Positions 1 through 64,000 of a stretch of 64,000 bases of DNA are shown piece by piece. Below the pieces are notes generated by a model. The model was given only the letters and a program-made list of their open reading frames with translations, was not told where the DNA came from and did not search any database. The number at the start of each line of letters is the position of its first letter. Within the stretch, counting starts at the first letter, position 1. The position numbers and the translations under genes were made by a program. Source of the stretch: an uncultured Aquabacterium sp. (GTDB lineage: Bacteria > Pseudomonadota > Gammaproteobacteria > Burkholderiales > Burkholderiaceae_C); contig NZ_CAJYGK010000034.1 in NCBI RefSeq assembly GCF_913773725.1, forward strand, positions 62,001-126,000, in the 5' to 3' direction.

Positions 1-164
1 AGGCCGAAGCCGATGCGCTGGCCCTGCAGCGTCAGCAGGTCACACGCGAGCTGCTGGAGTTGCGCAAGGTCGAGAACGAACGCGAGGCCATCCGCAAGTG
101 GGACGGCAAGCTGCCCAACGTGACCGGGGGCACCGTGCCCTTCATCCAGGTCAAGCCCGACTGA
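1..164 (+). CDS. Prohibitin/SPFH-family protein, C-terminal fragment
   Basis: Only the last 53 codons are in the window; reading from base 3 the frame is open to a TGA at 162-164. The fragment is helical and charged (LQRQQVTRELLELRKVEN), followed by a KWDGKLPNVTGG segment and the end FIQVKPD. The coiled-coil stretch followed by KWDGKLP is the usual C-terminus of bacterial prohibitin-like SPFH proteins, which form oligomeric membrane scaffolds. The 5' part, with any membrane anchor, lies outside the window. It converges on the ABC exporter gene after 14 bases. The family call rests on this tail only. Confidence 0.7.
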   Translation, partial: AEADALALQRQQVTRELLELRKVENEREAIRKWDGKLPNVTGGTVPFIQVKPD

Positions 165-178
165 CAGCCCCGACCGCG

Positions 179-2008
179 TCAGCCTTCGCCGCCGGCCTGC
201 TGCAGCCGCCACATCTGCGCATAGCGGCCGTTGGCGGCCAGCAGCTGCGGGTGGGTGCCGCGTTCGATGATGCGGCCCTGCTCCATCACCAGGATCTCGT
301 GCGCGTGCACGATGGTCGACAGCCGGTGCGCGATCACGAGCACCGTCTTGCCCTGGCCGACGGCCGCCAGCTCGGCCTGGATGGCGCGCTCGTTCGCGGA
401 ATCGAGCGCCGAGGTCGCCTCGTCGAACACGAGGATGGGCGGGTTCTTCAGCAGCGTGCGGGCAATGGCCACGCGCTGCTTTTCACCGCCCGACAGTTTC
501 AGGCCCCGCTCGCCCACCATGGTGTCGTAGCCCCCGGGCGTGGCGGTGATGAAATCGTGGATGTGCGCGGCCTTCGCCGCCTGCTCGACCTCGTCGCGCG
601 ACGCGTCGGGCCGGCCATAGGCGATGTTGTAGGCCACGGTGTCATTGAACAGCACGGTGTCCTGCGGCACGATGCCGATGTGGCGGCGCAGGCTGTCCTG
701 CGTCAGGCTGCGCACGTCATGGCCATTGACGGTGATGCGCCCGCTCTGCACGTCGTAGAAGCGGTACAGCAGGCGCGCCAGTGTCGACTTCCCCGAGCCC
801 GACGGCCCCACCACGGCCACCGTCTGCCCACCGGGGATCTCGAAGCTCACGTCGTGCAGGATGGGCCGCGCCGGATCGTAGGCAAACTGCACGTGGTCGA
901 AGCGCACGGCCGGGGCCTGCTGGTCCTTGAGCAGCAGCGGGCGGGCGTCGGCGGCATCGGCCACCTCGCGCTCGCGCGCCATCAGCGTGAACATCTTGTC
1001 GAGGTCGGTCAGCGACTGCTTGATCTCGCGGTAGATCACGCCCAGGAAGTTCAGCGGGATGTACAGCTGGATCATGAAGGCATTGACCATGACCAGGTCG
1101 CCCACCGTCATGCGGCCATCGACCACCCCCTGCGTGGCGCGCCACAGCATCACGATCAGGGCTGTCGCGATGATGGTCTGCTGCCCGGCATTCAGCAGCG
1201 ACAGCGTCTGCTGCGTGCGCACCGCGACCTTGCGCAGGCGCTCGAGTGCCTCGTCGTAACGCCGGCCTTCGAAGGCCTCGTTGTTGAAATACTTGACGGT
1301 CTCGTAGTTCAGCAGCGAATCGACCGCGCGCGTGTGGGCCTTCGAGTCCAGCTCGTTCATTTCGCGGCGAAAGCGCGTGCGCCAGCTCGTCACCCCCACC
1401 GTGAACGCCACATACCCCACCAGCGCCACCACGGTGATCCACACAAAGGCCATGTCGAACTTCGTGCCCAGCAGCGTCAGCACCAGCGCCACCTCGATCA
1501 GCGTGGGAACGATGCTGTAGAGCGAGTAGGAGATCAGCGAGTGCACGGCCCGGGTGCCGCGCTCGATGTCACGCGTCATGCCGCCGGTCTGGCGCTCGAG
1601 GTGGAAGCGCAGGCTCAGGGCATGCAGGTGCGAGAACACCTCGAGCGAGATGCGACGCGCGGCGCCCTCGGTGGCCTTCGCAAACACCAGCTCCCGCAGC
1701 TCGGTGAACACCGAGGTCGACAGCCTCAGCAGCCCGTAGCCCAGCAACAGGCCCGCCGGCACGGCCAGCAGGGCTTGCGGGCTGCTCGCGTCCGGCGCCA
1801 GACGATCGACCAGGTTCTTGAGCACCACCGGCACGCCCACGTTGGCCAGCTTGGCGCCCACCATGAAGGCCAGCGCCAGCAGCACCCGCCCCTTGTAGGC
1901 CCACAGATAGGGCCACAGACGGGCCAGCGTCTGGCGCTCGCCATGCTGGGCGACGGGAGCAGCGCCGGCAGGGGCGTCGGCGGCGGGAACGTGTGCGTAA
2001 CGGCGCAT
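179..2008 (-). CDS. Atm1/HMT1-type ABC exporter, fused membrane and ATPase domains
   Basis: 609 aa half-transporter expected to work as a homodimer in the inner membrane. Residues about 30-330 hold six membrane helices and include YETVKYFNNE (235-244), a hallmark of the Atm1 group that exports glutathione-linked sulfur or metal compounds. The ATPase domain follows: Walker A GPSGSGKS at about 401, Q-loop near 449, signature LSGGEKQR at about 505, Walker B ILVFDEATSALD at about 525, and H-loop AHRLSTI. The ATG at 2006-2008 is the natural start for this length. The gene is divergent from the thioesterase gene with only 53 bases between starts. The substrate is not deducible from sequence; the Atm1 subgroup is clear. 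Confidence 0.9.
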   Translation of the reverse strand: MRRYAHVPAADAPAGAAPVAQHGERQTLARLWPYLWAYKGRVLLALAFMVGAKLANVGVPVVLKNLVDRLAPDASSPQALLAVPAGLLLGYGLLRLSTSVFTELRELVFAKATEGAARRISLEVFSHLHALSLRFHLERQTGGMTRDIERGTRAVHSLISYSLYSIVPTLIEVALVLTLLGTKFDMAFVWITVVALVGYVAFTVGVTSWRTRFRREMNELDSKAHTRAVDSLLNYETVKYFNNEAFEGRRYDEALERLRKVAVRTQQTLSLLNAGQQTIIATALIVMLWRATQGVVDGRMTVGDLVMVNAFMIQLYIPLNFLGVIYREIKQSLTDLDKMFTLMAREREVADAADARPLLLKDQQAPAVRFDHVQFAYDPARPILHDVSFEIPGGQTVAVVGPSGSGKSTLARLLYRFYDVQSGRITVNGHDVRSLTQDSLRRHIGIVPQDTVLFNDTVAYNIAYGRPDASRDEVEQAAKAAHIHDFITATPGGYDTMVGERGLKLSGGEKQRVAIARTLLKNPPILVFDEATSALDSANERAIQAELAAVGQGKTVLVIAHRLSTIVHAHEILVMEQGRIIERGTHPQLLAANGRYAQMWRLQQAGGEG

Positions 2009-2061
2009 TCTGGAACAATCACGGATCAGACCGAAGAAGCAGATTGTCTGCCCGATTGCCC

Positions 2062-2484
2062 ATGACCGTTGTCCCTCGCCCCAACACCCTTCTGACCCCG
2101 CCCGAACTGCACCCCGACATGGAGCTGGTGATGCGGGTCATGCCCATGCCCAAGGACGCCAACGGCAACGGCGACATCTTCGGCGGCTGGATCATGGCCC
2201 AGGTCGATCTGGCCGGGTGCGTGCTGCCCGGTCGCATCTCGCGCGGCCGTGTCGCGACCATCGCCGTCAACGAGTTTGTTTTCCGCAATGCGGTGTCGGT
2301 GGGCGACCTGCTGTCGTTCTACGCCCGCATCGAATCGGTCGGCCGCACCTCGATGAAGGTGCACGTCGAGGTCTGGGCCGAACGCCAGCCCACCGACCCG
2401 ATCCTGGTGAAGGTCACCGAAGCCCACGTCACCTACGTCGCGATCGACCGGGAAGGCAAATCGCGGCCGGTCCAGGCCGAGTGA
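2062..2484 (+). CDS. Acyl-CoA thioesterase, YciA-like hotdog fold
   Basis: 140 aa, the normal size for single-hotdog thioesterases that hydrolyse acyl-CoA to free acid and CoA in the cytoplasm. The family motif NGDIFGGWIMAQVDLAG near residue 32 carries the Asn and Asp that serve catalysis in YciA proteins, and the central strand VGDLLSFYARI follows. The frame is open upstream to 1993, but that longer form would overlap the divergent exporter gene and add a non-family leader. The ATG at 2062, giving MTVVPRP, is therefore chosen. It probably acts in acyl-CoA turnover; the chain-length preference cannot be read. Confidence 0.88.
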   Translation: MTVVPRPNTLLTPPELHPDMELVMRVMPMPKDANGNGDIFGGWIMAQVDLAGCVLPGRISRGRVATIAVNEFVFRNAVSVGDLLSFYARIESVGRTSMKVHVEVWAERQPTDPILVKVTEAHVTYVAIDREGKSRPVQAE

Positions 2485-2617
2485 GGCGGGCACGGCAGCC
2501 GGCACCCGACACCTGCGCGGGCCGGCTTGCTGCAGCGCAAGCCTTGTGCAGCGGCAGGCCCGTGACGCCGCCCTGACGCCACGGGGGCGCGGTGGACTGT
2601 GAGACCATCGCGGTCTT

Positions 2618-3349
2618 ATGGAAGCGCTGACCTCGACCTCTTTCGACCTGGTTCCGGATGCCCTGCGTCAACAGGGCTGGGCCCTGATCCGCCCTGCCGT
2701 GCTGCTGGACTGGCTGCACACCGACGCGGCCGCGGCCGACGCGGTGCACACCAGCTGGAACGACCTGCCGCCCGACCAGCATCTGAAGGATGGCGGGCGC
2801 TACCGCTTCCGCCGCCACAGCTGCTACACGCTGGACACCGCCGCCGGTGATCTCGTCCAGGTGCCGCACCGGGCCCACTGGCAGCCCGTGACGTACAACG
2901 CCCTGCATGGGGGTTTTGAGCGCTGGTTCGAACCGGTGACGCCCGCCGTGAGCACGCACCCGCTGTGGCAGGCGCTGCTGAAGCAGACCGGCCAGCTGCT
3001 GGCCCAGGTCAAGCCGGTCGATCGCTGGTACATCGAGGCCCACCAGTTCCGCGTGGACACCACCGGCGGTATCGGCCGCCCCACGCCGGAAGGCGCGCAC
3101 CGCGACGGCGTCGACTTCGTGGCCGTCTTCATGCTCGAGCGGCATGACATCAAAGGGGGCGAAACCCGCGTGTTCGAAGCCGATGGCCCGCACGGTGTGC
3201 GCTTCACGCTCAATGAGCCGTGGAGCCTCATGCTGATCGACGACGAACGGGTGATCCACGAGTCCACGCCCATCCAGCCGCTGGGCGACCACGGTTGGCG
3301 CGACACGCTCGTGCTGACCTTCCGCCAGGGCGGCTTCCAGGGGCCCTGA
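2618..3349 (+). CDS. 2OG-Fe(II) dioxygenase family protein
   Basis: 243 aa, matching the 2OG-Fe dioxygenase family (PF10014 type) that hydroxylates small substrates such as free amino acids using 2-oxoglutarate and O2. The iron-binding triad is visible as H161-x-D163 (GAHRDGVDF) and H214 (RVIHEST), and R228 (GWRDTLVLTF) is placed to bind 2-oxoglutarate. The start is the ATG at 2618, 133 bases after the thioesterase stop. It converges with the PAS-GGDEF gene 12 bases downstream. The real substrate is unknown; members of this family modify branched-chain amino acids, but nothing here fixes that. Confidence 0.85.
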   Translation: MEALTSTSFDLVPDALRQQGWALIRPAVLLDWLHTDAAAADAVHTSWNDLPPDQHLKDGGRYRFRRHSCYTLDTAAGDLVQVPHRAHWQPVTYNALHGGFERWFEPVTPAVSTHPLWQALLKQTGQLLAQVKPVDRWYIEAHQFRVDTTGGIGRPTPEGAHRDGVDFVAVFMLERHDIKGGETRVFEADGPHGVRFTLNEPWSLMLIDDERVIHESTPIQPLGDHGWRDTLVLTFRQGGFQGP

Positions 3350-3361
3350 GGCCCGCCGGCG

Positions 3362-4336
3362 TCACGCTCGGCGCCAGTCCTTGTGCAGCAGGTGGCGGCC
3401 CTCATTCGGGGCCACGACCACCCGGTCGCGGCCCGTGCGCTTAGCCGCGTACAGGCCTTCATCGGCCCGGCCCAGCACCTGGGCCCAGTCCTCGTCGGGC
3501 AGGCTGCGCGCCAGACCGATGCTGACCGTCAGCCGCAGCGGACCGTCCAGCGTGTCGACGCAGGTCTGCGCGACCACCAGGCGCAGGCGCTCGGCCACGC
3601 CCTGCGCATCTTCGAGCTCGGTACTGCCCAGCACCACCAGGAACTCTTCGCCGCCGATGCGGCCCACGCGATCGCCGTCGCGCAGGTTCTGCCGCAGGCA
3701 GGAAGCGACGCGGACCAGGGCCTCGTCGCCGATGGCGTGGCCGAAGCGGTCGTTGATCGATTTGAAATGGTCGACATCGACCATCAGCAGGCACAGCGGC
3801 AGGCGTTGCTGCCGGCGGTCGGCATGCAGGCCTTCGAGATGGCTCAGGATGGCGCGGCGGTTGAACAGGCCGGTCAGGGCATCGAGGTCGGCCAGGTCGG
3901 ACAGCCGCCGCTCCAGGTCCTTGCGCTCGGTGATGTCGAGGATGGTGCCGACCAGGCCGCAGACCTCGCCGTGCTCGTCGCGCACCGCGGCCTTGTAGAA
4001 CAGCACGTGGCGGCGCTGCCCGTCCGGGCGCTGCACCTGGGTCTCGTAACGCTGCTCGCCGCCGCTGCGCATCAGGGCCTCGTCGGCTTCTTCGTAGATG
4101 CGGGCCAGGTCCGGCGGAGAGAGGTCGTACACCGTCAGGCCGATCAGCTCGCCCGGCTGCTTGCCCATCAACTCGGTGAAGGCCCGGTTGCAACCCTGAT
4201 ACCGGCCGCTCCGGTCCTTGAAGAAGACCGGCGTCGGCAAGGCATCCAGCACGGACTGGACAAGTGCGGAGGGCAGACGGATGTCGAACAAAGCGGCCCC
4301 GGGCAGGCTGGCGACGGATGGTGGATCGGCCGACAA
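3362..4336 (-). CDS. Diguanylate cyclase with one PAS domain
   Basis: 324 aa soluble protein. A PAS domain (about 23-137, with PVFFKDRSGRYQGCN and the C-cap LDITERKD) leads into a GGDEF domain (about 148-310). The active-site loop is GGEEF at 228-232, a functional variant, and RDGD at 219-222 forms the RxxD product-inhibition site five residues upstream. It should make c-di-GMP from two GTP in response to whatever the PAS domain senses. No membrane helix or signal peptide is seen. The longest frame starts at a TTG (4334-4336) just after an in-frame stop, with no clear ribosome site. Later in-frame TTG or GTG codons near residues 16 and 30 are alternatives, so the start is uncertain. Confidence 0.9.
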   Translation of the reverse strand: MSADPPSVASLPGAALFDIRLPSALVQSVLDALPTPVFFKDRSGRYQGCNRAFTELMGKQPGELIGLTVYDLSPPDLARIYEEADEALMRSGGEQRYETQVQRPDGQRRHVLFYKAAVRDEHGEVCGLVGTILDITERKDLERRLSDLADLDALTGLFNRRAILSHLEGLHADRRQQRLPLCLLMVDVDHFKSINDRFGHAIGDEALVRVASCLRQNLRDGDRVGRIGGEEFLVVLGSTELEDAQGVAERLRLVVAQTCVDTLDGPLRLTVSIGLARSLPDEDWAQVLGRADEGLYAAKRTGRDRVVVAPNEGRHLLHKDWRRA

Positions 4337-4496
4337 GACGACCGTATCGTTACATTATGCGCCCGCCGTTGGCTATGACGCCACCCTGTCACAGCGGTAT
4401 CGGCAATTTCCCGCATCCAGAAGAGGACAGTTGCGAGACACTGCCTGGACAGGATGGCCACCCGTCTCTGCCGCCCCCTTTCCGACGCGCCGCCCC

Positions 4497-5537
4497 ATGT
4501 CCGCCCCGCATCCCCACATCGAATCCACCCATCTCGGGCACGACCACCTGTTCCATGCCCCGGCAGACGGGGCCGAGCGAGGCACCCGCATCGTGCTGGT
4601 CATCACCCTGGTCACCATGGTTGTGGAGATCGTGGCCGGCTGGCTCAGCGGGTCCATGGCCCTGCTGGCCGACGGCTGGCACATGAGCTCACACGCCGTG
4701 GCCATCGGCCTGGGGGTGGTGGCCTACGCCACCGCGCGCCGCTATGCGCGCGACCCCCGCTTTGCGTTCGGCACCTGGAAGGTCGAGATCCTGGGCGGGT
4801 TCGCCAGCGCGGTGCTGCTGATGGCCGTGGCCGGTCTGATGGTGTGGGGCTCGGTCGAGCGCCTGCTGCAACCCGTGCCCATCGCCCACCGCGAAGCGAT
4901 GGCGATCGCGGCGCTGGGTCTGCTGGTCAATGCGGCGTGTGCCCTGATCCTGATGCGGGCCGGGGGCGGCCATCACCATCACGGGCATCATCATGGCCAC
5001 CATCACGCGGATCACCACGGCCCAGCCTGCGCGCACGATGCCGCTCACGGGCACGAACACGGGCACGCCCATGCGCACGCCAACCACGGCGCGCCGGCGC
5101 GAGACCTGAACCTGCATGCCGCCTATGTGCACGTCCTGGCCGACGCCCTCACCTCGGTGCTGGCCATCGTGGCGCTGGCCGCCGGCTGGGCCTGGGGCTG
5201 GAACTGGCTCGACCCGCTCATGGGTCTGGTCGGGGCGGCGCTGGTGGCCCGCTGGGCGCTGGGCCTGATCCGTGAAACGGGGCTGATCCTCATCGACCGC
5301 GAGATGGATCACCCGGTCGTGGACGAGATCCGGGACGTGCTCGACGTGCCTGGCGACCCGCACGGCACCCGGCTGACCGACCTGCACGTCTGGCGTGTCG
5401 GTCAGCAGGTCTATGCCTGCGCGCTGACGCTGACCACGCGCGACACCACGCTGACGCCGGACGAGGTGCGCCGCCGGCTGTCCCTCCACGAAGAGATCGT
5501 GCACATCACGGCCGAGGTCCACCACGAAAGGGGCTGA
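4497..5537 (+). CDS. dmeF: CDF-family metal cation efflux transporter, DmeF-like
   Basis: 346 aa inner-membrane exporter of the cation diffusion facilitator family, with six predicted helices. Helix 2 carries ADGWHMSSHA, the altered metal site (GWHMSxH in place of HxxxD) of the DmeF group that exports Co(II)/Ni(II). The loop before helix 5 (about 157-198) is a striking histidine-rich stretch with about 20 His, probably a metal-delivery loop. The ATG at 4497 (MSAPHPH) is chosen; the frame is open further upstream but gives no family sequence. No dmeR-type repressor gene lies beside it, unlike many dmeF loci. It is divergent from the cyclase gene and converges on the hydratase gene. Confidence 0.87.
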   Translation: MSAPHPHIESTHLGHDHLFHAPADGAERGTRIVLVITLVTMVVEIVAGWLSGSMALLADGWHMSSHAVAIGLGVVAYATARRYARDPRFAFGTWKVEILGGFASAVLLMAVAGLMVWGSVERLLQPVPIAHREAMAIAALGLLVNAACALILMRAGGGHHHHGHHHGHHHADHHGPACAHDAAHGHEHGHAHAHANHGAPARDLNLHAAYVHVLADALTSVLAIVALAAGWAWGWNWLDPLMGLVGAALVARWALGLIRETGLILIDREMDHPVVDEIRDVLDVPGDPHGTRLTDLHVWRVGQQVYACALTLTTRDTTLTPDEVRRRLSLHEEIVHITAEVHHERG

Positions 5538-5551
5538 GCGTCCTCAGCCCC
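5530..5551. terminator. Hairpin between convergent genes
   Basis: A perfect 9-bp inverted repeat, GGGGCTGAG at 5530-5538 and CTCAGCCCC at 5543-5551, with a 4-base loop. It overlaps the dmeF stop codon and lies just beyond the end of the convergent enoyl-CoA hydratase gene. No strong T-run follows on either strand, so termination is likely but unproven. Confidence 0.45.
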
Positions 5552-5558
5552 GCGGCGC

Positions 5559-6335
5559 TCAGCACTTCGAGAAGTCGGGCTTGCGCTTTTCCATCACCGC
5601 GCTGATGGCCTCCCGGGCGGCCGGGCCGCGCAACAGCTCACCGAAGGACTGGAACTCGTCGATCATGGCCTGGGCCAGACCGGTCATCGGCTTCTTCATC
5701 AGCGCCTTCGTGGCGCGCAGCGAGGTGGCCGGCTTGGCGGCCAGCTTGGCAGCCTGCGCCTGGGCGTAGCCGTTCACTTCGTTGGGCGGCAGGATGCGGT
5801 TGACCAGGCCCATCTCCAGCGCCTCGTCGGCGTAGAAGGCCTCGCCCAGCAGCAGCTTTTCGGCGGCACGCTGGTAGCCCAGCAGCTGCGGCAGCAGCAG
5901 GCTCGAGCCGCCCTCGGCGCACACGCCCAGGTTGACGAACGGCAGGCTGAAGGCCGCGTTGTCACCCGCGTAGACCAGGTCGCAGTGCAGCAGCAGCGTC
6001 GTGCCGATGCCCACGGCCGGGCCGCACACGGCCGCCACCACGGGCTTGGGGAAGGTGCGCAGCGCTTCCAGGAAGCGCACCACCGGGGCCGGCTCGGCGC
6101 CCGGAGACAGGTCGGCCGGCTTGCTCAGGAAGTCGGCCAGGTCGTTGCCCGCGGTGAAGACCTCGACCGCCCCCTGGAACACCACCACGCGCACGGCGTC
6201 GTCCTGGGCGGCCTCGGTCAGGGCGTCGGCCAGCGCCGAGTACATCGCGGTCGTGATCGCGTTCTTCTTCTCGATGCGGTTGAAGGTGAGGGTCAGCACC
6301 GCGCCTTCGACGTGGGCGAGGATGGGATCGGACAT
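5559..6335 (-). CDS. Enoyl-CoA hydratase/isomerase family protein
   Basis: 258 aa crotonase-fold protein. The oxyanion-hole segments are present: FTAGNDLADF (about 55-64) and AVCGPAVGIGTTLLLHCDLVYAG (about 100-120). Members hydrate 2-enoyl-CoA or shift its double bond. The position that carries the first catalytic Glu in classic hydratases falls in the AVGIGTT stretch without an obvious acid, so an isomerase or other crotonase activity is possible. The start is the ATG at 6333-6335, preceded by CAGGAGA. The frame is open 16 codons further, but that leader has no family character. It is the last gene of the minus-strand lipid block. Confidence 0.85.
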   Translation of the reverse strand: MSDPILAHVEGAVLTLTFNRIEKKNAITTAMYSALADALTEAAQDDAVRVVVFQGAVEVFTAGNDLADFLSKPADLSPGAEPAPVVRFLEALRTFPKPVVAAVCGPAVGIGTTLLLHCDLVYAGDNAAFSLPFVNLGVCAEGGSSLLLPQLLGYQRAAEKLLLGEAFYADEALEMGLVNRILPPNEVNGYAQAQAAKLAAKPATSLRATKALMKKPMTGLAQAMIDEFQSFGELLRGPAAREAISAVMEKRKPDFSKC

Positions 6336-6400
6336 GAGAGGTCTCCTGAAGGATGCGGTTCGAGAGGCAGGGGCCGGAATCAAGGCGCCATGTTAGGGCG

Positions 6401-7300
6401 TCAGGCGGCCTGCCGGGAGGATTCAGCCGTGTCGGCCTGCGGTGTCACGCCCAGCCAGGCCAGGCTGTGTGCCCAGCCGCGCGGGCCCGTGCGAGCGTGA
6501 AAGAAATCGAAGTGGCCCACGCGCGCCGCCCCGATGTCCTGCGGACGCAGGTGGAGGTCGCGCACGGTGGTGCCGGTGTAGCCCGCGTGCACGGCGCGGA
6601 TCCCGCGCGCGCTGGCCATCGTGTCGTCGGTGAAGAGCACGGCCGTGATCGGCTTGCGCACCGCGGCGTACGCGGCCACGACCTCGGGCCCTTCGCTGAA
6701 CAGGAAGTCGGGGCTGGCACACCAGCGCTTCCACTGCGCGACGATGCCCCGCGGCAGGTCACCCACCGCGTTGATCCGCCGCCCGGCGAAATAGCCATGA
6801 CGCGCCACGCTGAGCGGCACCACCACATGCCAGAACAGCCCCATCCACGGCCGCAGCCGCGGCGCCAGATGGCGCGTGAAGCCGCTGCCGCTGCCCAGCG
6901 TCACGACGTGGTCGATCTGCGGGTGCTGCGGCATCATCCCGAACAGGATGCCGCCCATGCTGTGGCCGAACCAGCTGATGGGCAGACCCGGGTGGCGTTC
7001 GCTCACCAGCGCCATGATGGCCGGCGCATCGTGCCGCGCCCAGTCGGTCAGGCGGGCGCGGTAACGCTTCAGGTCGGCCGGGGCCGACTCGCCCATGCCG
7101 CGCCAGTCGAGCGTGTAGACCACGCAACCATGGCCGGCCAGCCAGCGTGCATAGCGGTCATAGAACGACTGCGGCACACCCAGCGCCGGCGCCACGATGA
7201 CGGCGCGCGGCACCGTCGCCCCCTCCAGCGGCCGGTAGGCCCGGGCCGCCAGCGTGTGGCCATCGTCGGTGTGCAGGTGGAGGTGTTCGAGGTGTTCCAT
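6401..7300 (-). CDS. Alpha/beta-fold hydrolase
   Basis: 299 aa cytoplasmic hydrolase. The nucleophile elbow is GHSMGG (about residues 132-137), and a C-terminal VGHFDFF supplies the likely catalytic His. The N-terminal half has the core strand VIVAPALGVPQSFYDRYA typical of uncharacterised serine-hydrolase-like proteins of this class. No signal peptide is seen. It lies beyond the thiolase gene and its terminator, 65 bases before the hydratase gene, so it may be transcribed with the latter. The substrate is unknown; an ester or thioester is plausible from the context. Confidence 0.8.
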   Translation of the reverse strand: MEHLEHLHLHTDDGHTLAARAYRPLEGATVPRAVIVAPALGVPQSFYDRYARWLAGHGCVVYTLDWRGMGESAPADLKRYRARLTDWARHDAPAIMALVSERHPGLPISWFGHSMGGILFGMMPQHPQIDHVVTLGSGSGFTRHLAPRLRPWMGLFWHVVVPLSVARHGYFAGRRINAVGDLPRGIVAQWKRWCASPDFLFSEGPEVVAAYAAVRKPITAVLFTDDTMASARGIRAVHAGYTGTTVRDLHLRPQDIGAARVGHFDFFHARTGPRGWAHSLAWLGVTPQADTAESSRQAA

Positions 7301-7318
7301 GGTGGCAAGGCGTTCAAG

Positions 7319-7344
7319 AAAAAGCCCGCACGGCGGCGGGCTTT
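7319..7344 (-). terminator. Rho-independent terminator after the thiolase gene
   Basis: On the minus strand the stem AAAGCCCGC / GCGGGCTTT with a 6-base loop is followed by a T-run (AAAAA at 7319-7323 on the plus strand). It lies about 28 bases beyond the thiolase stop codon, so it should end the tetR-fadE-fadB-fadA transcript before the hydrolase gene. Confidence 0.8.
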
Positions 7345-7371
7345 CTCAGGCGTGCAGCGCGATGGGGCCGA

Positions 7372-8595
7372 TTACAGGCTGTCCACGCGCTCGAAGATGC
7401 CGGCAGCGCCCTGGCCGGTGCCGATGCACATCGTCACCATGCCGTACTTGCCGCCGGTGCGACGCAGGCCGTGCACCACGGTGGCGGCACGGATGGCACC
7501 GGTGGCACCCAGCGGGTGACCCAGGGCGATGGCGCCGCCCATCGGGTTCACCTTGGCGCGGTCCAGCACGTGGCCCTTGCTGTCGAGGTCCTTCAGCACG
7601 GCCAGCGACTGGGCGGCAAAGGCTTCGTTCAGCTCGACCCAGTCCAGGTCCGAGGCCTTCAGGCCGGCGTATTCCAGGGCCTTGGGGATGGCTTCGATCG
7701 GGCCGATGCCCATGATCTCGGGCGGCACGCCCTTGACCGCGAAGGCCACGAACTTGGCCAGCGGCTGCAGACCGTACTTCTCGCAGGCTTCCTTCGAAGC
7801 CAGGATCAGGCAGCCAGCGCCGTCCGAGGTCTGCGACGAGTTGCCGGCCGTGACCGAACCCTTGGCAGCGAACACCGGGCGCAGCTTGGCCAGGCCTTCC
7901 ATCGAGGTGTCGGGGCGCGCGCCTTCGTCACGGGTGATGACCTTCTTGGTGACGGTCACTTCGCCGGTCTCGAGGTTGGGCGTGCGCACTTCCACTTCGA
8001 TCGGGGTGGTCTCGGCGTCGAACCAGCCAGCCTGCTGGGCGGCGATGGCGCGGCGGTGCGATTCCACCGAGAAGGCGTCCTGCTCTTCACGGGTGACTTG
8101 CCACTTCTCGGCCACCTTCTCGGCGGTCATGCCCATGCCGTAGGCGATGCCGACGTTCTCGTCGACGTTGACCACGGCCGGGTTGAACGAGGGCTTGGAG
8201 CCGCCCATGGGCACCATGGACATCGATTCCACGCCACCGGCGATCATGACTTCGGCTTCACCGACGCGGATGCGGTCGGCGGCCATCGACACGGCGGTGA
8301 TGCCGGCCGCGCAGAAGCGGTTCACGGTGGCACCGGCCACGGTCTTGGGCAGCCCCGACAGCAGCGCGGCGATCTTCGCCACGTTCATGCCCTGTTCGCC
8401 TTCGGGCATCGCGCAGCCGATGATGGCGTCTTCGATGGCGGCCGGATCCAGCGAGGGAACCTGCTTCAGGGCGTTCTTGATGGTGGCGACCAGCAGGTCG
8501 TCAGGACGGGTGTTCTTGAACACGCCACGGCCCGACTTGCCGATCGGGGTGCGGGTGGCGGCAACGACGTAGACGTCGCGGAGTTGCTTGGACAT
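7372..8595 (-). CDS. fadA: Acetyl-CoA C-acyltransferase (thiolase), FadA-type
   Basis: 407 aa degradative thiolase that cleaves 3-ketoacyl-CoA with CoA in the last step of beta-oxidation. The catalytic residues are visible: C95 in NRFCAAGI, H360 in GHPLGATGA and C390 in CIGTGQGAAG. The length is normal for the FadA/AtoB families. The start ATG (8593-8595) has GGAG eight bases before it. It follows the bifunctional gene by 18 bases on the same strand, and the two products are expected to form or supply a beta-oxidation complex. Confidence 0.93.
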   Translation of the reverse strand: MSKQLRDVYVVAATRTPIGKSGRGVFKNTRPDDLLVATIKNALKQVPSLDPAAIEDAIIGCAMPEGEQGMNVAKIAALLSGLPKTVAGATVNRFCAAGITAVSMAADRIRVGEAEVMIAGGVESMSMVPMGGSKPSFNPAVVNVDENVGIAYGMGMTAEKVAEKWQVTREEQDAFSVESHRRAIAAQQAGWFDAETTPIEVEVRTPNLETGEVTVTKKVITRDEGARPDTSMEGLAKLRPVFAAKGSVTAGNSSQTSDGAGCLILASKEACEKYGLQPLAKFVAFAVKGVPPEIMGIGPIEAIPKALEYAGLKASDLDWVELNEAFAAQSLAVLKDLDSKGHVLDRAKVNPMGGAIALGHPLGATGAIRAATVVHGLRRTGGKYGMVTMCIGTGQGAAGIFERVDSL

Positions 8596-8613
8596 GTGTG
8601 TGTCTCCGATCGA

Positions 8614-11013
8614 TCAGTTGCGGACAGGCTTGCCGGTCGACAGCATGCCCATGATGCGTTCTTGCGTCTTGGGGTTGTCCAGCAGCGTGCAGAAGTGCTT
8701 GCGCTCCAGAGCGTGCAGGTATTCCTCGCTCACCAGGGTGCCGGCATCGACGTCGCCGCCGGTCAGCACATCGGCGATGCACGAGCTGATGTAGTAGTCG
8801 TGCTGGCTGATGAAGCCGCCATCACGCATGTTGATCAGCGAGGACTGCAGCGTGGCCTTGACGCTGCGGCCCGCCACGGGGATCAGCTTCTTGGCCGGGG
8901 CGCGGTAGCCCGACTCGTACATGGCCTTGGCCTGGGCGATGGCCACGTGCAGGACCTCGTCCTTGTGCGGCACGATGATGTCGCCGTCGATCAGGTAACC
9001 GAACTTGCGCGACTCGATCGCCGAGGTGCCGACCTTGGCCATGGCCGCAGCTTGGAAGCCTTCCTTCAGGAAGCCCATCAGTTCGCCACCGACCTGACCC
9101 GACACGCCCTTCGACGGCTCGAGCAGCTCGGCTGCGCGGCGGGCCAGGTAGGCCAGGCCACCACCGCCAGGGATCAGGCCCACGCCCACTTCGACCAGGC
9201 CGACGTAGGTTTCCATCGCGGCCACACGCTTGGCAGCGTGCACGGCCAGCTCACAGCCACCACCCAGGGCCAGACCGTGCATCGCAGCCACGGTCGGGAC
9301 GTTGGAGTAGCGCAGCGACAGCATGAAGTCCTGCAGCTGCTTCTCGAACGGAGCGATGGCCTTGCCGCCGCCCTGCATGAAGGCAGGCATCATGGACTGC
9401 AGGTCGGCACCGGCCGAGAACGGACCGTCCTGCGACCAGATCACCAGGCCCTTGTAGCCGGCTTCGGCCAGCTCCAGGCCCTTGGTCAGGCCCGAGGTCA
9501 CCTCGGCCGAGATGGTGTGCATCTTCGACTTGATCGAGGCGATGACGACTTCGTCGTCCAGGGTCCACAGGCGGATCGCAGCGTCTTCGAACAGCGTCTT
9601 GCCAGCGGTGGCGGCCGACGGGGCGTTCGAGCCCAGCACGTTCTCACGGAAGTACTGACGCTCGTAGACGGGCAGGTTGCGCACCGGCACGTACTTGCCC
9701 AGCTTCGGGGCCCACGAACCTTCGGCGGTGTGCACACCGTCGCGGCCGTCGAACACCCAGGCGGGCAGCGGCGCCTTCGACAGGGCCTTGCCCTCGTCGA
9801 TGTCGGCCTTCACCCATTCAGCGACCTGCTTCCAGCCGGCTTCCTGCCACAGCTCGAACGGGCCCTGCTTGGCACCGAAGCCCCAGCGCATGGCGAAGTC
9901 CACGTCGCGGGCGGTCTCGGCGATCGATTCCAGCGTGACGGCAGCGTAGTGGAAGGCGTTGCGCAGGATGGCCCACACGAACTGGGCGTGCGGGTGGCTC
10001 GACTCGCGCAGCGCCTTCAGACGCTCGGCGGCCGGCTTCTTCAGGATCTTGCTGACTTCTTCGTCGGCCTTGCCGCCGGCGGCACCGTACTCACCCGTGG
10101 CAGCGTTGAACTGCAGGATGGTCTTGCCTTCCTTCTTGAAGAAGCCCTGCTTGGTCTTCTGACCCAGGAAGCCCTTCTCGATCAGGGTGGTCAGGGCAGC
10201 GGGGGTTTCGAACGCGCCGTTGAACGGGTCGTCCTTGGCGCCGTTCTGCAGCGTCTTGATGACATGGGCCATCGTGTCCAGGCCCACCACGTCGGCGGTG
10301 CGGAAGGTGGCCGACGAGGCGCGGCCCAGCTTCTTGCCGGTCAGGTCGTCGACGACGTCATAGCCCAGGCCCGAGCGCTCGACTTCGCGGAAGGTCAGCA
10401 GCATGCCGGCCACGCCCACGCGGTTGGCGATGAAGTTCGGGGTGTCGTAGGCGCGGATGACGCTCTTGCCCACGGCCGAGGTCGAGAAGGCTTCGAGCTG
10501 GTCGACAACTTCCGGCTTGGTGTATTCGGTGGGGATCAGTTCCAGCAGCGCCATGTAGCGCGGCGGGTTGAAGAAGTGGATGCCCAGGAAGCGCGAACGC
10601 AGCTGCTCGGGCAGCACGTTGGCCATGGCGGTGATCGACAGGCCGGACGTATTGGTGGCGAGGATCGCGTTGTCGTTCACGAACGGGGCGATCTTCTTGT
10701 AGAGGTCTTCCTTCCAGTCCAGACGCTCGGCGATGGCCTCGATGATGAGGTCGCAGCCGCGCAGGACTTCCAGGTGCTCTTCGTAGTTGGCCTGCTGGAT
10801 CAGCGCGGCGTCTTCGGCCACGCCCAGCGGAGCCGGCTTGAGCTTCTTGAGGTTTTCAACGGCCTTGGTGACGATGCCGTTCTTCGGCCCTTCCTTGGCA
10901 GGCAGATCGAACAGCACGACCGGCACCTTGCAGTTGACCAGATGGGCCGCGATCTGGGCACCCATCACGCCGGCGCCGAGCACGGCCACCTTGCGGACAT
11001 TGAATCGACTCAT
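8614..11013 (-). CDS. fadB: 3-hydroxyacyl-CoA dehydrogenase / enoyl-CoA hydratase, FadN-like
   Basis: 799 aa bifunctional beta-oxidation enzyme. The dehydrogenase half comes first: NAD-binding GAGVMGAQIA at about residues 13-22, then the HFFNPP segment and the C-terminal dehydrogenase domain. The crotonase-type hydratase half follows at about 490-700, with FSAGADLQ and HGLALGGGCELA. This order is the reverse of Escherichia coli FadB and matches Bacillus FadN-type proteins. It catalyses hydration of enoyl-CoA and oxidation of 3-hydroxyacyl-CoA. The start is the ATG at 11011-11013 with AGGAG upstream. It sits between the acyl-CoA dehydrogenase and thiolase genes in one transcription unit. Confidence 0.93.
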   Translation of the reverse strand: MSRFNVRKVAVLGAGVMGAQIAAHLVNCKVPVVLFDLPAKEGPKNGIVTKAVENLKKLKPAPLGVAEDAALIQQANYEEHLEVLRGCDLIIEAIAERLDWKEDLYKKIAPFVNDNAILATNTSGLSITAMANVLPEQLRSRFLGIHFFNPPRYMALLELIPTEYTKPEVVDQLEAFSTSAVGKSVIRAYDTPNFIANRVGVAGMLLTFREVERSGLGYDVVDDLTGKKLGRASSATFRTADVVGLDTMAHVIKTLQNGAKDDPFNGAFETPAALTTLIEKGFLGQKTKQGFFKKEGKTILQFNAATGEYGAAGGKADEEVSKILKKPAAERLKALRESSHPHAQFVWAILRNAFHYAAVTLESIAETARDVDFAMRWGFGAKQGPFELWQEAGWKQVAEWVKADIDEGKALSKAPLPAWVFDGRDGVHTAEGSWAPKLGKYVPVRNLPVYERQYFRENVLGSNAPSAATAGKTLFEDAAIRLWTLDDEVVIASIKSKMHTISAEVTSGLTKGLELAEAGYKGLVIWSQDGPFSAGADLQSMMPAFMQGGGKAIAPFEKQLQDFMLSLRYSNVPTVAAMHGLALGGGCELAVHAAKRVAAMETYVGLVEVGVGLIPGGGGLAYLARRAAELLEPSKGVSGQVGGELMGFLKEGFQAAAMAKVGTSAIESRKFGYLIDGDIIVPHKDEVLHVAIAQAKAMYESGYRAPAKKLIPVAGRSVKATLQSSLINMRDGGFISQHDYYISSCIADVLTGGDVDAGTLVSEEYLHALERKHFCTLLDNPKTQERIMGMLSTGKPVRN

Positions 11014-11104
11014 GTTTTCTCCTGGCAGAGATTTTGGAAAGAGGAGAGAGACCGAAGGGCGGCCCCGCCTGCACGGGGCGCGCCCTTCATCGGGTGCCTG
11101 TCGG

Positions 11105-12895
11105 TCAGAACAGGGCTTCTTCCATTTCGGTCAGCGGCTTCAGACCGGCCTTGGCGGTGATCATCAGCGTTTCGACCTCAGGCAGCAGCTTGGCGAAATA
11201 GAAGCGGGCGGTGGCCAGCTTGGCCTTGTAGAAGGCGTCACCGGACGCCTGCTTCTCGAGCGCGATCTTGGCCATGCGGGCGAAGAAATAGGCATAGACC
11301 ATATGGCCGACCACGCGCAGATAGTCAACAGCGGCGGCGCCCACTTCGTCGGGGTTCTGCATGCCCTTCATGCCGATTTCCATCGTGAAGCCCTGCACCT
11401 TCTGGCCCAGGTCGGCCAGCGGCTTGGTGAACTCCTGCATGGCTTCGTTGTCGGCGTTTTCCTTCACGAAGCGACCGATCTTCTTGCCGAAGGCGGTCAG
11501 CTTGGCGCCGCCGTCACCCAGCACCTTGCGGCCCAGCAGGTCCAGCGACTGCACGGTGTTCGTGCCTTCGTAGATCATGTTGATGCGGGCGTCGCGCACG
11601 AACTGCTCCATGCCCCACTCGTGGATGAAGCCGTGGCCACCGAAGACCTGCTGGCAGTGACGGGTGGCTTCCCAGGCGTTGTCGGTGATGAAGGCCTTGA
11701 CGATCGGGGTCAGCAGCGCCACGGTGTCGGAGGCTTCCTTGCGGACGGCCTCGTCGGGGTGGTTGTGCTCCTTGTCCAGCTCGATGGCGGTGTAGTACAC
11801 CAGGGCGCGGGCGCCTTCGGCGTAGGCACGGGCGATCAGCAGCATCTTGCGCACGTCGGGGTGCACGATGATGGGGTCGGCCGCCAGGTCGGGGCGCTTC
11901 GGGCCCGACAGGGCGCGCATCTGCACGCGGTCCTTGGCGTAGTTGACGGCGTTCTCGTAAGCGACTTGCGTCAGGCCCAGCGACTGGTTGCCCACGCCCA
12001 GGCGGGCGCCGTTCATCATCACGAACATGGCAGGCAGGCCGCGGTGGGGCTGGCCCACCAGGGTGCCGACGGCGTCTTCCAGCACCATCTGGGCGGTGGC
12101 GTTGCCGTGGATGCCCATCTTGTGCTCGAGGCCGCCACAGTAGATGCCGTTGCGCTCGCCCAGCGAACCGTCGGCGTTCACCTTGAACTTCGGCACCACG
12201 AACAGCGAGATGCCCTTCGAGCCCGCAGGCGCGTCCGGCAGGCGGGCCAGCACCAGGTGGACGATGTTCTCGGCCATGTCGTGTTCACCGGCCGAGATGA
12301 AGATCTTGGCGCCGGTGATCTTGTAGGTGCCGTCGCCCTGCGGCTCGGCCTTGGTGCGCAGCAGGCCCAGGTCGGTGCCGCAGTGCGGCTCGGTCAGGCA
12401 CATCGTGCCGGTCCACTCGCCCGAGGTCAGCTTGGGCAGGTACATCTTCTTCTGCTCTTCGGAGCCGTGGGCTTCCAGGCAGGCGTGGGCACCGTGGCTC
12501 AGGCCGGGGTACATCGTCCAGGCCTGGTTGGCCGAGTTCAGCATCTCGTAGATGGCCTGGTTCACCAGCTGGGGCATGCCCTGACCGCCCCACTCCGGAT
12601 CCGCCGACAGGGCCGACCAGCCGTTTTCGGTGTACTGCTTGTAGGCGTCCTTGAAGCCGTCCGGGGTCTTGACCTCGTGGGTTTCCTTGTTCAGGACGCA
12701 GCCCTGCACGTCGCCCACCAGGTTCAGCGGAGCCAGCACCTTGGAGGCAAACTTGCCGCCTTCTTCCAGCACCGCGTTGACGGTGTCAGCGTCCAGATCG
12801 GCGTACTTCGGGATCTGCTTGAGTTCGTCAACAGCGCCCAGCAGCTCGTGCATCACGAATTGCATGTCGCGCAGCGGAGGGGTGTAGGAAGGCAT
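11105..12895 (-). CDS. fadE: Acyl-CoA dehydrogenase, long FadE-like type
   Basis: 596 aa FAD enzyme for the first, oxidising step of beta-oxidation. The order is: N-terminal extension, N-terminal helical domain, central beta domain (MCLTEPHCGTDLG near residue 165), C-terminal flavin domain and an extra C-terminal domain typical of the 600-residue bacterial group. The catalytic Glu lies in the MIYEGTNTVQ segment. The start ATG (12893-12895) has GAGGAG upstream and lies 59 bases after the tetR stop. A paralogue of similar length is at 31830-33650. Two such enzymes probably differ in chain length or condition of use. Confidence 0.92.
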   Translation of the reverse strand: MPSYTPPLRDMQFVMHELLGAVDELKQIPKYADLDADTVNAVLEEGGKFASKVLAPLNLVGDVQGCVLNKETHEVKTPDGFKDAYKQYTENGWSALSADPEWGGQGMPQLVNQAIYEMLNSANQAWTMYPGLSHGAHACLEAHGSEEQKKMYLPKLTSGEWTGTMCLTEPHCGTDLGLLRTKAEPQGDGTYKITGAKIFISAGEHDMAENIVHLVLARLPDAPAGSKGISLFVVPKFKVNADGSLGERNGIYCGGLEHKMGIHGNATAQMVLEDAVGTLVGQPHRGLPAMFVMMNGARLGVGNQSLGLTQVAYENAVNYAKDRVQMRALSGPKRPDLAADPIIVHPDVRKMLLIARAYAEGARALVYYTAIELDKEHNHPDEAVRKEASDTVALLTPIVKAFITDNAWEATRHCQQVFGGHGFIHEWGMEQFVRDARINMIYEGTNTVQSLDLLGRKVLGDGGAKLTAFGKKIGRFVKENADNEAMQEFTKPLADLGQKVQGFTMEIGMKGMQNPDEVGAAAVDYLRVVGHMVYAYFFARMAKIALEKQASGDAFYKAKLATARFYFAKLLPEVETLMITAKAGLKPLTEMEEALF

Positions 12896-12954
12896 CGTGA
12901 AGCTCCTCGGTCAGAAAGACACTTGAAAAAACCTGATCTGGCCAGGCGATGGGT

Positions 12955-13671
12955 TCAGCGGGATGCCGTGGCAGCCGGAGCCGCCGCGGCCTGGGACGGC
13001 AAGGGGTTCGTTGCCCCTTGCGCGTAGTACTGCACCACGCGGTCGAATGCGACGCGGGCACGGTCGATGGCACCCGTCGACCGCAGGAAGCGGGCGTCGT
13101 GGTGCAGGGAAAGAATGAGGCCGTGGATCTCGAACTGCATCTGCATCGGATCGGTGTCGGCGCGCAGGTGGCCCATTTCGACGGCCATGCGGATCGCGCG
13201 CACCAGCGACGTGTGCCAGGTGACGACCATGCCGGCCAGCGCATCGCGCACAGGGCCGGGGCGGTCGTCGAACTCCACCGCGCCACTGATGTAGATGCAA
13301 CCCGAATCGATTTCGGTGGCGACCTTGGCCACCCAGTTCTCGAACAGCGCGCGCAGACGCGGCAGGCCACGGGGCTGCTGAATCGCGGTCTTGAAGACTT
13401 CCTCTTCGAAGCGGGCGTGGTACTCGCGGATCACCGAGATCTGCAGTTCTTCGCGCGAGCCGAAGTGGGCGAACACGCCGGACTTGCTCATGCCGGTGAC
13501 CTCGGCCAGCGCGCCGATGGACAGCCCTTCGATCCCCATCTGGGATGCCAGGTTCAAGGCCGCATCCAGAATCGCCGCACGCGTTTGCTGCCCCTTGGCC
13601 GCACCACGCCCACGCTCGCGCCCGGCTTCGGCGGCAGCGACTTTGGTGTCGGGGGACGGGGCATCGGACAC
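12955..13671 (-). CDS. TetR-family transcriptional regulator of the fad operon
   Basis: 238 aa. The N-terminal TetR helix-turn-helix (about 28-75, TRAAILDAALNLASQ then GMSKSGVFAHFGSREEL) precedes a ligand-binding helical domain. The start is the GTG at 13669-13671: GAGGAG lies 8 bases upstream, whereas the longer open frame runs through the operator region and has no family sequence. It is the first gene of a unit with fadE, fadB and fadA. Paired operator-like sites lie 23-54 bases before its start, so autoregulation and operon repression relieved by acyl-CoA are likely. The ligand is inferred from context. Confidence 0.9.
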   Translation of the reverse strand: MSDAPSPDTKVAAAEAGRERGRGAAKGQQTRAAILDAALNLASQMGIEGLSIGALAEVTGMSKSGVFAHFGSREELQISVIREYHARFEEEVFKTAIQQPRGLPRLRALFENWVAKVATEIDSGCIYISGAVEFDDRPGPVRDALAGMVVTWHTSLVRAIRMAVEMGHLRADTDPMQMQFEIHGLILSLHHDARFLRSTGAIDRARVAFDRVVQYYAQGATNPLPSQAAAAPAATASR

Positions 13672-13693
13672 AGCGGGGCTCCTCAAAAAAATA

Positions 13694-13725
13694 CGAACGG
13701 TCGTGCTAAATCGAACGACCGTGCT
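13694..13725. promoter_or_regulatory. Paired TetR operator-like sites
   Basis: Two related 14-mers, CGAACGGTCGTGCT (13694-13707) and CGAACGACCGTGCT (13712-13725), lie 18 bases apart. Their cores ACGGTCGT and ACGACCGT are reverse complements. They sit directly upstream of the tetR ribosome site. The stretch TCGAACGACCGT (13711-13722) recurs identically at 31771-31782 before the second fadE gene. That repetition supports binding by the adjacent TetR protein, which is an inference. Confidence 0.7.
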
Positions 13726-13760
13726 ATTTTGCAGAAAACGATGGCGCTTGTGTGACCGAT

Positions 13761-13778
13761 CCCTAAAAATTTTTGGGG
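13761..13778. repeat. 18-base near-perfect palindrome
   Basis: CCCTAAAAATTTTTGGGG is symmetric except for one base pair and lies upstream of the tetR operator. It could be a protein-binding site or part of an UP-like AT-rich element in an otherwise GC-rich gap. No factor can be named. Confidence 0.4.
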
Positions 13779-13922
13779 ATTTGTCGCAAAGCGTCGAGCC
13801 CTCCCCTGAACACCCCTTCTGGCAGTGCCGCGGGTTACCCCGTACTTGACGGCCAGCAAGAAGCAGGACCGCACGGCCGCCGTGAACGCGCCCGCGCGCC
13901 CGTCGGGCATCTGCCTGCGTGC

Positions 13923-13951
13923 TTGAGAATGTCACGCAAGCTCTCTATGCT
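13923..13951 (+). promoter_or_regulatory. Sigma-70-like promoter of the HNH gene
   Basis: TTGAGA (13923-13928) and TATGCT (13946-13951) are separated by 17 bases. Transcription would begin near 13957, leaving a short leader containing GGAGG five bases before the ATG at 13982. Confidence 0.55.
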
Positions 13952-13981
13952 GTTGTGCATCAATGCCTTACCGGAGGCTGC

Positions 13982-14542
13982 ATGGACGTGCTGCAACTTG
14001 ACGTGTCAGGCCGTCCGCAGGCTTGGCTGTCAGCCAAGGAAGCGGCGGTCGTGTATGCGAGCGATGGTGTCGCGTGGACGCTGGGCGAGCCCTTCATGGT
14101 GCTGCGCGGCGGCATCCAGCGCCATTCGGGCCTGCAATCGAAACTGGCCCTGCACCCGATCATCGCGGTGCACGGCGCCGTGCCCAGCCGCGCGTGGCGG
14201 CAGCAGCCGGCGCTCAGCAACCCCAAGCTCTTCGCGCGAGACCGGCAGGTGTGCGCCTATTGCGGTGGCCACTTCGCACTGGACCACCTGACGCGCGAGC
14301 ACATCGTGCCCACCTCACGTGGCGGCAGCGACACCTGGATGAACTGCATCACGGCCTGTCGCGGGTGCAACGGCCGCAAGGGCAACCGCACCCTCCACGA
14401 GCTGGGCTGGTCCCTGTATTACCTGCCTTACGTGCCCAGCCTGCACGAGGACATGATCCTGCGGGGACGACGCATCCTGGCCGACCAGATGGAGTTCCTG
14501 CTGGCCAGTGTGCCGGCCCACAGCCGGCTGCGACAGAACTGA
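13982..14542 (+). CDS. HNH endonuclease family protein
   Basis: 186 aa. The C-terminal half is a zinc-bound HNH fold: CAYC (91-94), EHIVPTSRGG with H107, N121, then CRGC (126-129) and N130. The N-terminal 85 residues are a conserved extension (KEAAVVYASDGVAWTLG) common to stand-alone HNH proteins in betaproteobacteria. It should cleave or nick DNA, but the biological target is unknown. The start ATG at 13982 is set by GGAGG upstream; an earlier in-frame start at 13919 lacks a ribosome site. It has its own promoter and no restriction, toxin or phage partner nearby. Confidence 0.85.
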   Translation: MDVLQLDVSGRPQAWLSAKEAAVVYASDGVAWTLGEPFMVLRGGIQRHSGLQSKLALHPIIAVHGAVPSRAWRQQPALSNPKLFARDRQVCAYCGGHFALDHLTREHIVPTSRGGSDTWMNCITACRGCNGRKGNRTLHELGWSLYYLPYVPSLHEDMILRGRRILADQMEFLLASVPAHSRLRQN

Positions 14543-14597
14543 GTCAATTGCGCGTCACTGTGCGTGCACGCAACACCCCGGCCAGCCGGGCTTCGGC

Positions 14598-15203
14598 TCA
14601 ACGGGCTGAGAGGCCGTCGAATGTCGTGGCCATGACCCAGTCGATCACCTGGTCGTCCGGGTGCCCGCCGGCCTTCAGCACCGCCAAGACCGGGTCACAC
14701 GCCCGTGCGAACAAGGTGTACAGCACCACCTCGGGCGGCACTTTGGGGCTCAGGGCCCCGTCGGCCTGGGCGGCCAGGATCCAGCTGCTGAGGCGTTCGC
14801 TGACGCCCATCAACAGCGTCATGTAATCCATGTCGGCCATCAGGGCTGCGCGCAGGCTGGAGTTCTGAGAAGGCAGCGACGGCATCTCGCCAGCCAGCTG
14901 CACCGTCATCGTCCAGTGCACCACGGCCTTGAGCCGGCCCAGCGCATCCAGCCCATCCCTCGCTGCGATGCGATCCAACTCCACCTCGGCGCGCCCCAGC
15001 AGGCGCTTCATGGCCGCGGCAGCCAGCGCTTCCTTGGAGTCGAAGTGCTTGTAGAGGCTGGCCTTGGCGATGCCGACCTCGCCGGCCACTTCGTCCATGG
15101 TCATCAGATCGAAGCCCTTGCCCGCCAGGAGGCGGTTCACTGCATCGACGATCGCGTCTTCGCGCGCCTGCCGCACCTGCTGACTGAAAGGAAGTCTGGC
15201 CAT
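14598..15203 (-). CDS. TetR/AcrR-family transcriptional regulator
   Basis: 201 aa. The N-terminal helix-turn-helix is clear (about 14-60: DAIVDAVNRLLAGKGF, then GIAKASLYKHFDSKEAL). The C-terminal helical domain is of unknown ligand. It converges with the HNH gene. It is followed by no gene on its strand for a long way, so its targets are not evident; the PhoD-family gene just upstream on the same strand ends 23 bases before its start. The start is the ATG at 15201-15203. Confidence 0.87.
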   Translation of the reverse strand: MARLPFSQQVRQAREDAIVDAVNRLLAGKGFDLMTMDEVAGEVGIAKASLYKHFDSKEALAAAAMKRLLGRAEVELDRIAARDGLDALGRLKAVVHWTMTVQLAGEMPSLPSQNSSLRAALMADMDYMTLLMGVSERLSSWILAAQADGALSPKVPPEVVLYTLFARACDPVLAVLKAGGHPDDQVIDWVMATTFDGLSAR

Positions 15204-15226
15204 GACGCGATTGTAGGGAGAGCCGC

Positions 15227-16825
15227 TCAGGCTCGCCGGGGCCCCGGGATGCCTCGGTCGATTCGGTAGCGCGCCTGGGTGCGCAAGCGCGCATCCGGGC
15301 GAACCGGGTGCGGGGTGCCACGGAACTCGACATCGATGTGCGAGGGCGTGACGTCGAGCACCACATACCCGCGCTGGTCGGCACGGGCGTGCAGCATGTC
15401 AGGGTTGCCGGACTTGATCCACGAGGTGACCACCTCGCTGAGCCCCTTGCTCGACACCGAGGTGGCCACGATCTCGCTGGCCAGCACGGGCGAAGTCAGG
15501 TCTTCGGGATGCAGGCGCAACTGCGCGGCCACATGTCGGTGCACGTCCCCGCCCAGGCAGACCACATCGGGCACGCGGGGCTGCGCAATGGCCTGCATCA
15601 GCCGCTCGCGGGCACCGGGAAAGGCGTCCCAGCCGTCGCCGTAGACGACACGGCCGAAGGGCGCACGCAGGGTGCCGGGGCTGACCTGGGTGGACTGCAC
15701 GACGAACTTCCAGGCCGCCATGCTGGAAGCCAGTTCCCAGCCCAGCCAGCTTTCCTGGGCCGCACCCAGCATCTGCCGGGCCGGCTCGGCCAGCTCAGGG
15801 CAATCGCGCAGCAGCTTGCCGTTGAAGAGCTGCTGGGTCAGGCGCCGGCATGGAGAGGGGTCGCGGTGCTGGCGCGTGTCCACGGTCCAGAACGTGGCCA
15901 GCCGGCCCCAGTCGTAACGGGCCTGCATCAGCATGCGAGGCCCGTTCGGCGCGCGAGACGGCGAGATCGGCAGGTGTTCGAAGTAGGCACGGTAGGCCGC
16001 TGCCCGCACGGCCAGGAAGGCCTGCACGTCGTCGTCGTCCATGTCCGCGTCGTGGTCGCCGGTGTAGTCGTTGACCACTTCGTTGTCATCCCAGGTCAGC
16101 AGCCAGGGGTGGGCGGCATGGCAGGCACGCAGGTCGGCATCCAGCTTGTAGCTGGCGTGGTGAATACGGTAGTCGGCCAGCGTGTGGCGTTCATGCCGAT
16201 CCGGAAACCGGTGCGGATGCCGGCGCACGCGGTTGTAAGACGGCACCTCGGTCGTGTAGATGTAGTCGCCCACGAAGACGACGAGATCGACATCGGCCGC
16301 CGCGATCTCGCGGTGCACCGTGAAGTACCCTGCCTCGTAGTGCTGACAGGATGCCAGCGCCACACGCATGCGCGTCGGTTGAGACTCGGCCGCCGGCGCC
16401 GTGCGCGTGCGCCCCACCGGGCTGGTCTGGCCACCGGCCTCGAACCGGTAATGGTAGGTCTGGCCGGGCAACAGGCCCGTGACATCGACATGCACGCTGT
16501 GGGCCGCCTCTGGGGTCGCGCGCACCTCGCCGGAGGCCACGATGCGCTCGAAACGGGCATCGCGTGCCACCGTCCAGCGCACCGGCACGGCTGCCGCCGG
16601 CATGCCGCCATCGGCCCGCAGCGGTCGCGGGGCCAGACGGGTCCAGATGACCACGGAGGACGGCTGCACCTCCCCGCTGGCCACCCCCAGTGTGAACACC
16701 TCTCCCGACGCCAGCCAGTCGGGGGCATCGGGGGACTGCGCCCGGACGGGTGGCGCAAAGAGCTGCTGCCAGGCAAGGGCCGCGGCCATGCGGCTGGCAA
16801 GGAGTAACAGTTGTCGGCGTTGCAT
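15227..16825 (-). CDS. phoD: Alkaline phosphatase D family phosphodiesterase/phosphatase, exported
   Basis: 532 aa. The start MQRRQLLLLASRMAAALAW carries twin arginines before a hydrophobic stretch and an AQS cleavage area near residue 30, consistent with Tat export. An N-terminal PhoD domain (GVASGEVQPSSVVIWTRL) is followed by the metallophosphatase domain with VFVGDYIYTTE and WDDNEVVNDYTGDHD, which hold metal ligands. PhoD enzymes release phosphate from phosphodiesters in the periplasm. A longer open frame to 16966 has no signal or family sequence, so the ATG at 16823-16825 is chosen. No Pho box was identified. It is divergent from phaM. Confidence 0.88.
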   Translation of the reverse strand: MQRRQLLLLASRMAAALAWQQLFAPPVRAQSPDAPDWLASGEVFTLGVASGEVQPSSVVIWTRLAPRPLRADGGMPAAAVPVRWTVARDARFERIVASGEVRATPEAAHSVHVDVTGLLPGQTYHYRFEAGGQTSPVGRTRTAPAAESQPTRMRVALASCQHYEAGYFTVHREIAAADVDLVVFVGDYIYTTEVPSYNRVRRHPHRFPDRHERHTLADYRIHHASYKLDADLRACHAAHPWLLTWDDNEVVNDYTGDHDADMDDDDVQAFLAVRAAAYRAYFEHLPISPSRAPNGPRMLMQARYDWGRLATFWTVDTRQHRDPSPCRRLTQQLFNGKLLRDCPELAEPARQMLGAAQESWLGWELASSMAAWKFVVQSTQVSPGTLRAPFGRVVYGDGWDAFPGARERLMQAIAQPRVPDVVCLGGDVHRHVAAQLRLHPEDLTSPVLASEIVATSVSSKGLSEVVTSWIKSGNPDMLHARADQRGYVVLDVTPSHIDVEFRGTPHPVRPDARLRTQARYRIDRGIPGPRRA

Positions 16826-16916
16826 GAAGCCGCCGATTATGCGGCGGGGTTTTCCCGAAGACTCGCGCCCGGGATGCGAGGCGGGCACAATGGGACACAG
16901 ACTCGAAGGAGAACGC

Positions 16917-17831
16917 ATGCCGACTCGCCCCGCCGATGCCTCCGATGGCAGCTCGCCTGGCGCCACCGACCGACTGCACCCCTTTGCTGGCCTGGGCGCC
17001 GGCCTCGACTTCCTCCAGGACTGGATGAAGGCGGCGGGCAGTGCCTTGCCTCATCTCCAGAACGCTGCAGGTGCGGCCGCGCCCGGCATGTCGGCCTGGA
17101 CGCTCCCCACGCTGGACCCGGAGGAACTGGACAAGCGCATCCAGGACCTCAAGACCGTGCAGTTCTGGCTGGAGCAGAACGCCAGGATGATCGGCATGAC
17201 GATCCAGGGGCTCGAGGTCCAGCGCATGACGCTGACCACGCTCAAGGGCATGAACGTGTCGATGGACGCGGTGCGCGACGCGCTGAAGGCCCGCACCACT
17301 GCGGCCGGGTTCGGCGGCACACCGGACGCTGCCGACCGCACGCCGGAAGGCCCGGCCCCCACCCCCGACTGGATGGCGCGGGCCAGGGCGTCGGCCGACC
17401 TCGGCACCGCCCGAGCCGAAGCGGCGCCCCGCCCGGAGGCGCCGCCGGAACCGGCTGCGGCGCCGCCCGCAGCCGAGGCCGGCCAGCCCGGCGAAGCCCC
17501 CCCGGCCGACCTGATCAATCCGATGCGCTGGTGGGACACGCTCACGCAGCAGTTCACGCACCTGGCCAACCAGGCTGCCGCCACGGCAGCCACTGCGGCG
17601 GCGCAGATGCCCGCCGCAGGTTCGCCAGCCAAAGGCAAGGCGGCGACCCATCACCAGAGCCCGGCAGCGGCTACCGGCCCCGCCGGACGCGCCGGCACCA
17701 CGCGGCGGGCGGCCGCCGCCCCCACGGGCAGTGACAAGGGCGCAGCACCGGCCCGCAAACGGACCTCGGGCGCGGCGTCGGGCACCGCCCGCCCGGCCAG
17801 CCGGCGCCGCACCGACCCCCAGGCCGACTGA
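16917..17831 (+). CDS. phaM: PhaM-type PHB granule protein
   Basis: 304 aa. The conserved N-terminal block includes LPTLDPEELDKRIQDLKTVQ then EVQRMTLTTLKGM (about 61-118), as in PhaM, which activates PHB synthase PhaC and ties PHB granules to the nucleoid. The middle is Pro/Ala-rich, with a second short block NPMRWWDTLTQQFTHLA (about 201-217). The tail (about 240-304) is rich in Ala, Arg and Lys, resembling the histone-like DNA-binding tails of PhaM and PhaP-associated proteins. The start ATG at 16917 has AAGGAG at 16906-16911. The FIST gene follows after 7 bases. Confidence 0.85.
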   Translation: MPTRPADASDGSSPGATDRLHPFAGLGAGLDFLQDWMKAAGSALPHLQNAAGAAAPGMSAWTLPTLDPEELDKRIQDLKTVQFWLEQNARMIGMTIQGLEVQRMTLTTLKGMNVSMDAVRDALKARTTAAGFGGTPDAADRTPEGPAPTPDWMARARASADLGTARAEAAPRPEAPPEPAAAPPAAEAGQPGEAPPADLINPMRWWDTLTQQFTHLANQAAATAATAAAQMPAAGSPAKGKAATHHQSPAAATGPAGRAGTTRRAAAAPTGSDKGAAPARKRTSGAASGTARPASRRRTDPQAD

Positions 17832-17838
17832 GCACGCC

Positions 17839-19065
17839 ATGTCTTCCGTTCCCTTGCGCTTTCTGCACGCGCATGCCACGCACCCGCATCCCGAGCTCGC
17901 GCTCGAGATCGCGTGGGCCCAGCTTGCCTCGCAGGGCGCCACCACCATGGAAGCCAGCATCGGGTGGTGCTACCTGACGGAGGCCTACTCTGACCACGCC
18001 GAAGCCGTGCTCGACAGCCTGCGCGCCCGTCTGCCCGGCGTCGCGTGGGTGGGGGGCGTCGGCGTGGGCGTCCTGGCCAGCGGGGTCGAATACATCGACG
18101 AGCCTGCGCTGGTGGCGATGGTGTCGAACCTGCCTGCAGACAGCTTCCGCATCTTCCATGGACGACAGCCGCTGCCGGGCCCGACCGAGCGCCTGCTGCC
18201 TGACGCCACCGGCTGGCGCGCCCACACGGCGCAGGTGCACGCCGATGCCCGCACGGCCGACCTGTGCGACCTGCTGAGCGAGCTGGCCGAGCGCACGGAC
18301 ACCGGTTACCTGTTCGGCGGACTGAGCACCGGCAGACAGCACGCCCTGCACCTGGCCTTCGACCCCCGTGAAGGGGGCGAACTCGGCGTGTGGGAAGGGG
18401 GCGTCTCCGGCGTCGCGTTCGACGCCCGCATCGACCTCGTCTCGCGGGTCACCCAAGGCTGTGAGCCCATCGGCCCGCGGCGCGAAGTGACCTCGTCGGA
18501 CCGCAACCTGGTCTACACCCTGGACGGCGAGCCCGCCCTGACCTGCCTGCTCCGGGACCTGGGCGTCACGGCGCCGGTGGGCGGGCCGGACTGGCAGCGC
18601 GAAGCCCTGCCTCGCATGCGCGCGACCCTGGTCGGGTTGACGGATGCCGACTCCGACCTGATGCAGCACGGGCAACACTTCGGGGCTGACACCCGGGTGC
18701 GCCATCTGGTTGGCCTCGACCCGGCCCGCCATGGCGTGGCGGTGAGCGACTGGGTGGAGCCCGGCATGCAGCTCGCCTTCTGCCAGCGGCACGTGCAGGC
18801 GGCGCGCCAGGATCTGGTGCGCGCATGCGCAGAGGTGCGGGAGGAATTCGACCCGCTGGAACACCCCGGACGCCGGATGCTGGGCGCGGTCTACATCAGC
18901 TGCTCGGGCCGCGGCGGGCCGCACTTCGGCGGGCCTCATGCCGAGATGGAGATCGTCCGGCACGCGCTGGGCGACATCCCGCTCGTCGGCTTCTTTGCCG
19001 GCGGCGAAATCGCCCGCCGGCACCTGTACGGCTACACCGGCGTGCTCACGGTGTTCGGCGGCTGA
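17839..19065 (+). CDS. FIST-domain signal transduction protein
   Basis: 408 aa. The N-terminal FIST domain (about 25-215, with TMEASIGWCYLTEAYS and GYLFGGLSTGRQ) and C-terminal FIST_C domain (about 225-390, with SCSGRGGPHFGGPHAEM and GFFAGGEIARRHLYGYTG) are complete. FIST proteins are thought to bind small ligands, perhaps amino acids, and often accompany signalling domains; here the protein is stand-alone and cytoplasmic. The start ATG at 17839 follows phaM by 7 bases, so the two are probably co-transcribed, though a functional link to PHB is not shown. Confidence 0.88.
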   Translation: MSSVPLRFLHAHATHPHPELALEIAWAQLASQGATTMEASIGWCYLTEAYSDHAEAVLDSLRARLPGVAWVGGVGVGVLASGVEYIDEPALVAMVSNLPADSFRIFHGRQPLPGPTERLLPDATGWRAHTAQVHADARTADLCDLLSELAERTDTGYLFGGLSTGRQHALHLAFDPREGGELGVWEGGVSGVAFDARIDLVSRVTQGCEPIGPRREVTSSDRNLVYTLDGEPALTCLLRDLGVTAPVGGPDWQREALPRMRATLVGLTDADSDLMQHGQHFGADTRVRHLVGLDPARHGVAVSDWVEPGMQLAFCQRHVQAARQDLVRACAEVREEFDPLEHPGRRMLGAVYISCSGRGGPHFGGPHAEMEIVRHALGDIPLVGFFAGGEIARRHLYGYTGVLTVFGG

Positions 19066-19172
19066 GGCCCCACCCTAGGGGGATACCCACCTGACCAAAG
19101 GTGCAGGACACTCCTTGGGTCGTTGTCGCCTGCCATGGCCTGTTCGCGCATGGTCCCGCCCAGGAGCCGTCC

Positions 19173-19499
19173 ATGATCGCACGCCCTCTGGCGCCTCGCG
19201 CGCCCATTCCCTTTGCCACCCCGGACCGCGCCGTGAGCACCCCGTCGCTCACCACCCGCATGGCGCCCGCCGCCAGCGGCCTGCCGCGGCGCTCGCCGGT
19301 GCAAGTGCCGCAGGCGCCTGAACCCAGCATGCACGACGGCGCAACCGTGACCGCCCGCTTCACGGGGCAGGGGCGGCTCAGCGTGCGGTCCAGCGTGTCG
19401 GGACGCCACTACCGCTTTTCTGGCCACGGTGACACCCAGGCCGTCGACACCCGCGACGTCATGATGCTGCGCCGGATGCCGGACCTGCACGTCGGCTGA
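19173..19499 (+). CDS. Small protein of unknown function
   Basis: 108 aa, or 132 aa if translation starts at 19101. The start at 19173 is preferred because AGGAG lies 7 bases before it. The N-terminal half is Pro/Ala-rich and looks disordered. The C-terminal block GRLSVRSSVSGRHYRFSGHG, then AVDTRDVMMLRRMPDL, resembles a short module in uncharacterised betaproteobacterial and phage proteins (a V..SGR.YRF...G..V...D segment). I cannot assign a function. It has no partner genes: FIST lies upstream on the same strand and the GntR gene converges downstream. Confidence 0.55.
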   Translation: MIARPLAPRAPIPFATPDRAVSTPSLTTRMAPAASGLPRRSPVQVPQAPEPSMHDGATVTARFTGQGRLSVRSSVSGRHYRFSGHGDTQAVDTRDVMMLRRMPDLHVG

Positions 19500-19514
19500 C
19501 GCCGCACCGGGCGC

Positions 19515-20249
19515 TCAGCCCGGCTGCTCACGCACCTCGGCCAGGCGCTGGCGCGCGTGGTAAAGCGTTTCGATCGTGATGCGCCGCACCTCGAGCTTGC
19601 TGTGCTCGATGTGGGCGCGCAGCAGGCGCTGCGCCTCGTCGGCGCGGCGGCGGGTGATGGCCCTCAGGATGGTCGCATGTTCGTTGTAGGTGGCCTCGAC
19701 GCGCTGCGGCTTGGTGAAGTCCAGCCGGCGGATGATCCGGATGCGCTCGGTGATGTCGGCATGCACCCGGGTCATCTCGTCGTTGCCGGTGGCGCGCACG
19801 AGGGCTGCGTGAAAGGCCTCGTCCAGCCGATCGACCGTCAGGAAGGCCTGCGCGCGCTCGCCTGGCGGGATCAACCACACCGCCGCCAGCTCATCGAGCA
19901 CGGGCCGCACTTCGGCCTCGCACAGGCGCGCCACCGCATGCGTTTCCAGCAGGATGCGCAGGTCGTAGAGCTGGTCGAATGCATCGAAATCCAGCGGGGC
20001 CACTTGCCAGCCGCTTTTGGGAAACACCAGCAGAAAGCCCTCGCGCTGAAGCCGCTGGAGGGCCTGCCGCAACGGCGTCCGGCTGACCTGCACCTGGTTG
20101 GCCAGATCGCTTTCTGAGAAGCGGTCGCCGGGCAGCAGCACGAAATCGAAGATGAGCTGCTTGATCTGAGCGTACACGCGCTCGGCCAGCGTCGTGGCAG
20201 GCAAGGCGGTGGGCGGCAGAACCGGCGAGGAAGAGGCGACCAGCTTCAT
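19515..20249 (-). CDS. GntR-family (FCD subfamily) regulator of the ureide operon
   Basis: 244 aa. The winged helix-turn-helix (about 18-85: VYAQIKQLIFDFVLLPGDRF, then VSRTPLRQALQRLQREGF) is followed by an all-helical FCD domain with a metal/ligand-binding His set (including DEAFHAAL and NEHATILRAI). It is the last gene of the ten-gene unit; its ATG overlaps the AtzH-like stop as ATGA. FCD regulators often bind TTGTATACAA-like palindromes, and one lies upstream of the first gene of this unit (30151-30162). The ligand is probably a pathway intermediate (inference). Confidence 0.9.
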   Translation of the reverse strand: MKLVASSSPVLPPTALPATTLAERVYAQIKQLIFDFVLLPGDRFSESDLANQVQVSRTPLRQALQRLQREGFLLVFPKSGWQVAPLDFDAFDQLYDLRILLETHAVARLCEAEVRPVLDELAAVWLIPPGERAQAFLTVDRLDEAFHAALVRATGNDEMTRVHADITERIRIIRRLDFTKPQRVEATYNEHATILRAITRRRADEAQRLLRAHIEHSKLEVRRITIETLYHARQRLAEVREQPG

Positions 20250-20671
20250 GAACGAGGTGCGGGCAATGCGTCAGGGGACGTCCAGGGGATCATGCTGACA
20301 TGGGCGGAGACAATGCGCCATCCCTCGGAAAGGCGCACCCAGGTCTGCGACTGAAAACCGCGCAAGGGGGTGTCGCTGCGCACGAATTCGCACAGGGCCA
20401 CTGCCATGTCCGGGCCGAAGGCCGTGATGCGCACATTCTCCAGCCTGCGGGTGAAATCCGGCGCCGGCACACTCGCGCGGTAGGCCACCAGGGCGTCGTG
20501 GCCCCACTGGCGGTCGGCAATGCCATACCGCGTGACGCGCGGATCGTGCCAGAAGAAGGCATTGAGCGCCGCCACGTCGTTGCCCATCAACGCCGCTTCA
20601 TAGGCCAGAAACAGCTGCGTGACTTCCTGCACCACATCGGGTGCGTCGATCTGGCGGGGAGGCAGCGTCAT
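20246..20671 (-). CDS. AtzH/HpxZ family protein (DUF3225, NTF2-like)
   Basis: 141 aa. Proteins of this family include HpxZ of oxalurate catabolism and AtzH, an amidohydrolase reported to convert 1,3-dicarboxyurea to allophanate in the cyanuric acid pathway. Two residues reported as needed in AtzH, Tyr22 and Arg46, appear to correspond to Y24 (FLAYEAAL) and R48 (VTRYGI), with identical spacing of 24. The ATG at 20669-20671 overlaps the atzF stop by 4 bases. No atzE or atzG gene, the usual partners, is in the window. Its role beside AtzF is probably to feed or protect the allophanate step. Confidence 0.82.
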   Translation of the reverse strand: MTLPPRQIDAPDVVQEVTQLFLAYEAALMGNDVAALNAFFWHDPRVTRYGIADRQWGHDALVAYRASVPAPDFTRRLENVRITAFGPDMAVALCEFVRSDTPLRGFQSQTWVRLSEGWRIVSAHVSMIPWTSPDALPAPRS

Positions 20672-22581
20672 GCGCCCTCCCCGTCCTTCGGCAGCGCTGC
20701 ACGGTGCGCCATGTAGGCCCGCCAGCCGCCGAAGTGGCTGATGTCCTCGGCCCCGTTCAGGCCGCAGGGCTCGCAGATGAAGCCCTTGACCCACCGGCCA
20801 TCGGCCAGCTCGACCGAACCCAGACCCAGCGGCGGCGGGATGAGGGCGAGGAAGGAGCCCACCGCCGACAGGGGCACGGCATACACCTCGACGTCGATGG
20901 CGTGTCCGGTGTCCGGGCCGGCGTCATCGGGCACGCGGGCCAGGCCCGGCTTGGGGGGCACCGTGCCTGGCAGCGCATGCAGACGGTAGCGGGGCGCCGT
21001 CCGGGTGGCTTCGATCAGGCGTGCGCGGCGCTCGGTGAGCTGGCCGTGCAGCGGCATGCCACGGAGGTGGGCGCCCACCACGGCCAGGGCCATCACCGGC
21101 TCGCCGGCGGGCAGGGTCGGCAAGGGCCAGGCCCACTCGGCGGGGCCGGGCTGCGTGCGCGTGCAGCCCAGCTGGGTGACCGCCCCCTGGCGTTGCAGGG
21201 TGCGCTGCCACTGCACGCCCAGGTCGAGCAAGGCCGCGTCGCTGCCGCCCGGCGCAATCAGGGTGATGCCGAACGGCATGCCCGCGGGGGTGAAGCCCGC
21301 AGGCAGGGCCAGTGCGGCCAGCCCCAGCAGGTTGACGAAGTTCGTGTAAGTGCCCAGCTGGCTGTTGCGCCCCACGGGGTCGGCGGCCACGCTGTCCAGC
21401 GTCGGGTGGGTGGGTGCGGTCGGCACCATCAGCACGTCGATGGCCTCCCAGGTGGCGCGCGTGTGCACGGCCAGTTCACGCAGGCGGTACAACGCCTGGA
21501 AGGTGGCCACGGCATCGTGGCGGCTCGACTGCTCGATGATGCCGCGCACCACCGGGTTCATCTCGTCGGCGTGGCCCGCCATGAAGGCCGCGATCGCCGC
21601 ATGGCGCTCGGCCACCCACGGGCCCTCGTACAGCATGCGGGCCACATCGAAGAAGGGCTGGAGGTCGACCTCGACCCGGGTCACGGGCCAGGGCTGTCCG
21701 TCGGCCTCCTGCAGGGCTGACCAGTGTGCGCACGCAGCATCGAAGCAGGCGGCGTACTCGACATCGCCGAAGAACTCCGGACGGGCCGGGATGCCGACAC
21801 GCAGGGCGCGCGGCAGCTGGGGAGGCTGGAGCGTGACGCTCTGAAAGACTGGCTCATCGGGTGAGCGCCCTTCCACGACCGCCAGCACGCGCGCCGCATC
21901 CGGCGCCGTGTGCGTGAACACGGACACCACATCCAGCGTACGGCAGGCCGGCAGCACGCCCCGCATGGGCACCCACCCCGGCGTGGGCTTGAGGCCGACG
22001 AGGTTGTTGAAGCCGGCGGGCACGCGGCCCGAGCCCGCCGTGTCGGTTCCCAGAGAAAAGGCGGCCTCGCCCCGCGCCACCACCACGGCCGAGCCCGAGC
22101 TCGATCCGCCTGACACGTGGTCGGCACTGAAGGTGCTGCTCGGGATGCCGTAGGGTGTGCGCGTGCCCACCAGGCCTGTGGCGAACTGGTCCAGGTTGGT
22201 CTTGCCGATGACGATGGCCCCGGCTGCCTGAAGACGCTGCACGATCTCGGCGCTGCGCTCGGGGTGGAAGGCGAAGGCCGGGCAGGCCGCCGTGGTGGGC
22301 AGACCGGCCACGTCGATGTTGTCCTTCACGGCAAACGGCACGCCGTACAGCGGCAGGGTGTCGGGCGAGGCGCCTTCCAGACGCGCCAGCTCGGCCTGAA
22401 GAAAGGCGTCATCGGCCCGGGTGATCCACGCCGGATCGGACGACGCGGGCACGGCGGCCCAGCGGGCCTGGATGGCGGCCACGACACGCGCCGGTGTCAG
22501 GCTGCCATCGCGGTAGGCGGCCAGCAGGCCCGCCACCGTGGGCGGGATCTCGGTGGAGACAAGAGAGGGCTTCGAACTCAT
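20668..22581 (-). CDS. atzF: Allophanate hydrolase
   Basis: 637 aa. The amidase-signature domain (about 1-460) has the Ser-cisSer-Lys triad at K86 (FAVKDNID), S160 (GGSSSGSAV) and S184 (DTAGSGR). A C-terminal domain (about 470-637) is present, as in AtzF, where it helps assembly and the second step of the reaction. The enzyme hydrolyses allophanate to ammonia and CO2 without biotin. The start ATG at 22579-22581 is chosen by alignment of the N-terminus; the ribosome site is weak. It follows the isochorismatase-like gene by 58 bases, the largest gap in the downstream half of the unit. Glutamyl-tRNA or other amidases are less likely because of the C-terminal domain. Confidence 0.9.
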   Translation of the reverse strand: MSSKPSLVSTEIPPTVAGLLAAYRDGSLTPARVVAAIQARWAAVPASSDPAWITRADDAFLQAELARLEGASPDTLPLYGVPFAVKDNIDVAGLPTTAACPAFAFHPERSAEIVQRLQAAGAIVIGKTNLDQFATGLVGTRTPYGIPSSTFSADHVSGGSSSGSAVVVARGEAAFSLGTDTAGSGRVPAGFNNLVGLKPTPGWVPMRGVLPACRTLDVVSVFTHTAPDAARVLAVVEGRSPDEPVFQSVTLQPPQLPRALRVGIPARPEFFGDVEYAACFDAACAHWSALQEADGQPWPVTRVEVDLQPFFDVARMLYEGPWVAERHAAIAAFMAGHADEMNPVVRGIIEQSSRHDAVATFQALYRLRELAVHTRATWEAIDVLMVPTAPTHPTLDSVAADPVGRNSQLGTYTNFVNLLGLAALALPAGFTPAGMPFGITLIAPGGSDAALLDLGVQWQRTLQRQGAVTQLGCTRTQPGPAEWAWPLPTLPAGEPVMALAVVGAHLRGMPLHGQLTERRARLIEATRTAPRYRLHALPGTVPPKPGLARVPDDAGPDTGHAIDVEVYAVPLSAVGSFLALIPPPLGLGSVELADGRWVKGFICEPCGLNGAEDISHFGGWRAYMAHRAALPKDGEGA

Positions 22582-22639
22582 GGATGAAGGCAGATTGCCG
22601 GAAAAGTCGTTCGCGATGAGGGGGACAAGGTGATCTGGC

Positions 22640-23323
22640 TCAGGGTATGAGCCGGTCGGCGCCGAGTGCACCGAGCAGCGCCGCACTGGGCGCCGTCCAA
22701 CCGACGATGGCGCCCTGTGCGCGCACCATCTCGAGCGTGGCGGCCTTGAACTCGGGGAAATAGCTTTCGGTGCCGTCCTCGATCAGCAGGCAATCGAAGC
22801 CGCGGTCATTGGCCTCGCGCATCGTGGTCTGCACGCACACCTCGGTGGTGACGCCCATGATGACGAGCTGCGTGATGCCCCGCTCAGCCAGCACCTCGCC
22901 CAGCGGCGTCGCGTAGAACGCGCCCTTGCCCGGCTTGTCGATGACGACCTCGCCATCGAGGGGGGTCAGCTCCGGGATGATCGCGTGCCCGGGCTCACCG
23001 TGGATCAGGACGCGGCCCATGGGGCCGGTGTCGCCGATGCGCAGGCTGGGCTGACCGCGCAGGCGCTTGGCCGGTGGGCAGTCGGACAGATCGGGCGCGT
23101 GGCCTTCGCGGGTGTGCACGACCAGCCCGCCAGCCGCCCGCCACGCGCGCAGCACCCGCTGGACGGTGGGCACGATGGCCTGCAGGCGGGTCACGTCGTT
23201 GCCCAGGCTGGCGCCGAAGCCGCCCGGCTCGACGAAGTCGCGCTGCATGTCGATGATGACGAGCGCGGCCCGCGGCAGGTCGAGGGCGAACGCAAAGGGC
23301 TGGGCGTCGAGGGGCGAGGTCAT
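22640..23323 (-). CDS. Isochorismatase-like cysteine hydrolase, candidate triuret hydrolase (TrtA-like)
   Basis: 227 aa. The catalytic triad of the family is visible: D25 (VIIDMQRDF), K130 (IDKPGKGAF) and C163 (TTEVCV). It is a close paralogue of the BiuH-like protein encoded at 24928-25680, sharing the segments HTREGH.PDLSD, GEPG..IIPEL and [11 protein letters not shown]. TrtA, triuret hydrolase, is a BiuH relative known to be clustered with biuH, so this second copy is the best candidate for that role. It could instead be a second biuret hydrolase or act on another ureide. Its ATG overlaps the ABC ATPase stop by 4 bases. The family is certain, the substrate is not. Confidence 0.75.
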
Positions 23324-24924
23324 GCGGCCTCCTGTTCGGTGGCGTGTTCGGCGTGGTGGTGGCCGCCCATGAAGCTGCCCAGCACGTGGCGATCGGCTTC
23401 GGCGGCAGAGCAGGCGTGCACCAGTCGTCCTTCGCTCATCACCACGATGCGGTCGGCCAGCTTGAGCAACTCGTCCAGGTCTTCGCTGACCAGCAGCACC
23501 GCCCCGCCGCGGTTGCGCACGGCCATGATGCGGGCGTGGATCTCGTGCACCGCGGCGAAGTCCAGGCCGAACACCGGGTTGGAGACCAGCAGCACGTCGA
23601 CCTGGCCGTCGAGCTCGCGGGCCAGCACCGCGCGCTGGACGTTGCCGCCGGACAGCGATCGGATCGGGGCGTTCTCGCCCTGCGTCTTGACCTTGTAGGC
23701 CTGGATCAACGCCCGCGCCTGCTCACGCAGCACCCCGCCGTGCAGCCAGCCGAATCGGGCTGCGGGCGCCTGATCGAAGCGGCGCAGACCCATGTTGAGG
23801 GCCACGCTCAGGTCGCCCACGCAGGCATTGCGCAGCGGCTCCTCCGGCAGGCTGCGCACGTGCAGGCGCTGGTTCTGTTCACGCCGCGCGTCGTAGCGCT
23901 CGCCGGCCAGCCGCACCGTGCCCGATTCGCGGTCCCGCTGCCCCACCAGCGCCTCCATCAGCTCGCGCTGGCCGTTGCCCGACACGCCGGCGATGCCGAC
24001 GATCTCGCCCGCGCGCACGGTCAGTGACAGCCCGTGCACCGCGCGCTCGCCACGGTCACCGGCCACGCACAGGCCCTCGACCTCCAGGCGCACCGGGCCT
24101 TGGGGCAGCGCTTCGCGTGTCAGCGCCTCGGCCTGGGCCACGGCCCCGGCAGGCGCGCCAGCGGCAGCGGTCAGGCCCATCATCTCGGCGCCCAGCAAGG
24201 CCGGCGTCGTCTGCGCCACGCGGTGGCTGCCCATGAGCTTGCCCCTGCGCAGCACGCTCACGTCGTCGGCCACCTCCATCACCTCGCGGAACTTGTGCGA
24301 GATCATGATGACGCTGACCTCGCCGGCATGGGCGCGGTCGCGCAGCGCGCCCAGCACCTCGTCCGCCTCCTGCGGCGTCAGCACCGACGTGGGTTCGTCC
24401 AGGATGAGCAGGCGCGGTTTGAGGAAGAGCTGCTTGAGGATCTCGAGCTTCTGCTTCTCGCCAGCCGAGAGGTCCATGGGGCGGGCATCCAGGTCAAGTC
24501 GGAACGGCGTGGTGGCCATGAAGGCCTCGAGCTCGGCACGCACGCGCTTCCACGGCACGACTGCCGGCAAGGCGCCCCGGGCCAGCAGCAGGTTCTCGGC
24601 CACCGTCATGCCGGGCACCACGGTGAAGTGCTGGTAGACCATGCCGATGCCCAGTTCCCGCGCCACCACGGGCGAGGTGATGGCGCGCTCGCGGCCGTCG
24701 ATCAGCACGGCACCGTCGTCGGGCTGGTGGTAGCCCACAATGGCCTTGACCAGCGTGCTCTTGCCCGCGCCGTTTTCGCCCAACAGGGCGTGCACGGTGC
24801 CCGGCCGCACCTCGATGTCGACGTGGTCGAGCGCCGTGAATGCGCCGAAACGCTTGGTGAGCTGGTAGGTGGAGAGGGCCAGCGCACCGGAGCGCGGCGG
24901 GATGGGGTCGAGCGGGGCGGTCAT
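23320..24924 (-). CDS. ABC transporter ATPase, nucleoside/BMP type with two ATPase domains
   Basis: 534 aa with two tandem ATPase domains, as in YufO/NupO-type importers. Domain 1 (about 18-250) has Walker [10 protein letters not shown], signature LSAGEKQK and Walker [10 protein letters not shown]. Domain 2 (about 275-515) has the degenerate GVSGNGQRE loop normal for this family and signature LSGGNVQR. It should energise the two permeases encoded at 26778-28840. Unusually, it is placed between two hydrolase genes rather than next to the permeases. It starts 3 bases after the BiuH-like stop and its stop overlaps the TrtA-like start. Confidence 0.93.
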
Positions 24925-24927
24925 GGC

Positions 24928-25680
24928 TCAGGCGACCTTGGCCGGCGTGGGCACCGAAGCGGCCACCAGGGGCAGGCCCTGCAGCGCCCGGATCACCGCC
25001 TTCGAATCGGTGTAGGCGCCGAACACACCGCCTTGCATCCGGATCATCGAGAAGGCCGCGGCGTGGTTGCCCGGGTCGGTCGCGCCGGTGCAGTCGGTCA
25101 GCATCACGCATTCGAAGCCACGATCATTGGCCTCGCGCATCGTCGTGTGCACGCACACGTCGGTCGTGATGCCCGTCAGGATCAGGTTCTCGATGCCGCG
25201 CGTGCGCAGGATCAGCTCGAGGTCGGTCGCGCAGAAGCTGCCCTTGCCCGGCTTGTCGATGATAGGCTCGCCGTCGATCGGATACAGCTCGGGAATGATG
25301 TCCCAGCCCGGCTCGCCCCGGACCAGGATGCGCCCGCACGGGCCCATGTCACCGATGCCCACGCCGTTGGTGCCGATCTGGCGCGAGCGCCAGCGCTTGT
25401 TGGCCGGCAGGTCACTCAGATCGGGCCTGTGGCCTTCGCGGGTGTGGATCACGTGCATGCCCACGCGGCGGGCTTCGGCCAGCAGCGCCTTGATCGGCTC
25501 GATCGGAGCGCGCGTGGCACTGATGTCGTAGCCCATCTTGTCGACGTAGCCGCCCACGCCGCAGAAGTCAGTCTGCATGTCGATGATGACGAGCGCGGTG
25601 TTTGCCGGGCGCAGGTCGCCGTTGTAGGGCCAGGCATAAGGCTGGGCTTCGACGTACAGGGGGGTGAGGGGCGTGCTCAT
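24928..25680 (-). CDS. biuH: Biuret amidohydrolase, BiuH-like
   Basis: 250 aa isochorismatase-like cysteine hydrolase. The triad is D34 (VIIDMQTDF), K143 (IDKPGKGSF) and C176 (TTDVCV). The N-terminus [12 protein letters not shown], and segments QTDFCG.GGYVD.MGYD and PANKRWRS, match what I recall of rhizobial biuret hydrolase closely. BiuH converts biuret to allophanate and ammonia, and allophanate hydrolase is encoded in the same unit, which supports the assignment. Its ATG overlaps the amidase stop as ATGA. Other isochorismatase-like amidases (RutB, carbamoylsarcosine amidase) are less similar. Confidence 0.87.
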
Positions 25681-26735
25681 GCGGCATCCTTCAGGTCAGA
25701 CTGGGCCACGGCCGGCGTGGACGAGGTCAGCAGGTTCGGTTCGGCCCCGCGGTGGGTGCGCTCAGGGGGGGCGAAGCCACAGGACGTGCCGTCGGTGTGG
25801 ACCACCTCGTCCTCCCACGGCAGGCGCGCCCGCCCGGCCACCATGTCCTGCATGAAGGTGTAGGGGCAGTCCTGCGCGCCGCCGCGCACGGCCACATAGC
25901 CGCGGTGGAAGAACTGGTAGGGGTTGTTCTCGACGCCCCAGTGCCGCCGCGCCTCGCGCACCAGATCGGCCCGCACCTCGGCACACACGATTTCATCGGG
26001 GCGACCGCCCCCCTGGGCCATCACCGTGCCGTCGAAGTTGCACACCATGGCCTCGCCCATCGAATCGAAGGTGCCATCGCTGCCGCACAGGCACACGCTG
26101 GCCGTGACCATCAGGTTCTGGAAGGCATTGGCCTGGTTGGTGATCTGCCAGGCATGGCGAATGGGCGCGGTGTAGCCTGCGGTACGGATCATCACTTCCG
26201 CGCCCTGGTAGGCACATTCGCGCGCCATCTCGGGAAACATGCCGTCGTGGCAGATGATGAGCGCCAGCTTCACGCCCCTCGGGCCGGTGATCACCGGGAT
26301 GCCCATGTTGCCCGGCTCCCAGGGCTCGACCGGTACCCACGGGTGGTACTTGCGATAGTAGAGCTTCAGCTCGCCCTGGTCGTCGATGACGAGCCCCGTG
26401 TTGTACGGGTTGCCGCCGGGGTTCTTCTCCATGATCGAGAAGCAGCCCCAGATGCGGTGCTGCAGGCAGGCCGCCTTGAACGCGGCGACCTCGGGCCCGT
26501 CGAGCGTCACCATCAGATCCTCGGCGGTGTTCATGGACAGGCCGTGCAAGGCGTACTCCGGGAACACAACGAGGTCCATGCCGGCATAGCTGCGGCGCGC
26601 CTTGCCCACCATCTCGACGATGCGATCGGTCTGCGCGGCCAGCTGCGCAGGCGTGTCGACCACCGGCAACTGCAGCTGAACCAGCCCGATCACCATGCCG
26701 TTGGGCGACTTGTTCAGGCCACTGAGTCCACTCAT
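25677..26735 (-). CDS. Formamidase-type carbon-nitrogen hydrolase
   Basis: 352 aa nitrilase-superfamily amidase with the Glu-Lys-Cys triad at E60 ([10 protein letters not shown]), K129 (YYRKYHPW) and C162 ([10 protein letters not shown]). The length and the ICHDGM segment fit the AmiE/AmiF branch, nearer to formamidase AmiF than to aliphatic amidase AmiE (which has CDDG). It should release ammonia from formamide or a related short amide. The tail (about 320-352) is variable. The start ATG at 26733-26735 has AAAGGA upstream. It lies 42 bases after the second permease gene and overlaps biuH. The exact substrate in this pathway is open. Confidence 0.82.
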
Positions 26736-26777
26736 GGGTTCGTCCTTTCTCTGTGTGCAGCGGTCATGCGCGGGCGT

Positions 26778-27701
26778 TCAGCGCGACACCCCCAGTTCGG
26801 CCGGGGCGCCCTGCACGGCCCGCTTCGGGCTGCAGGTCCACACCAGAATGGCCAGGGTCAGCGCGTAAGGCACCGCGTTGAAAAGGTGATAGCCCCAGCT
26901 GACGCCGACCGACTGCAAGGCCGGGCCGAGCGCGCCTGCCCCGCCGAACAGCAATGCGGCTCCCAGGCAAGCCACGGGGCGCCACCGGGCAAAGATCACC
27001 AGGGCCACGGCGATCAGACCCTGGCCGCTCGACAGCCCCTCGTTCCAGCTGCCCGGGTAGTACAGCGACAGCGACGCGCCACCCAGGCCGGCCACGAAGC
27101 CGCCCGCCATCGTGGCCAGCACGCGCACGGTGTTCACCGAGTAGCCCAGGGCCCGCGCCGCGTCGCTGCTGTCGCCGGCCATGCGCACGATCAGGCCCCA
27201 GCGCGTGTTGGCCAGCGCCCAGGCCATCAGCACGGCCAGCACCACCCCGATGGGGAACAGCGCATTGATGCGCAAGGCCGCCTGGACCGCCGGCGCGTCG
27301 ATCCAGTCGCCGAGCGACAGCGCCGGGATCTGCGCGGCCTGCGGCTGGATCAGCGGCTTGCCCAGGTAGAACGCCAGCCCTGCGCCCAGCAGCATCAGCG
27401 CGATGCCCGTGGCGATGTCGTTGACGCGCGGCAGCGAGCACAACAGCCCGTGCAGCATGGCCAGCAGCGCCCCCACCACCCCGGCCAGCAGCACACCGGC
27501 CCAGGCCGAGCCCGTGAGGTAGCTGCCCCCGAAGGCGGCCATGGCCGACAGCACCAGCACGCCTTCGAGGCCGAGGTTGATGCGCCCGGACTTCTCGGTC
27601 AGGCACTCCCCCAGGCTGACGAACAGAAAGGGCGTGCCGACGCGGATGGCCCCGCCCAGCACGGCCAGGGCCACATCGCCCCACATTGCAGCGTCGCTCA
27701 T
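26778..27701 (-). CDS. ABC transporter permease, nucleoside/BMP type (NupQ-like)
   Basis: 307 aa integral membrane protein with about eight to ten helices. The segment PFLFVSLGECLTEKSGRINLGLEGVL near the N-terminus is the typical signature of the YufQ/NupQ permeases of BMP-dependent importers. It pairs with the permease encoded just upstream, whose stop overlaps this ATG by 4 bases. It would form the inner-membrane channel for the substrate bound by the periplasmic protein encoded at 28929-30047. Confidence 0.92.
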   Translation of the reverse strand: MSDAAMWGDVALAVLGGAIRVGTPFLFVSLGECLTEKSGRINLGLEGVLVLSAMAAFGGSYLTGSAWAGVLLAGVVGALLAMLHGLLCSLPRVNDIATGIALMLLGAGLAFYLGKPLIQPQAAQIPALSLGDWIDAPAVQAALRINALFPIGVVLAVLMAWALANTRWGLIVRMAGDSSDAARALGYSVNTVRVLATMAGGFVAGLGGASLSLYYPGSWNEGLSSGQGLIAVALVIFARWRPVACLGAALLFGGAGALGPALQSVGVSWGYHLFNAVPYALTLAILVWTCSPKRAVQGAPAELGVSR

Positions 27702-28840
27702 GCGGCCTCCTTGCGCGCGGCCCGCAGGGCCGCCTGTTCCCGGGCGAGCCGTGCCCGGCTGGTTTCATGGGGCGTCTGTCGGTCCCGCACCGCGTCCCGC
27801 TCGCTCACCCATTGAGCCAGCCTTCCGCGCAGCGCCTCGCAGGCCAGGATCAGCACGAAGGCAAAGCCCTGCAGCACCAGCACCGAGGCATCGGGCAGAT
27901 CGAGCCGGCGCTGCAGCAGGCTGCCCGCCGCCCCGAAGCCGCCGAACAGGATGGCCACCGGGATGACGGCAAACGGGTTGTGCCGGGCCACGAAGGACAC
28001 CAGGATGCCGGTGTAGCCCAGCCCGACAATCAGGGAGGCATTGGCCGAGGTGTGCACGGCGGCCACCTCGATGCCGCCCGCCAGGCCGGCACAGGCACCG
28101 CCCAGCGCACAGGCGGTGATGACGATGGTGTGGCTCGGCAGCCCTACCAGGCGGGCCGCCCGTGCATTGCCGCCCACCACCCGGGTGGCAAAGCCGTGCG
28201 TGCTGCCAAACAGCCACAGGCCCGCGACCACGCAGGCCACCGCCCCCCACACCAGACCCCAATGCACATCCTGCCCGGGCAACGGGCCCAACAGCAGGAC
28301 CGGATCCAGCGGCAGCGTGGACGGCTTGTTGAGGCTGGCCGGATCCCGCATCGGCCCTTCCACGACATGCTTGAAGACGCCGATGGCAAGGTAGGCCATC
28401 AGCAGAGAGGCAATGGTTTCATTCACACCGCGAAACTGGCGCAGAATCCCCACCAGCGCGATCCACGCCGCGCCCGCCACGGCGCTGGCGAGCAACACCA
28501 GCACCGTGCCCGTCACGCCCGCAGGTGGCGCAAACCAGTAAGGCAGCCCCGCGCAAGCCAGACCACCGAGCACGAGCGCGCCCTCCCCGCCGATCACCAT
28601 CAGCCCGGCGCGCTGCGGAATGGCCACGCACAGTGCCGTCAGCATCAACGGCGCGGCGCGCTGCAAGGTGTTCTGCCACGAGAACGCGTCACCGAAGGCG
28701 CCCTTGAACAGCAGCACCCAGGTCTCGGTGGGGCTGGTGCCACCCAGCCAGACGAAGCCGCCGAACAGCAGCACGGCGCCAGCCAGCGCCAGCAGCGGCA
28801 GCACCACACTGTCGAAGAGGTTGAGCAAGCGGTCTCGCAT
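27698..28840 (-). CDS. ABC transporter permease, nucleoside/BMP type (NupP-like)
   Basis: 380 aa integral membrane protein of the YufP/NupP family, with helices spread over the whole length and an Arg-rich cytoplasmic tail (about 340-380). The conserved segment NAARAARLVGLPSHTIVITACALGG-like region near residue 230 is present in short form (RAARLVGLPSH). The start ATG at 28838-28840 (MRDRLLNL) is chosen; an upstream frame to 28897 has no helix and no family sequence. It follows the binding-protein gene by 88 bases and overlaps the second permease gene. Confidence 0.91.
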   Translation of the reverse strand: MRDRLLNLFDSVVLPLLALAGAVLLFGGFVWLGGTSPTETWVLLFKGAFGDAFSWQNTLQRAAPLMLTALCVAIPQRAGLMVIGGEGALVLGGLACAGLPYWFAPPAGVTGTVLVLLASAVAGAAWIALVGILRQFRGVNETIASLLMAYLAIGVFKHVVEGPMRDPASLNKPSTLPLDPVLLLGPLPGQDVHWGLVWGAVACVVAGLWLFGSTHGFATRVVGGNARAARLVGLPSHTIVITACALGGACAGLAGGIEVAAVHTSANASLIVGLGYTGILVSFVARHNPFAVIPVAILFGGFGAAGSLLQRRLDLPDASVLVLQGFAFVLILACEALRGRLAQWVSERDAVRDRQTPHETSRARLAREQAALRAARKEAA

Positions 28841-28928
28841 CGTCGTGGCCCTTGATCCCGGTAACGGAGTGGCTGGTTGTCTGCCGATCAGGCTCAATCG
28901 GCGAGCCTGACCGGACAGAGCGGGTCGA

Positions 28929-30047
28929 TCAGATCTTGCCGATCACCCCCTCGACGAGGTAGTTCATGCCTTCCAGCGCCACGTCGGTCTGCTTCATCAC
29001 CGAGCCCTTGGGCACGACCACCTTGCCGGTGTTGTCCTTGATCTCGCCGGTGAAGATCTCGAACTCGTCCTTCAGCATCGCGGCCTTGATGGCGTCGGCC
29101 TGCTTGCGCGCGCCTTCCGGCACCATCGCGCCATAGGGTGAGGTCTTCACGAAGCCTTCCTTCAGGCCTCCCCGCAGGAAGTTCGGATGGGGCTTGCCGG
29201 TGCGCGCGGCTTCGACGATCTGCTTGTAAGGCGTGATCCAGTTCCACTCGGCGCCGGTCAGATAGGCATTGGGCGCCAGCTTGGCCTGGCTGGCGTGGTA
29301 GCCGCACACGAACTTGCCGCGCTTGGCAGCGGTCTCGACGATGACCTTGGGGCCGTCGACGTGCATGGTGAACACATCCACCCCCTGATCGGCCAGGCTG
29401 TTGGTGGCTTCGGCCTCCTTGACGGGCATGGACCAGTCACCCGTGAAGATGACCGAGCAGGTGATGGCCGGGTTGACCGAACGCGCGCCCAGCGTGAAGG
29501 CGTTGATGTTGCGCAGCACCTGCGGGATGGGCTTGGCCGCGATGAAGCCGATCTTCTTCGACTTTGTCATGTGGCCGGCGATCACGCCGTTCAGGTACTG
29601 GCATTCGTCGATGTAGCCAAAGAAGCTGCCCACGGTCTTGGGGTGCTTGGCCGCATCCCACAGGCCCCCGCAATGCGCGAAGCGCACGTCGGGGTTCTTC
29701 TTGGCCACCTCGAGGATGTGCGGGTTGAAGTAGCCGAAGGAGGTCGGGAACAGCAGCGTGGCACCGTCCTGCGAGATCATGCCCTGCATGGTCTTCTGCA
29801 CCGACTGGGTCTCGGGCACGTTCTCTTCACCGACCATCTTGATGCCAGGCATGGCCTTGATCGCCATGGCCGCTTCGTAGTGCGACTGGTTGTAGCCGAA
29901 GTCGTCCTTGGGGCCGACGTAGATCATGCCGATCACCAGCGGCTTCTGCGCCAGCGCGAGCCCGGACAGCCCGCCCAGGGCGAGACCCGCCCCCGAGGCA
30001 CCCACGCCTTTGATCCACGAACGCCGGCTCCATTGATCCAGTGACAT
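28929..30047 (-). CDS. BMP-family substrate-binding protein of the ABC importer
   Basis: 372 aa periplasmic binding protein. The N-terminus has a twin-arginine motif SRRSWIKG followed by a hydrophobic stretch and ALA-Q near residue 32, so Tat export is likely. The body is the BMP fold (VIGMIYVGPKDDFGYNQSHYEA), the group that binds nucleosides or other small nitrogenous compounds. The start at 30047 has AAGGAG eight bases before it. It is the first gene of the ten-gene unit, directly downstream of the operator and sigma-54-like promoter. The ligand is presumably the ureide or amide handled by the enzymes in the same unit. Confidence 0.91.
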   Translation of the reverse strand: MSLDQWSRRSWIKGVGASGAGLALGGLSGLALAQKPLVIGMIYVGPKDDFGYNQSHYEAAMAIKAMPGIKMVGEENVPETQSVQKTMQGMISQDGATLLFPTSFGYFNPHILEVAKKNPDVRFAHCGGLWDAAKHPKTVGSFFGYIDECQYLNGVIAGHMTKSKKIGFIAAKPIPQVLRNINAFTLGARSVNPAITCSVIFTGDWSMPVKEAEATNSLADQGVDVFTMHVDGPKVIVETAAKRGKFVCGYHASQAKLAPNAYLTGAEWNWITPYKQIVEAARTGKPHPNFLRGGLKEGFVKTSPYGAMVPEGARKQADAIKAAMLKDEFEIFTGEIKDNTGKVVVPKGSVMKQTDVALEGMNYLVEGVIGKI

Positions 30048-30150
30048 GCACATCTCCTTGCACCAACACGTTGAAGACCACCACCTGATCCGACGGCCTG
30101 CACCACGCAAGGCCATCGCCTGAATCTGATCACTTCAGGTGATGCACCGA

Positions 30151-30162
30151 CTTGTATACAAG
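30151..30162. promoter_or_regulatory. GntR (FCD) operator-like palindrome
   Basis: CTTGTATACAAG is a perfect 12-base palindrome. FCD-type GntR regulators commonly bind NTTGTATACAAN-like sites, and such a regulator is encoded at the end of the operon that starts 104 bases away. It lies at the expected start of transcription for the overlapping sigma-54-like promoter, so bound protein would block initiation. Confidence 0.7.
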
Positions 30163-30176
30163 CAGCGTTCATGCCA
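30161..30176 (-). promoter_or_regulatory. Sigma-54-like promoter for the ureide operon
   Basis: On the minus strand, TGGCATGAACGCTGCT has the invariant GG and GC separated by 10 bases and matches about 10 of 12 conserved positions of the TGGCACG-N4-TTGCW consensus. It is oriented toward the binding-protein gene, 114-129 bases before its ATG. A sigma-54 promoter would fit nitrogen-regulated genes. A chance match is possible. Confidence 0.45.
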
Positions 30177-30262
30177 CCCCGAGTTGGGGCGAACGCGACC
30201 TGCCAGCCCAGGCGCTACACCGCCAGGGGCCCGTGGACTGTCCCGACGCCGACGTTCGGCGC

Positions 30263-30284
30263 GGAATCACCCGAAGGTGATTCC
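30263..30284. repeat. 9-bp perfect inverted repeat in the divergent promoter region
   Basis: Arms GGAATCACC (30263-30271) and GGTGATTCC (30276-30284) with a 4-base CGAA loop. There is no T-run, so it is more likely a protein-binding site than a terminator. It lies about 90-120 bases upstream of the sigma-54-like promoter, where an enhancer-binding protein would sit, and about 65 bases before the divergent esterase ATG. Confidence 0.6.
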
Positions 30285-30350
30285 CCAATCGCGTGCGCAG
30301 GCACCGCTTCCTAGACTGCAGCACCCCAACGACACACACAGGAGTCCACC

Positions 30351-31658
30351 ATGCGCCCCATGATCCGTCTTGCCGCGCTGTCGGCATGTGTGCTGCCCCT
30401 GGCAGCGTCCGCCGGTTACTTCCAATGGGAAGCCGTCGAACTGCCCGCCAGCACCGGCGCCTCGTGCGGCAACGGCTCGCCCTACCGCTTCTTCGTCAAC
30501 CGCACGCCGTTCACGACCAAGACCGTCGTGATCTTCGAAGGCGGCGGCGCCTGCTGGGATCAGAACGCGTGCGCAGGCAAGGGCGAGGGCCCGCTGGGTC
30601 TGTCCATCCTGTCGGCCTCCAACCCCAACGGGGTGCCTGCCGACTACATGACCAACATCTTCAGCATCCTGAACGGCGGGCTCTCCGGTGTGGCGCTGGG
30701 GGGGCTGATCACCCCGTTCTCGGCGCGCCTGCACCCGCTGCAATCGGTGCAGACGCAGAGCTGGAACATCGTCTATGCCCCTTATTGCACGGGTGACGTG
30801 CACACGGGCAACAAGGTCACCGTCTACAACGACGCCGATACCAGCACGCCGCGCACCCAGTACCACCGCGGCAGTGTCAACGGCTACGCCATGGCCCAGT
30901 GGCTGGGCAAGAATTTCAAGCAGCCCGAGCGGCTGCTGGTGACGGGCTTCTCGGCGGGCGGCGCGGGCGCCACGGCCAACTATGGCTGGGTGCGCCTGGC
31001 CATGAACCCGAAGAAGTCGGCGCTGCTGGCCGACTCGGGTCCGCTGTTCCAGGTGAACCGCACGGACAGCCCCGAGGTCTCGCCCTCGGTCCGGCTGCAC
31101 AACAAGATCCGCGACGTGTGGGGACTGGATGGCGAGCAGGGCCTGGTCACCAAGCTGCTGACGCTGTACCCGAACGCGGGCACGGCCGAGAACCTGGGCT
31201 CGCTCAGCACCGGCCTGGCCAAGATCTTTCCGCAGGACCGGCTGAACTTCAGCACGCTGCAGCGTGACGGCATCTACTCGGCGTTCTCCTACACCTCTTT
31301 CTACCCGGAGATTGCCGCCGCGCCGTCCGGCGTTCCGCGCGACACGCTGCTCAACCAGAAGTGGACGCTCGAGGTCAACAAGTGGGTGGACGCCATGAAG
31401 CCCTATCCGAACGTGGGCTACTACGTGCCCTATCAGCGTGACCTGCTGAAGTCGCACACGCTGACCACACTGACCTTTGCCGGCACGGCCATCAAGGAAG
31501 CCAACATCAGCAGCCTGAAAGTGGTGGTGGACGATCTGATCGATGGCAAGGGCACCCCCATCCGCGCGGTGGAGACCCAGAAAAACCCCCAGAACACGCT
31601 GACGCCGGGCGTGCTTGACTGGTTGCTGCAGCCGATCTACGGCCTGCTGGGCCTGTGA
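30351..31658 (+). CDS. Secreted pectinacetylesterase-family (PAE/Notum-like) hydrolase
   Basis: 435 aa with a clear signal peptide (LAALSACVLPLAASA, cleavage near residue 21). The mature protein has the family landmarks VVIFEGGGACW (oxyanion region, about 60-69), PYCTGDVH (about 143-150) and the nucleophile GFSAGG (about 203-208). Pectinacetylesterases and Notum carboxylesterases remove acyl groups from polysaccharides or lipidated proteins; bacterial members are mostly uncharacterised. The start ATG at 30351 has AGGAG upstream; a second ATG at 30360 is possible. It is divergent from the ureide operon. The true substrate here, plant polymer or a polyester or lipid, is open. Confidence 0.82.
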   Translation: MRPMIRLAALSACVLPLAASAGYFQWEAVELPASTGASCGNGSPYRFFVNRTPFTTKTVVIFEGGGACWDQNACAGKGEGPLGLSILSASNPNGVPADYMTNIFSILNGGLSGVALGGLITPFSARLHPLQSVQTQSWNIVYAPYCTGDVHTGNKVTVYNDADTSTPRTQYHRGSVNGYAMAQWLGKNFKQPERLLVTGFSAGGAGATANYGWVRLAMNPKKSALLADSGPLFQVNRTDSPEVSPSVRLHNKIRDVWGLDGEQGLVTKLLTLYPNAGTAENLGSLSTGLAKIFPQDRLNFSTLQRDGIYSAFSYTSFYPEIAAAPSGVPRDTLLNQKWTLEVNKWVDAMKPYPNVGYYVPYQRDLLKSHTLTTLTFAGTAIKEANISSLKVVVDDLIDGKGTPIRAVETQKNPQNTLTPGVLDWLLQPIYGLLGL

Positions 31659-31664
31659 CCTCAC

Positions 31665-31691
31665 GGGGCCGGCAAGGGAAAAGCCGGCCCC
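31665..31691 (+). terminator. Hairpin after the esterase gene
   Basis: Perfect 9-bp stem, GGGGCCGGC (31665-31673) and GCCGGCCCC (31683-31691), with a 9-base loop, just after the stop codon at 31658. No T-run follows, so it is a probable rather than certain terminator. Confidence 0.5.
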
Positions 31692-31729
31692 TCGCTCCGG
31701 GGGAAGGCCCCTTTGGCAATGGGCGTGCC

Positions 31730-31760
31730 TTGACACAGGGCGGCTGCAATGCGCTATAAA
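31730..31760 (+). promoter_or_regulatory. Sigma-70-like promoter of the second fadE gene
   Basis: TTGACA (31730-31735) and TATAAA (31755-31760), with a long spacer of 19 bases. A shifted -10 reading gives 17 or 18. Transcription would start near 31767, directly before the operator-like site at 31771-31800. Confidence 0.5.
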
Positions 31761-31770
31761 TGCGCCAGAT

Positions 31771-31800
31771 TCGAACGACCGTTTCAAAAGACCGTTCGAC
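31771..31800. promoter_or_regulatory. TetR operator-like site shared with the fad operon
   Basis: TCGAACGACCGT (31771-31782) is identical to the site before tetR at 13711-13722. A second, oppositely oriented element ACCGTTCGA (31791-31799) follows, and TCGAACG / CGTTCGA form a perfect 7-bp inverted repeat. It lies just downstream of the predicted promoter and 30 bases before the start codon, a position suited to repression by the TetR protein encoded at 12955-13671. Confidence 0.7.
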
Positions 31801-31829
31801 AGCCCCCTGACACGACGAGGTGACGACCA

Positions 31830-33650
31830 ATGCCGCAGTACAAGACGCCCTTGCGCGACATGCGCTTCCTGCTCAACGAAGTCTTCGACTACGAAGGGCA
31901 CTACAAGAGCCTGCCGAACGGGGAAGAAGCCACCCCCGACATGGTGGACGCCATTCTCGAAGGCTGCGCCACCTTTTGCGAAGAGGTGCTGGCTCCGCTG
32001 AACCTGCCGGGCGACCTGGAAGGTTGCACGCTCAAGGACGGCGAAGTCACCACGCCCAAGGGCTTCAAGGAAGCCTATGCCGAGTACGTGGCCGGTGGCT
32101 GGCAGGGCCTGTCGCACCCCAAGGAGTACGGCGGGCAGGAAATGCCGATGTCGCTCAACCTGCTGAAGGCGGAAATGATGGGCACGGCCAACTGGTCGTT
32201 CACCATGTACCCCGGCCTGTCGCTGGGCTGCATGAACACCATCTTCCAGTTTGGCAACACCGAGCAGAAGGCCACTTACATGCCGCCGCTGGTCAGCGGC
32301 GAGTGGACGGGCACGATGTGCCTGACCGAACCCCAGTGCGGCACCGACCTGGGGCAGGTCAAGACCAAGGCCGAGCCAGCCGGTGACGGCACCTACAAGC
32401 TCACCGGCACCAAGATCTTCATCTCCTCGGGTGAACACGACCTGGCCGAGAACATCATCCACATCGTGCTGGCTCGCCTGCCCGACGCGCCCAAGGGCAC
32501 GCGCGGCATCTCGCTGTTCATCGTGCCGAAGTTTCTGGTCAACAAGGATGGCAGCCTGGGCGAGCGCAACAACGTGCGCGCCGGTGCGCTCGAGCACAAG
32601 ATGGGCATCCGCGCTTCGGCCACCTGCGTGATGAACTTCGATGGCGCCACCGCCTACATGATTGCCGAGCCCAACAAGGGCCTGGAAGCGATGTTCACCT
32701 TCATGAACACCGCCCGAATCGGCACCGCCGTGCAGGGTTTGGCCCACGCCGAACTGTCCTACCAGGGCGCCCTGCCCTACGCCAAGGAGCGCCGCTCGAT
32801 GCGTGCCCTGTCGGGCAAGAAGGACGCCGACCACCCGAACGACGCCCTGATCTGGCACGCCGACGTGCGCCGCATGCTGCTCACCCAGCGCGCCGTGGCC
32901 GAAGGGGCTCGCGCGATGATCTACCACGCCGCCAAGCTGGCCGACCACATGGTGGCCGGGGTGGCCACCGGCGACAAGGCCAAGTACGAGGAGTACGACG
33001 ACAAGCTGGGCTTCTACACGCCCATCCTCAAGGGCTTCATCACCGAAATGGGACTGGAGTGCGCCAACCTCGGCATGCAGGTCTTCGGCGGGCACGGCTA
33101 CATCAAGGAACACGGCATGGAGCAGATCGCCCGCGACGCGCGCATCTCCACGCTGTACGAAGGCACGACCGGCATCCAGGCGCTCGACCTGCTGGGCCGC
33201 AAGACCCTGCTGCAGTCGCGTGGCAAGTGCGTCTTCAACTTCACCAACGAGATGGTCGCGCTGGCCAGGCCGCACCTGCTCGATGGCGACGCCATCGGCA
33301 AGATGGCCCGGGCCTCGTTCAAGCGGGCCATGGAGTGGAAGTGGATCACGCTGAAGATCATGCTGCGCGCCAACAAGGACCGCGACATCGTCAGCGCGGC
33401 CTGCTACGACTTCCTGATGTACGCCGGCTTCGCGATGATGGGCCACTTCTGGCTGAAGCAGGCCATCGTGGCCAAGCAGCGGCTGGCCCGCGGCGGCAAG
33501 GAGTCCAAGGAGTTCTACACCGCCAAGATCCAGACCGCCGAGTTCTTCTTCGAGCGCCTGGCCCCCCGTGCCGACGGCCACAAGAAGACCATGCTGTCGC
33601 CCACCCGGTCGGTCATGCAAATGGACAACGAGCATTTCAGCTTTGTCTGA
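31830..33650 (+). CDS. fadE: Acyl-CoA dehydrogenase, long FadE-like type (second copy)
   Basis: 606 aa FAD-dependent enzyme introducing the first double bond in acyl-CoA. The domain order is as in the paralogue at 11105-12895, with MCLTEPQCGTDLG near residue 161 and the catalytic-Glu segment LYEGTTGIQ near 451. The extended C-terminal domain is present. The start is the ATG at 31830, preceded by ACGAGG. It is a single-gene unit with its own promoter, operator-like site and terminator, followed by fadD. The shared operator suggests co-control with the tetR-fadE-fadB-fadA unit 18 kb away. Confidence 0.92.
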   Translation: MPQYKTPLRDMRFLLNEVFDYEGHYKSLPNGEEATPDMVDAILEGCATFCEEVLAPLNLPGDLEGCTLKDGEVTTPKGFKEAYAEYVAGGWQGLSHPKEYGGQEMPMSLNLLKAEMMGTANWSFTMYPGLSLGCMNTIFQFGNTEQKATYMPPLVSGEWTGTMCLTEPQCGTDLGQVKTKAEPAGDGTYKLTGTKIFISSGEHDLAENIIHIVLARLPDAPKGTRGISLFIVPKFLVNKDGSLGERNNVRAGALEHKMGIRASATCVMNFDGATAYMIAEPNKGLEAMFTFMNTARIGTAVQGLAHAELSYQGALPYAKERRSMRALSGKKDADHPNDALIWHADVRRMLLTQRAVAEGARAMIYHAAKLADHMVAGVATGDKAKYEEYDDKLGFYTPILKGFITEMGLECANLGMQVFGGHGYIKEHGMEQIARDARISTLYEGTTGIQALDLLGRKTLLQSRGKCVFNFTNEMVALARPHLLDGDAIGKMARASFKRAMEWKWITLKIMLRANKDRDIVSAACYDFLMYAGFAMMGHFWLKQAIVAKQRLARGGKESKEFYTAKIQTAEFFFERLAPRADGHKKTMLSPTRSVMQMDNEHFSFV

Positions 33651-33685
33651 TTCAAGGCGGCAAGGACGGCCGCCTTGCCCCCGCC

Positions 33686-33718
33686 AGCCCGGCGTGCCAC
33701 GTGCCCGCCGGGCTTTTT
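33686..33718 (+). terminator. Rho-independent terminator after the second fadE gene
   Basis: Perfect 9-bp stem AGCCCGGCG (33686-33694) and CGCCGGGCT (33706-33714), followed by TTTT at 33715-33718. Confidence 0.85.
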
Positions 33719-33830
33719 CATGCAGCACACCCGGGATAACCCGCGCTCAGCAGGGGCGGGGCCGTGCTTGCCCACAAACCAGGGATGACACCTTGCGCGA
33801 CGTCATACAAAATGACATCCATCGTTTTCA

Positions 33831-33846
33831 GATGACGTCGTTCATC
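33831..33846. promoter_or_regulatory. Operator-like inverted repeat before fadD
   Basis: GATGACGTCGTTCATC has 5-base arms GATGA and TCATC. Its minus strand reads GAACGACGT, one base short of the GAACGACCGT core of the two fad operator sites. An 8-base inverted repeat GACGTCAT / ATGACGTC also spans 33799-33806 and 33832-33839. It is a possible diverged or different regulatory site. Confidence 0.3.
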
Positions 33847-33869
33847 ACTTCTGGATGGGGCAGCAGCTC

Positions 33870-35585
33870 ATGGAAAAACCCTGGTTGAAACAATACGGGC
33901 CCGGCGTGCCGGCCACGATCGATCCCGACAGCCACCCTTCGCTGGTGTCCTTGCTCGAGTCGGCATTCAGCACCCACGCGCGCAAGGACATGATGGCCTA
34001 CCTGGGCTCACGCTGGACCTTTGCCGAGGTCGATGCCCTGTCGCGGCATCTGGCGGCCTGGCTGCAGGCGCTGAAGCTGGCCAAGGGCGCGCGCGTGGCC
34101 GTGATGATGCCCAACATCCCGCACTACGCGGTGGCGATCGCCGGCATCCTGCGGGCCGGCCATGCCGTGGTCAACGTCAACCCGATGTACACCCCGCGCG
34201 AGCTGGAGCACCAGCTCAACGACGCCGAGGTCGATGTCCTGATCGTGCTCGAGTACTTCGGGCCAACCGTTCAGGAGGTCATCGGCCGCACCCCCGTGCG
34301 CCATCTGCTGCTGGCGTCGCTGGGTGACGTCTTCGGCCCGCTCAAGGGCCCGTGGGTCACCTACAAGTCCCGCAATGTGGACAAGCATGTGATCGATTTC
34401 AAGCTGCCCGCTGGCGGCCGGCTCAAGGTCACGCCCTTCAAGCAGGCGTTGACCGCGGGCAAGGGCCTGCCGTTCACGGCCCCTTCGCTGCGCGGCAGCG
34501 ACGTCGCCTTCCTGCAGTACACCGGCGGCACGACCGGCGTCTCCAAAGGCGCCACGCTGACCCACCGCAACCTGGTGGCCAACATCCTGCAGTGCGAGGC
34601 CTGGTTCAAGCCCGAGCTCGACAAGGTCGAGGGCCAGCTGGTCAACGTGGTGGCCCTGCCGCTGTACCACGTGTTCGCACTGACGGTGTGCTACTTTCTG
34701 AGCGCGCGCATGGGCACGCTCAACGTCATGATCGACAACGCCCGCAACATCGGCAAGCTCATCGAGACGCTCAAGAAGTTCAAGATCACGCAGTTCCCCG
34801 CCGTCAACACGCTCTACAACGCGCTGGTGGACGAGCCCGATTTCGAGCAGCTCGACTTCTCGCGCCTGAAGGTCTGCAACGGCGGCGGCATGGCCGTGCA
34901 GCAGGCCACGGCCGAGGCCTGGCAGCGCATCACAGGCGTGCCCATCGTGGAAGGCTACGGCCTGTCCGAGACCTCGCCCGTGGTCACGGTCAACCGCCTG
35001 GACAACCGCAGCTACAACGGCGCCATCGGCTACCCCCTGCCCTCGACCGAGGTGGCGCTGCTCGACGAGCAAGGCCAGCCCGTGGCGCTGGGCGAAGCCG
35101 GTGAAATCGCCGTGCGCGGCCCGCAGGTCATGGCCGGCTACTGGAAGCGCCCCGAGGAAACCGCCAAGGTCATGACGGCCGATGGCTTCTTCCGCACCGG
35201 TGACATCGGCGTGATGGCCGAAGACGGCCTGATCAAGATCGTCGACCGCAAGAAGGACATGATCCTGGTGTCCGGCTTCAACGTCTATCCGAACGAGATC
35301 GAGCAGGTGGTGAACCTGCACCCTGGCGTGACCGAGTGCTGCGCCATCGGCGTGCCGGACGAGCGCTCGGGCGAGGCGGTCAAGCTCTTCGTGGTGCGCA
35401 AGGACTACAGCCTGACCGAAGACGATGTGGCCGCCTTCTGCAAGGAACAGCTGACTGGCTACAAGCGGCCGAAGTACATCGAGTTCCGCGAAGACCTGCC
35501 CATGAGCAACGTCGGCAAGATCCTGCGCAAGGACCTGCGCGACGAAGCCCTTGCCGAGATGGCGCGGCGGAAAAAAGCGGCGTGA
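33870..35585 (+). CDS. fadD: Long-chain fatty acid-CoA ligase
   Basis: 571 aa AMP-forming acyl-CoA synthetase. The order is N-terminal adenylation domain with the P-loop YTGGTTGVSKGA (about 212-223), the linker-region motif EGYGLSETSP (about 354-363), the hinge segment FFRTGDIGVMAEDGLIKIVDRKKD (about 440), and the C-terminal lid with GYKRPKYIEF and catalytic Lys in MSNVGKILRKDL. It activates exogenous fatty acids for beta-oxidation at the inner membrane. The ATG at 33870 (MEKPWLKQY) matches the E. coli FadD N-terminus (MKKVWLNRY) and is preferred over one at 33855. Confidence 0.93.
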   Translation: MEKPWLKQYGPGVPATIDPDSHPSLVSLLESAFSTHARKDMMAYLGSRWTFAEVDALSRHLAAWLQALKLAKGARVAVMMPNIPHYAVAIAGILRAGHAVVNVNPMYTPRELEHQLNDAEVDVLIVLEYFGPTVQEVIGRTPVRHLLLASLGDVFGPLKGPWVTYKSRNVDKHVIDFKLPAGGRLKVTPFKQALTAGKGLPFTAPSLRGSDVAFLQYTGGTTGVSKGATLTHRNLVANILQCEAWFKPELDKVEGQLVNVVALPLYHVFALTVCYFLSARMGTLNVMIDNARNIGKLIETLKKFKITQFPAVNTLYNALVDEPDFEQLDFSRLKVCNGGGMAVQQATAEAWQRITGVPIVEGYGLSETSPVVTVNRLDNRSYNGAIGYPLPSTEVALLDEQGQPVALGEAGEIAVRGPQVMAGYWKRPEETAKVMTADGFFRTGDIGVMAEDGLIKIVDRKKDMILVSGFNVYPNEIEQVVNLHPGVTECCAIGVPDERSGEAVKLFVVRKDYSLTEDDVAAFCKEQLTGYKRPKYIEFREDLPMSNVGKILRKDLRDEALAEMARRKKAA

Positions 35586-35633
35586 GCCGGGGGGCGGCCC
35601 ACGCCCCGTCTTCGCCTGAGCCCCGCCTTGAAC

Positions 35634-35663
35634 GACAAAGCCACCCCGCGGGGTGGCTTTGTC
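35634..35663. terminator. Bidirectional terminator between fadD and the hydrolase gene
   Basis: A perfect 14-bp inverted repeat, GACAAAGCCACCCC (35634-35647) and GGGGTGGCTTTGTC (35650-35663), with a 2-base centre. Both arms end in A- or T-rich bases, so it can serve the two convergent genes. Confidence 0.8.
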
Positions 35664-35698
35664 TTGTGCCGTGACGCGAAACGTCGCGGGCGGCCGCG

Positions 35699-36733
35699 TC
35701 AGGCGCCCCAGTGCAGCTTCATGAATGCGGCCTGACGTGCCAGCGCCTGTGTCGCGCTCGGCATCAGCCCGGCGTGGATCTGGAACACGTGCCAGCGGCC
35801 CTTGTAGACCTCGAGCTCCACCGGGCGGTCGAAGCGCTTGGCGGCGTGCAGCAGCCACACGGAATCGTCGTGCAGCACCTCGATCTCGCCGACCTGCACC
35901 AGCGTGGGCGGCAGCGTGCTGAGGTCCTGGCGTTTGGGAAACGCCAGCGGGTGGTCATGCTGCGGGCGGTACCAGGCAAAGCCCTGCATGCCCCACTCGA
36001 TGTTGATCATCGGATCGAGCTTTTTGTACTTCTTCACGCTGTCGCTGTTGAGCTTGGCGTCGAACGCCGGCGACATCATCACCAGGCACTTCGGCGTGGG
36101 CAGGCCCGCCAGTTCCAGCGCCTTGAACACCAGCAGGGTCAGCGTGCCACCAGCCGAATCCCCGCCCACGGCGATGTGTTCGGGCCGGTAGCCGCGCTCG
36201 AGCAAGGCCTTGTAGCCCGCCACCGAGTCTTCGATCTGCGCAGGAAAGGGATGCTCCGGCACGCGGCGGTAGTGGATCGCCAGCACCTCGCAGTCGGCCA
36301 TGCGGCTCAGGCGCGTGGTGATGCTGCGGTGGCTGCGCGGGCTGCCGGCGCAGAACGCGCCCCCGTGCAGGTACAGCATGGCGTGCTTCGGCTTCGGCGT
36401 GGCCTTGGGCGTGATGCGCTCGGCGGCCATGTTCCCGATGCGGATGTGTTCGACCTTCACCCCGCCGCCCGGCGGCATCGACACCGACAGCGTGTGCAGC
36501 ACGGCCCGCTGCAGGCCGACCGGCATCGGCGGCTTGATCACGGGCTTGAACATGAGGCGCAGGCTGGTGCGCATCAGGGCCGACATCACGCGTTCCCGCA
36601 GGCCGGGCACGGGCTCGTAGGTGCGCTGGACGGGCGACGATCGGCCGGAAGGGGCTGGGGCGGCGTGCAGGACGGCAGACATGGCGGCGGGTGGGGCTTC
36701 GGGTGAGGGGGGGAATGCGGCGCGGGCCGGCAT
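35699..36733 (-). CDS. Alpha/beta hydrolase, hormone-sensitive-lipase-like
   Basis: 344 aa (327 aa if starting at the internal ATG at 36680-36682). HSL-family landmarks are YLHGGAFCAGS for the oxyanion hole (about 121-131), GDSAGG with the nucleophile Ser (about 193-198), and a C-terminal His in KGRWHVFQ. It should hydrolyse carboxylic esters such as short or medium acylglycerols. No signal peptide is evident. The first ATG overlaps the stop of the SDR gene as ATGA, which favours translational coupling; neither start has a strong ribosome site. Together with the SDR gene it forms a two-gene unit. Confidence 0.85.
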   Translation of the reverse strand: MPARAAFPPSPEAPPAAMSAVLHAAPAPSGRSSPVQRTYEPVPGLRERVMSALMRTSLRLMFKPVIKPPMPVGLQRAVLHTLSVSMPPGGGVKVEHIRIGNMAAERITPKATPKPKHAMLYLHGGAFCAGSPRSHRSITTRLSRMADCEVLAIHYRRVPEHPFPAQIEDSVAGYKALLERGYRPEHIAVGGDSAGGTLTLLVFKALELAGLPTPKCLVMMSPAFDAKLNSDSVKKYKKLDPMINIEWGMQGFAWYRPQHDHPLAFPKRQDLSTLPPTLVQVGEIEVLHDDSVWLLHAAKRFDRPVELEVYKGRWHVFQIHAGLMPSATQALARQAAFMKLHWGA

Positions 36734-37575
36734 CAGCCCAGCATGCTCTTCTTGGCGAAGAAGGTGGTCAGCGGCTGGTAGGCGCTGCCCAGCAGGCGCA
36801 CCAGCTTGTCGAGGAAGCGGGCGTCCATCCCGACCAGCACGCGACGGTCATTGCGCTCGACCGCCCGCAGGATCTGCAGCGCGGCGCTCTCGGCACTGGT
36901 GGTGTTCAGCAGCTTGTCGAACTTGGCGCGGGCCACGTCGGCCTTGCCGCCGGTCGCCTTGTCGATGCTGGCGTCCATCTTGGCATCCCGGGCGATGTTG
37001 GTGCGGATGCCGCCCGGGTGCACGCAGGTCGCGCTGACACCGCAGCGGGCCATGTCCAGCTCCTGGCGCAGCGCCTCGGTGAAGCCGCGCACCGCAAACT
37101 TGCTGGCGTTGTACGTGCCCTGCGTGGGCGTGGCCAGCAGCCCGAACAGGCTGGAGGTGTTGACGATGTGGCCCTCGCCGGCCTGCTTGAGGTGAGGCAG
37201 GAAGGCCTGCGTGCCATGCACCACCCCCCAGAAGTTGATGCCCATGATCCACTCGAAGTCCTTGAGGCTCACGCTCTCGCAAAAGGCACCGAGGGCCACG
37301 CCCGCGTTGTTGAAGACCAGGTTGACCTTGCCATGGTCGCGCGCGGTCTGCTCGGCCCAGGCCCACACCGCGTCCCGGTCGGCCACGTTGACCTTGGCCG
37401 TCGTGACGCGCACGCCAAACCGACCGACCATGTCGGCGGTCTCGGCCAGCCCCTTGTCATTGACATCGCTCAGCGACAGGTGACAGCCTCGCCGGGCCAG
37501 CTCCAGCGCCAGCGTGCGGCCCATGCCCGATGCCGCGCCGGTGATGGCGGCAACCTTGTTGCGGAAGTCCTTCAT
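36733..37575 (-). CDS. Short-chain dehydrogenase/reductase
   Basis: 280 aa classical SDR. The cofactor motif TGAASGMGRT (about 14-23) and following DVNDKGL suggest NAD(P) binding. NNAGVAL, the catalytic Ser in NTSSLFG, and YNASK with the Tyr-Lys pair (about 155-159) complete the active site. It oxidises or reduces an alcohol or ketone of unknown identity. Pairing with an HSL-like hydrolase is common in acyl-ester breakdown loci. The start ATG at 37573-37575 is the first in the frame. It is divergent from the TetR gene across a 255-base gap. Confidence 0.88.
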   Translation of the reverse strand: MKDFRNKVAAITGAASGMGRTLALELARRGCHLSLSDVNDKGLAETADMVGRFGVRVTTAKVNVADRDAVWAWAEQTARDHGKVNLVFNNAGVALGAFCESVSLKDFEWIMGINFWGVVHGTQAFLPHLKQAGEGHIVNTSSLFGLLATPTQGTYNASKFAVRGFTEALRQELDMARCGVSATCVHPGGIRTNIARDAKMDASIDKATGGKADVARAKFDKLLNTTSAESAALQILRAVERNDRRVLVGMDARFLDKLVRLLGSAYQPLTTFFAKKSMLG

Positions 37576-37794
37576 GAGTGGTGCCTGGTGTGAATGTGCG
37601 GGGAGCAGAGACGGAGGGGTCGCGCGCTGTCAGCCCACCCGGTTCGGTTTGCAGTCAGATCACATCCGTGTGCACACGGGGGCGGCAAAAAGGCCCTGGC
37701 ATGCCATACTTTTGTGCACTGCGCTGCAGTCCTGCGTGGGAGATCGTCCTGTCGGCCCCACGCCCGGGCGCACACGCCACGCGGCGCGCCGGAT

Positions 37795-37824
37795 TTGACA
37801 ACGATCAATTTCAGAAAATACTAT
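37795..37824 (+). promoter_or_regulatory. Sigma-70-like promoter for a leaderless TetR gene
   Basis: TTGACA (37795-37800) and TACTAT (37819-37824) with an 18-base spacer. Transcription would begin about seven bases on, at or next to the A of the start codon at 37831. ATTTGACAA occurs at 37793-37801 and again at 37823-37831, a direct repeat with a 30-base offset that may also be an operator. Confidence 0.6.
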
Positions 37825-37830
37825 TTGACA

Positions 37831-38556
37831 ATGTCCGTTTCCAGAAATCGGGTTAACCCTGAGACCCCCTCCAGTGCGGGGACGACCGGCCGGCGGTATG
37901 GCGGCATCGACTCGGAAGAACGCCAGCGCCAGCGCCGCGCCCGCCTGATCGAAGCGGCGCTGGCGGTGTTCGGGGAGCAGGGCTACCACCAGTCCACCGT
38001 GCGCGACGTGTGCAAGCAGGCGCAGCTCACCTCGCGCTACTTCTACGAGTCCTTCGATGGCATGGAAGACCTGTTCCGCGCCGTGTATGCCGACGTCAGC
38101 CGGGATCTGATGCAGGCCACTGTGATGGCGCTGGCCCGCAGCGAGCCCGAGCCCGACAAGCTGGCCGAGTCGGCCCTGCGAGCCTTCTTCGAGTTCATCC
38201 GCGATGACCCGCGGCGCGCGCGCGTCGCGCTGATCGATGCCCTGAACGTGGGCGGCGAAATGCAGACTGCCTTCGACAAGGCGCAGGAAGACTTTGCGCT
38301 GCTGATCCAGGGCTTCATGACGCAGATGTTCCCGCGCCTGCCCGAAGCCGGCCTCAACCACAACACCCTGGCACAAGGCCTGGTGGGCTCCAACACCCGC
38401 ATCGCGACCAAGTGGGTCGCCGACCGCTGCCGCATGCCCCTGGAGGACGTGCTGCGCAACACCTACTCGCTGTTTCAGGCGGCCATCATGTTCGCGCGAG
38501 ATGTCGAGGCGCGCCTGCCGCCCACAGGTCAGGCCGACAAGGCACTTTCGCGCTGA
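37831..38556 (+). CDS. TetR-family transcriptional regulator
   Basis: 241 aa. After a 30-residue polar leader the helix-turn-helix spans about 34-80 (RRARLIEAALAVFGEQGY, then TVRDVCKQAQLTSRYFYESF). The C-terminal helical domain has no recognisable ligand motif. It is divergent from the SDR-hydrolase pair and may control it. The ATG at 37831 is the only reasonable start: the frame upstream is open but runs through the promoter and has no family sequence. There is no ribosome site, in keeping with a leaderless message. Confidence 0.87.
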   Translation: MSVSRNRVNPETPSSAGTTGRRYGGIDSEERQRQRRARLIEAALAVFGEQGYHQSTVRDVCKQAQLTSRYFYESFDGMEDLFRAVYADVSRDLMQATVMALARSEPEPDKLAESALRAFFEFIRDDPRRARVALIDALNVGGEMQTAFDKAQEDFALLIQGFMTQMFPRLPEAGLNHNTLAQGLVGSNTRIATKWVADRCRMPLEDVLRNTYSLFQAAIMFARDVEARLPPTGQADKALSR

Positions 38557-38571
38557 CGGCCGGGCTGCGCC

Positions 38572-39060
38572 CTACAGCGCGCACTGAACCGGGCGCGCGC
38601 CCAGCGGCCCGGTCAGCACCTCGGATGCAAGGCCGACGAGGAACCCCCGTCGGCCTCCGTTGATCAGGATGCGGTCCAGCGCCAGCACGCTGGACTCTAC
38701 GTACACCGGCATGGCCTTGCGCGTGCCGAATGGCGACGTGCCTCCTACCAGGTAGCCGCTGTGGCGTTGGGCCACCTCGGGCTTGCACGGCTGCACCGAC
38801 TTCACACCGATGGCGCGCGCCAGGTTCTTGGTGCTGACCTGCCGGTCACCATGCATGAGGATGATCAGGGGCGCGCCGCGCTCATCCTCCATCACCAGCG
38901 TCTTGATCACCTGGTGCTCGGGCCACCCCAACTGGCGCGAAGACTCGGCCGTGCCGCCGTGATCAACGTAATCGTACGCGTGCTCGGTGTAGCTCACGCT
39001 GTGAGCTTTGAGCCATTGGGTTGCAGGGGTTTCGCTGACGTGGGCAGATTTGCGGGCCAT
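38572..39060 (-). CDS. ybaK: Cys-tRNA(Pro)/Cys-tRNA(Cys) deacylase, YbaK/EbsC family
   Basis: 162 aa, full length for YbaK. The family motifs are HGGTAESSRQLG (about 34-45), VIKTLVMED with the conserved Lys (about 51-59), and GYLVGGTSPFGTRK (about 101-114). It removes Cys mischarged on tRNA(Pro) during protein synthesis. The start MARKSAHVSETP aligns with family members, which means its first 67 bases overlap the 3' end of the LuxR-type gene in another frame on the same strand. It converges with the TetR gene. Confidence 0.92.
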   Translation of the reverse strand: MARKSAHVSETPATQWLKAHSVSYTEHAYDYVDHGGTAESSRQLGWPEHQVIKTLVMEDERGAPLIILMHGDRQVSTKNLARAIGVKSVQPCKPEVAQRHSGYLVGGTSPFGTRKAMPVYVESSVLALDRILINGGRRGFLVGLASEVLTGPLGARPVQCAL

Positions 39061-39734
39061 GCCGGCGAGTCTACGTCGGCCGCCGCGCCATGGCCCAGTC
39101 GGGCATAGAGGTTCATGATGGCGGCGTGCAGTTCACGCAGCTCTGCAGGTCTTGAGAAGACACCGTCGGCCCCCTGCTCCCGCGCTTCAGTCCAGTGCGG
39201 GGCGCGGTAGCACGGCAGCAATGCCAGCAGGCCGCATGGGCTGATGTGCCGCACAGCCGCGAGCGGAGCGAAATCCAGCGGGTCGACCATGGGCCCCTGG
39301 CGTGGCGTCAGGGCCAGCAGCACGACATCGGTGTCGCACGGGGTGCAGGCATCGAGCAGGGCTTCCACGTCGGGGTGCGGCTGGGTCGGAATGCCACGCT
39401 GGCGGAGCGCCTGAACCAGCGCCCGCCGCGTGGCGTCGTCGGCATCCACCACATGCACCTGAAGCGGCTGCACCAGCCGAGCCACGTTGCCGACGGCCGC
39501 CGACGCCGGCACACCCAGAAAGTGCCGGACGAGTTGCACCGGGGAAGACGCACCGAGCCGCTGCATGGCTTCCCGGCGATACACCTTGACGGTGGCGACA
39601 CTGAGCCCGAGGCGTTCGGCCACTTCGGCATTGGTCAGCCCCCGGGCCACCAGGGCGCCGACAGCGAACTGGCGCGGCGTCAGGGCCACACGGCCCGATC
39701 CCTGGGAATCTTGTTGCTTTGAACTGGCGGACAT
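38994..39734 (-). CDS. LuxR-type regulator with inverted order and a degenerate receiver domain
   Basis: 246 aa. The DNA-binding GerE domain is at the N-terminus (about 18-75: LTPRQFAVGALVARGLTNAE, then VATVKVYRREAMQRLG). A receiver-like fold follows at about 92-211. In response regulators the order is the reverse. The receiver has the acidic pair (D97, D99-D100), but the phosphoacceptor position is A141 (VVLLALTP) and the switch Lys is R195 (FSRPAEL), so phosphorylation is unlikely. The start at 39734 (MSASSKQQ) is preferred; the frame is open to 39863 without domain content. Its 3' end overlaps ybaK by 67 bases. Confidence 0.8.
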   Translation of the reverse strand: MSASSKQQDSQGSGRVALTPRQFAVGALVARGLTNAEVAERLGLSVATVKVYRREAMQRLGASSPVQLVRHFLGVPASAAVGNVARLVQPLQVHVVDADDATRRALVQALRQRGIPTQPHPDVEALLDACTPCDTDVVLLALTPRQGPMVDPLDFAPLAAVRHISPCGLLALLPCYRAPHWTEAREQGADGVFSRPAELRELHAAIMNLYARLGHGAAADVDSPAWPANLPTSAKPLQPNGSKLTA

Positions 39735-39947
39735 CGTCCCACCCCTGGTCACGATTTCGTTGTCTTTGCGACACCCTGAAACACCGGCGTCCCACGTGAT
39801 GATAACTGTCGGCAGGCCGACAACATAGAAAAACGGACGCCTTTCCTTCCAAGGAGGGGCCATCGCCCCTGGTGATCACCGTCTATCCGGGCCTTCCCTC
39901 CCCCAGCCGGCACAATGGAACGACACGGTCAAGGAGGCACGTCACTC

Positions 39948-40982
39948 ATGAGCGGAACGCGTCGGCGCAAGCAGGTCAAGCTGGCCCTGCAGGGGGGTGG
40001 GTCTCACGGTGCGTTCACGTGGGGCGTGCTGGATCGGCTGCTGGAGGACGAGCGGCTTGAAATCGAGGCGGTCAGCGGCGCCAGCGCCGGCGCCATGAAT
40101 GCGGCCGTGTTGGCGGATGGCTTGCAGGCGGGAGGCCGAGCCGGTGCCCGGGACGCCCTGCGGCGCTTCTGGACAGCAGTGGGCCGCGCGGCACCGGGTG
40201 GCTGGATGCACACCTTTTCAGGCACAGACGGCACACCGGCACCCCTGCCCATGCAGTGGATGGCCGGCTGGATGGCGCTGTGGTCGCCGCGCAGCTTTCT
40301 GCCGGGCACCCACGCCCTGGCCGACATCGTGCGGAACACCATCGATTTCGACCGGGTGCGCCGCTGCAACCGGGTCAAGGTCTGCATCTCGGCCACGCAC
40401 GTGCAGACCGGCGCACTGAAGCTGTTCCGCCAGCATGAACTCAGCGCAGACGCCTTGATGGCTTCGGCCTGCCTGCCGCTGCTGTTCGGCAGCGTGACGG
40501 TGGAGGGCGAGGCCTACTGGGACGGCGGCTTCGTCGGCAACCCCCCGCTGCTGCCGCTGATGACCGAAGGGAGCACCGACGACCTGGTGCTGGTCCAGAT
40601 CAACCCGTCGTTCCGGCAGGCCGTGCCGGTCACGCCGCGGCAGATCCTGGACCGCACCAACGAGATCACCTTCAATGGCGCCCTGCTGAAAGACCTGCGC
40701 ACCCTGGCTCTGGTGCAGGCCGCGCTGCGCGAAGAACACGAGCCCGGGCATGTGCCGCCTCGCCGGGCCACGCTGTTTCGCCACGTCGAAGCCTTGCGCC
40801 TGCACCGCATCGATGCCGAAAAGGCGCTGCTCGGACTCGGCGCAGGCAGCAAGCTGGACGCGGGCTGGCCCCAGTTGCAACGCCTGCACCGCATCGGCCG
40901 GGATGCGGCCGACCAGTGGCTGCAGACCCACTTCACCCACCTGGGGCGCCGCGGCACCGTGGCGCTGTCCCAGTACGCCTGA
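39948..40982 (+). CDS. Patatin-like phospholipase family protein
   Basis: 344 aa. The patatin domain has the glycine-rich oxyanion segment LQGGGSHGAFTWGVL (about 12-26), the nucleophile GASAG (about 44-48), and the Asp of the catalytic dyad in YWDGGFVGNPPL (about 188-199). It should hydrolyse acyl esters of phospholipids or other lipids in the cytoplasm or at the membrane. No signal peptide is seen. The ATG at 39948 follows AAGGAGG; an in-frame start at 39915 is possible but precedes that site. The GntP permease gene follows after 11 bases. Confidence 0.88.
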   Translation: MSGTRRRKQVKLALQGGGSHGAFTWGVLDRLLEDERLEIEAVSGASAGAMNAAVLADGLQAGGRAGARDALRRFWTAVGRAAPGGWMHTFSGTDGTPAPLPMQWMAGWMALWSPRSFLPGTHALADIVRNTIDFDRVRRCNRVKVCISATHVQTGALKLFRQHELSADALMASACLPLLFGSVTVEGEAYWDGGFVGNPPLLPLMTEGSTDDLVLVQINPSFRQAVPVTPRQILDRTNEITFNGALLKDLRTLALVQAALREEHEPGHVPPRRATLFRHVEALRLHRIDAEKALLGLGAGSKLDAGWPQLQRLHRIGRDAADQWLQTHFTHLGRRGTVALSQYA

Positions 40983-40993
40983 ACGGAGGACGA

Positions 40994-42445
40994 ATGGAAA
41001 GCCTGATCGGAATGCTGCTTGCCCTGGCCCTGCTGATTGCCCTGGCCTACCGCGGCATCAGCGTGCTGCTGCTGGCGCCGGTGGCCGCCTTGCTGGCCGT
41101 GGCCTTCAGCGGCGCGCCCCTGCTCGCCAGCTACACGCAGGTCTTCATGCCGGCGCTGGGCCGCTTCATCACGCTGTATTTCCCGCTGTTCCTGCTGGGG
41201 GCCGTGTTCGGCAAGCTGATGGAGGCCAGCGGGGCGGCCCAGGCGCTCGCGCAGGGCATGGTCCGCCTGCTGGGCGCCGGGCGTGCCATCCTGGCCGTCG
41301 TCGGCGCCTGTGCCTTGCTGACCTATGGCGGCGTGTCGCTGTTCGTCGTCGCCTTCGCCGTCTACCCGATCGCGGTGGCGCTGTTCCGTGCGGCCGAGGT
41401 GCCGGCACGCCTGATCCCGGCGGCCATCGCGCTCGGTGCCTTCACCTTCACGATGACCGCCATGCCGGGCACGCCGGCCATCCAGAACGCCATCCCCATG
41501 CCCTACTTCGGCACGACGCCGTTCGCCGCGCCCGGCCTGGGCCTGATCGCCAGTGCCGTGATGCTGGGCGTGGGCCTGCTGTGGCTGGGGTACCGGGCGC
41601 GCCAGGCGGCAGCGGCCGGCGAAGGGTTCGGCGTGGCCGGGGACGCCATCGCGCCGCCGGTGGACGAGGCCCCGCTGCGTGCGCACGCGCAAGGCGCAGG
41701 CGTCGATGCCCCCGAGGCGGCACCGCCCGTGGTCGCGTCCCTGCCCTCGCCGGGCATGGCGCTCGCGCCCATCGTGCTGGTGGTGGCGCTGAACTACCTG
41801 CTGGCCGAGGTGCTGCTGCCGCGCTGGGACACGGCCTACCTGGCCGAGGCGCTGTATGGACCGACCGACATCAGCGCGGTGCGGGGCGTGTGGGCCATCA
41901 TCGTGGCCCTGGGCACGGCCATCGTGCTGATCGCGGCCACCCAGTACCACCGTCTCGGCAAGCTGACGGCCCTGCTCGACGCCGGCGCCGCGGCGTCCGT
42001 GATGCCCATCTTCAACACCGCCTCGCTGGTGGGCTTCGGGGCGGTCATCGCCTCACTGAGCGGCTTCGTGCTCGTGCGCGATGCGGTCCTCGGCATCGCG
42101 CCGGGCAACCCGCTGATCTCGCTGTCGGTGGCCGTCAACGTGCTGGCCGGCATCACGGGCTCGGCCTCCGGGGGCATGAGCATCGCGCTGCAGACGCTGG
42201 GCGACACCTACCTGCAGCTCGGTCAAGCAGCCGGCATCTCGCCCGCGCTGCTGCACCGCGTCACGGCCATCGCCACCGGCGGCCTGGATGCGCTGCCCCA
42301 CAACGGCGCGGTGATCACGCTGCTGACCATCAGCGGCATGACGCACCGTCAGTCGTATGCGGACATCGCGGTTGTGGCCGTGGCCGGCCCCATCCTGGCG
42401 CTGGCCGTGGTGATCGCGCTGGGGTCGCTCGTGGGCACCTTCTGA
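40994..42445 (+). CDS. GntP-family permease
   Basis: 483 aa with about twelve to fourteen membrane helices. The segments YFPLFLLGAVFGKLME (about 64-79), ACALLTYGGVSLFVV (about 104-118) and GMSIALQTLGDTYLQ-like C-terminal region are those of the gluconate:H+ symporter family, whose members take up gluconate, hydroxy acids or related carboxylates. A hydrophilic loop at about 210-250 is rich in Ala, Pro and Glu. The start ATG at 40994 has GGAGGA upstream. The link to the patatin gene ahead is positional; the substrate is unknown, and 3-hydroxybutyrate is one idea given the PHB and lipid genes in this window. Confidence 0.87.
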   Translation: MESLIGMLLALALLIALAYRGISVLLLAPVAALLAVAFSGAPLLASYTQVFMPALGRFITLYFPLFLLGAVFGKLMEASGAAQALAQGMVRLLGAGRAILAVVGACALLTYGGVSLFVVAFAVYPIAVALFRAAEVPARLIPAAIALGAFTFTMTAMPGTPAIQNAIPMPYFGTTPFAAPGLGLIASAVMLGVGLLWLGYRARQAAAAGEGFGVAGDAIAPPVDEAPLRAHAQGAGVDAPEAAPPVVASLPSPGMALAPIVLVVALNYLLAEVLLPRWDTAYLAEALYGPTDISAVRGVWAIIVALGTAIVLIAATQYHRLGKLTALLDAGAAASVMPIFNTASLVGFGAVIASLSGFVLVRDAVLGIAPGNPLISLSVAVNVLAGITGSASGGMSIALQTLGDTYLQLGQAAGISPALLHRVTAIATGGLDALPHNGAVITLLTISGMTHRQSYADIAVVAVAGPILALAVVIALGSLVGTF

Positions 42446-42459
42446 GCGAACCGGCTCAG
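42442..42459. terminator. Weak hairpin between convergent permease and lipA genes
   Basis: CTGAGC (42442-42447) and GCTCAG (42454-42459) form a 6-bp stem with a 6-base loop spanning both stop codons. No T-run follows. Confidence 0.3.
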
Positions 42460-43475
42460 CCGCCGGGGACCGCCACGCCGGCCTGCATGGCCTGCTGATC
42501 GGCGTGGTAGCTCGAGCGCACCATGGCGCCCACGGCCGCGTGGGTGAAGCCCATCTCGATCGCAGCCTGCTCGTAGGCCTTGAAGGTGTCGGGGTGCACG
42601 TAGCGGCGCACCGGCAGGTGGTGGCCCGAGGGTGCCAGGTACTGGCCGATGGTGATCATGTCGATGTCGTGCGCCCGCATGTCGCGCATCACCTGGTAGA
42701 CCTCGTCGTCGGTCTCGCCCAGGCCGACCATGATGCCGCTCTTGGTCGGCACATCGGGGTGCAGTGCCTTGAACTTCTTGAGCAGGTTCAGGCTGAACTG
42801 GTAGTCCGAGCCCGGGCGCGCTTCCTTGTACAGGCGCGGCGCCGTCTCGAGGTTGTGGTTCATCACGTCGGGCGGCGCGGCCTTGAGGATCTCGAGCGCG
42901 CGGTCGTCACGGCCGCGGAAGTCGGGCACGAGGATCTCGATGCGCGTGGCCGGCGACTGCTCGCGGACCTGCTTGATGCACTCGACGAAGTGCCCGGCGC
43001 CGCCGTCACGCAGGTCATCGCGGTCGACCGAGGTGATCACCACGTACTTGAGCTTGAGGGCCGCAATGGTCTTGGCCAGGTTGGCCGGCTCATTCACATC
43101 CAGCGGGTCAGGGCGGCCGTGGCCCACGTCGCAGAACGGGCAGCGGCGCGTGCACTTGTCGCCCATGATCATGAACGTGGCCGTGCCGTGCCCGAAGCAT
43201 TCACCGATGTTGGGGCACGAGGCCTCCTCGCACACCGTGTGCAGCTTGTGCTCGCGCAGGATCTCCTTGATCTCGTAGAAGCGCGTGGTGGGCGATCCGG
43301 CCTTGACCCGGATCCAGTCCGGCTTCTTCAGCACTTCGCCTGCCGGCACGATCTTGATCGGGATGCGCGCGGTCTTGGCCTGGGCCTTCTGCTTGGCGCT
43401 GGGGTCGTAGCTGGCGGAACCGGCGGCCGTGGGGGTATCGGGGGCCGGTGCGGACGGGGTGCGTTCAGTGGTCAT
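42456..43475 (-). CDS. lipA: Lipoyl synthase
   Basis: 339 aa radical-SAM enzyme inserting two sulfurs into octanoyl-carrier domains. The auxiliary cluster motif C82-x4-C87-x5-C93 ([12 protein letters not shown]) and the radical-SAM motif C108-x3-C112-x2-C115 (CTRRCPFC) are intact. An N-terminal extension of about 45 residues is variable. The start is the ATG at 43473-43475. The gene lies 188 bases downstream of lipB on the same strand, the usual betaproteobacterial order. Confidence 0.96.
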
Positions 43476-43663
43476 GGCGCGGGGTCAGGTGGCGTGGCTG
43501 CCGGAAGGGGCACACGCAAAGCCGGATAGGCTGGCTGTGGCCCACACAGGCCGCACGGGTGGCGCGGCCAATCCGCCACTTTAGCCGATCTGCCCGCCGG
43601 CGGGGGAAAAGGGACGTCCTGCCGGGGCACAGCGCAGCGGGCCCCAACGCACCGCGCATACCG

Positions 43664-44359
43664 TCACGGCGCCAGCCGCTGCACCAGTTGCTGCGCCAGC
43701 ACCGCCGCGGCCTCGGCCGGGTCGGCCTGCACGCCCAGTGCCGCCAGGTCCACCGTGGCCAGGCCCGCATACCCGCACGGGTTGATGCGCTGGAACGGTG
43801 ACAGGTCCATGGCCACGTTGAGCGACACCCCGTGGTAGGTGCAGTGCTTGGACACCTTGATGCCCAGCGCGGCCACCTTGCCCAGGCCCTTGAACGGGTC
43901 GCGCGGGTCGGCCGGCGTGGTCAGCGCCGCGTGCGAGAACGGGTCGTTCAGGCGCACATAGATGCCGGGGGCGCCGCCCACGCGGTGGCCGGTCACGCCA
44001 AAGTGCATCAGCGTGCGGATCACGGCCTCTTCGATGCGGTAGACGTATTCCTTGACGAAGTAGCCGCGCCGGCGCAGATCGAGCAGCGGATAGGCCACCA
44101 CCTGCCCGGGGCCGTGGAACGTGACCTGCCCGCCCCGGTTGGTCTGCACCACCGGGATGTGGCCGGCGCCCGGCGGGTTGAGCAGCACGTGCTCGGGCTT
44201 GCCGGCCAGCCCCTGGGTGAACACCGGGGGATGTTGGCACAGCCACAGCTCGTCGGGCGTGTCGGGGGTGCGGGCCTCGGTGAAGGCCTGCATGGCGGCG
44301 TAGGTGGGCGCGTAGTCGGCCAGGCCGAGGTCGCGCACCAGGATGTCGGTCGTGCTCAC
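43664..44359 (-). CDS. lipB: Octanoyl-[acyl-carrier-protein]:protein octanoyltransferase
   Basis: 231 aa. LipB moves octanoyl from acyl carrier protein to the lipoyl domains of dehydrogenase complexes, giving LipA its substrate. The motif [12 protein letters not shown] (about 75-86), the catalytic Lys K161 ([10 protein letters not shown]) and Cys C195 (INPCGYAG) are present. The GTG at 44357-44359 is chosen because the protein then begins just before the family's conserved N-terminus at normal length. The open frame extends to 44542, including an ATG at 44405-44407, and no candidate has a clear ribosome site. It lies just after dprA on the same strand. Confidence 0.92.
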
Positions 44360-44424
44360 GGGCCTGTTTGTATCACCGATGCACGCGGGCGAAGCACCGC
44401 CCGGCATCCGGGCCGCCCACGCCC

Positions 44425-45570
44425 TCAGGCACGCCCGACGCGCTGAAACAACTGCCCGGGCAGGCGCGCCACCTCGCCGAGCAGCTCGAGCTCGAACAGG
44501 CGCGCCGACAGCGCGGCTGGCCCCAGCCCGGTTCGCGCGCACAGCGCCTCCTGGCTGACCGGGTCGTAGCCCATGGCGGCCAGCACGGGGTCGGCCGTCG
44601 GCTCGTCGTGGCCCGCTGCGGAAGACTGCGGGCTCTCGTCGGGCAGCAGGTCGCCCACCTGCAATACCGGTCGCTGCAGATGCAGCTCGTCCAGCACGTC
44701 CTGCGCGGTTTCCACCAGCCGCGCGCCCTGCTTGATCAAGGCATGGCAGCCCCGCGACTGTGGTGCGTGAATCGAGCCCGGGATGGCGAGCACCTCGCGC
44801 CCCAGCTCGGCCGCCAGACGGGCGGTGATCAGCGAGCCGGACTGGACCGCGGCCTCGACCACGAGCGTGCCGCGGGACAGCGCGGCCACCAGCCGGTTGC
44901 GCTTGGGAAAGTGCCCCGCCAGCGGCGGCGTGCCCGGCACGAACTCGCTGAGCAGCAGCCCGTGTTCGCGGATGCGGGCGGCCAGCGCCGAATGGGCCTT
45001 GGGATAGACGATGTCCAGCCCCGTGCCCACCACGGCCACCGTGCCGCCGGCAGCCAGCGAACGCGACTGCGCTTCGAGCGCGCCTTCATGGGCGGCACCG
45101 TCCACCCCACGCGCCAGCCCGGACACGATGACCACGCCGGCCTCGCTGAGCGCGGCGGCAAAGGCCCGCGCGTTGTCCGCGCCCTGCGGTGTCGGGTGGC
45201 GGCTGCCCACCACCGCCACAGCCGGCCGCTGCAGCAGGGCCAGGTCACCCTGCGCGAACAGCAGGGGCGGTGGATCGGCCAGGTCCAGCAGCGCAGCCGG
45301 GTAGCGGCCGTCGGCCAGGCTCAGCACCTGGTGGTGCGGGCTGGCAGCCAGCCAGGCTTCGGTGCGGGCGACGACGGCCGGCAACTCGGGCGGGACCTGG
45401 CACAGCGCCGCCACATCCCGTTCGGACAGCAAGGTGCCCAGGGCCGACGGCGTGGCTGCCAGCACAGCCTGAGGCGAGCCGAACGCCGCCAGCAGGCGCC
45501 GGGCCTGCAAGGGCCCGATGCGCGGCGTCATCAACAGGCGCAGCCAGGCGCCCAGTTCATCGTGATCCAT
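44425..45570 (-). CDS. dprA: DNA-processing protein DprA (Smf)
   Basis: 381 aa. The Rossmann-like domain (about 100-300) has [12 protein letters not shown] and [20 protein letters not shown], the usual signatures. An N-terminal helical region (about 1-85) and a C-terminal winged-helix module (about 325-375, with [10 protein letters not shown]) flank it. DprA loads RecA on incoming single-stranded DNA during natural transformation. The order LysM gene, dprA on one strand and def, fmt on the other is standard in Burkholderiales. It begins 90 bases after the LysM gene stop. Confidence 0.94.
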
Positions 45571-45660
45571 CCCTTGAAGGGCCCTCGGCCCGGTCAGCGA
45601 AGCGCACCGCCCTCACCTCTGTCGGGCGATCGGGTGGGCGCAACGGAAAGGTGCCGGCAA

Positions 45661-46869
45661 TCAGGGCTGCGTGAAGCGATCGCCCACCTTGACGGCATCC
45701 TGCGTGTTCATGATCAGCGCGTACGACATGCGGTCGAACACGCGGAACACGAACAACAGCCCCTGGCGCTCGTCCGGCAACTTCATCTGCGGACGATCGG
45801 GCTGGGTCATGTCGCGCACCACGCGGCCATCGCGCCACAGTGCCAGCACGTTGCCACGGGCCAGGCCATCGCGCGTGCCCCGGTTCAGCGCCACGATCTG
45901 GTGCTGCCCTGCCGCCAGCGCGTCGCCGTAAATGGAGGCGATCGCCCCGCTGATGGGCTGGGCCGGCGGGTGGGGCACCAGGCTGTCGAACTCGCGCACC
46001 GGCACGGGGGCCAGGCGGTCACCCACCGAGGCTTCCTGACGAATGCTGTTGACGGTGAAGGTCGACGGGATGATGAGCGGCTTGCCATCGGCCCCGGTGC
46101 CCTCGGCGCCTTCGCGCTGCAGCGACAGGGTGCCGACGTACTGCGCCTCGTAGCCCAGCACCTCCTTGGTGGCCGGGTCGCGCAGCGGGCGAGGCTCGCG
46201 GAACAGCCGCCAGTCACGCACATTGCCCAGCTCGCCGCGCACGTAGGCGGTTTCCCCGCGAGAGAGCATCACGCGCCCTTCCTGGGTGGCCACGACGCGG
46301 GGGGCGGTCAGCAGCTGCTGGCTGTCTTCGAGGATGACGGCCTCGTTGAAGAAGGACTCGAGCAGGTGCATGGGCACCGCGGCGATGGCGTCGTAGAGGC
46401 TGCCCTCGCGCACACGGGGGGTGAGCTTGACATCGCCCGAGGCACCCAGCGGCTGCCCGACACGCAACACGGCGCGGCCATTGCGCTTGTCGAGGAACAG
46501 CACCTGACCCGGAAAGATCAGGTGGGGGTTGCGGATCTGCTGCAGGTTCATGCCCCACAGCTCCGGCCACCGCCAGGGCGACTTCAGGAACAGCGTGGCG
46601 ATGTCCCAGAGCGTGTCGCCCCGCTTGACGGTGTAGCTGTCCGGCGCGTTGGGAGAAAGCTCGGAGAGCGGCACGCCGGCCTCGGCGACCTTCTGAGCCG
46701 TGGCCTTCTGCTGCGGGGTGACGGGAAAGTTGGGTTCGGCGCCAGCCTGGGCGGCGCCCAGGGCGAACAGGGCCAGGACAGCCGCCCGGGCCACCGGGGC
46801 ATACCGCCGGCGGGCGGGGCCGCAACCCAGAACGCCTGCCAGCCCCGGGGGCAGTGATCGCTCGCTCAT
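45661..46869 (-). CDS. Secreted LysM-domain protein
   Basis: 402 aa. A basic N-terminus and hydrophobic stretch (about 18-42, AVLALFALGAAQAGA) form a signal peptide. A LysM domain follows (about 76-130: SYTVKRGDTLWDIATLFL, then NLQQIRNPHLIFPGQVL), binding peptidoglycan. The rest (about 150-402) has no named domain and is conserved in this genomic position. The ATG at 46867-46869 has GGAGA upstream; another ATG at 46903-46905 is possible. It is divergent from def across 212 bases and probably co-transcribed with dprA. Confidence 0.87.
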   Translation of the reverse strand: MSERSLPPGLAGVLGCGPARRRYAPVARAAVLALFALGAAQAGAEPNFPVTPQQKATAQKVAEAGVPLSELSPNAPDSYTVKRGDTLWDIATLFLKSPWRWPELWGMNLQQIRNPHLIFPGQVLFLDKRNGRAVLRVGQPLGASGDVKLTPRVREGSLYDAIAAVPMHLLESFFNEAVILEDSQQLLTAPRVVATQEGRVMLSRGETAYVRGELGNVRDWRLFREPRPLRDPATKEVLGYEAQYVGTLSLQREGAEGTGADGKPLIIPSTFTVNSIRQEASVGDRLAPVPVREFDSLVPHPPAQPISGAIASIYGDALAAGQHQIVALNRGTRDGLARGNVLALWRDGRVVRDMTQPDRPQMKLPDERQGLLFVFRVFDRMSYALIMNTQDAVKVGDRFTQP

Positions 46870-47081
46870 GAAATCGGTCTCCGAAAACCGCCGAAGGGAT
46901 TTCATCCAGCAAGGACTCCCCGGATTCGGCAAAATCTGGTCAGTGATCGAACGATTCTGCCCGCAAAAACCGGGCAGTCGCAACGAAAATTGCCCGGTGT
47001 TACGGCCCGATACCCGCCCTTGGGCGAACGCGTCGTTGCGCCCCATCCACATTCCACCCCGCTGAAATCCCCCGAGCTGCC

Positions 47082-47597
47082 ATGGCCCTGTTGCCCATCC
47101 TGAAGTTTCCCGACCCCCGTCTGCACACGGTGGCCAAACCCGTGGCACAGGTCGATGACCGCGTTCGCCAGCTGGTGGACGACATGCTGGAAACCATGTA
47201 CGACGCCAAGGGCGTGGGCCTGGCGGCCACCCAGGTGGATGTGCACGAGCGCGTGGTGGTGATCGACACCAGCGAGGAGCGCAACCAGCCGATGGTGCTG
47301 ATCAACCCGGAGATCATCCAGGCCAGCGACGAGATGATCGTGTGGGAAGAAGGCTGCCTTTCGGTGCCGACGATCTACGACAAGGTCGACCGCCATGCCC
47401 GCGTTCGGGTGCGCGCCACCAACCGCGATGGCGAGGTGTACGAGTTCGATGCCGACGAGCTGCTGGCCGTGTGCGTGCAGCACGAGCTCGACCACCTGAT
47501 GGGCAAGGTGTTCGTCGAATACCTGTCGCCCCTCAAGCGCAACCGCATCAAGACCAAACTGGTCAAGCGCGCCCGCGACGAGCAGCAGTCCGCATGA
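47082..47597 (+). CDS. def: Peptide deformylase
   Basis: 171 aa metal-dependent enzyme that removes formyl from nascent proteins. All three motifs are intact: GVGLAATQ (45-52), EGCLSVP (90-96, metal ligand C92) and HELDH (134-138, two His ligands). The start ATG at 47082 gives the normal N-terminus. Its stop overlaps the fmt start as ATGA, so the two are translationally coupled. Confidence 0.97.
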
Positions 47598-48559
47598 GCG
47601 CGCTGAAGGTCGCGTTCGCGGGCACGCCGGAGTTCGCCCGCGAAGCCCTGGCCGCCATCCTGGCCGCCGGATACGAGGTGCCGCTGGTGCTGACCCAGCC
47701 TGACCGACCGGCGGGTCGCGGCATGAAGCTGCAGGCCTCGGCCGTCAAGCAGCTGGCCATGGCCCATGGCATTCCGGTGGCGCAGCCGCACAGCCTGAAG
47801 CTCGACGGCAAGTACCCGGACGAAGCCGCCGCCGCGCGGGAGGCCCTGCAGGCCGCCGCACCGGACGTGATGGTGGTGGCCGCCTATGGCCTGATCCTGC
47901 CGCAATGGGTGCTCGACCTGCCGCGGCTCGGCTGCCTGAACATCCACGGCTCGTTGCTGCCACGGTGGCGGGGTGCTGCCCCCATTCACCGCGCCATCGA
48001 AGCGGGCGATGCCGACACCGGCATCACCATCATGCAGATGGACGCGGGACTGGACACCGGCGACATGCTGCTGATCGAGCGCGAGGCGATCCGCCCGGAC
48101 GACACCACCGCCGCCCTGCACGACCGCCTGGCGGCGCTCGGCGGCCGGCTGATCGTCGACGCGCTGCACCAGGCACAAGCCGGCGGGATGCCACGCACCC
48201 CTCAGCCTGAAGAAGGGGTGACCTACGCACACAAGATCGACAAGGCCGAGGCCGCCATCGACTGGCGCCAGCCCGCGGCCGCCCTGGCACGCCGGGTGCG
48301 CGCCTTCGACCCGTTCCCGGGCTGCACCTTCACCTTGCCCGGCGCGGCGAAGGGGGCCGACACCATCAAGGTGTGGGCGGCCAGTGTGGTGCCCGCCAGC
48401 GGCCAGCCCGGCGAGGTGCTGCACGCGCAGGGCGACACCCTGGTGGTGGCCTGCGGCGAGCAGGCCCTGGCCTTGCACACCCTGCAGAAACCGGGCGGCA
48501 AACAGCTTGGCGCGCGTGAATTTCTGCAAAGCACGGTTTTGCCGGCCGCATTGACTTGA
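47594..48559 (+). CDS. fmt: Methionyl-tRNA formyltransferase
   Basis: 321 aa enzyme that formylates initiator Met-tRNA using 10-formyl-tetrahydrofolate. The N-terminal catalytic domain shows [10 protein letters not shown], then [17 protein letters not shown] with the Asn-His pair, and [11 protein letters not shown] with the catalytic Asp. The C-terminal OB-fold domain (about 208-315) is complete. The ATG at 47594 overlaps the def stop. It is the functional counterpart of deformylase. Confidence 0.96.
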
Positions 48560-48643
48560 ACGGGCCACGGGCGTCCGCATCTAATCGGTGTTTCGGGGCG
48601 CCCGTCGCCCGCTGGTTTTCCTGGACCAAGGAGGGTCCTCACG

Positions 48644-49495
48644 ATGTTCAACATGATGAAAACCGCCATCCTGATGGCGGCCATCACCGCCCTGTTCATG
48701 GCCATCGGCGCCATGATCGGGGGCCGCGCCGGCATGATGATGGCCCTGGTCGTGGCGCTGGGCATGAACTTCTTCAGCTACTGGTTCTCCGACAAGATGG
48801 TGCTGAAGATGTACAACGCGCGGGAGGTCGACGAGACCTCGGCACCGCGCTTCTACGGCATGGTGCGCGAACTGGCGCAGCGGGCCCAGATGCCGATGCC
48901 CAAGGTCTACCTGATCGACGAGCGGGCCCCCAATGCGTTCGCGACCGGCCGCAACCCGGACAACGCCGCCGTGGCCGCCACCACGGGCATCATCAACGTG
49001 CTGACCGAGCGCGAGCTGCGTGGCGTGATGGCGCATGAACTGGCCCACGTCAAGCACCGCGACATCCTCATCAGCACGATCAGCGCCACCATGGCCGGTG
49101 CGATCTCGATGCTGGCCAACTTCGCCGTGTTCTTCGGCGGCCGCGACTCCGAGGGCCGGCCCACCAACCCGATTGCCGGCATCGCCGTGGCCATCCTCGC
49201 GCCGCTGGCCGCCAGCCTGATCCAGATGGCCATCAGTCGGGCGCGCGAGTTCGAAGCCGACCGCGGCGGCGCAGAGATCAGCGGCGATCCCGCAGCCCTG
49301 GCCAGCGCACTCGACAAGATCCACCGTTATGCCCAGGGCATTCCGCTGCAAGCCGCCGAAGCCCACCCGGAGACGGCCCAGATGATGATCATGAACCCGC
49401 TGTCCGGCGGTGGCTTGCGCGGCCTGTTCTCGACCCACCCGGCCACCGAAGAGCGCATCGCGCGTCTGATGGCCATGGCACGCGAGGGGCGCTGA
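48644..49495 (+). CDS. htpX: Membrane zinc metalloprotease HtpX
   Basis: 283 aa inner-membrane protease for quality control of membrane proteins. Two N-terminal helices (about 5-50) are followed by the zinc motif HELAH (131-135), further membrane segments (about 145-205), and the third ligand Glu in REFEADRGG. The ATG at 48644 has AAGGAGG upstream. It follows fmt by 84 bases. No heat-shock promoter was confirmed. Confidence 0.95.
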
Positions 49496-49615
49496 CGCCT
49501 TTGCACCCCGGGCATGACGCCCGACTGTCGTACTAGGTCAAGTCCGGCTTCCAGTTGCCGATAACCTGTTCTGCCATGTGGTGACCGGGGTGTCACCACA
49601 CCGGAAGGACGCTGG

Positions 49616-52600
49616 ATGCCCATCGACGACCCGAAGCCTGCCCCTGTGAACGACACCCCTGCGCGCCACACCCGCCCTGCATGGCTGGCCCTGATCCTGG
49701 GGGTGACCCTCAGCGTGGGCGCGTGGTGGGGGGCCGCCCAGCGGATTCAGGCCGAGGCCGACGCCGCCCTTCAGCGTGACGCCACCGACCTCACGCGGCG
49801 CTTCGAGGAGCAGATGGCCCACCACCTGGCCATGCTGCAGGGCTTTCAGGCGCTGTTCGCGTCCCACGGGGAAGCTGGCCGCGATGCTTTCCACCGTCAC
49901 TATCAAGCACTGAACGCCGAGCAGACCTATCCAGCGCTGTGGGCCGTGCATTACGCCCCGCTGGTGTCCGAGGGCGAGCGAGATGCCTTCGAAGCCCAGG
50001 TCCAGGCCGATCGATCCTTGCATGAACAGAGCTACACGGGCTTTCACATCCGACCGGCCGAGCCGGCCCGCATCCAGTATGTCCCGGTGACCTACGTCGA
50101 ACCCGCCGGGCGCATCGACAGCATGCTGGGCCAGGACCTGCTCGACGAAGCCGCACGCCGCCAGGCCGTGATGCGCGCCCGCGACGCCGGCCAGATCCAG
50201 TCCACGCCGCCGTTGCAGATCCGCGGCCTGCCCGCCGGCACCAGCGGCTTGGCGGTGCGGCTGCCGCTCTACAGCGGCGGGCGACAACCCGACACCCTGG
50301 AGGGCCGGCGAACCCACTTTCAGGGCGTGGTGACGGGGGTGCTGCTGACCCGGATGCTGATGACGCAACTGGGCGGCAACCGGGACTGGCGCCGCCTGCA
50401 CTGGCGCGCCGACGACCTGGGCCCGCTGGACGGCACGCCCGATCATGACTCGGCCGATGTGACCCCGGTGCTGTTCGACACGGCGACCTTCGGGGGCACC
50501 GCCTGGACCGGCCCGGACCCCGCCCGACCTGCCGACCGCGCAGACCGCATCGAGCACCACACCGACATGGCCGGCCGCCGCTGGCAGCTCAGCTTCACCC
50601 GCCCCCCCGTACGCCCGCTGGTTCAGCCTTATCCGATGGCCTTGCTGCTGGGCGGCGTGGCCGGCTCGGTGGGGCTGTGGTGGGCGTGGCGCAACCGGGG
50701 GCTGCGCGCCTGGCAGGCTGCGCAGCTCGCCGATGAGCTCAGCGCACGCGCCACCGACAATGAGCAGCGCCTGCGCGCGATCATGGACCACACGGTTGAC
50801 GGCATCATCACCGTCGCGCCGTCCGGCCGCGTGCTCAGCCTCAATGAAGCGGCCAGCCGCATCTTCCGGCGCGACGCCGCCAGCGTGCTCGGGCAGCATC
50901 TGAGCCTGCTGCTGCCCGAAGCGGGGCAACAGGAGCGAGGTCGCCGGGTCGAGCAGTTCCTGCAGCAGCAATGCACCGGCTTCGACGGGCTGGGGCGCCG
51001 CACCGAGGCCTTGCGCGGTGACGACGGCGGGCTGTTTCCGGTCGAGCTGTCGGTCAGCTCGATGGTCTACAAGCAGCAGAAGCACTACATCGTCATCGTG
51101 CGCGACCTGAGTCTGCAGGAGACGGCCGAGCGCGCCGTGCTCGAGGCCCAGCGCCAGCTCAACGAGATCGATGAGATGCGGCGCGTCATCGTGCACCATG
51201 CGCCCTACGCCATCTGCGTGCTCAACACACAGGGCGTGATCCAGGCCATCAACCCGGCAGGCGAGCGGCTTCTGGGCCACAGTGCGATGGAGCTGGTCGG
51301 CCGCAGCACCGCCGAACGCTTCTTCGACCCGGAACAGGTGGCCGAACGCACCCGGATGCTGGCCATGCGCATGGACCGCCCAGTGACGTCCGGCGAGCTG
51401 TTCAGCCACCTGGCGCGGCAAAGCCCCGGTCTGCCGATGGAGTGGATCCTGCGCCGCAGCGACGGCACCCCGCTGGTGGCCGAACTGTCCGTGACCGAGT
51501 TGCGCAACGAGCACGAGCAACTGACCGGCTACCTGGCGATGGCGCAGGACGTGACCTCACGCCGCGAGGCCGAGCAGCAGGTTCAGCACATGGCCCTGCA
51601 CGATGCCCTGACAGGATTGCCCAACCGGAACATGCTGCAGGAGCAGCTCAAGGTCTCGTTGAGCACGGCCGAGCGCGAGGGCGGCCTGATGGCCATGATG
51701 TTCCTCGACCTCGACCGCTTCAAGAAGATCAATGACGGCCTGGGCCATCACATCGGCGACCACGTGCTGATCGAGGCCGCACGCCGCTTGATGGCCGTGA
51801 TGCGGACCTCGGACATCGTGGCGCGGCTCGGTGGGGACGAGTTCGTCGTGCTGCTGCCGCAGATTGCCGAGGCCAGCGATGGCCTGCGGGTGGCGGAAAA
51901 GCTGATGGCTGCCTTCGACGAACCGCTCCGGGTCGGCCCGCATGAGCTGCGCGTCACCCCCAGCATCGGGCTGGCGCTGTACCCGGAGCACGGCCGCGAT
52001 GCCATCACCCTGATGCGTCACGCCGATCTGGCCATGTACCAGGCCAAGCACGCCGGCCGCAACCGCATCCAGGTCTACAGCGACCAGATGGAGTCGCCTT
52101 CCGCAGAATCGCTGGTGTTGGAAAACGAGCTCTACAAGGCGCTGGACCGCAACGAACTGCGCCTGCACTTCCAGCCCCAGTTCAGCTGCAGGACCGGGGC
52201 CATCACCGGGGCCGAGGCGCTGCTACGCTGGGCCCATCAGGGCAAGCTGGTCTCCCCGGCGGAATTCATCCCCCTGGCCGAAGAGACGGGGCTCATCGTC
52301 CCGATGGGCCGCTGGGTGCTGCAGCGGGCCTGCGCCCTGGCCCAGCAGTGGCGTACCGAAACCGGCTGGCCCTTGCGGGTGGCCGTCAACCTGTCGGCCG
52401 TCCAGCTGGACCGGGCCGAGATCGTCGACGAGGTCCGCGCGGCGCTCGCCGGCACCGGCCTGCCGCCCACGGCGCTCGAACTGGAGATCACCGAAAGTGT
52501 GGTGGTGCGCGAATCCCTGCGGGCGGCGGCCGTGCTCAGCCAGCTGCGGGCGCTTGGCGTGGGCATCGCCATCGACGATTTCGGGGTGGGCTACTCCAGC

Positions 52601-52924
52601 TTTGCCTACCTGCGCGAACTCCCCGTCGACCGCTTCAAGCTCGACCGCAGCTTCCTGTCGGCCGTGCCCGCCTCGCCGGGCGACAGCCGCCTGGCCGCCG
52701 CGCTGATCGCCATGGCACACCGACTGGAAGTCGGCATCGTGGCCGAAGGTGTGGAAACGGCGGAACAGGCGGCCTTCCTGGCCGCCCACCACTGCGACGA
52801 GGCGCAGGGCTATCATCTGGGCCGGCCGGTGGACGAGGACGCGTTCGCGGCCCTCTTGCACCGCCATGCCGCGGCCCAGCGCGACACCGCCCTGGCACCG
52901 CCCGACGCCAGCCTGGCGATCTGA
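49616..52924 (+). CDS. CHASE-PAS-PAS-GGDEF-EAL c-di-GMP signalling protein
   Basis: 1102 aa. A first membrane helix (about 22-42) and a second (about 340-360) bracket a periplasmic CHASE domain (about 70-300, with GFQALFASHGE and HYAPLVS). Two PAS domains follow (about 385-505 and 515-650). The GGDEF domain has an intact GGDEF (739-743) with an RxxD inhibition site (730-733); the EAL domain has E867-A-L, and IDDFGVGYSS and DRFKLDRSF downstream. Both activities look possible, so the net direction is not predictable. The start ATG at 49616 has GGAAGGA upstream. It is flanked by htpX and a convergent transporter gene. Confidence 0.93.
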   Translation: MPIDDPKPAPVNDTPARHTRPAWLALILGVTLSVGAWWGAAQRIQAEADAALQRDATDLTRRFEEQMAHHLAMLQGFQALFASHGEAGRDAFHRHYQALNAEQTYPALWAVHYAPLVSEGERDAFEAQVQADRSLHEQSYTGFHIRPAEPARIQYVPVTYVEPAGRIDSMLGQDLLDEAARRQAVMRARDAGQIQSTPPLQIRGLPAGTSGLAVRLPLYSGGRQPDTLEGRRTHFQGVVTGVLLTRMLMTQLGGNRDWRRLHWRADDLGPLDGTPDHDSADVTPVLFDTATFGGTAWTGPDPARPADRADRIEHHTDMAGRRWQLSFTRPPVRPLVQPYPMALLLGGVAGSVGLWWAWRNRGLRAWQAAQLADELSARATDNEQRLRAIMDHTVDGIITVAPSGRVLSLNEAASRIFRRDAASVLGQHLSLLLPEAGQQERGRRVEQFLQQQCTGFDGLGRRTEALRGDDGGLFPVELSVSSMVYKQQKHYIVIVRDLSLQETAERAVLEAQRQLNEIDEMRRVIVHHAPYAICVLNTQGVIQAINPAGERLLGHSAMELVGRSTAERFFDPEQVAERTRMLAMRMDRPVTSGELFSHLARQSPGLPMEWILRRSDGTPLVAELSVTELRNEHEQLTGYLAMAQDVTSRREAEQQVQHMALHDALTGLPNRNMLQEQLKVSLSTAEREGGLMAMMFLDLDRFKKINDGLGHHIGDHVLIEAARRLMAVMRTSDIVARLGGDEFVVLLPQIAEASDGLRVAEKLMAAFDEPLRVGPHELRVTPSIGLALYPEHGRDAITLMRHADLAMYQAKHAGRNRIQVYSDQMESPSAESLVLENELYKALDRNELRLHFQPQFSCRTGAITGAEALLRWAHQGKLVSPAEFIPLAEETGLIVPMGRWVLQRACALAQQWRTETGWPLRVAVNLSAVQLDRAEIVDEVRAALAGTGLPPTALELEITESVVVRESLRAAAVLSQLRALGVGIAIDDFGVGYSSFAYLRELPVDRFKLDRSFLSAVPASPGDSRLAAALIAMAHRLEVGIVAEGVETAEQAAFLAAHHCDEAQGYHLGRPVDEDAFAALLHRHAAAQRDTALAPPDASLAI

Positions 52925-52939
52925 ACCAGGCGGGGTCGC

Positions 52940-53506
52940 TCAGGCCAGCCAGATCGTCAGCACCCCCAGCACCAGGAACAGCAGCGCCGAGCCGCGGTGG
53001 ATCCAGTCCATGGGCAGGCGCTGCGTGAGCCGGTCGCCCAGGTAGACGGCCGGCACATTGGCCAGCAGCATGCCCGCCGTCGTGCCGGCCACGACCTGGA
53101 TGAACACGTCGGGATACCGCGCCGCCAGCACGACGGTCGCCACCTGGGTCTTGTCGCCCATCTCGGCAATGAAGAACGCCACCGTCGTGGCGGCCAGCAC
53201 GCCCAGCCCCGTCGGCAACCGCACCTCGTCGTCGTCGACCTTGTCGGGAATCAGCATCCAGATGGCCACGAGCAGGAACGAGCCCCCGACCAGCCATCGC
53301 AGGGCCTGCGGCCCCAGCCACTGCGTGAGCCAGGCACCGAGCGCCGCAGCCAGCGCGTGGTTCAGCACCGTGGCAATGAGGATGCCGGCCACAATCGGCA
53401 GCGGGCGGCGGTAGCGCGCGGCCAGCATCAGCGCCAGAAGCTGGGTCTTGTCGCCCATTTCGCCCAGGGCCACGGCCGTGGACGACACGAAGAAAGCATC
53501 AAACAT
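52940..53506 (-). CDS. TMEM165/GDT1-family cation (manganese) transporter
   Basis: 188 aa with six predicted helices in two repeats, each with an EMGDKTQ motif (E16 and E115), the E-x-G-D-K/R-T/S signature of the UPF0016/GDT1 family. Members export Mn2+ (MneA in Vibrio) or exchange Ca2+/Mn2+ for protons. The start at 53506 is set by family alignment; the frame upstream is open but is the riboswitch leader. The yybP-ykoY manganese riboswitch directly upstream argues for Mn2+ as the substrate. It lies downstream of the DUF1631 gene on the same strand. Confidence 0.92.
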   Translation of the reverse strand: MFDAFFVSSTAVALGEMGDKTQLLALMLAARYRRPLPIVAGILIATVLNHALAAALGAWLTQWLGPQALRWLVGGSFLLVAIWMLIPDKVDDDEVRLPTGLGVLAATTVAFFIAEMGDKTQVATVVLAARYPDVFIQVVAGTTAGMLLANVPAVYLGDRLTQRLPMDWIHRGSALLFLVLGVLTIWLA

Positions 53507-53574
53507 GTGGGATCGGGGATGAGTGGGGCCGGGCGGCGTGGAGCCTACGGACATGGACGCACCCGCCCGGCCAC

Positions 53575-53697
53575 CCGGCGTACGCCATGCCCATGGTCTT
53601 GCCAGGCGATGCCCCGGGCGCCATGGCCTGCTGGCCAAGTGTGTTGACGCACGGACCGCGGCACATCGCCGCGGGAGGCTACTCCCCAAGGGACGGG
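53575..53697 (-). promoter_or_regulatory. yybP-ykoY manganese riboswitch
   Basis: On the minus strand the leader has the two conserved core loops of this class: GGGGAGTAG (53687 down to 53679) and GGCAAGACC (53603 down to 53595). Between them is the hairpin CCGCGGC / GCCGCGG and a GTCAACACAC-like junction. A -10-like TACAAT (53702-53707, minus strand) lies directly ahead. Mn2+ binding should raise expression of the TMEM165-type exporter that begins at 53506. The outer limits are approximate. Confidence 0.85.
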
Positions 53698-53722
53698 CTG
53701 GATTGTAACGCGGAGGGAACGG

Positions 53723-56224
53723 TCAGCTGAGCAGCCGTTCGGGATCGGCGTCGAGCTTGGCGAGCGCCTCGCGGGTGGCGCGGGTGGTGAGGGATTCTTC
53801 TTCGACTGGCACGAGCAGCCCGGCCTGCAGGAAGGCCGCCAGGCGGCGCAGCTGGAACAGCACGCCGCGCCCGGAGGGCGTGACGAACAGCGCGAGCTGC
53901 TTCTGCAACCCCTGCCACGCCAGCTGCACCGGCTCGCGGCGCTGGCGGTAATCGAGCTCGAACCAGGCGCCGATCTGCAGCTCGCGGGCCCAGGCCAGCA
54001 TGGCCGGCGTGGGCATGGTGCCGCCCTCGGCCACCACCTGCAGTTCGTCCGTCTCGTGGCCAGACAGGTCGCGCAGTGTCTGCTCGTCCAGATCGACCTC
54101 GGCCAGATCGGGCAGCACCTCGTCCAGCGCGTCCAGCCGGTCGGTCACGGCCTTGAGGTGCGCCGGTGAGATCGACGCCGATCGCGCCGAGAACGCAGCG
54201 GCCAGTGCGGCATTGAGCTGCTGCACGTGTTCGTCCTGCTTGGCCACAGGCAGACCGGCTCGCGCCATGCCGTCACGCACGATCTTGAGCAGAGGCGGCA
54301 AGCGGCGCAGCACGTCGGCCCGCTCTTCGCGCGAGGTCTTGGCGCTCGCCGACCAGATCAGATCGGCCGCCGCACGCTTGAGCGTGCGGGTTTCGTCGCT
54401 GCCCGGGCTGGTCTGCACGGCACTGTGGGCCAGCACGTCGGCCCAGACCCGGAACAGAAAATCCCGCACGCCGTCGTGCACCGGCACGCCCTCGAGCATC
54501 TTGCGCAGCTCGATGGTGTACTGGATGGCGCAGGTCTCGCGCTGTTCGACCTGCTGCGCCAGCGACACGCCCTTGCGGGACGCCTCGTTGGCGTCACGGA
54601 AGTAAGTCTCGAGAAACTTCTGGAACTCGACCAGCACGGTCTGGAACACCCGCCGCCCCGTGTCCGGGTAGGCCTCGACCACCTGCACGACGCGCTTGAT
54701 CTCCTTGTGCAGCGCGTCCTCGTCGTGACTGGCTCCGCCGCCTGCAAACCCCATGACGCAACTGCCCATGCGGTCGATCAGCATGCGGGCAGGGTGGTTG
54801 GTGGTGGCGAAGAAGTCGGGTTCGCTGACGGCCACGCGCAGCACCGGCATCTGCAGGCGCGCGAACCAGACGCGGATGCTGGCCGGCAGGCGCTCCTCCG
54901 TCAGGATGTGCTGGAACAGCAGGGCGACGATCTCGATGGTGGCGCGCTCGACCGGCGTGGCCGCCGCCTGCTTGAGGGCGCGCTTGCTGTCTTCCAGGTC
55001 CCGCAGCGCCAGCGCGGGGTTGTCGCTGCCGAAGCCGCCCACGTCGGTCTGGCGGCGCAGGATCTGGCCGGCTTCATGCATGGCCTCGCCCAGACCGGGG
55101 CTGACGAACACCGGCTGCGCCGCCGTGACCTGATTGGCCGTGGGCGCGAAACCGGGAACCTGTCGGGCCACCACCTGATTGAGCTTGCCCAGGACCGCCT
55201 GTGACTGACCGGGCGTGCGCAGACCAGGCGTCTGCGTCAGCAACTGGGTTTCCTCATAGGGCTGCCCCAGTGGCTGCAGACCGCTGTTGCCCCGCGTGCC
55301 GACGGCAGACGGCGAGACGCCGCCCATACCCCCGCCCGGGGTGCCACCCGAAGCGCCTGTTCCACCCGGTCGGCCGGTGGCGCTGGACGGTGCACCACCC
55401 CAACCGCCCCCCGAGTTGCCACCCAGACCGCCTGCGCTGCCCCCCGTGCCGGCCGCGGCGGAACCCACGGCGCCTCCTGCTGCCGCCCCACCCGGGCCGC
55501 CTGCCCCTGCAACGCCCCCCCAGGGGCTCAGCAGAGCCCGGCCGGGCACGCCCGTGTCAGGCGCACGCCGGATGAAAGGACGCAGGTCGATCTCGGGGCG
55601 CACGCCGTGGTCGAGCAGCAGCCGATTGGCGTGGTGATAGGCCTCTTGCACCCATTGGGCGGTCTCGTTGTTGAGCACCGTCTGCAACGTGGCCCAGTGC
55701 CCCAGCCCCAGGCCGGATTGCAGCCAGGTCTCCAGCACGACCTTGCCCAGCCAGGACGGGTTGAGCACATCGACCGCGCCGGGCGCATTGTCGATTGCGC
55801 CCTGCACGACCTGCAATCGCGCACTGAGGTCGGTGTACTCGGATCCGGTCAGGTCGGCCACGGCCTGCCCCAGCCGCACGCCCACGATGTCGCGCTCGAT
55901 GTGGCTGTCGTCCACGAGGCTCAGCACAGCCGGCAGCCCCCCCGCAACCGCGGGCTTCTGGTCCACCGGACGGCCCAGCCGCAGAGCCTGAGCGGCCTCA
56001 CGCAACCGGGCTTCCAGTGCCTGCTGCCACGCCGACTGCGCCCGCGGAAAATCGAGCACCAGATCGCGCCGCCGCTGGTACAGCGCCGGTTCGGCTGCCA
56101 GCGTGGCCAGCAGCTTCGCCCCATCCACGCAGGCCTGCACAAGGCCGGCACTGCCCCTGACGAGGCTGTCGATGTAGGTGACGCGGGCGCTCAGCGCCAG
56201 CGCTCGGGGGGGTCCAGCGGACAT
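53723..56224 (-). CDS. DUF1631 domain protein
   Basis: 833 aa. Recognisable as the DUF1631 family (long helical proteins restricted largely to beta- and gammaproteobacteria), with conserved stretches such as DPRHL-type spacing absent but GFGSDNPALALRDLED and ILTEERLPASIRVWFARLQMPVLRVA present near residues 405 and 470. A glycine-rich linker (about 236-302) divides an N-terminal part from the main domain. Function is unknown; some relatives are linked to c-di-GMP or PilZ proteins. The start is the ATG at 56222-56224. It begins 66 bases after secF ends, on the same strand. Confidence 0.85.
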   Translation of the reverse strand: MSAGPPRALALSARVTYIDSLVRGSAGLVQACVDGAKLLATLAAEPALYQRRRDLVLDFPRAQSAWQQALEARLREAAQALRLGRPVDQKPAVAGGLPAVLSLVDDSHIERDIVGVRLGQAVADLTGSEYTDLSARLQVVQGAIDNAPGAVDVLNPSWLGKVVLETWLQSGLGLGHWATLQTVLNNETAQWVQEAYHHANRLLLDHGVRPEIDLRPFIRRAPDTGVPGRALLSPWGGVAGAGGPGGAAAGGAVGSAAAGTGGSAGGLGGNSGGGWGGAPSSATGRPGGTGASGGTPGGGMGGVSPSAVGTRGNSGLQPLGQPYEETQLLTQTPGLRTPGQSQAVLGKLNQVVARQVPGFAPTANQVTAAQPVFVSPGLGEAMHEAGQILRRQTDVGGFGSDNPALALRDLEDSKRALKQAAATPVERATIEIVALLFQHILTEERLPASIRVWFARLQMPVLRVAVSEPDFFATTNHPARMLIDRMGSCVMGFAGGGASHDEDALHKEIKRVVQVVEAYPDTGRRVFQTVLVEFQKFLETYFRDANEASRKGVSLAQQVEQRETCAIQYTIELRKMLEGVPVHDGVRDFLFRVWADVLAHSAVQTSPGSDETRTLKRAAADLIWSASAKTSREERADVLRRLPPLLKIVRDGMARAGLPVAKQDEHVQQLNAALAAAFSARSASISPAHLKAVTDRLDALDEVLPDLAEVDLDEQTLRDLSGHETDELQVVAEGGTMPTPAMLAWARELQIGAWFELDYRQRREPVQLAWQGLQKQLALFVTPSGRGVLFQLRRLAAFLQAGLLVPVEEESLTTRATREALAKLDADPERLLS

Positions 56225-56290
56225 GCAGAAGTGACAACGCCGGGATCATCACGCGACGACCCCGGCGGGGAGGGTTCCTTTGAAAGGACT

Positions 56291-57307
56291 CTACACCACA
56301 GCACCCGCGTTGGGATCGTTGGGATCGATGTCTTTTTTGGTGTTCTTCACGAGGTCTTCACGCTTGACGCCCAGCCACATTGCGATGGCCGCCGCCACGA
56401 AGACAGACGAGTAGATGCCGAACAGGATGCCGATGGTCAGGGCCAGTGCGAAATAGTGCAGCGTCGGGCCGCCGAAGATCAGCATGGCCAGCACCATGGC
56501 CTCGGTCGAGCCGTGGGTGATGATGGTGCGGCTCATCGTCGACGTGATGGCGTGGTCGATGACCTCGCGCGTCGTCATCCGCCGGTGCTTGCGGAAGGCC
56601 TCGCGGATCCGGTCGAAGATCACGACCGACTCGTTGACCGAGTAGCCCAGGACCGCCAGCACCGCGGCCAGCACCGACAGCGAGAACTCCCACTGGAAGA
56701 AGGCAAAGAAGCCCAGGATGATGATGACGTCGTGCAGGTTGGCGATGATGCCGGCCACGGCGAACTTCCACTCGAAGCGGATCGCCAGGTAGATCATGAT
56801 GCCGATCACCGTGACGGCGAGCGCCAGGGCCCCGTCACGGGCCAGTTCGTCACCGACCTGAGGGCCGACAAACTCGCTGCGCTGCAGCGTGACCGGCCGG
56901 GCGCTGCCGGCCTGGCAGACCTGGGCGGGACCCTTTTCGGCGTCCTGCGTCGCGACCTGTCCGCCCTCAGCCTGGCACAGCGCGTCGAACACCTTGGCCA
57001 CGACCTCGCCCTGCTTCATGCTGCCGCGCAGAGGCAGGCGGATCAGCACATCACGCGACGTGCCGAAGTTCTGCACCTGCACCTCACCAAAACCCAGCGA
57101 CTCGACGGCTTCGCGCGCTTTCACCAGATTGGCGCTCTGTGCGTACTGCACCTCGATGAGCGAACCACCCGTGAACTCGATCGAGAAGTGCAGGCCCCGG
57201 GTCACCAGGAAGAACACCGCAGCGGCAAAGGTGAGGAAAGAGATCGCGTTGAAGATCAACGCGTGGCGCATGAAGGGAATGTCGCGCCGGATGCGGAAGA
57301 ATTCCAT
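56291..57307 (-). CDS. secF: Protein translocase subunit SecF
   Basis: 338 aa. Six membrane helices and a periplasmic domain between the first two (about 40-150) are present. Typical segments are IEFTGGSLIEV (about 44-54), LGYSVNESVVIFDRIRE and the C-terminal GTYSSVFVA-like IYSSVFVAA. With SecD it uses the proton motive force to help export through SecYEG. The start ATG is at 57305-57307. It follows secD by 27 bases. Confidence 0.96.
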   Translation of the reverse strand: MEFFRIRRDIPFMRHALIFNAISFLTFAAAVFFLVTRGLHFSIEFTGGSLIEVQYAQSANLVKAREAVESLGFGEVQVQNFGTSRDVLIRLPLRGSMKQGEVVAKVFDALCQAEGGQVATQDAEKGPAQVCQAGSARPVTLQRSEFVGPQVGDELARDGALALAVTVIGIMIYLAIRFEWKFAVAGIIANLHDVIIILGFFAFFQWEFSLSVLAAVLAVLGYSVNESVVIFDRIREAFRKHRRMTTREVIDHAITSTMSRTIITHGSTEAMVLAMLIFGGPTLHYFALALTIGILFGIYSSVFVAAAIAMWLGVKREDLVKNTKKDIDPNDPNAGAVV

Positions 57308-57334
57308 GACGTTGTGTTCCTTGTCTTCCGTGGA

Positions 57335-59197
57335 TCAGGCCTGCGGCTTCCACACCTGGCCAATCGAGACGCTCTTGAGCTTCTTCTGACGGCCGTACCA
57401 GAGGTTGACCAGGCCTCGCGAGAAGAAGACGGCCGAGAACATCGAGGTCAGGATGCCCAGGCAGTGCACCACGGCAAAGCCCTTGACCGGGCCCGAGCCG
57501 AAGGCCAGCAGGGCCAGCCCGGCGATCAGCGTGGTCACGTTCGAGTCGAGGATGGTCGCCCAGGCGTGCTCGTAGCCGGCGTGGATGGCCGTCTGCGGGG
57601 CCGAACCGTTGCGCAACTCTTCGCGCACACGCTCGTTGATGAGCACGTTCGAGTCGATGGCCATGCCCAGCGTCAGGGCGATCGCGGCGATGCCGGGCAG
57701 CGTCAGCGTGGCCTGCAGCATCGACAGCACGGCCACCAGCAGCAGCAGGTTGACGGCCAGCGCCAGCGTCGAGAACACGCCGAACAGCTGGTAGTACAGC
57801 ATCATGAACACCGCGATGGCGCCAAAGCCGTAGACCAGGCTCTTGAAGCCCATCTCGATGTTCTCGGCGCCCAGGCTGGGACCGACGGTGCGCTCTTCGA
57901 TGATTTCCATCGGTGCGGCCAGCGAGCCGGCGCGCAGCAGCAGCGCGGTGTCGGCGGCTTCTTCCGAGGTCATGCGCCCCGAAATCTGCACGCGGCCACC
58001 GCCGATCTCGCCGCGGATCACCGGTGCGGTCACGACCTCGCCCTTGCCCTTTTCGAACAGCAGGATGGCCATGCGCTTGCCGACGTTCTCACGGGTCACA
58101 TCCTTGAAGATGCGCGCGCCACGGGCGTCCAGCGTCAGGTGCACGGCGGCCTCGTGGTTCTCGTCGAAGCCGGGCTGGGCGTCGGTCAGGTTGTCACCCG
58201 TCAGCACCACCTGGCGCTTGACGATCAGCGGCACGCCGCCGCGCTCCAGATAGCGCTCGGTGCCGAAGGGCACGGGGCCGCCGGCCAGCGCCGCCTGAGC
58301 CTCGGTGCTGTCGTCGACCATGCGCACTTCCAGCGTGGCGGTGCGGCCGATGATGTCCTTGGCCTTGGCGGTGTCCTGCACGCCCGGCAGCTGCACGACC
58401 ACGCGGTCGATGCCCTGCTGCTGGATGACGGGCTCGGCCACGCCGAGTTCGTTGATCCGGTTGTGCAGCGTGGTGATGTTCTGCTTGAGCGCCTGGTCCT
58501 GGATGGCGCGGGCGCTCGCCGGGTTCAGGGTGCCGACCAGCGTGAGGTCACCGGAGCCGCCGGTGTCGGTGGCGTCGCGCCACACCAGGTCGGCCAGGCG
58601 GTCGGTCAGCACCGGGCGGGCGGCATTGCGGGCGGCCTCGTCTCGGAAGCGCACGATCAGGCTGTCGCCCTCGCGCCGGATGCCGCTGTGGCGCACGTCC
58701 TTGTCACGCAGCAGCGTGCGGATGTCGACCGTCAGCCCATCGAGCTTCTGCGTGATGGCGGCCTTCATGTCGACCTGCATCAGGAAGTGGACACCGCCGC
58801 GCAGGTCCAGCCCCAGGAACATCGGGTTGGCGTGCAGGCTGCGCAGCCACTGGGGCGAGCGCGACACCAGGTTGAGCGCCACGATGTAGCTCGGGTCGGC
58901 GGGATCGGGGTTGACGGCCCGCGCGATGACGTCGCGCGCCTTGATCTGGGTGTCGGTGCTGTCGAAGCGGGCGCGCACGGAGTTGCCGTCGAACTCCACG
59001 AAATCGGCCTTGAGGCCCGCTTGCTGCAGCGCGGCTTCGACGCGCGCCACGGCGCTGCTGTCGAGCTTGAGGGTGGCCTTGCCGCTGGACAGCTGCACGG
59101 CGGGTGCTTCACCGAAGAAGTTCGGCAAGGTGTAGATCAGGCCGATCAGCAGCGCTGCGGCGATGATCAGGTACTTCCACAGGGGATAGCGGTTCAT
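57335..59197 (-). CDS. secD: Protein translocase subunit SecD
   Basis: 620 aa. One N-terminal helix (about 8-25), a large periplasmic domain (about 30-440, with LGLDLRGGVHFLMQVD near 125), and five C-terminal helices (MAIDSNVLINERVREE, the proton-channel region). The length is normal. The start ATG is at 59195-59197. The gene order yajC, secD, secF is the standard one; the tgt/queA genes often found upstream are not seen. Confidence 0.96.
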   Translation of the reverse strand: MNRYPLWKYLIIAAALLIGLIYTLPNFFGEAPAVQLSSGKATLKLDSSAVARVEAALQQAGLKADFVEFDGNSVRARFDSTDTQIKARDVIARAVNPDPADPSYIVALNLVSRSPQWLRSLHANPMFLGLDLRGGVHFLMQVDMKAAITQKLDGLTVDIRTLLRDKDVRHSGIRREGDSLIVRFRDEAARNAARPVLTDRLADLVWRDATDTGGSGDLTLVGTLNPASARAIQDQALKQNITTLHNRINELGVAEPVIQQQGIDRVVVQLPGVQDTAKAKDIIGRTATLEVRMVDDSTEAQAALAGGPVPFGTERYLERGGVPLIVKRQVVLTGDNLTDAQPGFDENHEAAVHLTLDARGARIFKDVTRENVGKRMAILLFEKGKGEVVTAPVIRGEIGGGRVQISGRMTSEEAADTALLLRAGSLAAPMEIIEERTVGPSLGAENIEMGFKSLVYGFGAIAVFMMLYYQLFGVFSTLALAVNLLLLVAVLSMLQATLTLPGIAAIALTLGMAIDSNVLINERVREELRNGSAPQTAIHAGYEHAWATILDSNVTTLIAGLALLAFGSGPVKGFAVVHCLGILTSMFSAVFFSRGLVNLWYGRQKKLKSVSIGQVWKPQA

Positions 59198-59251
59198 GAG
59201 GTCCTCGACGGCAGGACAGCAGCTGCGGCCGGCCGGCCGCAGCGGATGCGT

Positions 59252-59575
59252 TTACTTGATCGTGCCCTTGGGCAGCACTTGCACGATGGCCACGCGCTGC
59301 ACCTGCAGCTCGACGCCGTTGGCCACGTCCAGGTGCACGAAGGTGTCGCCCAGCTTGCTGATCTTGCCGATCACGCCGCCTTGCGTGACGACCTCGTCGC
59401 CCTTGGAGAGCGCTTCCAGCATGGCCTTCATCTCCTTCTGGCGCTTCATCTGCGGGCGGATCATGACGAAGTACAGGACGACGAACATGAGGACGAGCGG
59501 CAGCATGCTCATCAGGCCACCGGTGGCGCCAGCGACAGGGGCCGCGGCTTGGGCGTAGGCTTCGGAAATCAACAC
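59252..59575 (-). CDS. yajC: Preprotein translocase accessory subunit YajC
   Basis: 107 aa. One membrane helix (about 24-43, MLPLVLMFVVLYFVMIRPQMK) is followed by a small cytoplasmic domain with LSKGDEVVTQGGVIGKI. It associates with SecDF and YidC at the inner membrane. The start codon is GTG (59573-59575), giving MLISEAYAQ, the usual N-terminus of the family. It precedes secD by 54 bases. Confidence 0.94.
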   Translation of the reverse strand: MLISEAYAQAAAPVAGATGGLMSMLPLVLMFVVLYFVMIRPQMKRQKEMKAMLEALSKGDEVVTQGGVIGKISKLGDTFVHLDVANGVELQVQRVAIVQVLPKGTIK

Positions 59576-59672
59576 GGTCAGGTTCCTTCAGACAAAGGGC
59601 CGAGGCGCCACCCCGAGGGCTGACGCACCGGCCGTTGAACGGGGCATTGTATGCGGCGGCTTGCGACCGCTT

Positions 59673-59984
59673 TCAGAGCACGTACTTGACCAGGGGATGG
59701 CCGGTCAGTGCGCGGTACAGGTTGTCCAGCTGGGTGCGGCTGGTGGCCGTGACGATCACGGTCAGGCCGAGGTACTTGCCGGAGCTGCTGGGCCGGCGCT
59801 CCAGCGTGTGCGCCTGGAAGGAGGGGTCGTGCTCGGTGGCGATGGCGACGATCGCCTCGACAAAGGCCTCCTCGTACACACCCATCACCTTGATGGGGAA
59901 GGGGCACGGGTACTGGATCAGCGAGTCTTCCGGCGGAATGCGCGGGTTCACGGGGGTGTGATCGGGTGGGGTGGCGGAGGCCAT
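59673..59984 (-). CDS. DUF493 (YbeD-family) protein
   Basis: 103 aa. The ferredoxin-like DUF493 fold shows YPCPFPIKVMG (about 25-35), GKYLGLTVIVTATSRTQLDNLYRALTGHP in short form, and the end LVKYVL. The E. coli homologue YbeD has unknown function but sits between dacA and lipB; here too the gene lies just downstream of the dacA-like gene, supporting that link. The start ATG is at 59982-59984. Confidence 0.9.
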   Translation of the reverse strand: MASATPPDHTPVNPRIPPEDSLIQYPCPFPIKVMGVYEEAFVEAIVAIATEHDPSFQAHTLERRPSSSGKYLGLTVIVTATSRTQLDNLYRALTGHPLVKYVL

Positions 59985-60042
59985 GTCAGCGTCCTTTCAG
60001 CAGGAAAACGGAGAAAACGAGCGGCGCCGGACGGCGTCAGGC

Positions 60043-61329
60043 TCACTGGATGCCGAGGCGGATGGCGTCCCAGAGCCGACCGAGCCAGCCGGCGGACGGC
60101 ACCTCGTCCAGCGCCAGCAAGGGCAGATCCTGCCAGTGCTGCGCCCCGAGGCTGACGCGCAGGCGGGCGACCGTCTGACCGCGCCGCAGCGGCGCCATCA
60201 GCGGCTCCTGGCGCACGACGCTGGTCTGCAGCCGTGCCCCCTGCCCGCGCGGCACCACGACCGCGATGGGCACCGGACGGCCCAGGCGCACGGTGCGGTC
60301 ACGGCCCTTCCAGACCTGGGCCGTGGCCACGGCCTGGTTGGCCTCGAACAGCCGCACCAGATCGAAGGCACTGTACCCCCAGTTGAGAAGCTTCTGGGTC
60401 TCGTTGGCGCGGGCCTCGGGCGAGGCTGCCCCCAGCGTCACGGCAATCAGCCGCCGCTCGACGCCCCCGCTGGTGCGGCGGGCCGTGGCCACCATGCCAT
60501 AGCCGGCGGCCTCGGTGTAGCCGGTCTGCAGGCCGTCCACCGTGGGATCCCGGAACAGCAGCAGGTTGCGGCTGGGTTGCGCCACGCCGGCCACAGTGGC
60601 CTGCTGCAGCGCATACAGCTTGAGGGCGTCGGGGAAGTCGGTCACCAGGCGGGCGGCGATCAGCGACAGGTCGCGCGCCGTGCTGCGGTGGCCGCTGGCC
60701 GACAGCCCCTCCGGGTTGCGGAAGCGGGTGGCCTGCAGCCCGAAGACCTCGGCCTGCCGGTTCATGCGCTCGACGAAGGCCTCGACCGATCCGGCCAGTC
60801 CCTCGGCCAGGGCCACCGTGGCGTCGTTGGCGTTGTGCACCACCATGCCGCGCAGCAGTTCATCGACCCGCACGCTGCTGCCGGCTTTCAGGAACGAGCG
60901 CGCGGACCCGGCCATGCCCGCCTTCCAGGCCAGCTCGGACACGGGCAGCGTCTGTTCCGGCCGGAGCTTGCCGTCGCGCAGCGCCTCGAACACCAGCCAG
61001 GCGCTCATCAGCTTGGTCAGCGAGGCTGGCTCCACCGAGAGGTCGGCCTGCCGGGCGGCCAGGGTCTGGCGGCTGGCGAGGTCCTGCAGGATGAAGGCGC
61101 GGGCGGCCACCTCGGGCGGCTGCGGCATGGCGGCCAGCGGCTCGATGAAGAACGGCCCGGCCTCGTTGCCCGCCGGCGCGGCGTGCGCGGGAACGACGCA
61201 CCCCAGCAGCGTCAGGCAGGCTGCGGCCGTCAGCACCTGTCGCCGGGTCGGGTGCGTGGACCTCCTGGCGTCAGGGGCCGGCATCACGGACGCGTGCGGC
61301 ATCGGGCGAGAACAGAACGGGGAAGGCAT
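60043..61329 (-). CDS. D-alanyl-D-alanine carboxypeptidase-like protein (DacA family) with altered motifs
   Basis: 428 aa, exported. After a Tat-like start (TRRQVLTAAACLTLLG) comes the SxxK-type peptidase domain (about 65-330) and a C-terminal PBP5-like beta domain (about 335-420). The first motif S103-L-T-K106 is intact. The second, normally SxN, reads N166-A-N168 (VHNAND), and the third, normally KTG, reads Q268-T-G (DGLQTG). These changes remove residues that assist catalysis. Membrane attachment is plausible through the C-terminal end. The ATG at 61327-61329 lies 4 bases past the hydrolase stop; ATGs at 61300-61302 and 61282-61284 are alternatives. Confidence 0.85.
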   Translation of the reverse strand: MPSPFCSRPMPHASVMPAPDARRSTHPTRRQVLTAAACLTLLGCVVPAHAAPAGNEAGPFFIEPLAAMPQPPEVAARAFILQDLASRQTLAARQADLSVEPASLTKLMSAWLVFEALRDGKLRPEQTLPVSELAWKAGMAGSARSFLKAGSSVRVDELLRGMVVHNANDATVALAEGLAGSVEAFVERMNRQAEVFGLQATRFRNPEGLSASGHRSTARDLSLIAARLVTDFPDALKLYALQQATVAGVAQPSRNLLLFRDPTVDGLQTGYTEAAGYGMVATARRTSGGVERRLIAVTLGAASPEARANETQKLLNWGYSAFDLVRLFEANQAVATAQVWKGRDRTVRLGRPVPIAVVVPRGQGARLQTSVVRQEPLMAPLRRGQTVARLRVSLGAQHWQDLPLLALDEVPSAGWLGRLWDAIRLGIQ

Positions 61330-61333
61330 CACG

Positions 61334-61993
61334 TCAGCCCGTGACCCCGGCACGCAGGTGCCGGCGCACCAGCTCGCGCAGACGCGGCAACTGCCCGTGG
61401 AAGAAGTGGCCGGTACCCGGTACCACGGTGACCGGCAGGCCCTGCGGGCGGGCCCAGTCCAGGATGCTGGTCAGCGGCACGACGTCGTCCTGCTCGCCCT
61501 CGACCACCAGGGTGTGGGCCGGCACGGCTGGCACATCGAAGCGCGAGGTGGCCGGGCTGACGAGCACCAGCCCAGCCGGTCGCACGGCCTGGGGATCGGC
61601 GTCGGCAGCCTCGGCCAGGCGCGCGTGGGTGCGGGCCGCCACGAAGCCGCCGAACGAGAAGCCGGCCAGCGCCAGCGGCCGCCCTTGCACGGCCGGGTCG
61701 GCGAGGTGGTGGGCGATCACGGCCTGCATGTCGTCGCTTTCACCTCGTCCTTCATCCCAGGCGCCCTCGGAGTGTCCGACGCCACGGAAGTTGAACCGCA
61801 CGGCGCGCCAGCCCTCCAGCACGAAGGCGCGCACCAGGGTGTGCACAACCTTGTTGTCCATGGTGCCGCCCATCAGCGGATGCGGGTGGGCCACGACGAC
61901 GAGCCCGACGGGTGCGTGGGTCGGCTCTTCGACCACCACCTCGAGCAAGCCCGCCGGGCCCTCGATCGTCTGCGATGCGGGACGTCCGATCAT
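61334..61993 (-). CDS. Alpha/beta hydrolase of the dienelactone hydrolase-like/YqiA type
   Basis: 219 aa, a compact cytoplasmic alpha/beta hydrolase. The nucleophile elbow is GFSFGG (about 112-117), with VRFNFRGVGHSEG (about 65-77), GEQDDVVP for the Asp and GTGHFFHG for the His. Such proteins are common beside dacA in betaproteobacteria; the substrate is unknown. It begins 12 bases after the ferredoxin-like gene stop, and its stop is 4 bases before the dacA-like start, so the three are probably co-transcribed. Confidence 0.85.
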   Translation of the reverse strand: MIGRPASQTIEGPAGLLEVVVEEPTHAPVGLVVVAHPHPLMGGTMDNKVVHTLVRAFVLEGWRAVRFNFRGVGHSEGAWDEGRGESDDMQAVIAHHLADPAVQGRPLALAGFSFGGFVAARTHARLAEAADADPQAVRPAGLVLVSPATSRFDVPAVPAHTLVVEGEQDDVVPLTSILDWARPQGLPVTVVPGTGHFFHGQLPRLRELVRRHLRAGVTG

Positions 61994-62005
61994 CGGCGCG
62001 CCTCC

Positions 62006-62332
62006 TCAGCGACCGACGGACGGCGGCAGGACCAGGCGCTCGACGACCTCGCCCTTGGCCAGGTGCCGGTCGACGATCTCGTCGATGTCGCTCTTGTCGA
62101 CAAAGGTGTACCAGGTGCCTTCGGGGTAGACCACGGCCACGGGACCGCCGGCGCAACGATCAAGGCAGCCAGCCTTGTTCACGCGAACCTGGCCCGGACC
62201 GGCCAGCCCGGCGTCCTTGACGCGGGCCTTGCAGTGGTCGAACCCTTCCTTCGCATTGTGGTCGGCACAGCAGTCCTCCCCGTTGATGCGCTGGTTCAGG
62301 CAGAAAAAGATGTGGCGCTGGTAATAGCTCAT
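62006..62332 (-). CDS. 2Fe-2S ferredoxin-like protein (thioredoxin-fold)
   Basis: 108 aa of the shethna-type, thioredoxin-fold ferredoxin family. Cys residues at 11, 21, 22, 34, 56 and 60 (FFCLNQR, GEDCC, KAGCLDRC) include the four expected cluster ligands. It likely carries electrons or stores an Fe-S cluster in the cytoplasm. The start at 62332 (MSYYQRHIFFC) matches family members; the longer open frame has no family sequence. It begins 11 bases past the vanZ-like gene stop. Confidence 0.9.
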   Translation of the reverse strand: MSYYQRHIFFCLNQRINGEDCCADHNAKEGFDHCKARVKDAGLAGPGQVRVNKAGCLDRCAGGPVAVVYPEGTWYTFVDKSDIDEIVDRHLAKGEVVERLVLPPSVGR

Positions 62333-62342
62333 GCCCGGCATT

Positions 62343-63503
62343 CTAGGCATTGGAGCCGGCCTGGGCCGACGCGTGGGCTCTCGGTTCGCGGTGCACGATG
62401 CGCGCCACCAGCCACACCAGGGCAGCATACGGCCACAGCAGCCCGATCCACCGCGACAGGCCGTGGAAACGGATGAAGCGCCCCTGCTCCCACGCGGCCA
62501 GCGTGGCGGCGTAGTAGGGGTCGGTCGGTGCGAGGTGGATCATCACCACCAGCGCCAGCGTGGCCCCCAGGCCCAGCCAGGCGCACAGCGACCGGCTCAA
62601 CCCCATCAGGGCCACTGCCCCGAGGGCGCCCAGCATCAGGCCGACCACCGTCGGCGTCGTCAGCCAGGTCAGCGCGTGCACCGGCGCGAAGTTCAGCGCC
62701 GACGCCAGGGTCGTGACCCCGACTCCCACCAGCACCGCACCGCTGAGCAGCACCAGCCGCAAACGACGCGGCCGCGCCATCGCACAGGCCACGCACATCG
62801 GCATGAGCAGGCCAGCCGCCACCGTCAGCGACTCGAGCAGGGCCGGCCAGCTTCCGGCGAGCAGCGCCCCCGTTCCCGCCCACAGGCTGAGCGGGTCATC
62901 GGGCAGCAGCCAGCGCTGCAGGGGCGTGTGCGCCGTCCACTCGACCAGCAGCACACGCAGATGCGGCCACAGCTGGCCCTGGCCCAAAGGCAGCGGTGGC
63001 GGAAACAGCAGCCCCAGTGGCCAGACCCAGAGCAGGGCCAGCCCGTGTCCTGCCTGCGGGATGAACCACCGCTCGCGCACGGTGTGCCACAGGTCGATGA
63101 GGCCGAGTGCGTGCATCGTCACGGCGGCCAGGGCACCCCAGGCGACGCCCAGGGTGTTGAGCACCCAGTCGGTGACGGAGGGTACACGTCCGGGCAGCGT
63201 GTACTGGATCAGCTCGAGCGTGTAGGACAGCCCGGTGCCGGTCAGCACCGTCGCCAGCGCCGCCACGGGCACCGAGCGGCCCGAGCGCAGATGGGCCACG
63301 CACAAGATGGCGCCCAGCGGAAGGTAGCCCACCAGGTTGCTGGCCAGGTCACCGGAAAACTCACGATGCAGCTTGGGCAGCATCCAGCTGAAGGCCTGCC
63401 GCTCGGGCCACTGCCAGCCGCTGAGCGGATAGAGCGTGGCATAGACGATCAACGCCATGGCGAGCCAGCTCAGAGGCCAGGCCGCGCTGCGGTGGGAGCT
63501 CAT
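62343..63503 (-). CDS. VanZ-family membrane protein
   Basis: 386 aa with about ten membrane helices. The N-terminal VanZ domain (about 10-140) shows YATLYPLSGWQWP, DLASNLVGYLPLG and YTLELIQYTLPGRVPSVTDWVLNTLG. VanZ was named for a low-level teicoplanin-resistance gene, but most members are uncharacterised. The rest (about 150-386) is a run of helices without a named domain. The start ATG is at 63501-63503. It follows the HemJ/CopD-like gene by 29 bases. Confidence 0.88.
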   Translation of the reverse strand: MSSHRSAAWPLSWLAMALIVYATLYPLSGWQWPERQAFSWMLPKLHREFSGDLASNLVGYLPLGAILCVAHLRSGRSVPVAALATVLTGTGLSYTLELIQYTLPGRVPSVTDWVLNTLGVAWGALAAVTMHALGLIDLWHTVRERWFIPQAGHGLALLWVWPLGLLFPPPLPLGQGQLWPHLRVLLVEWTAHTPLQRWLLPDDPLSLWAGTGALLAGSWPALLESLTVAAGLLMPMCVACAMARPRRLRLVLLSGAVLVGVGVTTLASALNFAPVHALTWLTTPTVVGLMLGALGAVALMGLSRSLCAWLGLGATLALVVMIHLAPTDPYYAATLAAWEQGRFIRFHGLSRWIGLLWPYAALVWLVARIVHREPRAHASAQAGSNA

Positions 63504-63532
63504 CCCGACCCCTCATTCGCCCCGGTGCGGAG

Positions 63533-63979
63533 TCAGCCCACCGTGGGCTTGAGCACGACCAGGATCACGATGGCGGCAAACAGCAGCACCGACACCTCGT
63601 TGAAGACGCGGAACCAGCGGTGGCTGCGCCGGTTGTGCAGGGCCTCGAAATCACGCAGCAGGCGCTTGCAGTAGTGGTGGTAGCCGATCGTGAGCACGAC
63701 CAGCGTGAGCTTGATGTGCAACCAGATCTGACCCGGCCCCTTGCCCACACCGAAGTACAGCCACAGCAGCAGGCCCAGCACGACGGCTGGGATCATCAGG
63801 ATGGTGGCGAAGCGGTAGAGCTTGCGGGCCATCACGAGCAGGCGCTCGCGCTCGGCGTGGCTGTCGGACGGCACCATGGCCAGGTTCACGAACAGCCTGG
63901 GCAGGTAGAACAGGCCGGCAAACCAGCTGGCCACGAAGATGATGTGCAGGGCCTTGACCCAGAGGTAGGGGTTGCTCAT
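63533..63979 (-). CDS. HemJ/CopD-family membrane protein
   Basis: 148 aa with four membrane helices. The N-terminus (VKALHIIFVASWFAGLFYLP) with H12, and LHIKLTLV with the conserved Lys (about residue 88), match the HemJ family, which oxidises protoporphyrinogen IX to protoporphyrin in haem synthesis. In betaproteobacteria such genes are often annotated as CopD-like. HemJ is the more likely function by motif. The start ATG is at 63977-63979, and only 21 bases follow to the window edge. Confidence 0.85.
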   Translation of the reverse strand: MSNPYLWVKALHIIFVASWFAGLFYLPRLFVNLAMVPSDSHAERERLLVMARKLYRFATILMIPAVVLGLLLWLYFGVGKGPGQIWLHIKLTLVVLTIGYHHYCKRLLRDFEALHNRRSHRWFRVFNEVSVLLFAAIVILVVLKPTVG

Positions 63980-64000
63980 GCCTTCGATTATGAACAGCCC

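Follow-up and report, generated by a model that had tools for sequence, protein, structure and literature searches.

The ten genes that run from position 30047 down to 19515 on the minus strand of the window, the whole 64-kb stretch of Aquabacterium sp. DNA analysed, very probably form an operon for nitrogen scavenging whose core is the catabolism of triuret and biuret. Both compounds enter soils as impurities of urea fertiliser (triuret, PMC7948467; biuret, PMC7700744). The operon is of a published kind and stands out by its formamidase cassette, its distinctive importer pocket and its altered AtzH.

In the scheme that we infer from the observed families, site residues, gene order and conservation, BmpA and NupABC would import a small planar ureide, with triuret and biuret as the likeliest cargo. 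TrtA would remove one ammonia from triuret to give carboxybiuret, which the AtzH-like protein would decarboxylate to biuret, a loss of CO2 that is otherwise slow and spontaneous, carboxybiuret by itself having a half-life of about 20 min (PMC7948467); BiuH would then convert biuret to allophanate, and AtzF would break allophanate down to ammonia and CO2. The GntR protein would control the operon from a palindrome upstream of bmpA, and the formamidase would clear formamide made by the pathway itself. The guessed source of that formamide is N-formylurea; its conversion by BiuH or TrtA to N-formylcarbamate would then lead to formamide and CO2.

The combination is not new, since both the pathway and its link with a BMP importer are in print (PMC7948467; PMC12625717). 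TrtA was published in 2020, and the TrtA, TrtB, BiuH and AtzF pathway of Herbaspirillum sp. BH-1 has the same hydrolases and the same order of steps as the window (PMC7948467). Four Herbaspirillum loci (L160, L162, L172 and L189) read bmpA-nupB-nupC-biuH-nupA-trtA-atzH-gntR, and relative to them the window adds the formamidase and has atzF inside the run. Nitrifier contigs described in 2025 carry trtA, biuH, atzF and trtB together with bmpA-nupABC, with gntR in a figure legend (PMC12625717), and thus the same enzymes beside a BMP importer as the window; the main text of that paper makes no mention of a formamidase, and the importer is named a nucleoside transporter, its pocket not being discussed in the portion of the text available. 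A Rhizobium brockwellii plasmid (L253) has bmpA-nupB-nupC-formamidase-biuH followed by the ATPase gene and trtA, with a pocket as in the window. Unlike the window, it has biuH and the ATPase gene separated by atzD, the cyanuric acid hydrolase gene, and trtA followed by a cupin in place of AtzH, with no atzF in the stretch shown. The atzDGEHF cyanuric acid operon of Pseudomonas ADP (PMC6219798) shares AtzF and AtzH homologues with the window operon, which differs in having neither AtzD nor AtzEG and in placing Val at the position of AtzH Arg66.

Operon organization and conservation

Profile searches of the open reading frames against Pfam and NCBIfam give the transcription order bmpA-nupB-nupC-amiF-biuH-nupA-trtA-atzF-atzH-like-gntR. 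The encoded families are a Bmp protein (PF02608), two BPD_transp_2 permeases, an ABC_tran ATPase, a CN_hydrolase, two isochorismatases, an Amidase with AH_C, an AtzH-like protein and a GntR/FCD regulator, and the ten same-strand genes named in the original prediction are thus all present within 19515-30047. All are on the minus strand; the permease genes nupB and nupC lie at 27698..28840 and 26778..27701, the importer ATPase gene nupA, matching ABC_tran in two stretches, at 23320..24924, and the last gene, encoding the GntR/FCD-family regulator (PF00392 with PF07729), at 19515..20249. Five of the nine junctions, that between nupB and nupC among them, are 4-base ATGA overlaps, in keeping with the many overlaps claimed, and the other four are gaps of 88, 42, 3 and 58 bases, the starts of bmpA, nupB and atzF each being picked from several possible codons. 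As predicted, nupA sits between two hydrolase genes, biuH and trtA. In the flanks, 7 of the 10 reading frames scanned with profiles match a family: a FIST protein and a pectinacetylesterase-like protein adjoin the operon, and beyond them lie acyl-CoA, AMP-binding, hydrolase and TetR proteins. No functional link to the operon is recognised among these 10 frames.

The two isochorismatase-like hydrolases are 48% identical to each other and are distinguished by family score and by site residues. The biuH product (24928..25680, minus strand) scores 414 with the BiuH equivalog model NF050097 against an NCBIfam cut-off of 370, whereas the trtA product (22640..23323, minus strand) reaches 256.4 and finds TrtA 6xix as its top solved match by sequence, at 306 bits. 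Thirteen sites were taken from PMC7948467, seven common to TrtA and BiuH and six discriminating, the latter being F35/36, N41/42, A134/135, E160/161, Y187/188 and I205/206 in TrtA against Y, Y, S, D, T and V in BiuH. The window's TrtA has the TrtA residue at all 13 sites, catalytic triad included, and the window's BiuH has the catalytic D, K and C together with BiuH-type second-shell residues, carrying the BiuH residue at 6 of the 6 discriminating sites. This division holds across relatives. When 64 rows (37 BiuH, 27 TrtA) are sorted by BLAST score alone and the sites are read afterwards, all 27 TrtA rows, the window's included, have the TrtA residue at 13 of 13 sites, and all 37 BiuH rows have Asp at the position of TrtA Glu160. 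Elsewhere, the only deviating BiuH rows are the two from L067, one of them without the catalytic cysteine, and that of L057, with Ile at the position of TrtA Ile205. Together, these residues and scores support 22640-23323 as a predicted triuret hydrolase and 24928-25680 as a predicted biuret hydrolase. The atzF product (20668..22581, minus strand; Amidase with a C-terminal AH_C domain) scores 755.8 with the allophanate hydrolase model TIGR02713 against a cut-off of 511.05. The predicted route from triuret through biuret and allophanate to ammonia is accordingly well supported by family membership and by the 13 TrtA residues. Urease is also present in the window's genome, and urea leaking from allophanate therefore need not be wasted.

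The interleaved order of transporter and enzyme genes is conserved in relatives. Of 399 genomes of the order, 35 have a BiuH above its cut-off, one of them being the window's own. The stretches examined around the hits in the other 34, plus one sub-threshold place (G254:C29, L067), number 35 (L033-L067). In 28 of these 35, bmpA, nupB, nupC, biuH and nupA occur in order, with amiF optional after nupC, and trtA comes next in 23 of the 35. A named collection comprises the best 80 of 559 confirmed relatives, hence the loci nearest to the window's BiuH; among these best 80 of 559, TrtA is found in 64, AtzH in 42, an AtzE-like protein in 22, AtzF in 49, a formamidase in 36 and the binding protein in 77. 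The search for the same ten-gene set in other genomes, as originally proposed, finds all ten genes in the same relative order, intervening genes allowed, in 3 of these best 80 of 559 loci: L145 (Hydrogenophaga sp.), L151 (Burkholderiales) and L177 (Methylibium sp.). Nine genes in order, without the formamidase, occur in 7 more of the best 80 of 559, including L143 (Aquabacterium sp.), the nearest by BiuH at 91% identity. Several of the ten- and nine-gene loci have other genes between biuH and nupA, and a plasmid of Ideonella dechloratans CCUG 30977 has the nine genes side by side. Recurrence of the ten-gene order elsewhere indicates that the gene set is not a chance assembly. A link of the AtzE-free loci L050 and L053 with ammonia oxidisers was considered and dropped, a search of nine genomes for AMO giving no match and its controls also being silent.

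The palindrome CTTGTATACAAG at 30151..30162, a candidate GntR operator, is the sole exact copy in the window and lies 103 bases from the bmpA start codon. In 19 of 38 named loci with a GntR relative (at least 50% identity) and in 13 of 38 without a GntR gene in view (both among the best 80 of 559), the 300 bases upstream of the bmpA match contain a site that agrees with the palindrome at 9 or more of its 12 bases, so the excess in loci with the regulator is modest. Where such a site is present, at most 4.3% of the locus's other 300-base stretches score as high, and misses are to be expected because bmpA is often not the first gene. A sigma-54 promoter like that of the atz operons was considered for the region upstream of bmpA and rejected, the best candidates reaching 6 of 12 in the window and at most 8 of 12 in the named loci.

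Binding-protein pocket

The bmpA product (28929..30047, minus strand) is a BMP-family periplasmic binding protein matching PF02608 at 140.2 bits against a gathering score of 24.1, and its nearest solved chain by sequence is AtzT 6pi5 (E 1.6e-64). AtzT was crystallised with guanine, and the guanine contacts are given in PMC6834077. In AtzT numbering, the pocket of the window's BmpA consists of Y45, S97, F98, Q165, N169, W194, H218 and D220. Specifically, Y45, S97, F98, N169 and W194 are common to both proteins, whereas E165, N218 and N220 of AtzT are replaced by Q, H and D, and the guanine-type pocket is not matched (PMC6834077).

The combination Q165/N169/H218/D220 is present in 30 of 30 operon-linked binding proteins and in 0 of 30 BMP proteins used as controls, which come from the same order and are the best-scoring places in 30 of the 45 matching genomes among 150. 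At position 165 none of the 30 controls has Q, with E in 23 and L in the 7 that belong to a more distant BMP type. H218 occurs in 6 and D220 in 21 of the 30 controls, so only the combination, and neither of these residues singly, is the mark. It recurs in 77 of 77 operon-linked binding proteins of the named loci (best 80 of 559), whereas the downstream second copies in Bradyrhizobium (best 80 of 559 loci) have E165/G169 in 8 of 8 and the combination in 0 of 8. Second BMP copies near the biuret operons of L046 and L054 (36% identical), which were excluded from both the operon-linked and the control counts, have E165, and a further copy in L205 (50% identical) has L165. Q165 is also found, with S169 and Q218, in 7 proteins beside a different isochorismatase. 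In L134-L136, which have no BiuH gene in the stretch examined, the binding proteins depart from the signature, L135 keeping Q165.

On this pocket comparison, the BMP importer probably carries a small planar ureide, with triuret and biuret as the most likely ligands. A carrier of purine or pyrimidine bases or nucleosides, with the hydrolases acting on breakdown products made inside the cell, would agree with the usual annotation of BMP importers as nucleoside-type, with the name given to the linked importer in PMC12625717, with the guanine bound by the nearest solved relative (PMC6834077) and with the aromatic clamp Y45/W194 and S97 retained in the window's BmpA. This reading is nevertheless unlikely: the guanine-contacting E165, N218 and N220 are Q, H and D in every one of the operon-linked proteins counted, E165 prevails among the controls, and the signature is departed from in the L134-L136 relatives, where a BiuH gene is unseen in the stretch. 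The pocket comparison lends weight to the original suggestion that the ligand may be a new one among BMP proteins. The ligand may also be broader than urea oligomers, because the AtzD-bearing Rhizobium cluster has an importer pocket identical to the window's, and its range may include cyanuric acid. A search of the window's genome for AtzD gave no match, the control genomes likewise being silent.

AtzH-like protein, Arg66 and the cupin

The AtzH-like protein (DUF3225/HpxZ; 20246..20671, minus strand; PF11533, NF033625) has an HpxZ NCBIfam score of 146.4 against a cut-off of 135. AtzH of Pseudomonas ADP acts after AtzEG, and its docked pocket comprises Tyr22, Arg46, Arg63, Arg66, Arg73, Phe94, Arg96, Gln106 and Gln108 (PMC6219798). 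With the numbering set so that these published residues fall in place, and with Phe94 left unread, the window's protein retains Tyr22, Arg46, Arg63, Arg73, Arg96, Gln106 and Gln108 and has Val at Arg66. No AtzE is encoded among the ten genes, and none exceeds the cut-off of 425.75 bits in the window's genome, where the amidases with AtzE scores reach 333 and 277 bits.

Lack of Arg66 goes with the absence of AtzE from the locus. Among the named rows (best 80 of 559), 20 of 20 that have an AtzE-like gene in the locus carry Arg66, as against 0 of 23 that lack one, the window included; a second set gives 13 of 13 and 0 of 7, and the pooled rows give 33 of 33 and 0 of 30, absence here referring to the examined stretch around the locus and not to the whole genome. 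A screen of all alignment columns finds that 66 and 71 alone split the AtzE groups at the thresholds used. Tyr22 and Arg46 are conserved in every row, and Arg96 is absent from 13 of the 30 AtzE-free rows but from no row that has AtzE. On the trees, the AtzE label needs at least 2 changes, of which the well supported branches of the larger tree force only 1. Two Variovorax proteins (L200 and L203) fall inside the AtzE group with no AtzE in the stretch and carry Leu66.

One arginine fewer fits a substrate with one carboxylate fewer, namely carboxybiuret, the product of TrtA, and AtzH-like proteins in loci without AtzE are predicted, with somewhat better than even confidence, to decarboxylate it. 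The variants Arg66Ala and Arg66Lys of the Pseudomonas ADP enzyme do not appear among those listed as impaired in the accessible part of PMC6219798, which indicates that Arg66 is not essential there. Together with the seven retained pocket residues and the sub-threshold AtzE-like amidases of the window's genome, this would also suit a protein that still decarboxylates 1,3-dicarboxyurea supplied by such an amidase encoded elsewhere, or one that is a leftover. Either is improbable: Arg66 separates the rows with AtzE from those without in all pooled cases, a split found at no column other than 66 and 71, and a leftover should not retain Tyr22 and Arg46 in 30 of 30 rows. In the four Herbaspirillum loci, the AtzH-like gene comes right after trtA and leaves no room for another.

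Partners of TrtA were tallied in 127 BiuH loci, pooled from the named set (best 80 of 559), the order set, 10 phylum loci chosen by their formamidase, 2 plasmids and the window. Near-identical strains were kept; BiuH DNA is identical in two pairs, L041/L158 across sets and L177/L179 within the named set, and two pairs of binding proteins are alike. TrtA is present in 94 of the 127, accompanied by AtzE and AtzH in 30, AtzE alone in 2, AtzH alone in 30, a cupin in 15 and none of these in 17. The cupin starts within 123 bases of trtA in 14 of its 15 loci. Of the 15, 13 are from Alphaproteobacteria and one, L197, is from a gammaproteobacterium, where the distance is 3.4 kb. No locus has both the cupin and AtzH; with loci treated as independent, an assumption that related genomes do not satisfy, this gives P 6e-9. 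In the 17 of 94 TrtA loci that have no AtzH, AtzE or cupin, some cut by contig ends, the decarboxylase is either dispensable or unseen; inspection by eye recognised no conserved gene after trtA in these loci, several of which are contig-cut or have trtA at a distance from nupA. The published TrtB may be either the AtzH-like protein or the cupin; its family is not stated in the accessible portions of the literature searched. An attempt to recognise TrtB by its position next to AtzD in Herbaspirillum and two Burkholderiaceae genomes gave no AtzD match in six genomes, and its controls were silent as well.

Formamidase in the predicted biuret operon

The amiF product (25677..26735, minus strand) is assigned as a formamidase by a score of 551.6 with NF009803 against a cut-off of 406, and it falls under the aliphatic amidase cut-off (232.2 against 427). 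It contains the FPEY, YRK and CHDG motifs, and its nearest solved chain by sequence is the formamidase 5g3o.

Close relatives occur in 29 sampled genomes, and in 27 of these the gene is in the biuret operon. In the order set, 18 of 398 genomes have a relative at 60% identity or above, 16 of them in the operon. One further order-set gene, cut by a contig end beside nupC-nupB-bmpA with biuH not seen, is tallied among the 27, and one, G286 (63%, with an internal stop), lies outside; every other listed match in the order set is at most 38% identical. In the phylum set, 15 of 398 genomes have a formamidase with an E value of 1e-100 or lower; 11 of the 15 do not belong to the order set, and in 10 of these 11 BiuH is in the same gene run, L248 being without it. 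The phylum-set matches G432 and G585 contain an internal stop.

Among the best 80 of 559 loci, the 36 that carry the gene have it between nupC and biuH in 27; in the remaining 9 it is elsewhere in the operon in 7, mostly upstream of bmpA, and at the start of the contig in 2. In 50 of the best 80 of 559, nupC directly adjoins biuH, and 43 of these 50 are without any formamidase. The slot between nupC and biuH is thus filled in some species and empty in others; L143, the nearest relative by BiuH among the best 80 of 559, has no formamidase. On the BiuH tree, formamidase presence takes 22 changes (well supported branches force 9 of the 22), compared with 27 for shuffled labels (15 of 500 shuffles are as low as 22), which indicates that the gene comes and goes. 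It is equally common with or without TrtA (28 of 64 against 8 of 16 among the best 80 of 559), suggesting that its partner is BiuH.

The original prediction treated formamide as a side input. The formamidase itself is borne out, but formamide is probably no mere side input, since operon location in 27 of 29 genomes suggests a tighter link to the pathway. As a tentative guess, the enzyme may catalyse the last step of N-formylurea breakdown: N-formylurea without its terminal ammonia would be N-formylcarbamate, which on our reading of the chemistry should lose CO2 to give formamide. TrtA handles N-formylurea poorly, at 0.3% of its triuret activity (Table 2, PMC7948467), and the literature searched yielded no activity data for BiuH on formylurea. 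It is quite plausible, if somewhat short of probable, that the formamidase is instead an independent nitrogen-scavenging gene under the same nitrogen control, with no chemical link to biuret. Its coming and going on the BiuH tree, its presence in 36 of the best 80 of 559 loci and its position upstream of bmpA and away from biuH in some Bradyrhizobium are what such a gene would show; it would also be expected elsewhere, yet it lies outside the operon in merely 2 of the 29 sampled genomes and is found between nupC and biuH in most of the named loci that carry it. Searches pairing formamidase with BiuH or triuret, and formylurea with biuret, with most subscription papers outside their reach, found no paper tying a formamidase to the operon. 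The public annotation of two plasmids already shows a formamidase gene in it.

A broader and doubtful reading joins these features in a scavenger of oxidised-nucleobase fragments, with a single BMP importer whose remodelled pocket admits triuret, biuret and N-formylurea, formamide made by BiuH and carboxybiuret decarboxylated by an AtzH-like protein, where the locus lacks AtzE, or by an unrelated cupin. Formation of formamide from formylurea by BiuH would explain why the formamidase is so often beside BiuH. In the same doubtful reading, loss of a carboxylate-binding arginine would mark carboxybiuret as substrate, and the cupin would do the same job mainly in Alphaproteobacteria. None of the literature searched tests ligands of the linked importer, assigns a role to the linked formamidase or offers a rule by which AtzH substrates can be separated. 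Current names are nucleoside transporter for the importer (PMC12625717) and, in the annotation of the Ideonella dechloratans plasmid, HpxZ for the AtzH-like protein. The pocket and Arg66 rules would help annotators to separate these proteins from nucleoside importers and oxalurate proteins.

AtzD- and TrtA-like genes on plasmids

An AtzD-bearing version of the same operon lies on a Rhizobium brockwellii plasmid (L253:1454-10018), where the gene for AtzD, the cyanuric acid hydrolase, sits inside the operon together with those for formamidase, BiuH, TrtA and a cupin. At E 1e-40, this AtzD has matches in 132 plasmid records, and Rhizobium accounts for 67 of these. TrtA-like matches were found in 284 plasmid records, including 78 from Escherichia and 15 from Klebsiella, with identity below 60% in 124 of the 284.

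Paired BiuH-like frames and an additional ATPase

At L067 (G254:C29), a place scoring below the BiuH cut-off, one stretch carries two BiuH-like reading frames, one of which has alanine for the catalytic cysteine along with further site changes; because the two frames overlap as listed, one may be a misread frame. An additional ABC ATPase, about 25–33% identical to NupA over part of NupA, is present in L145 (Hydrogenophaga sp.), L151 (Burkholderiales), L155, L217 and other loci, its gene placed in some between biuH and nupA. Its presence in several loci may point to a second importer in some species.

A sister cluster with another isochorismatase

The related cluster of loci L127-L133 follows the order nupA-nupB-nupC-bmpA, then a different isochorismatase gene whose product is 34–37% identical to BiuH. 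Its binding proteins line the pocket with Q165, S169, Q218 and D220 (AtzT numbering). Perhaps this cluster constitutes an importer and hydrolase for one more ureide.
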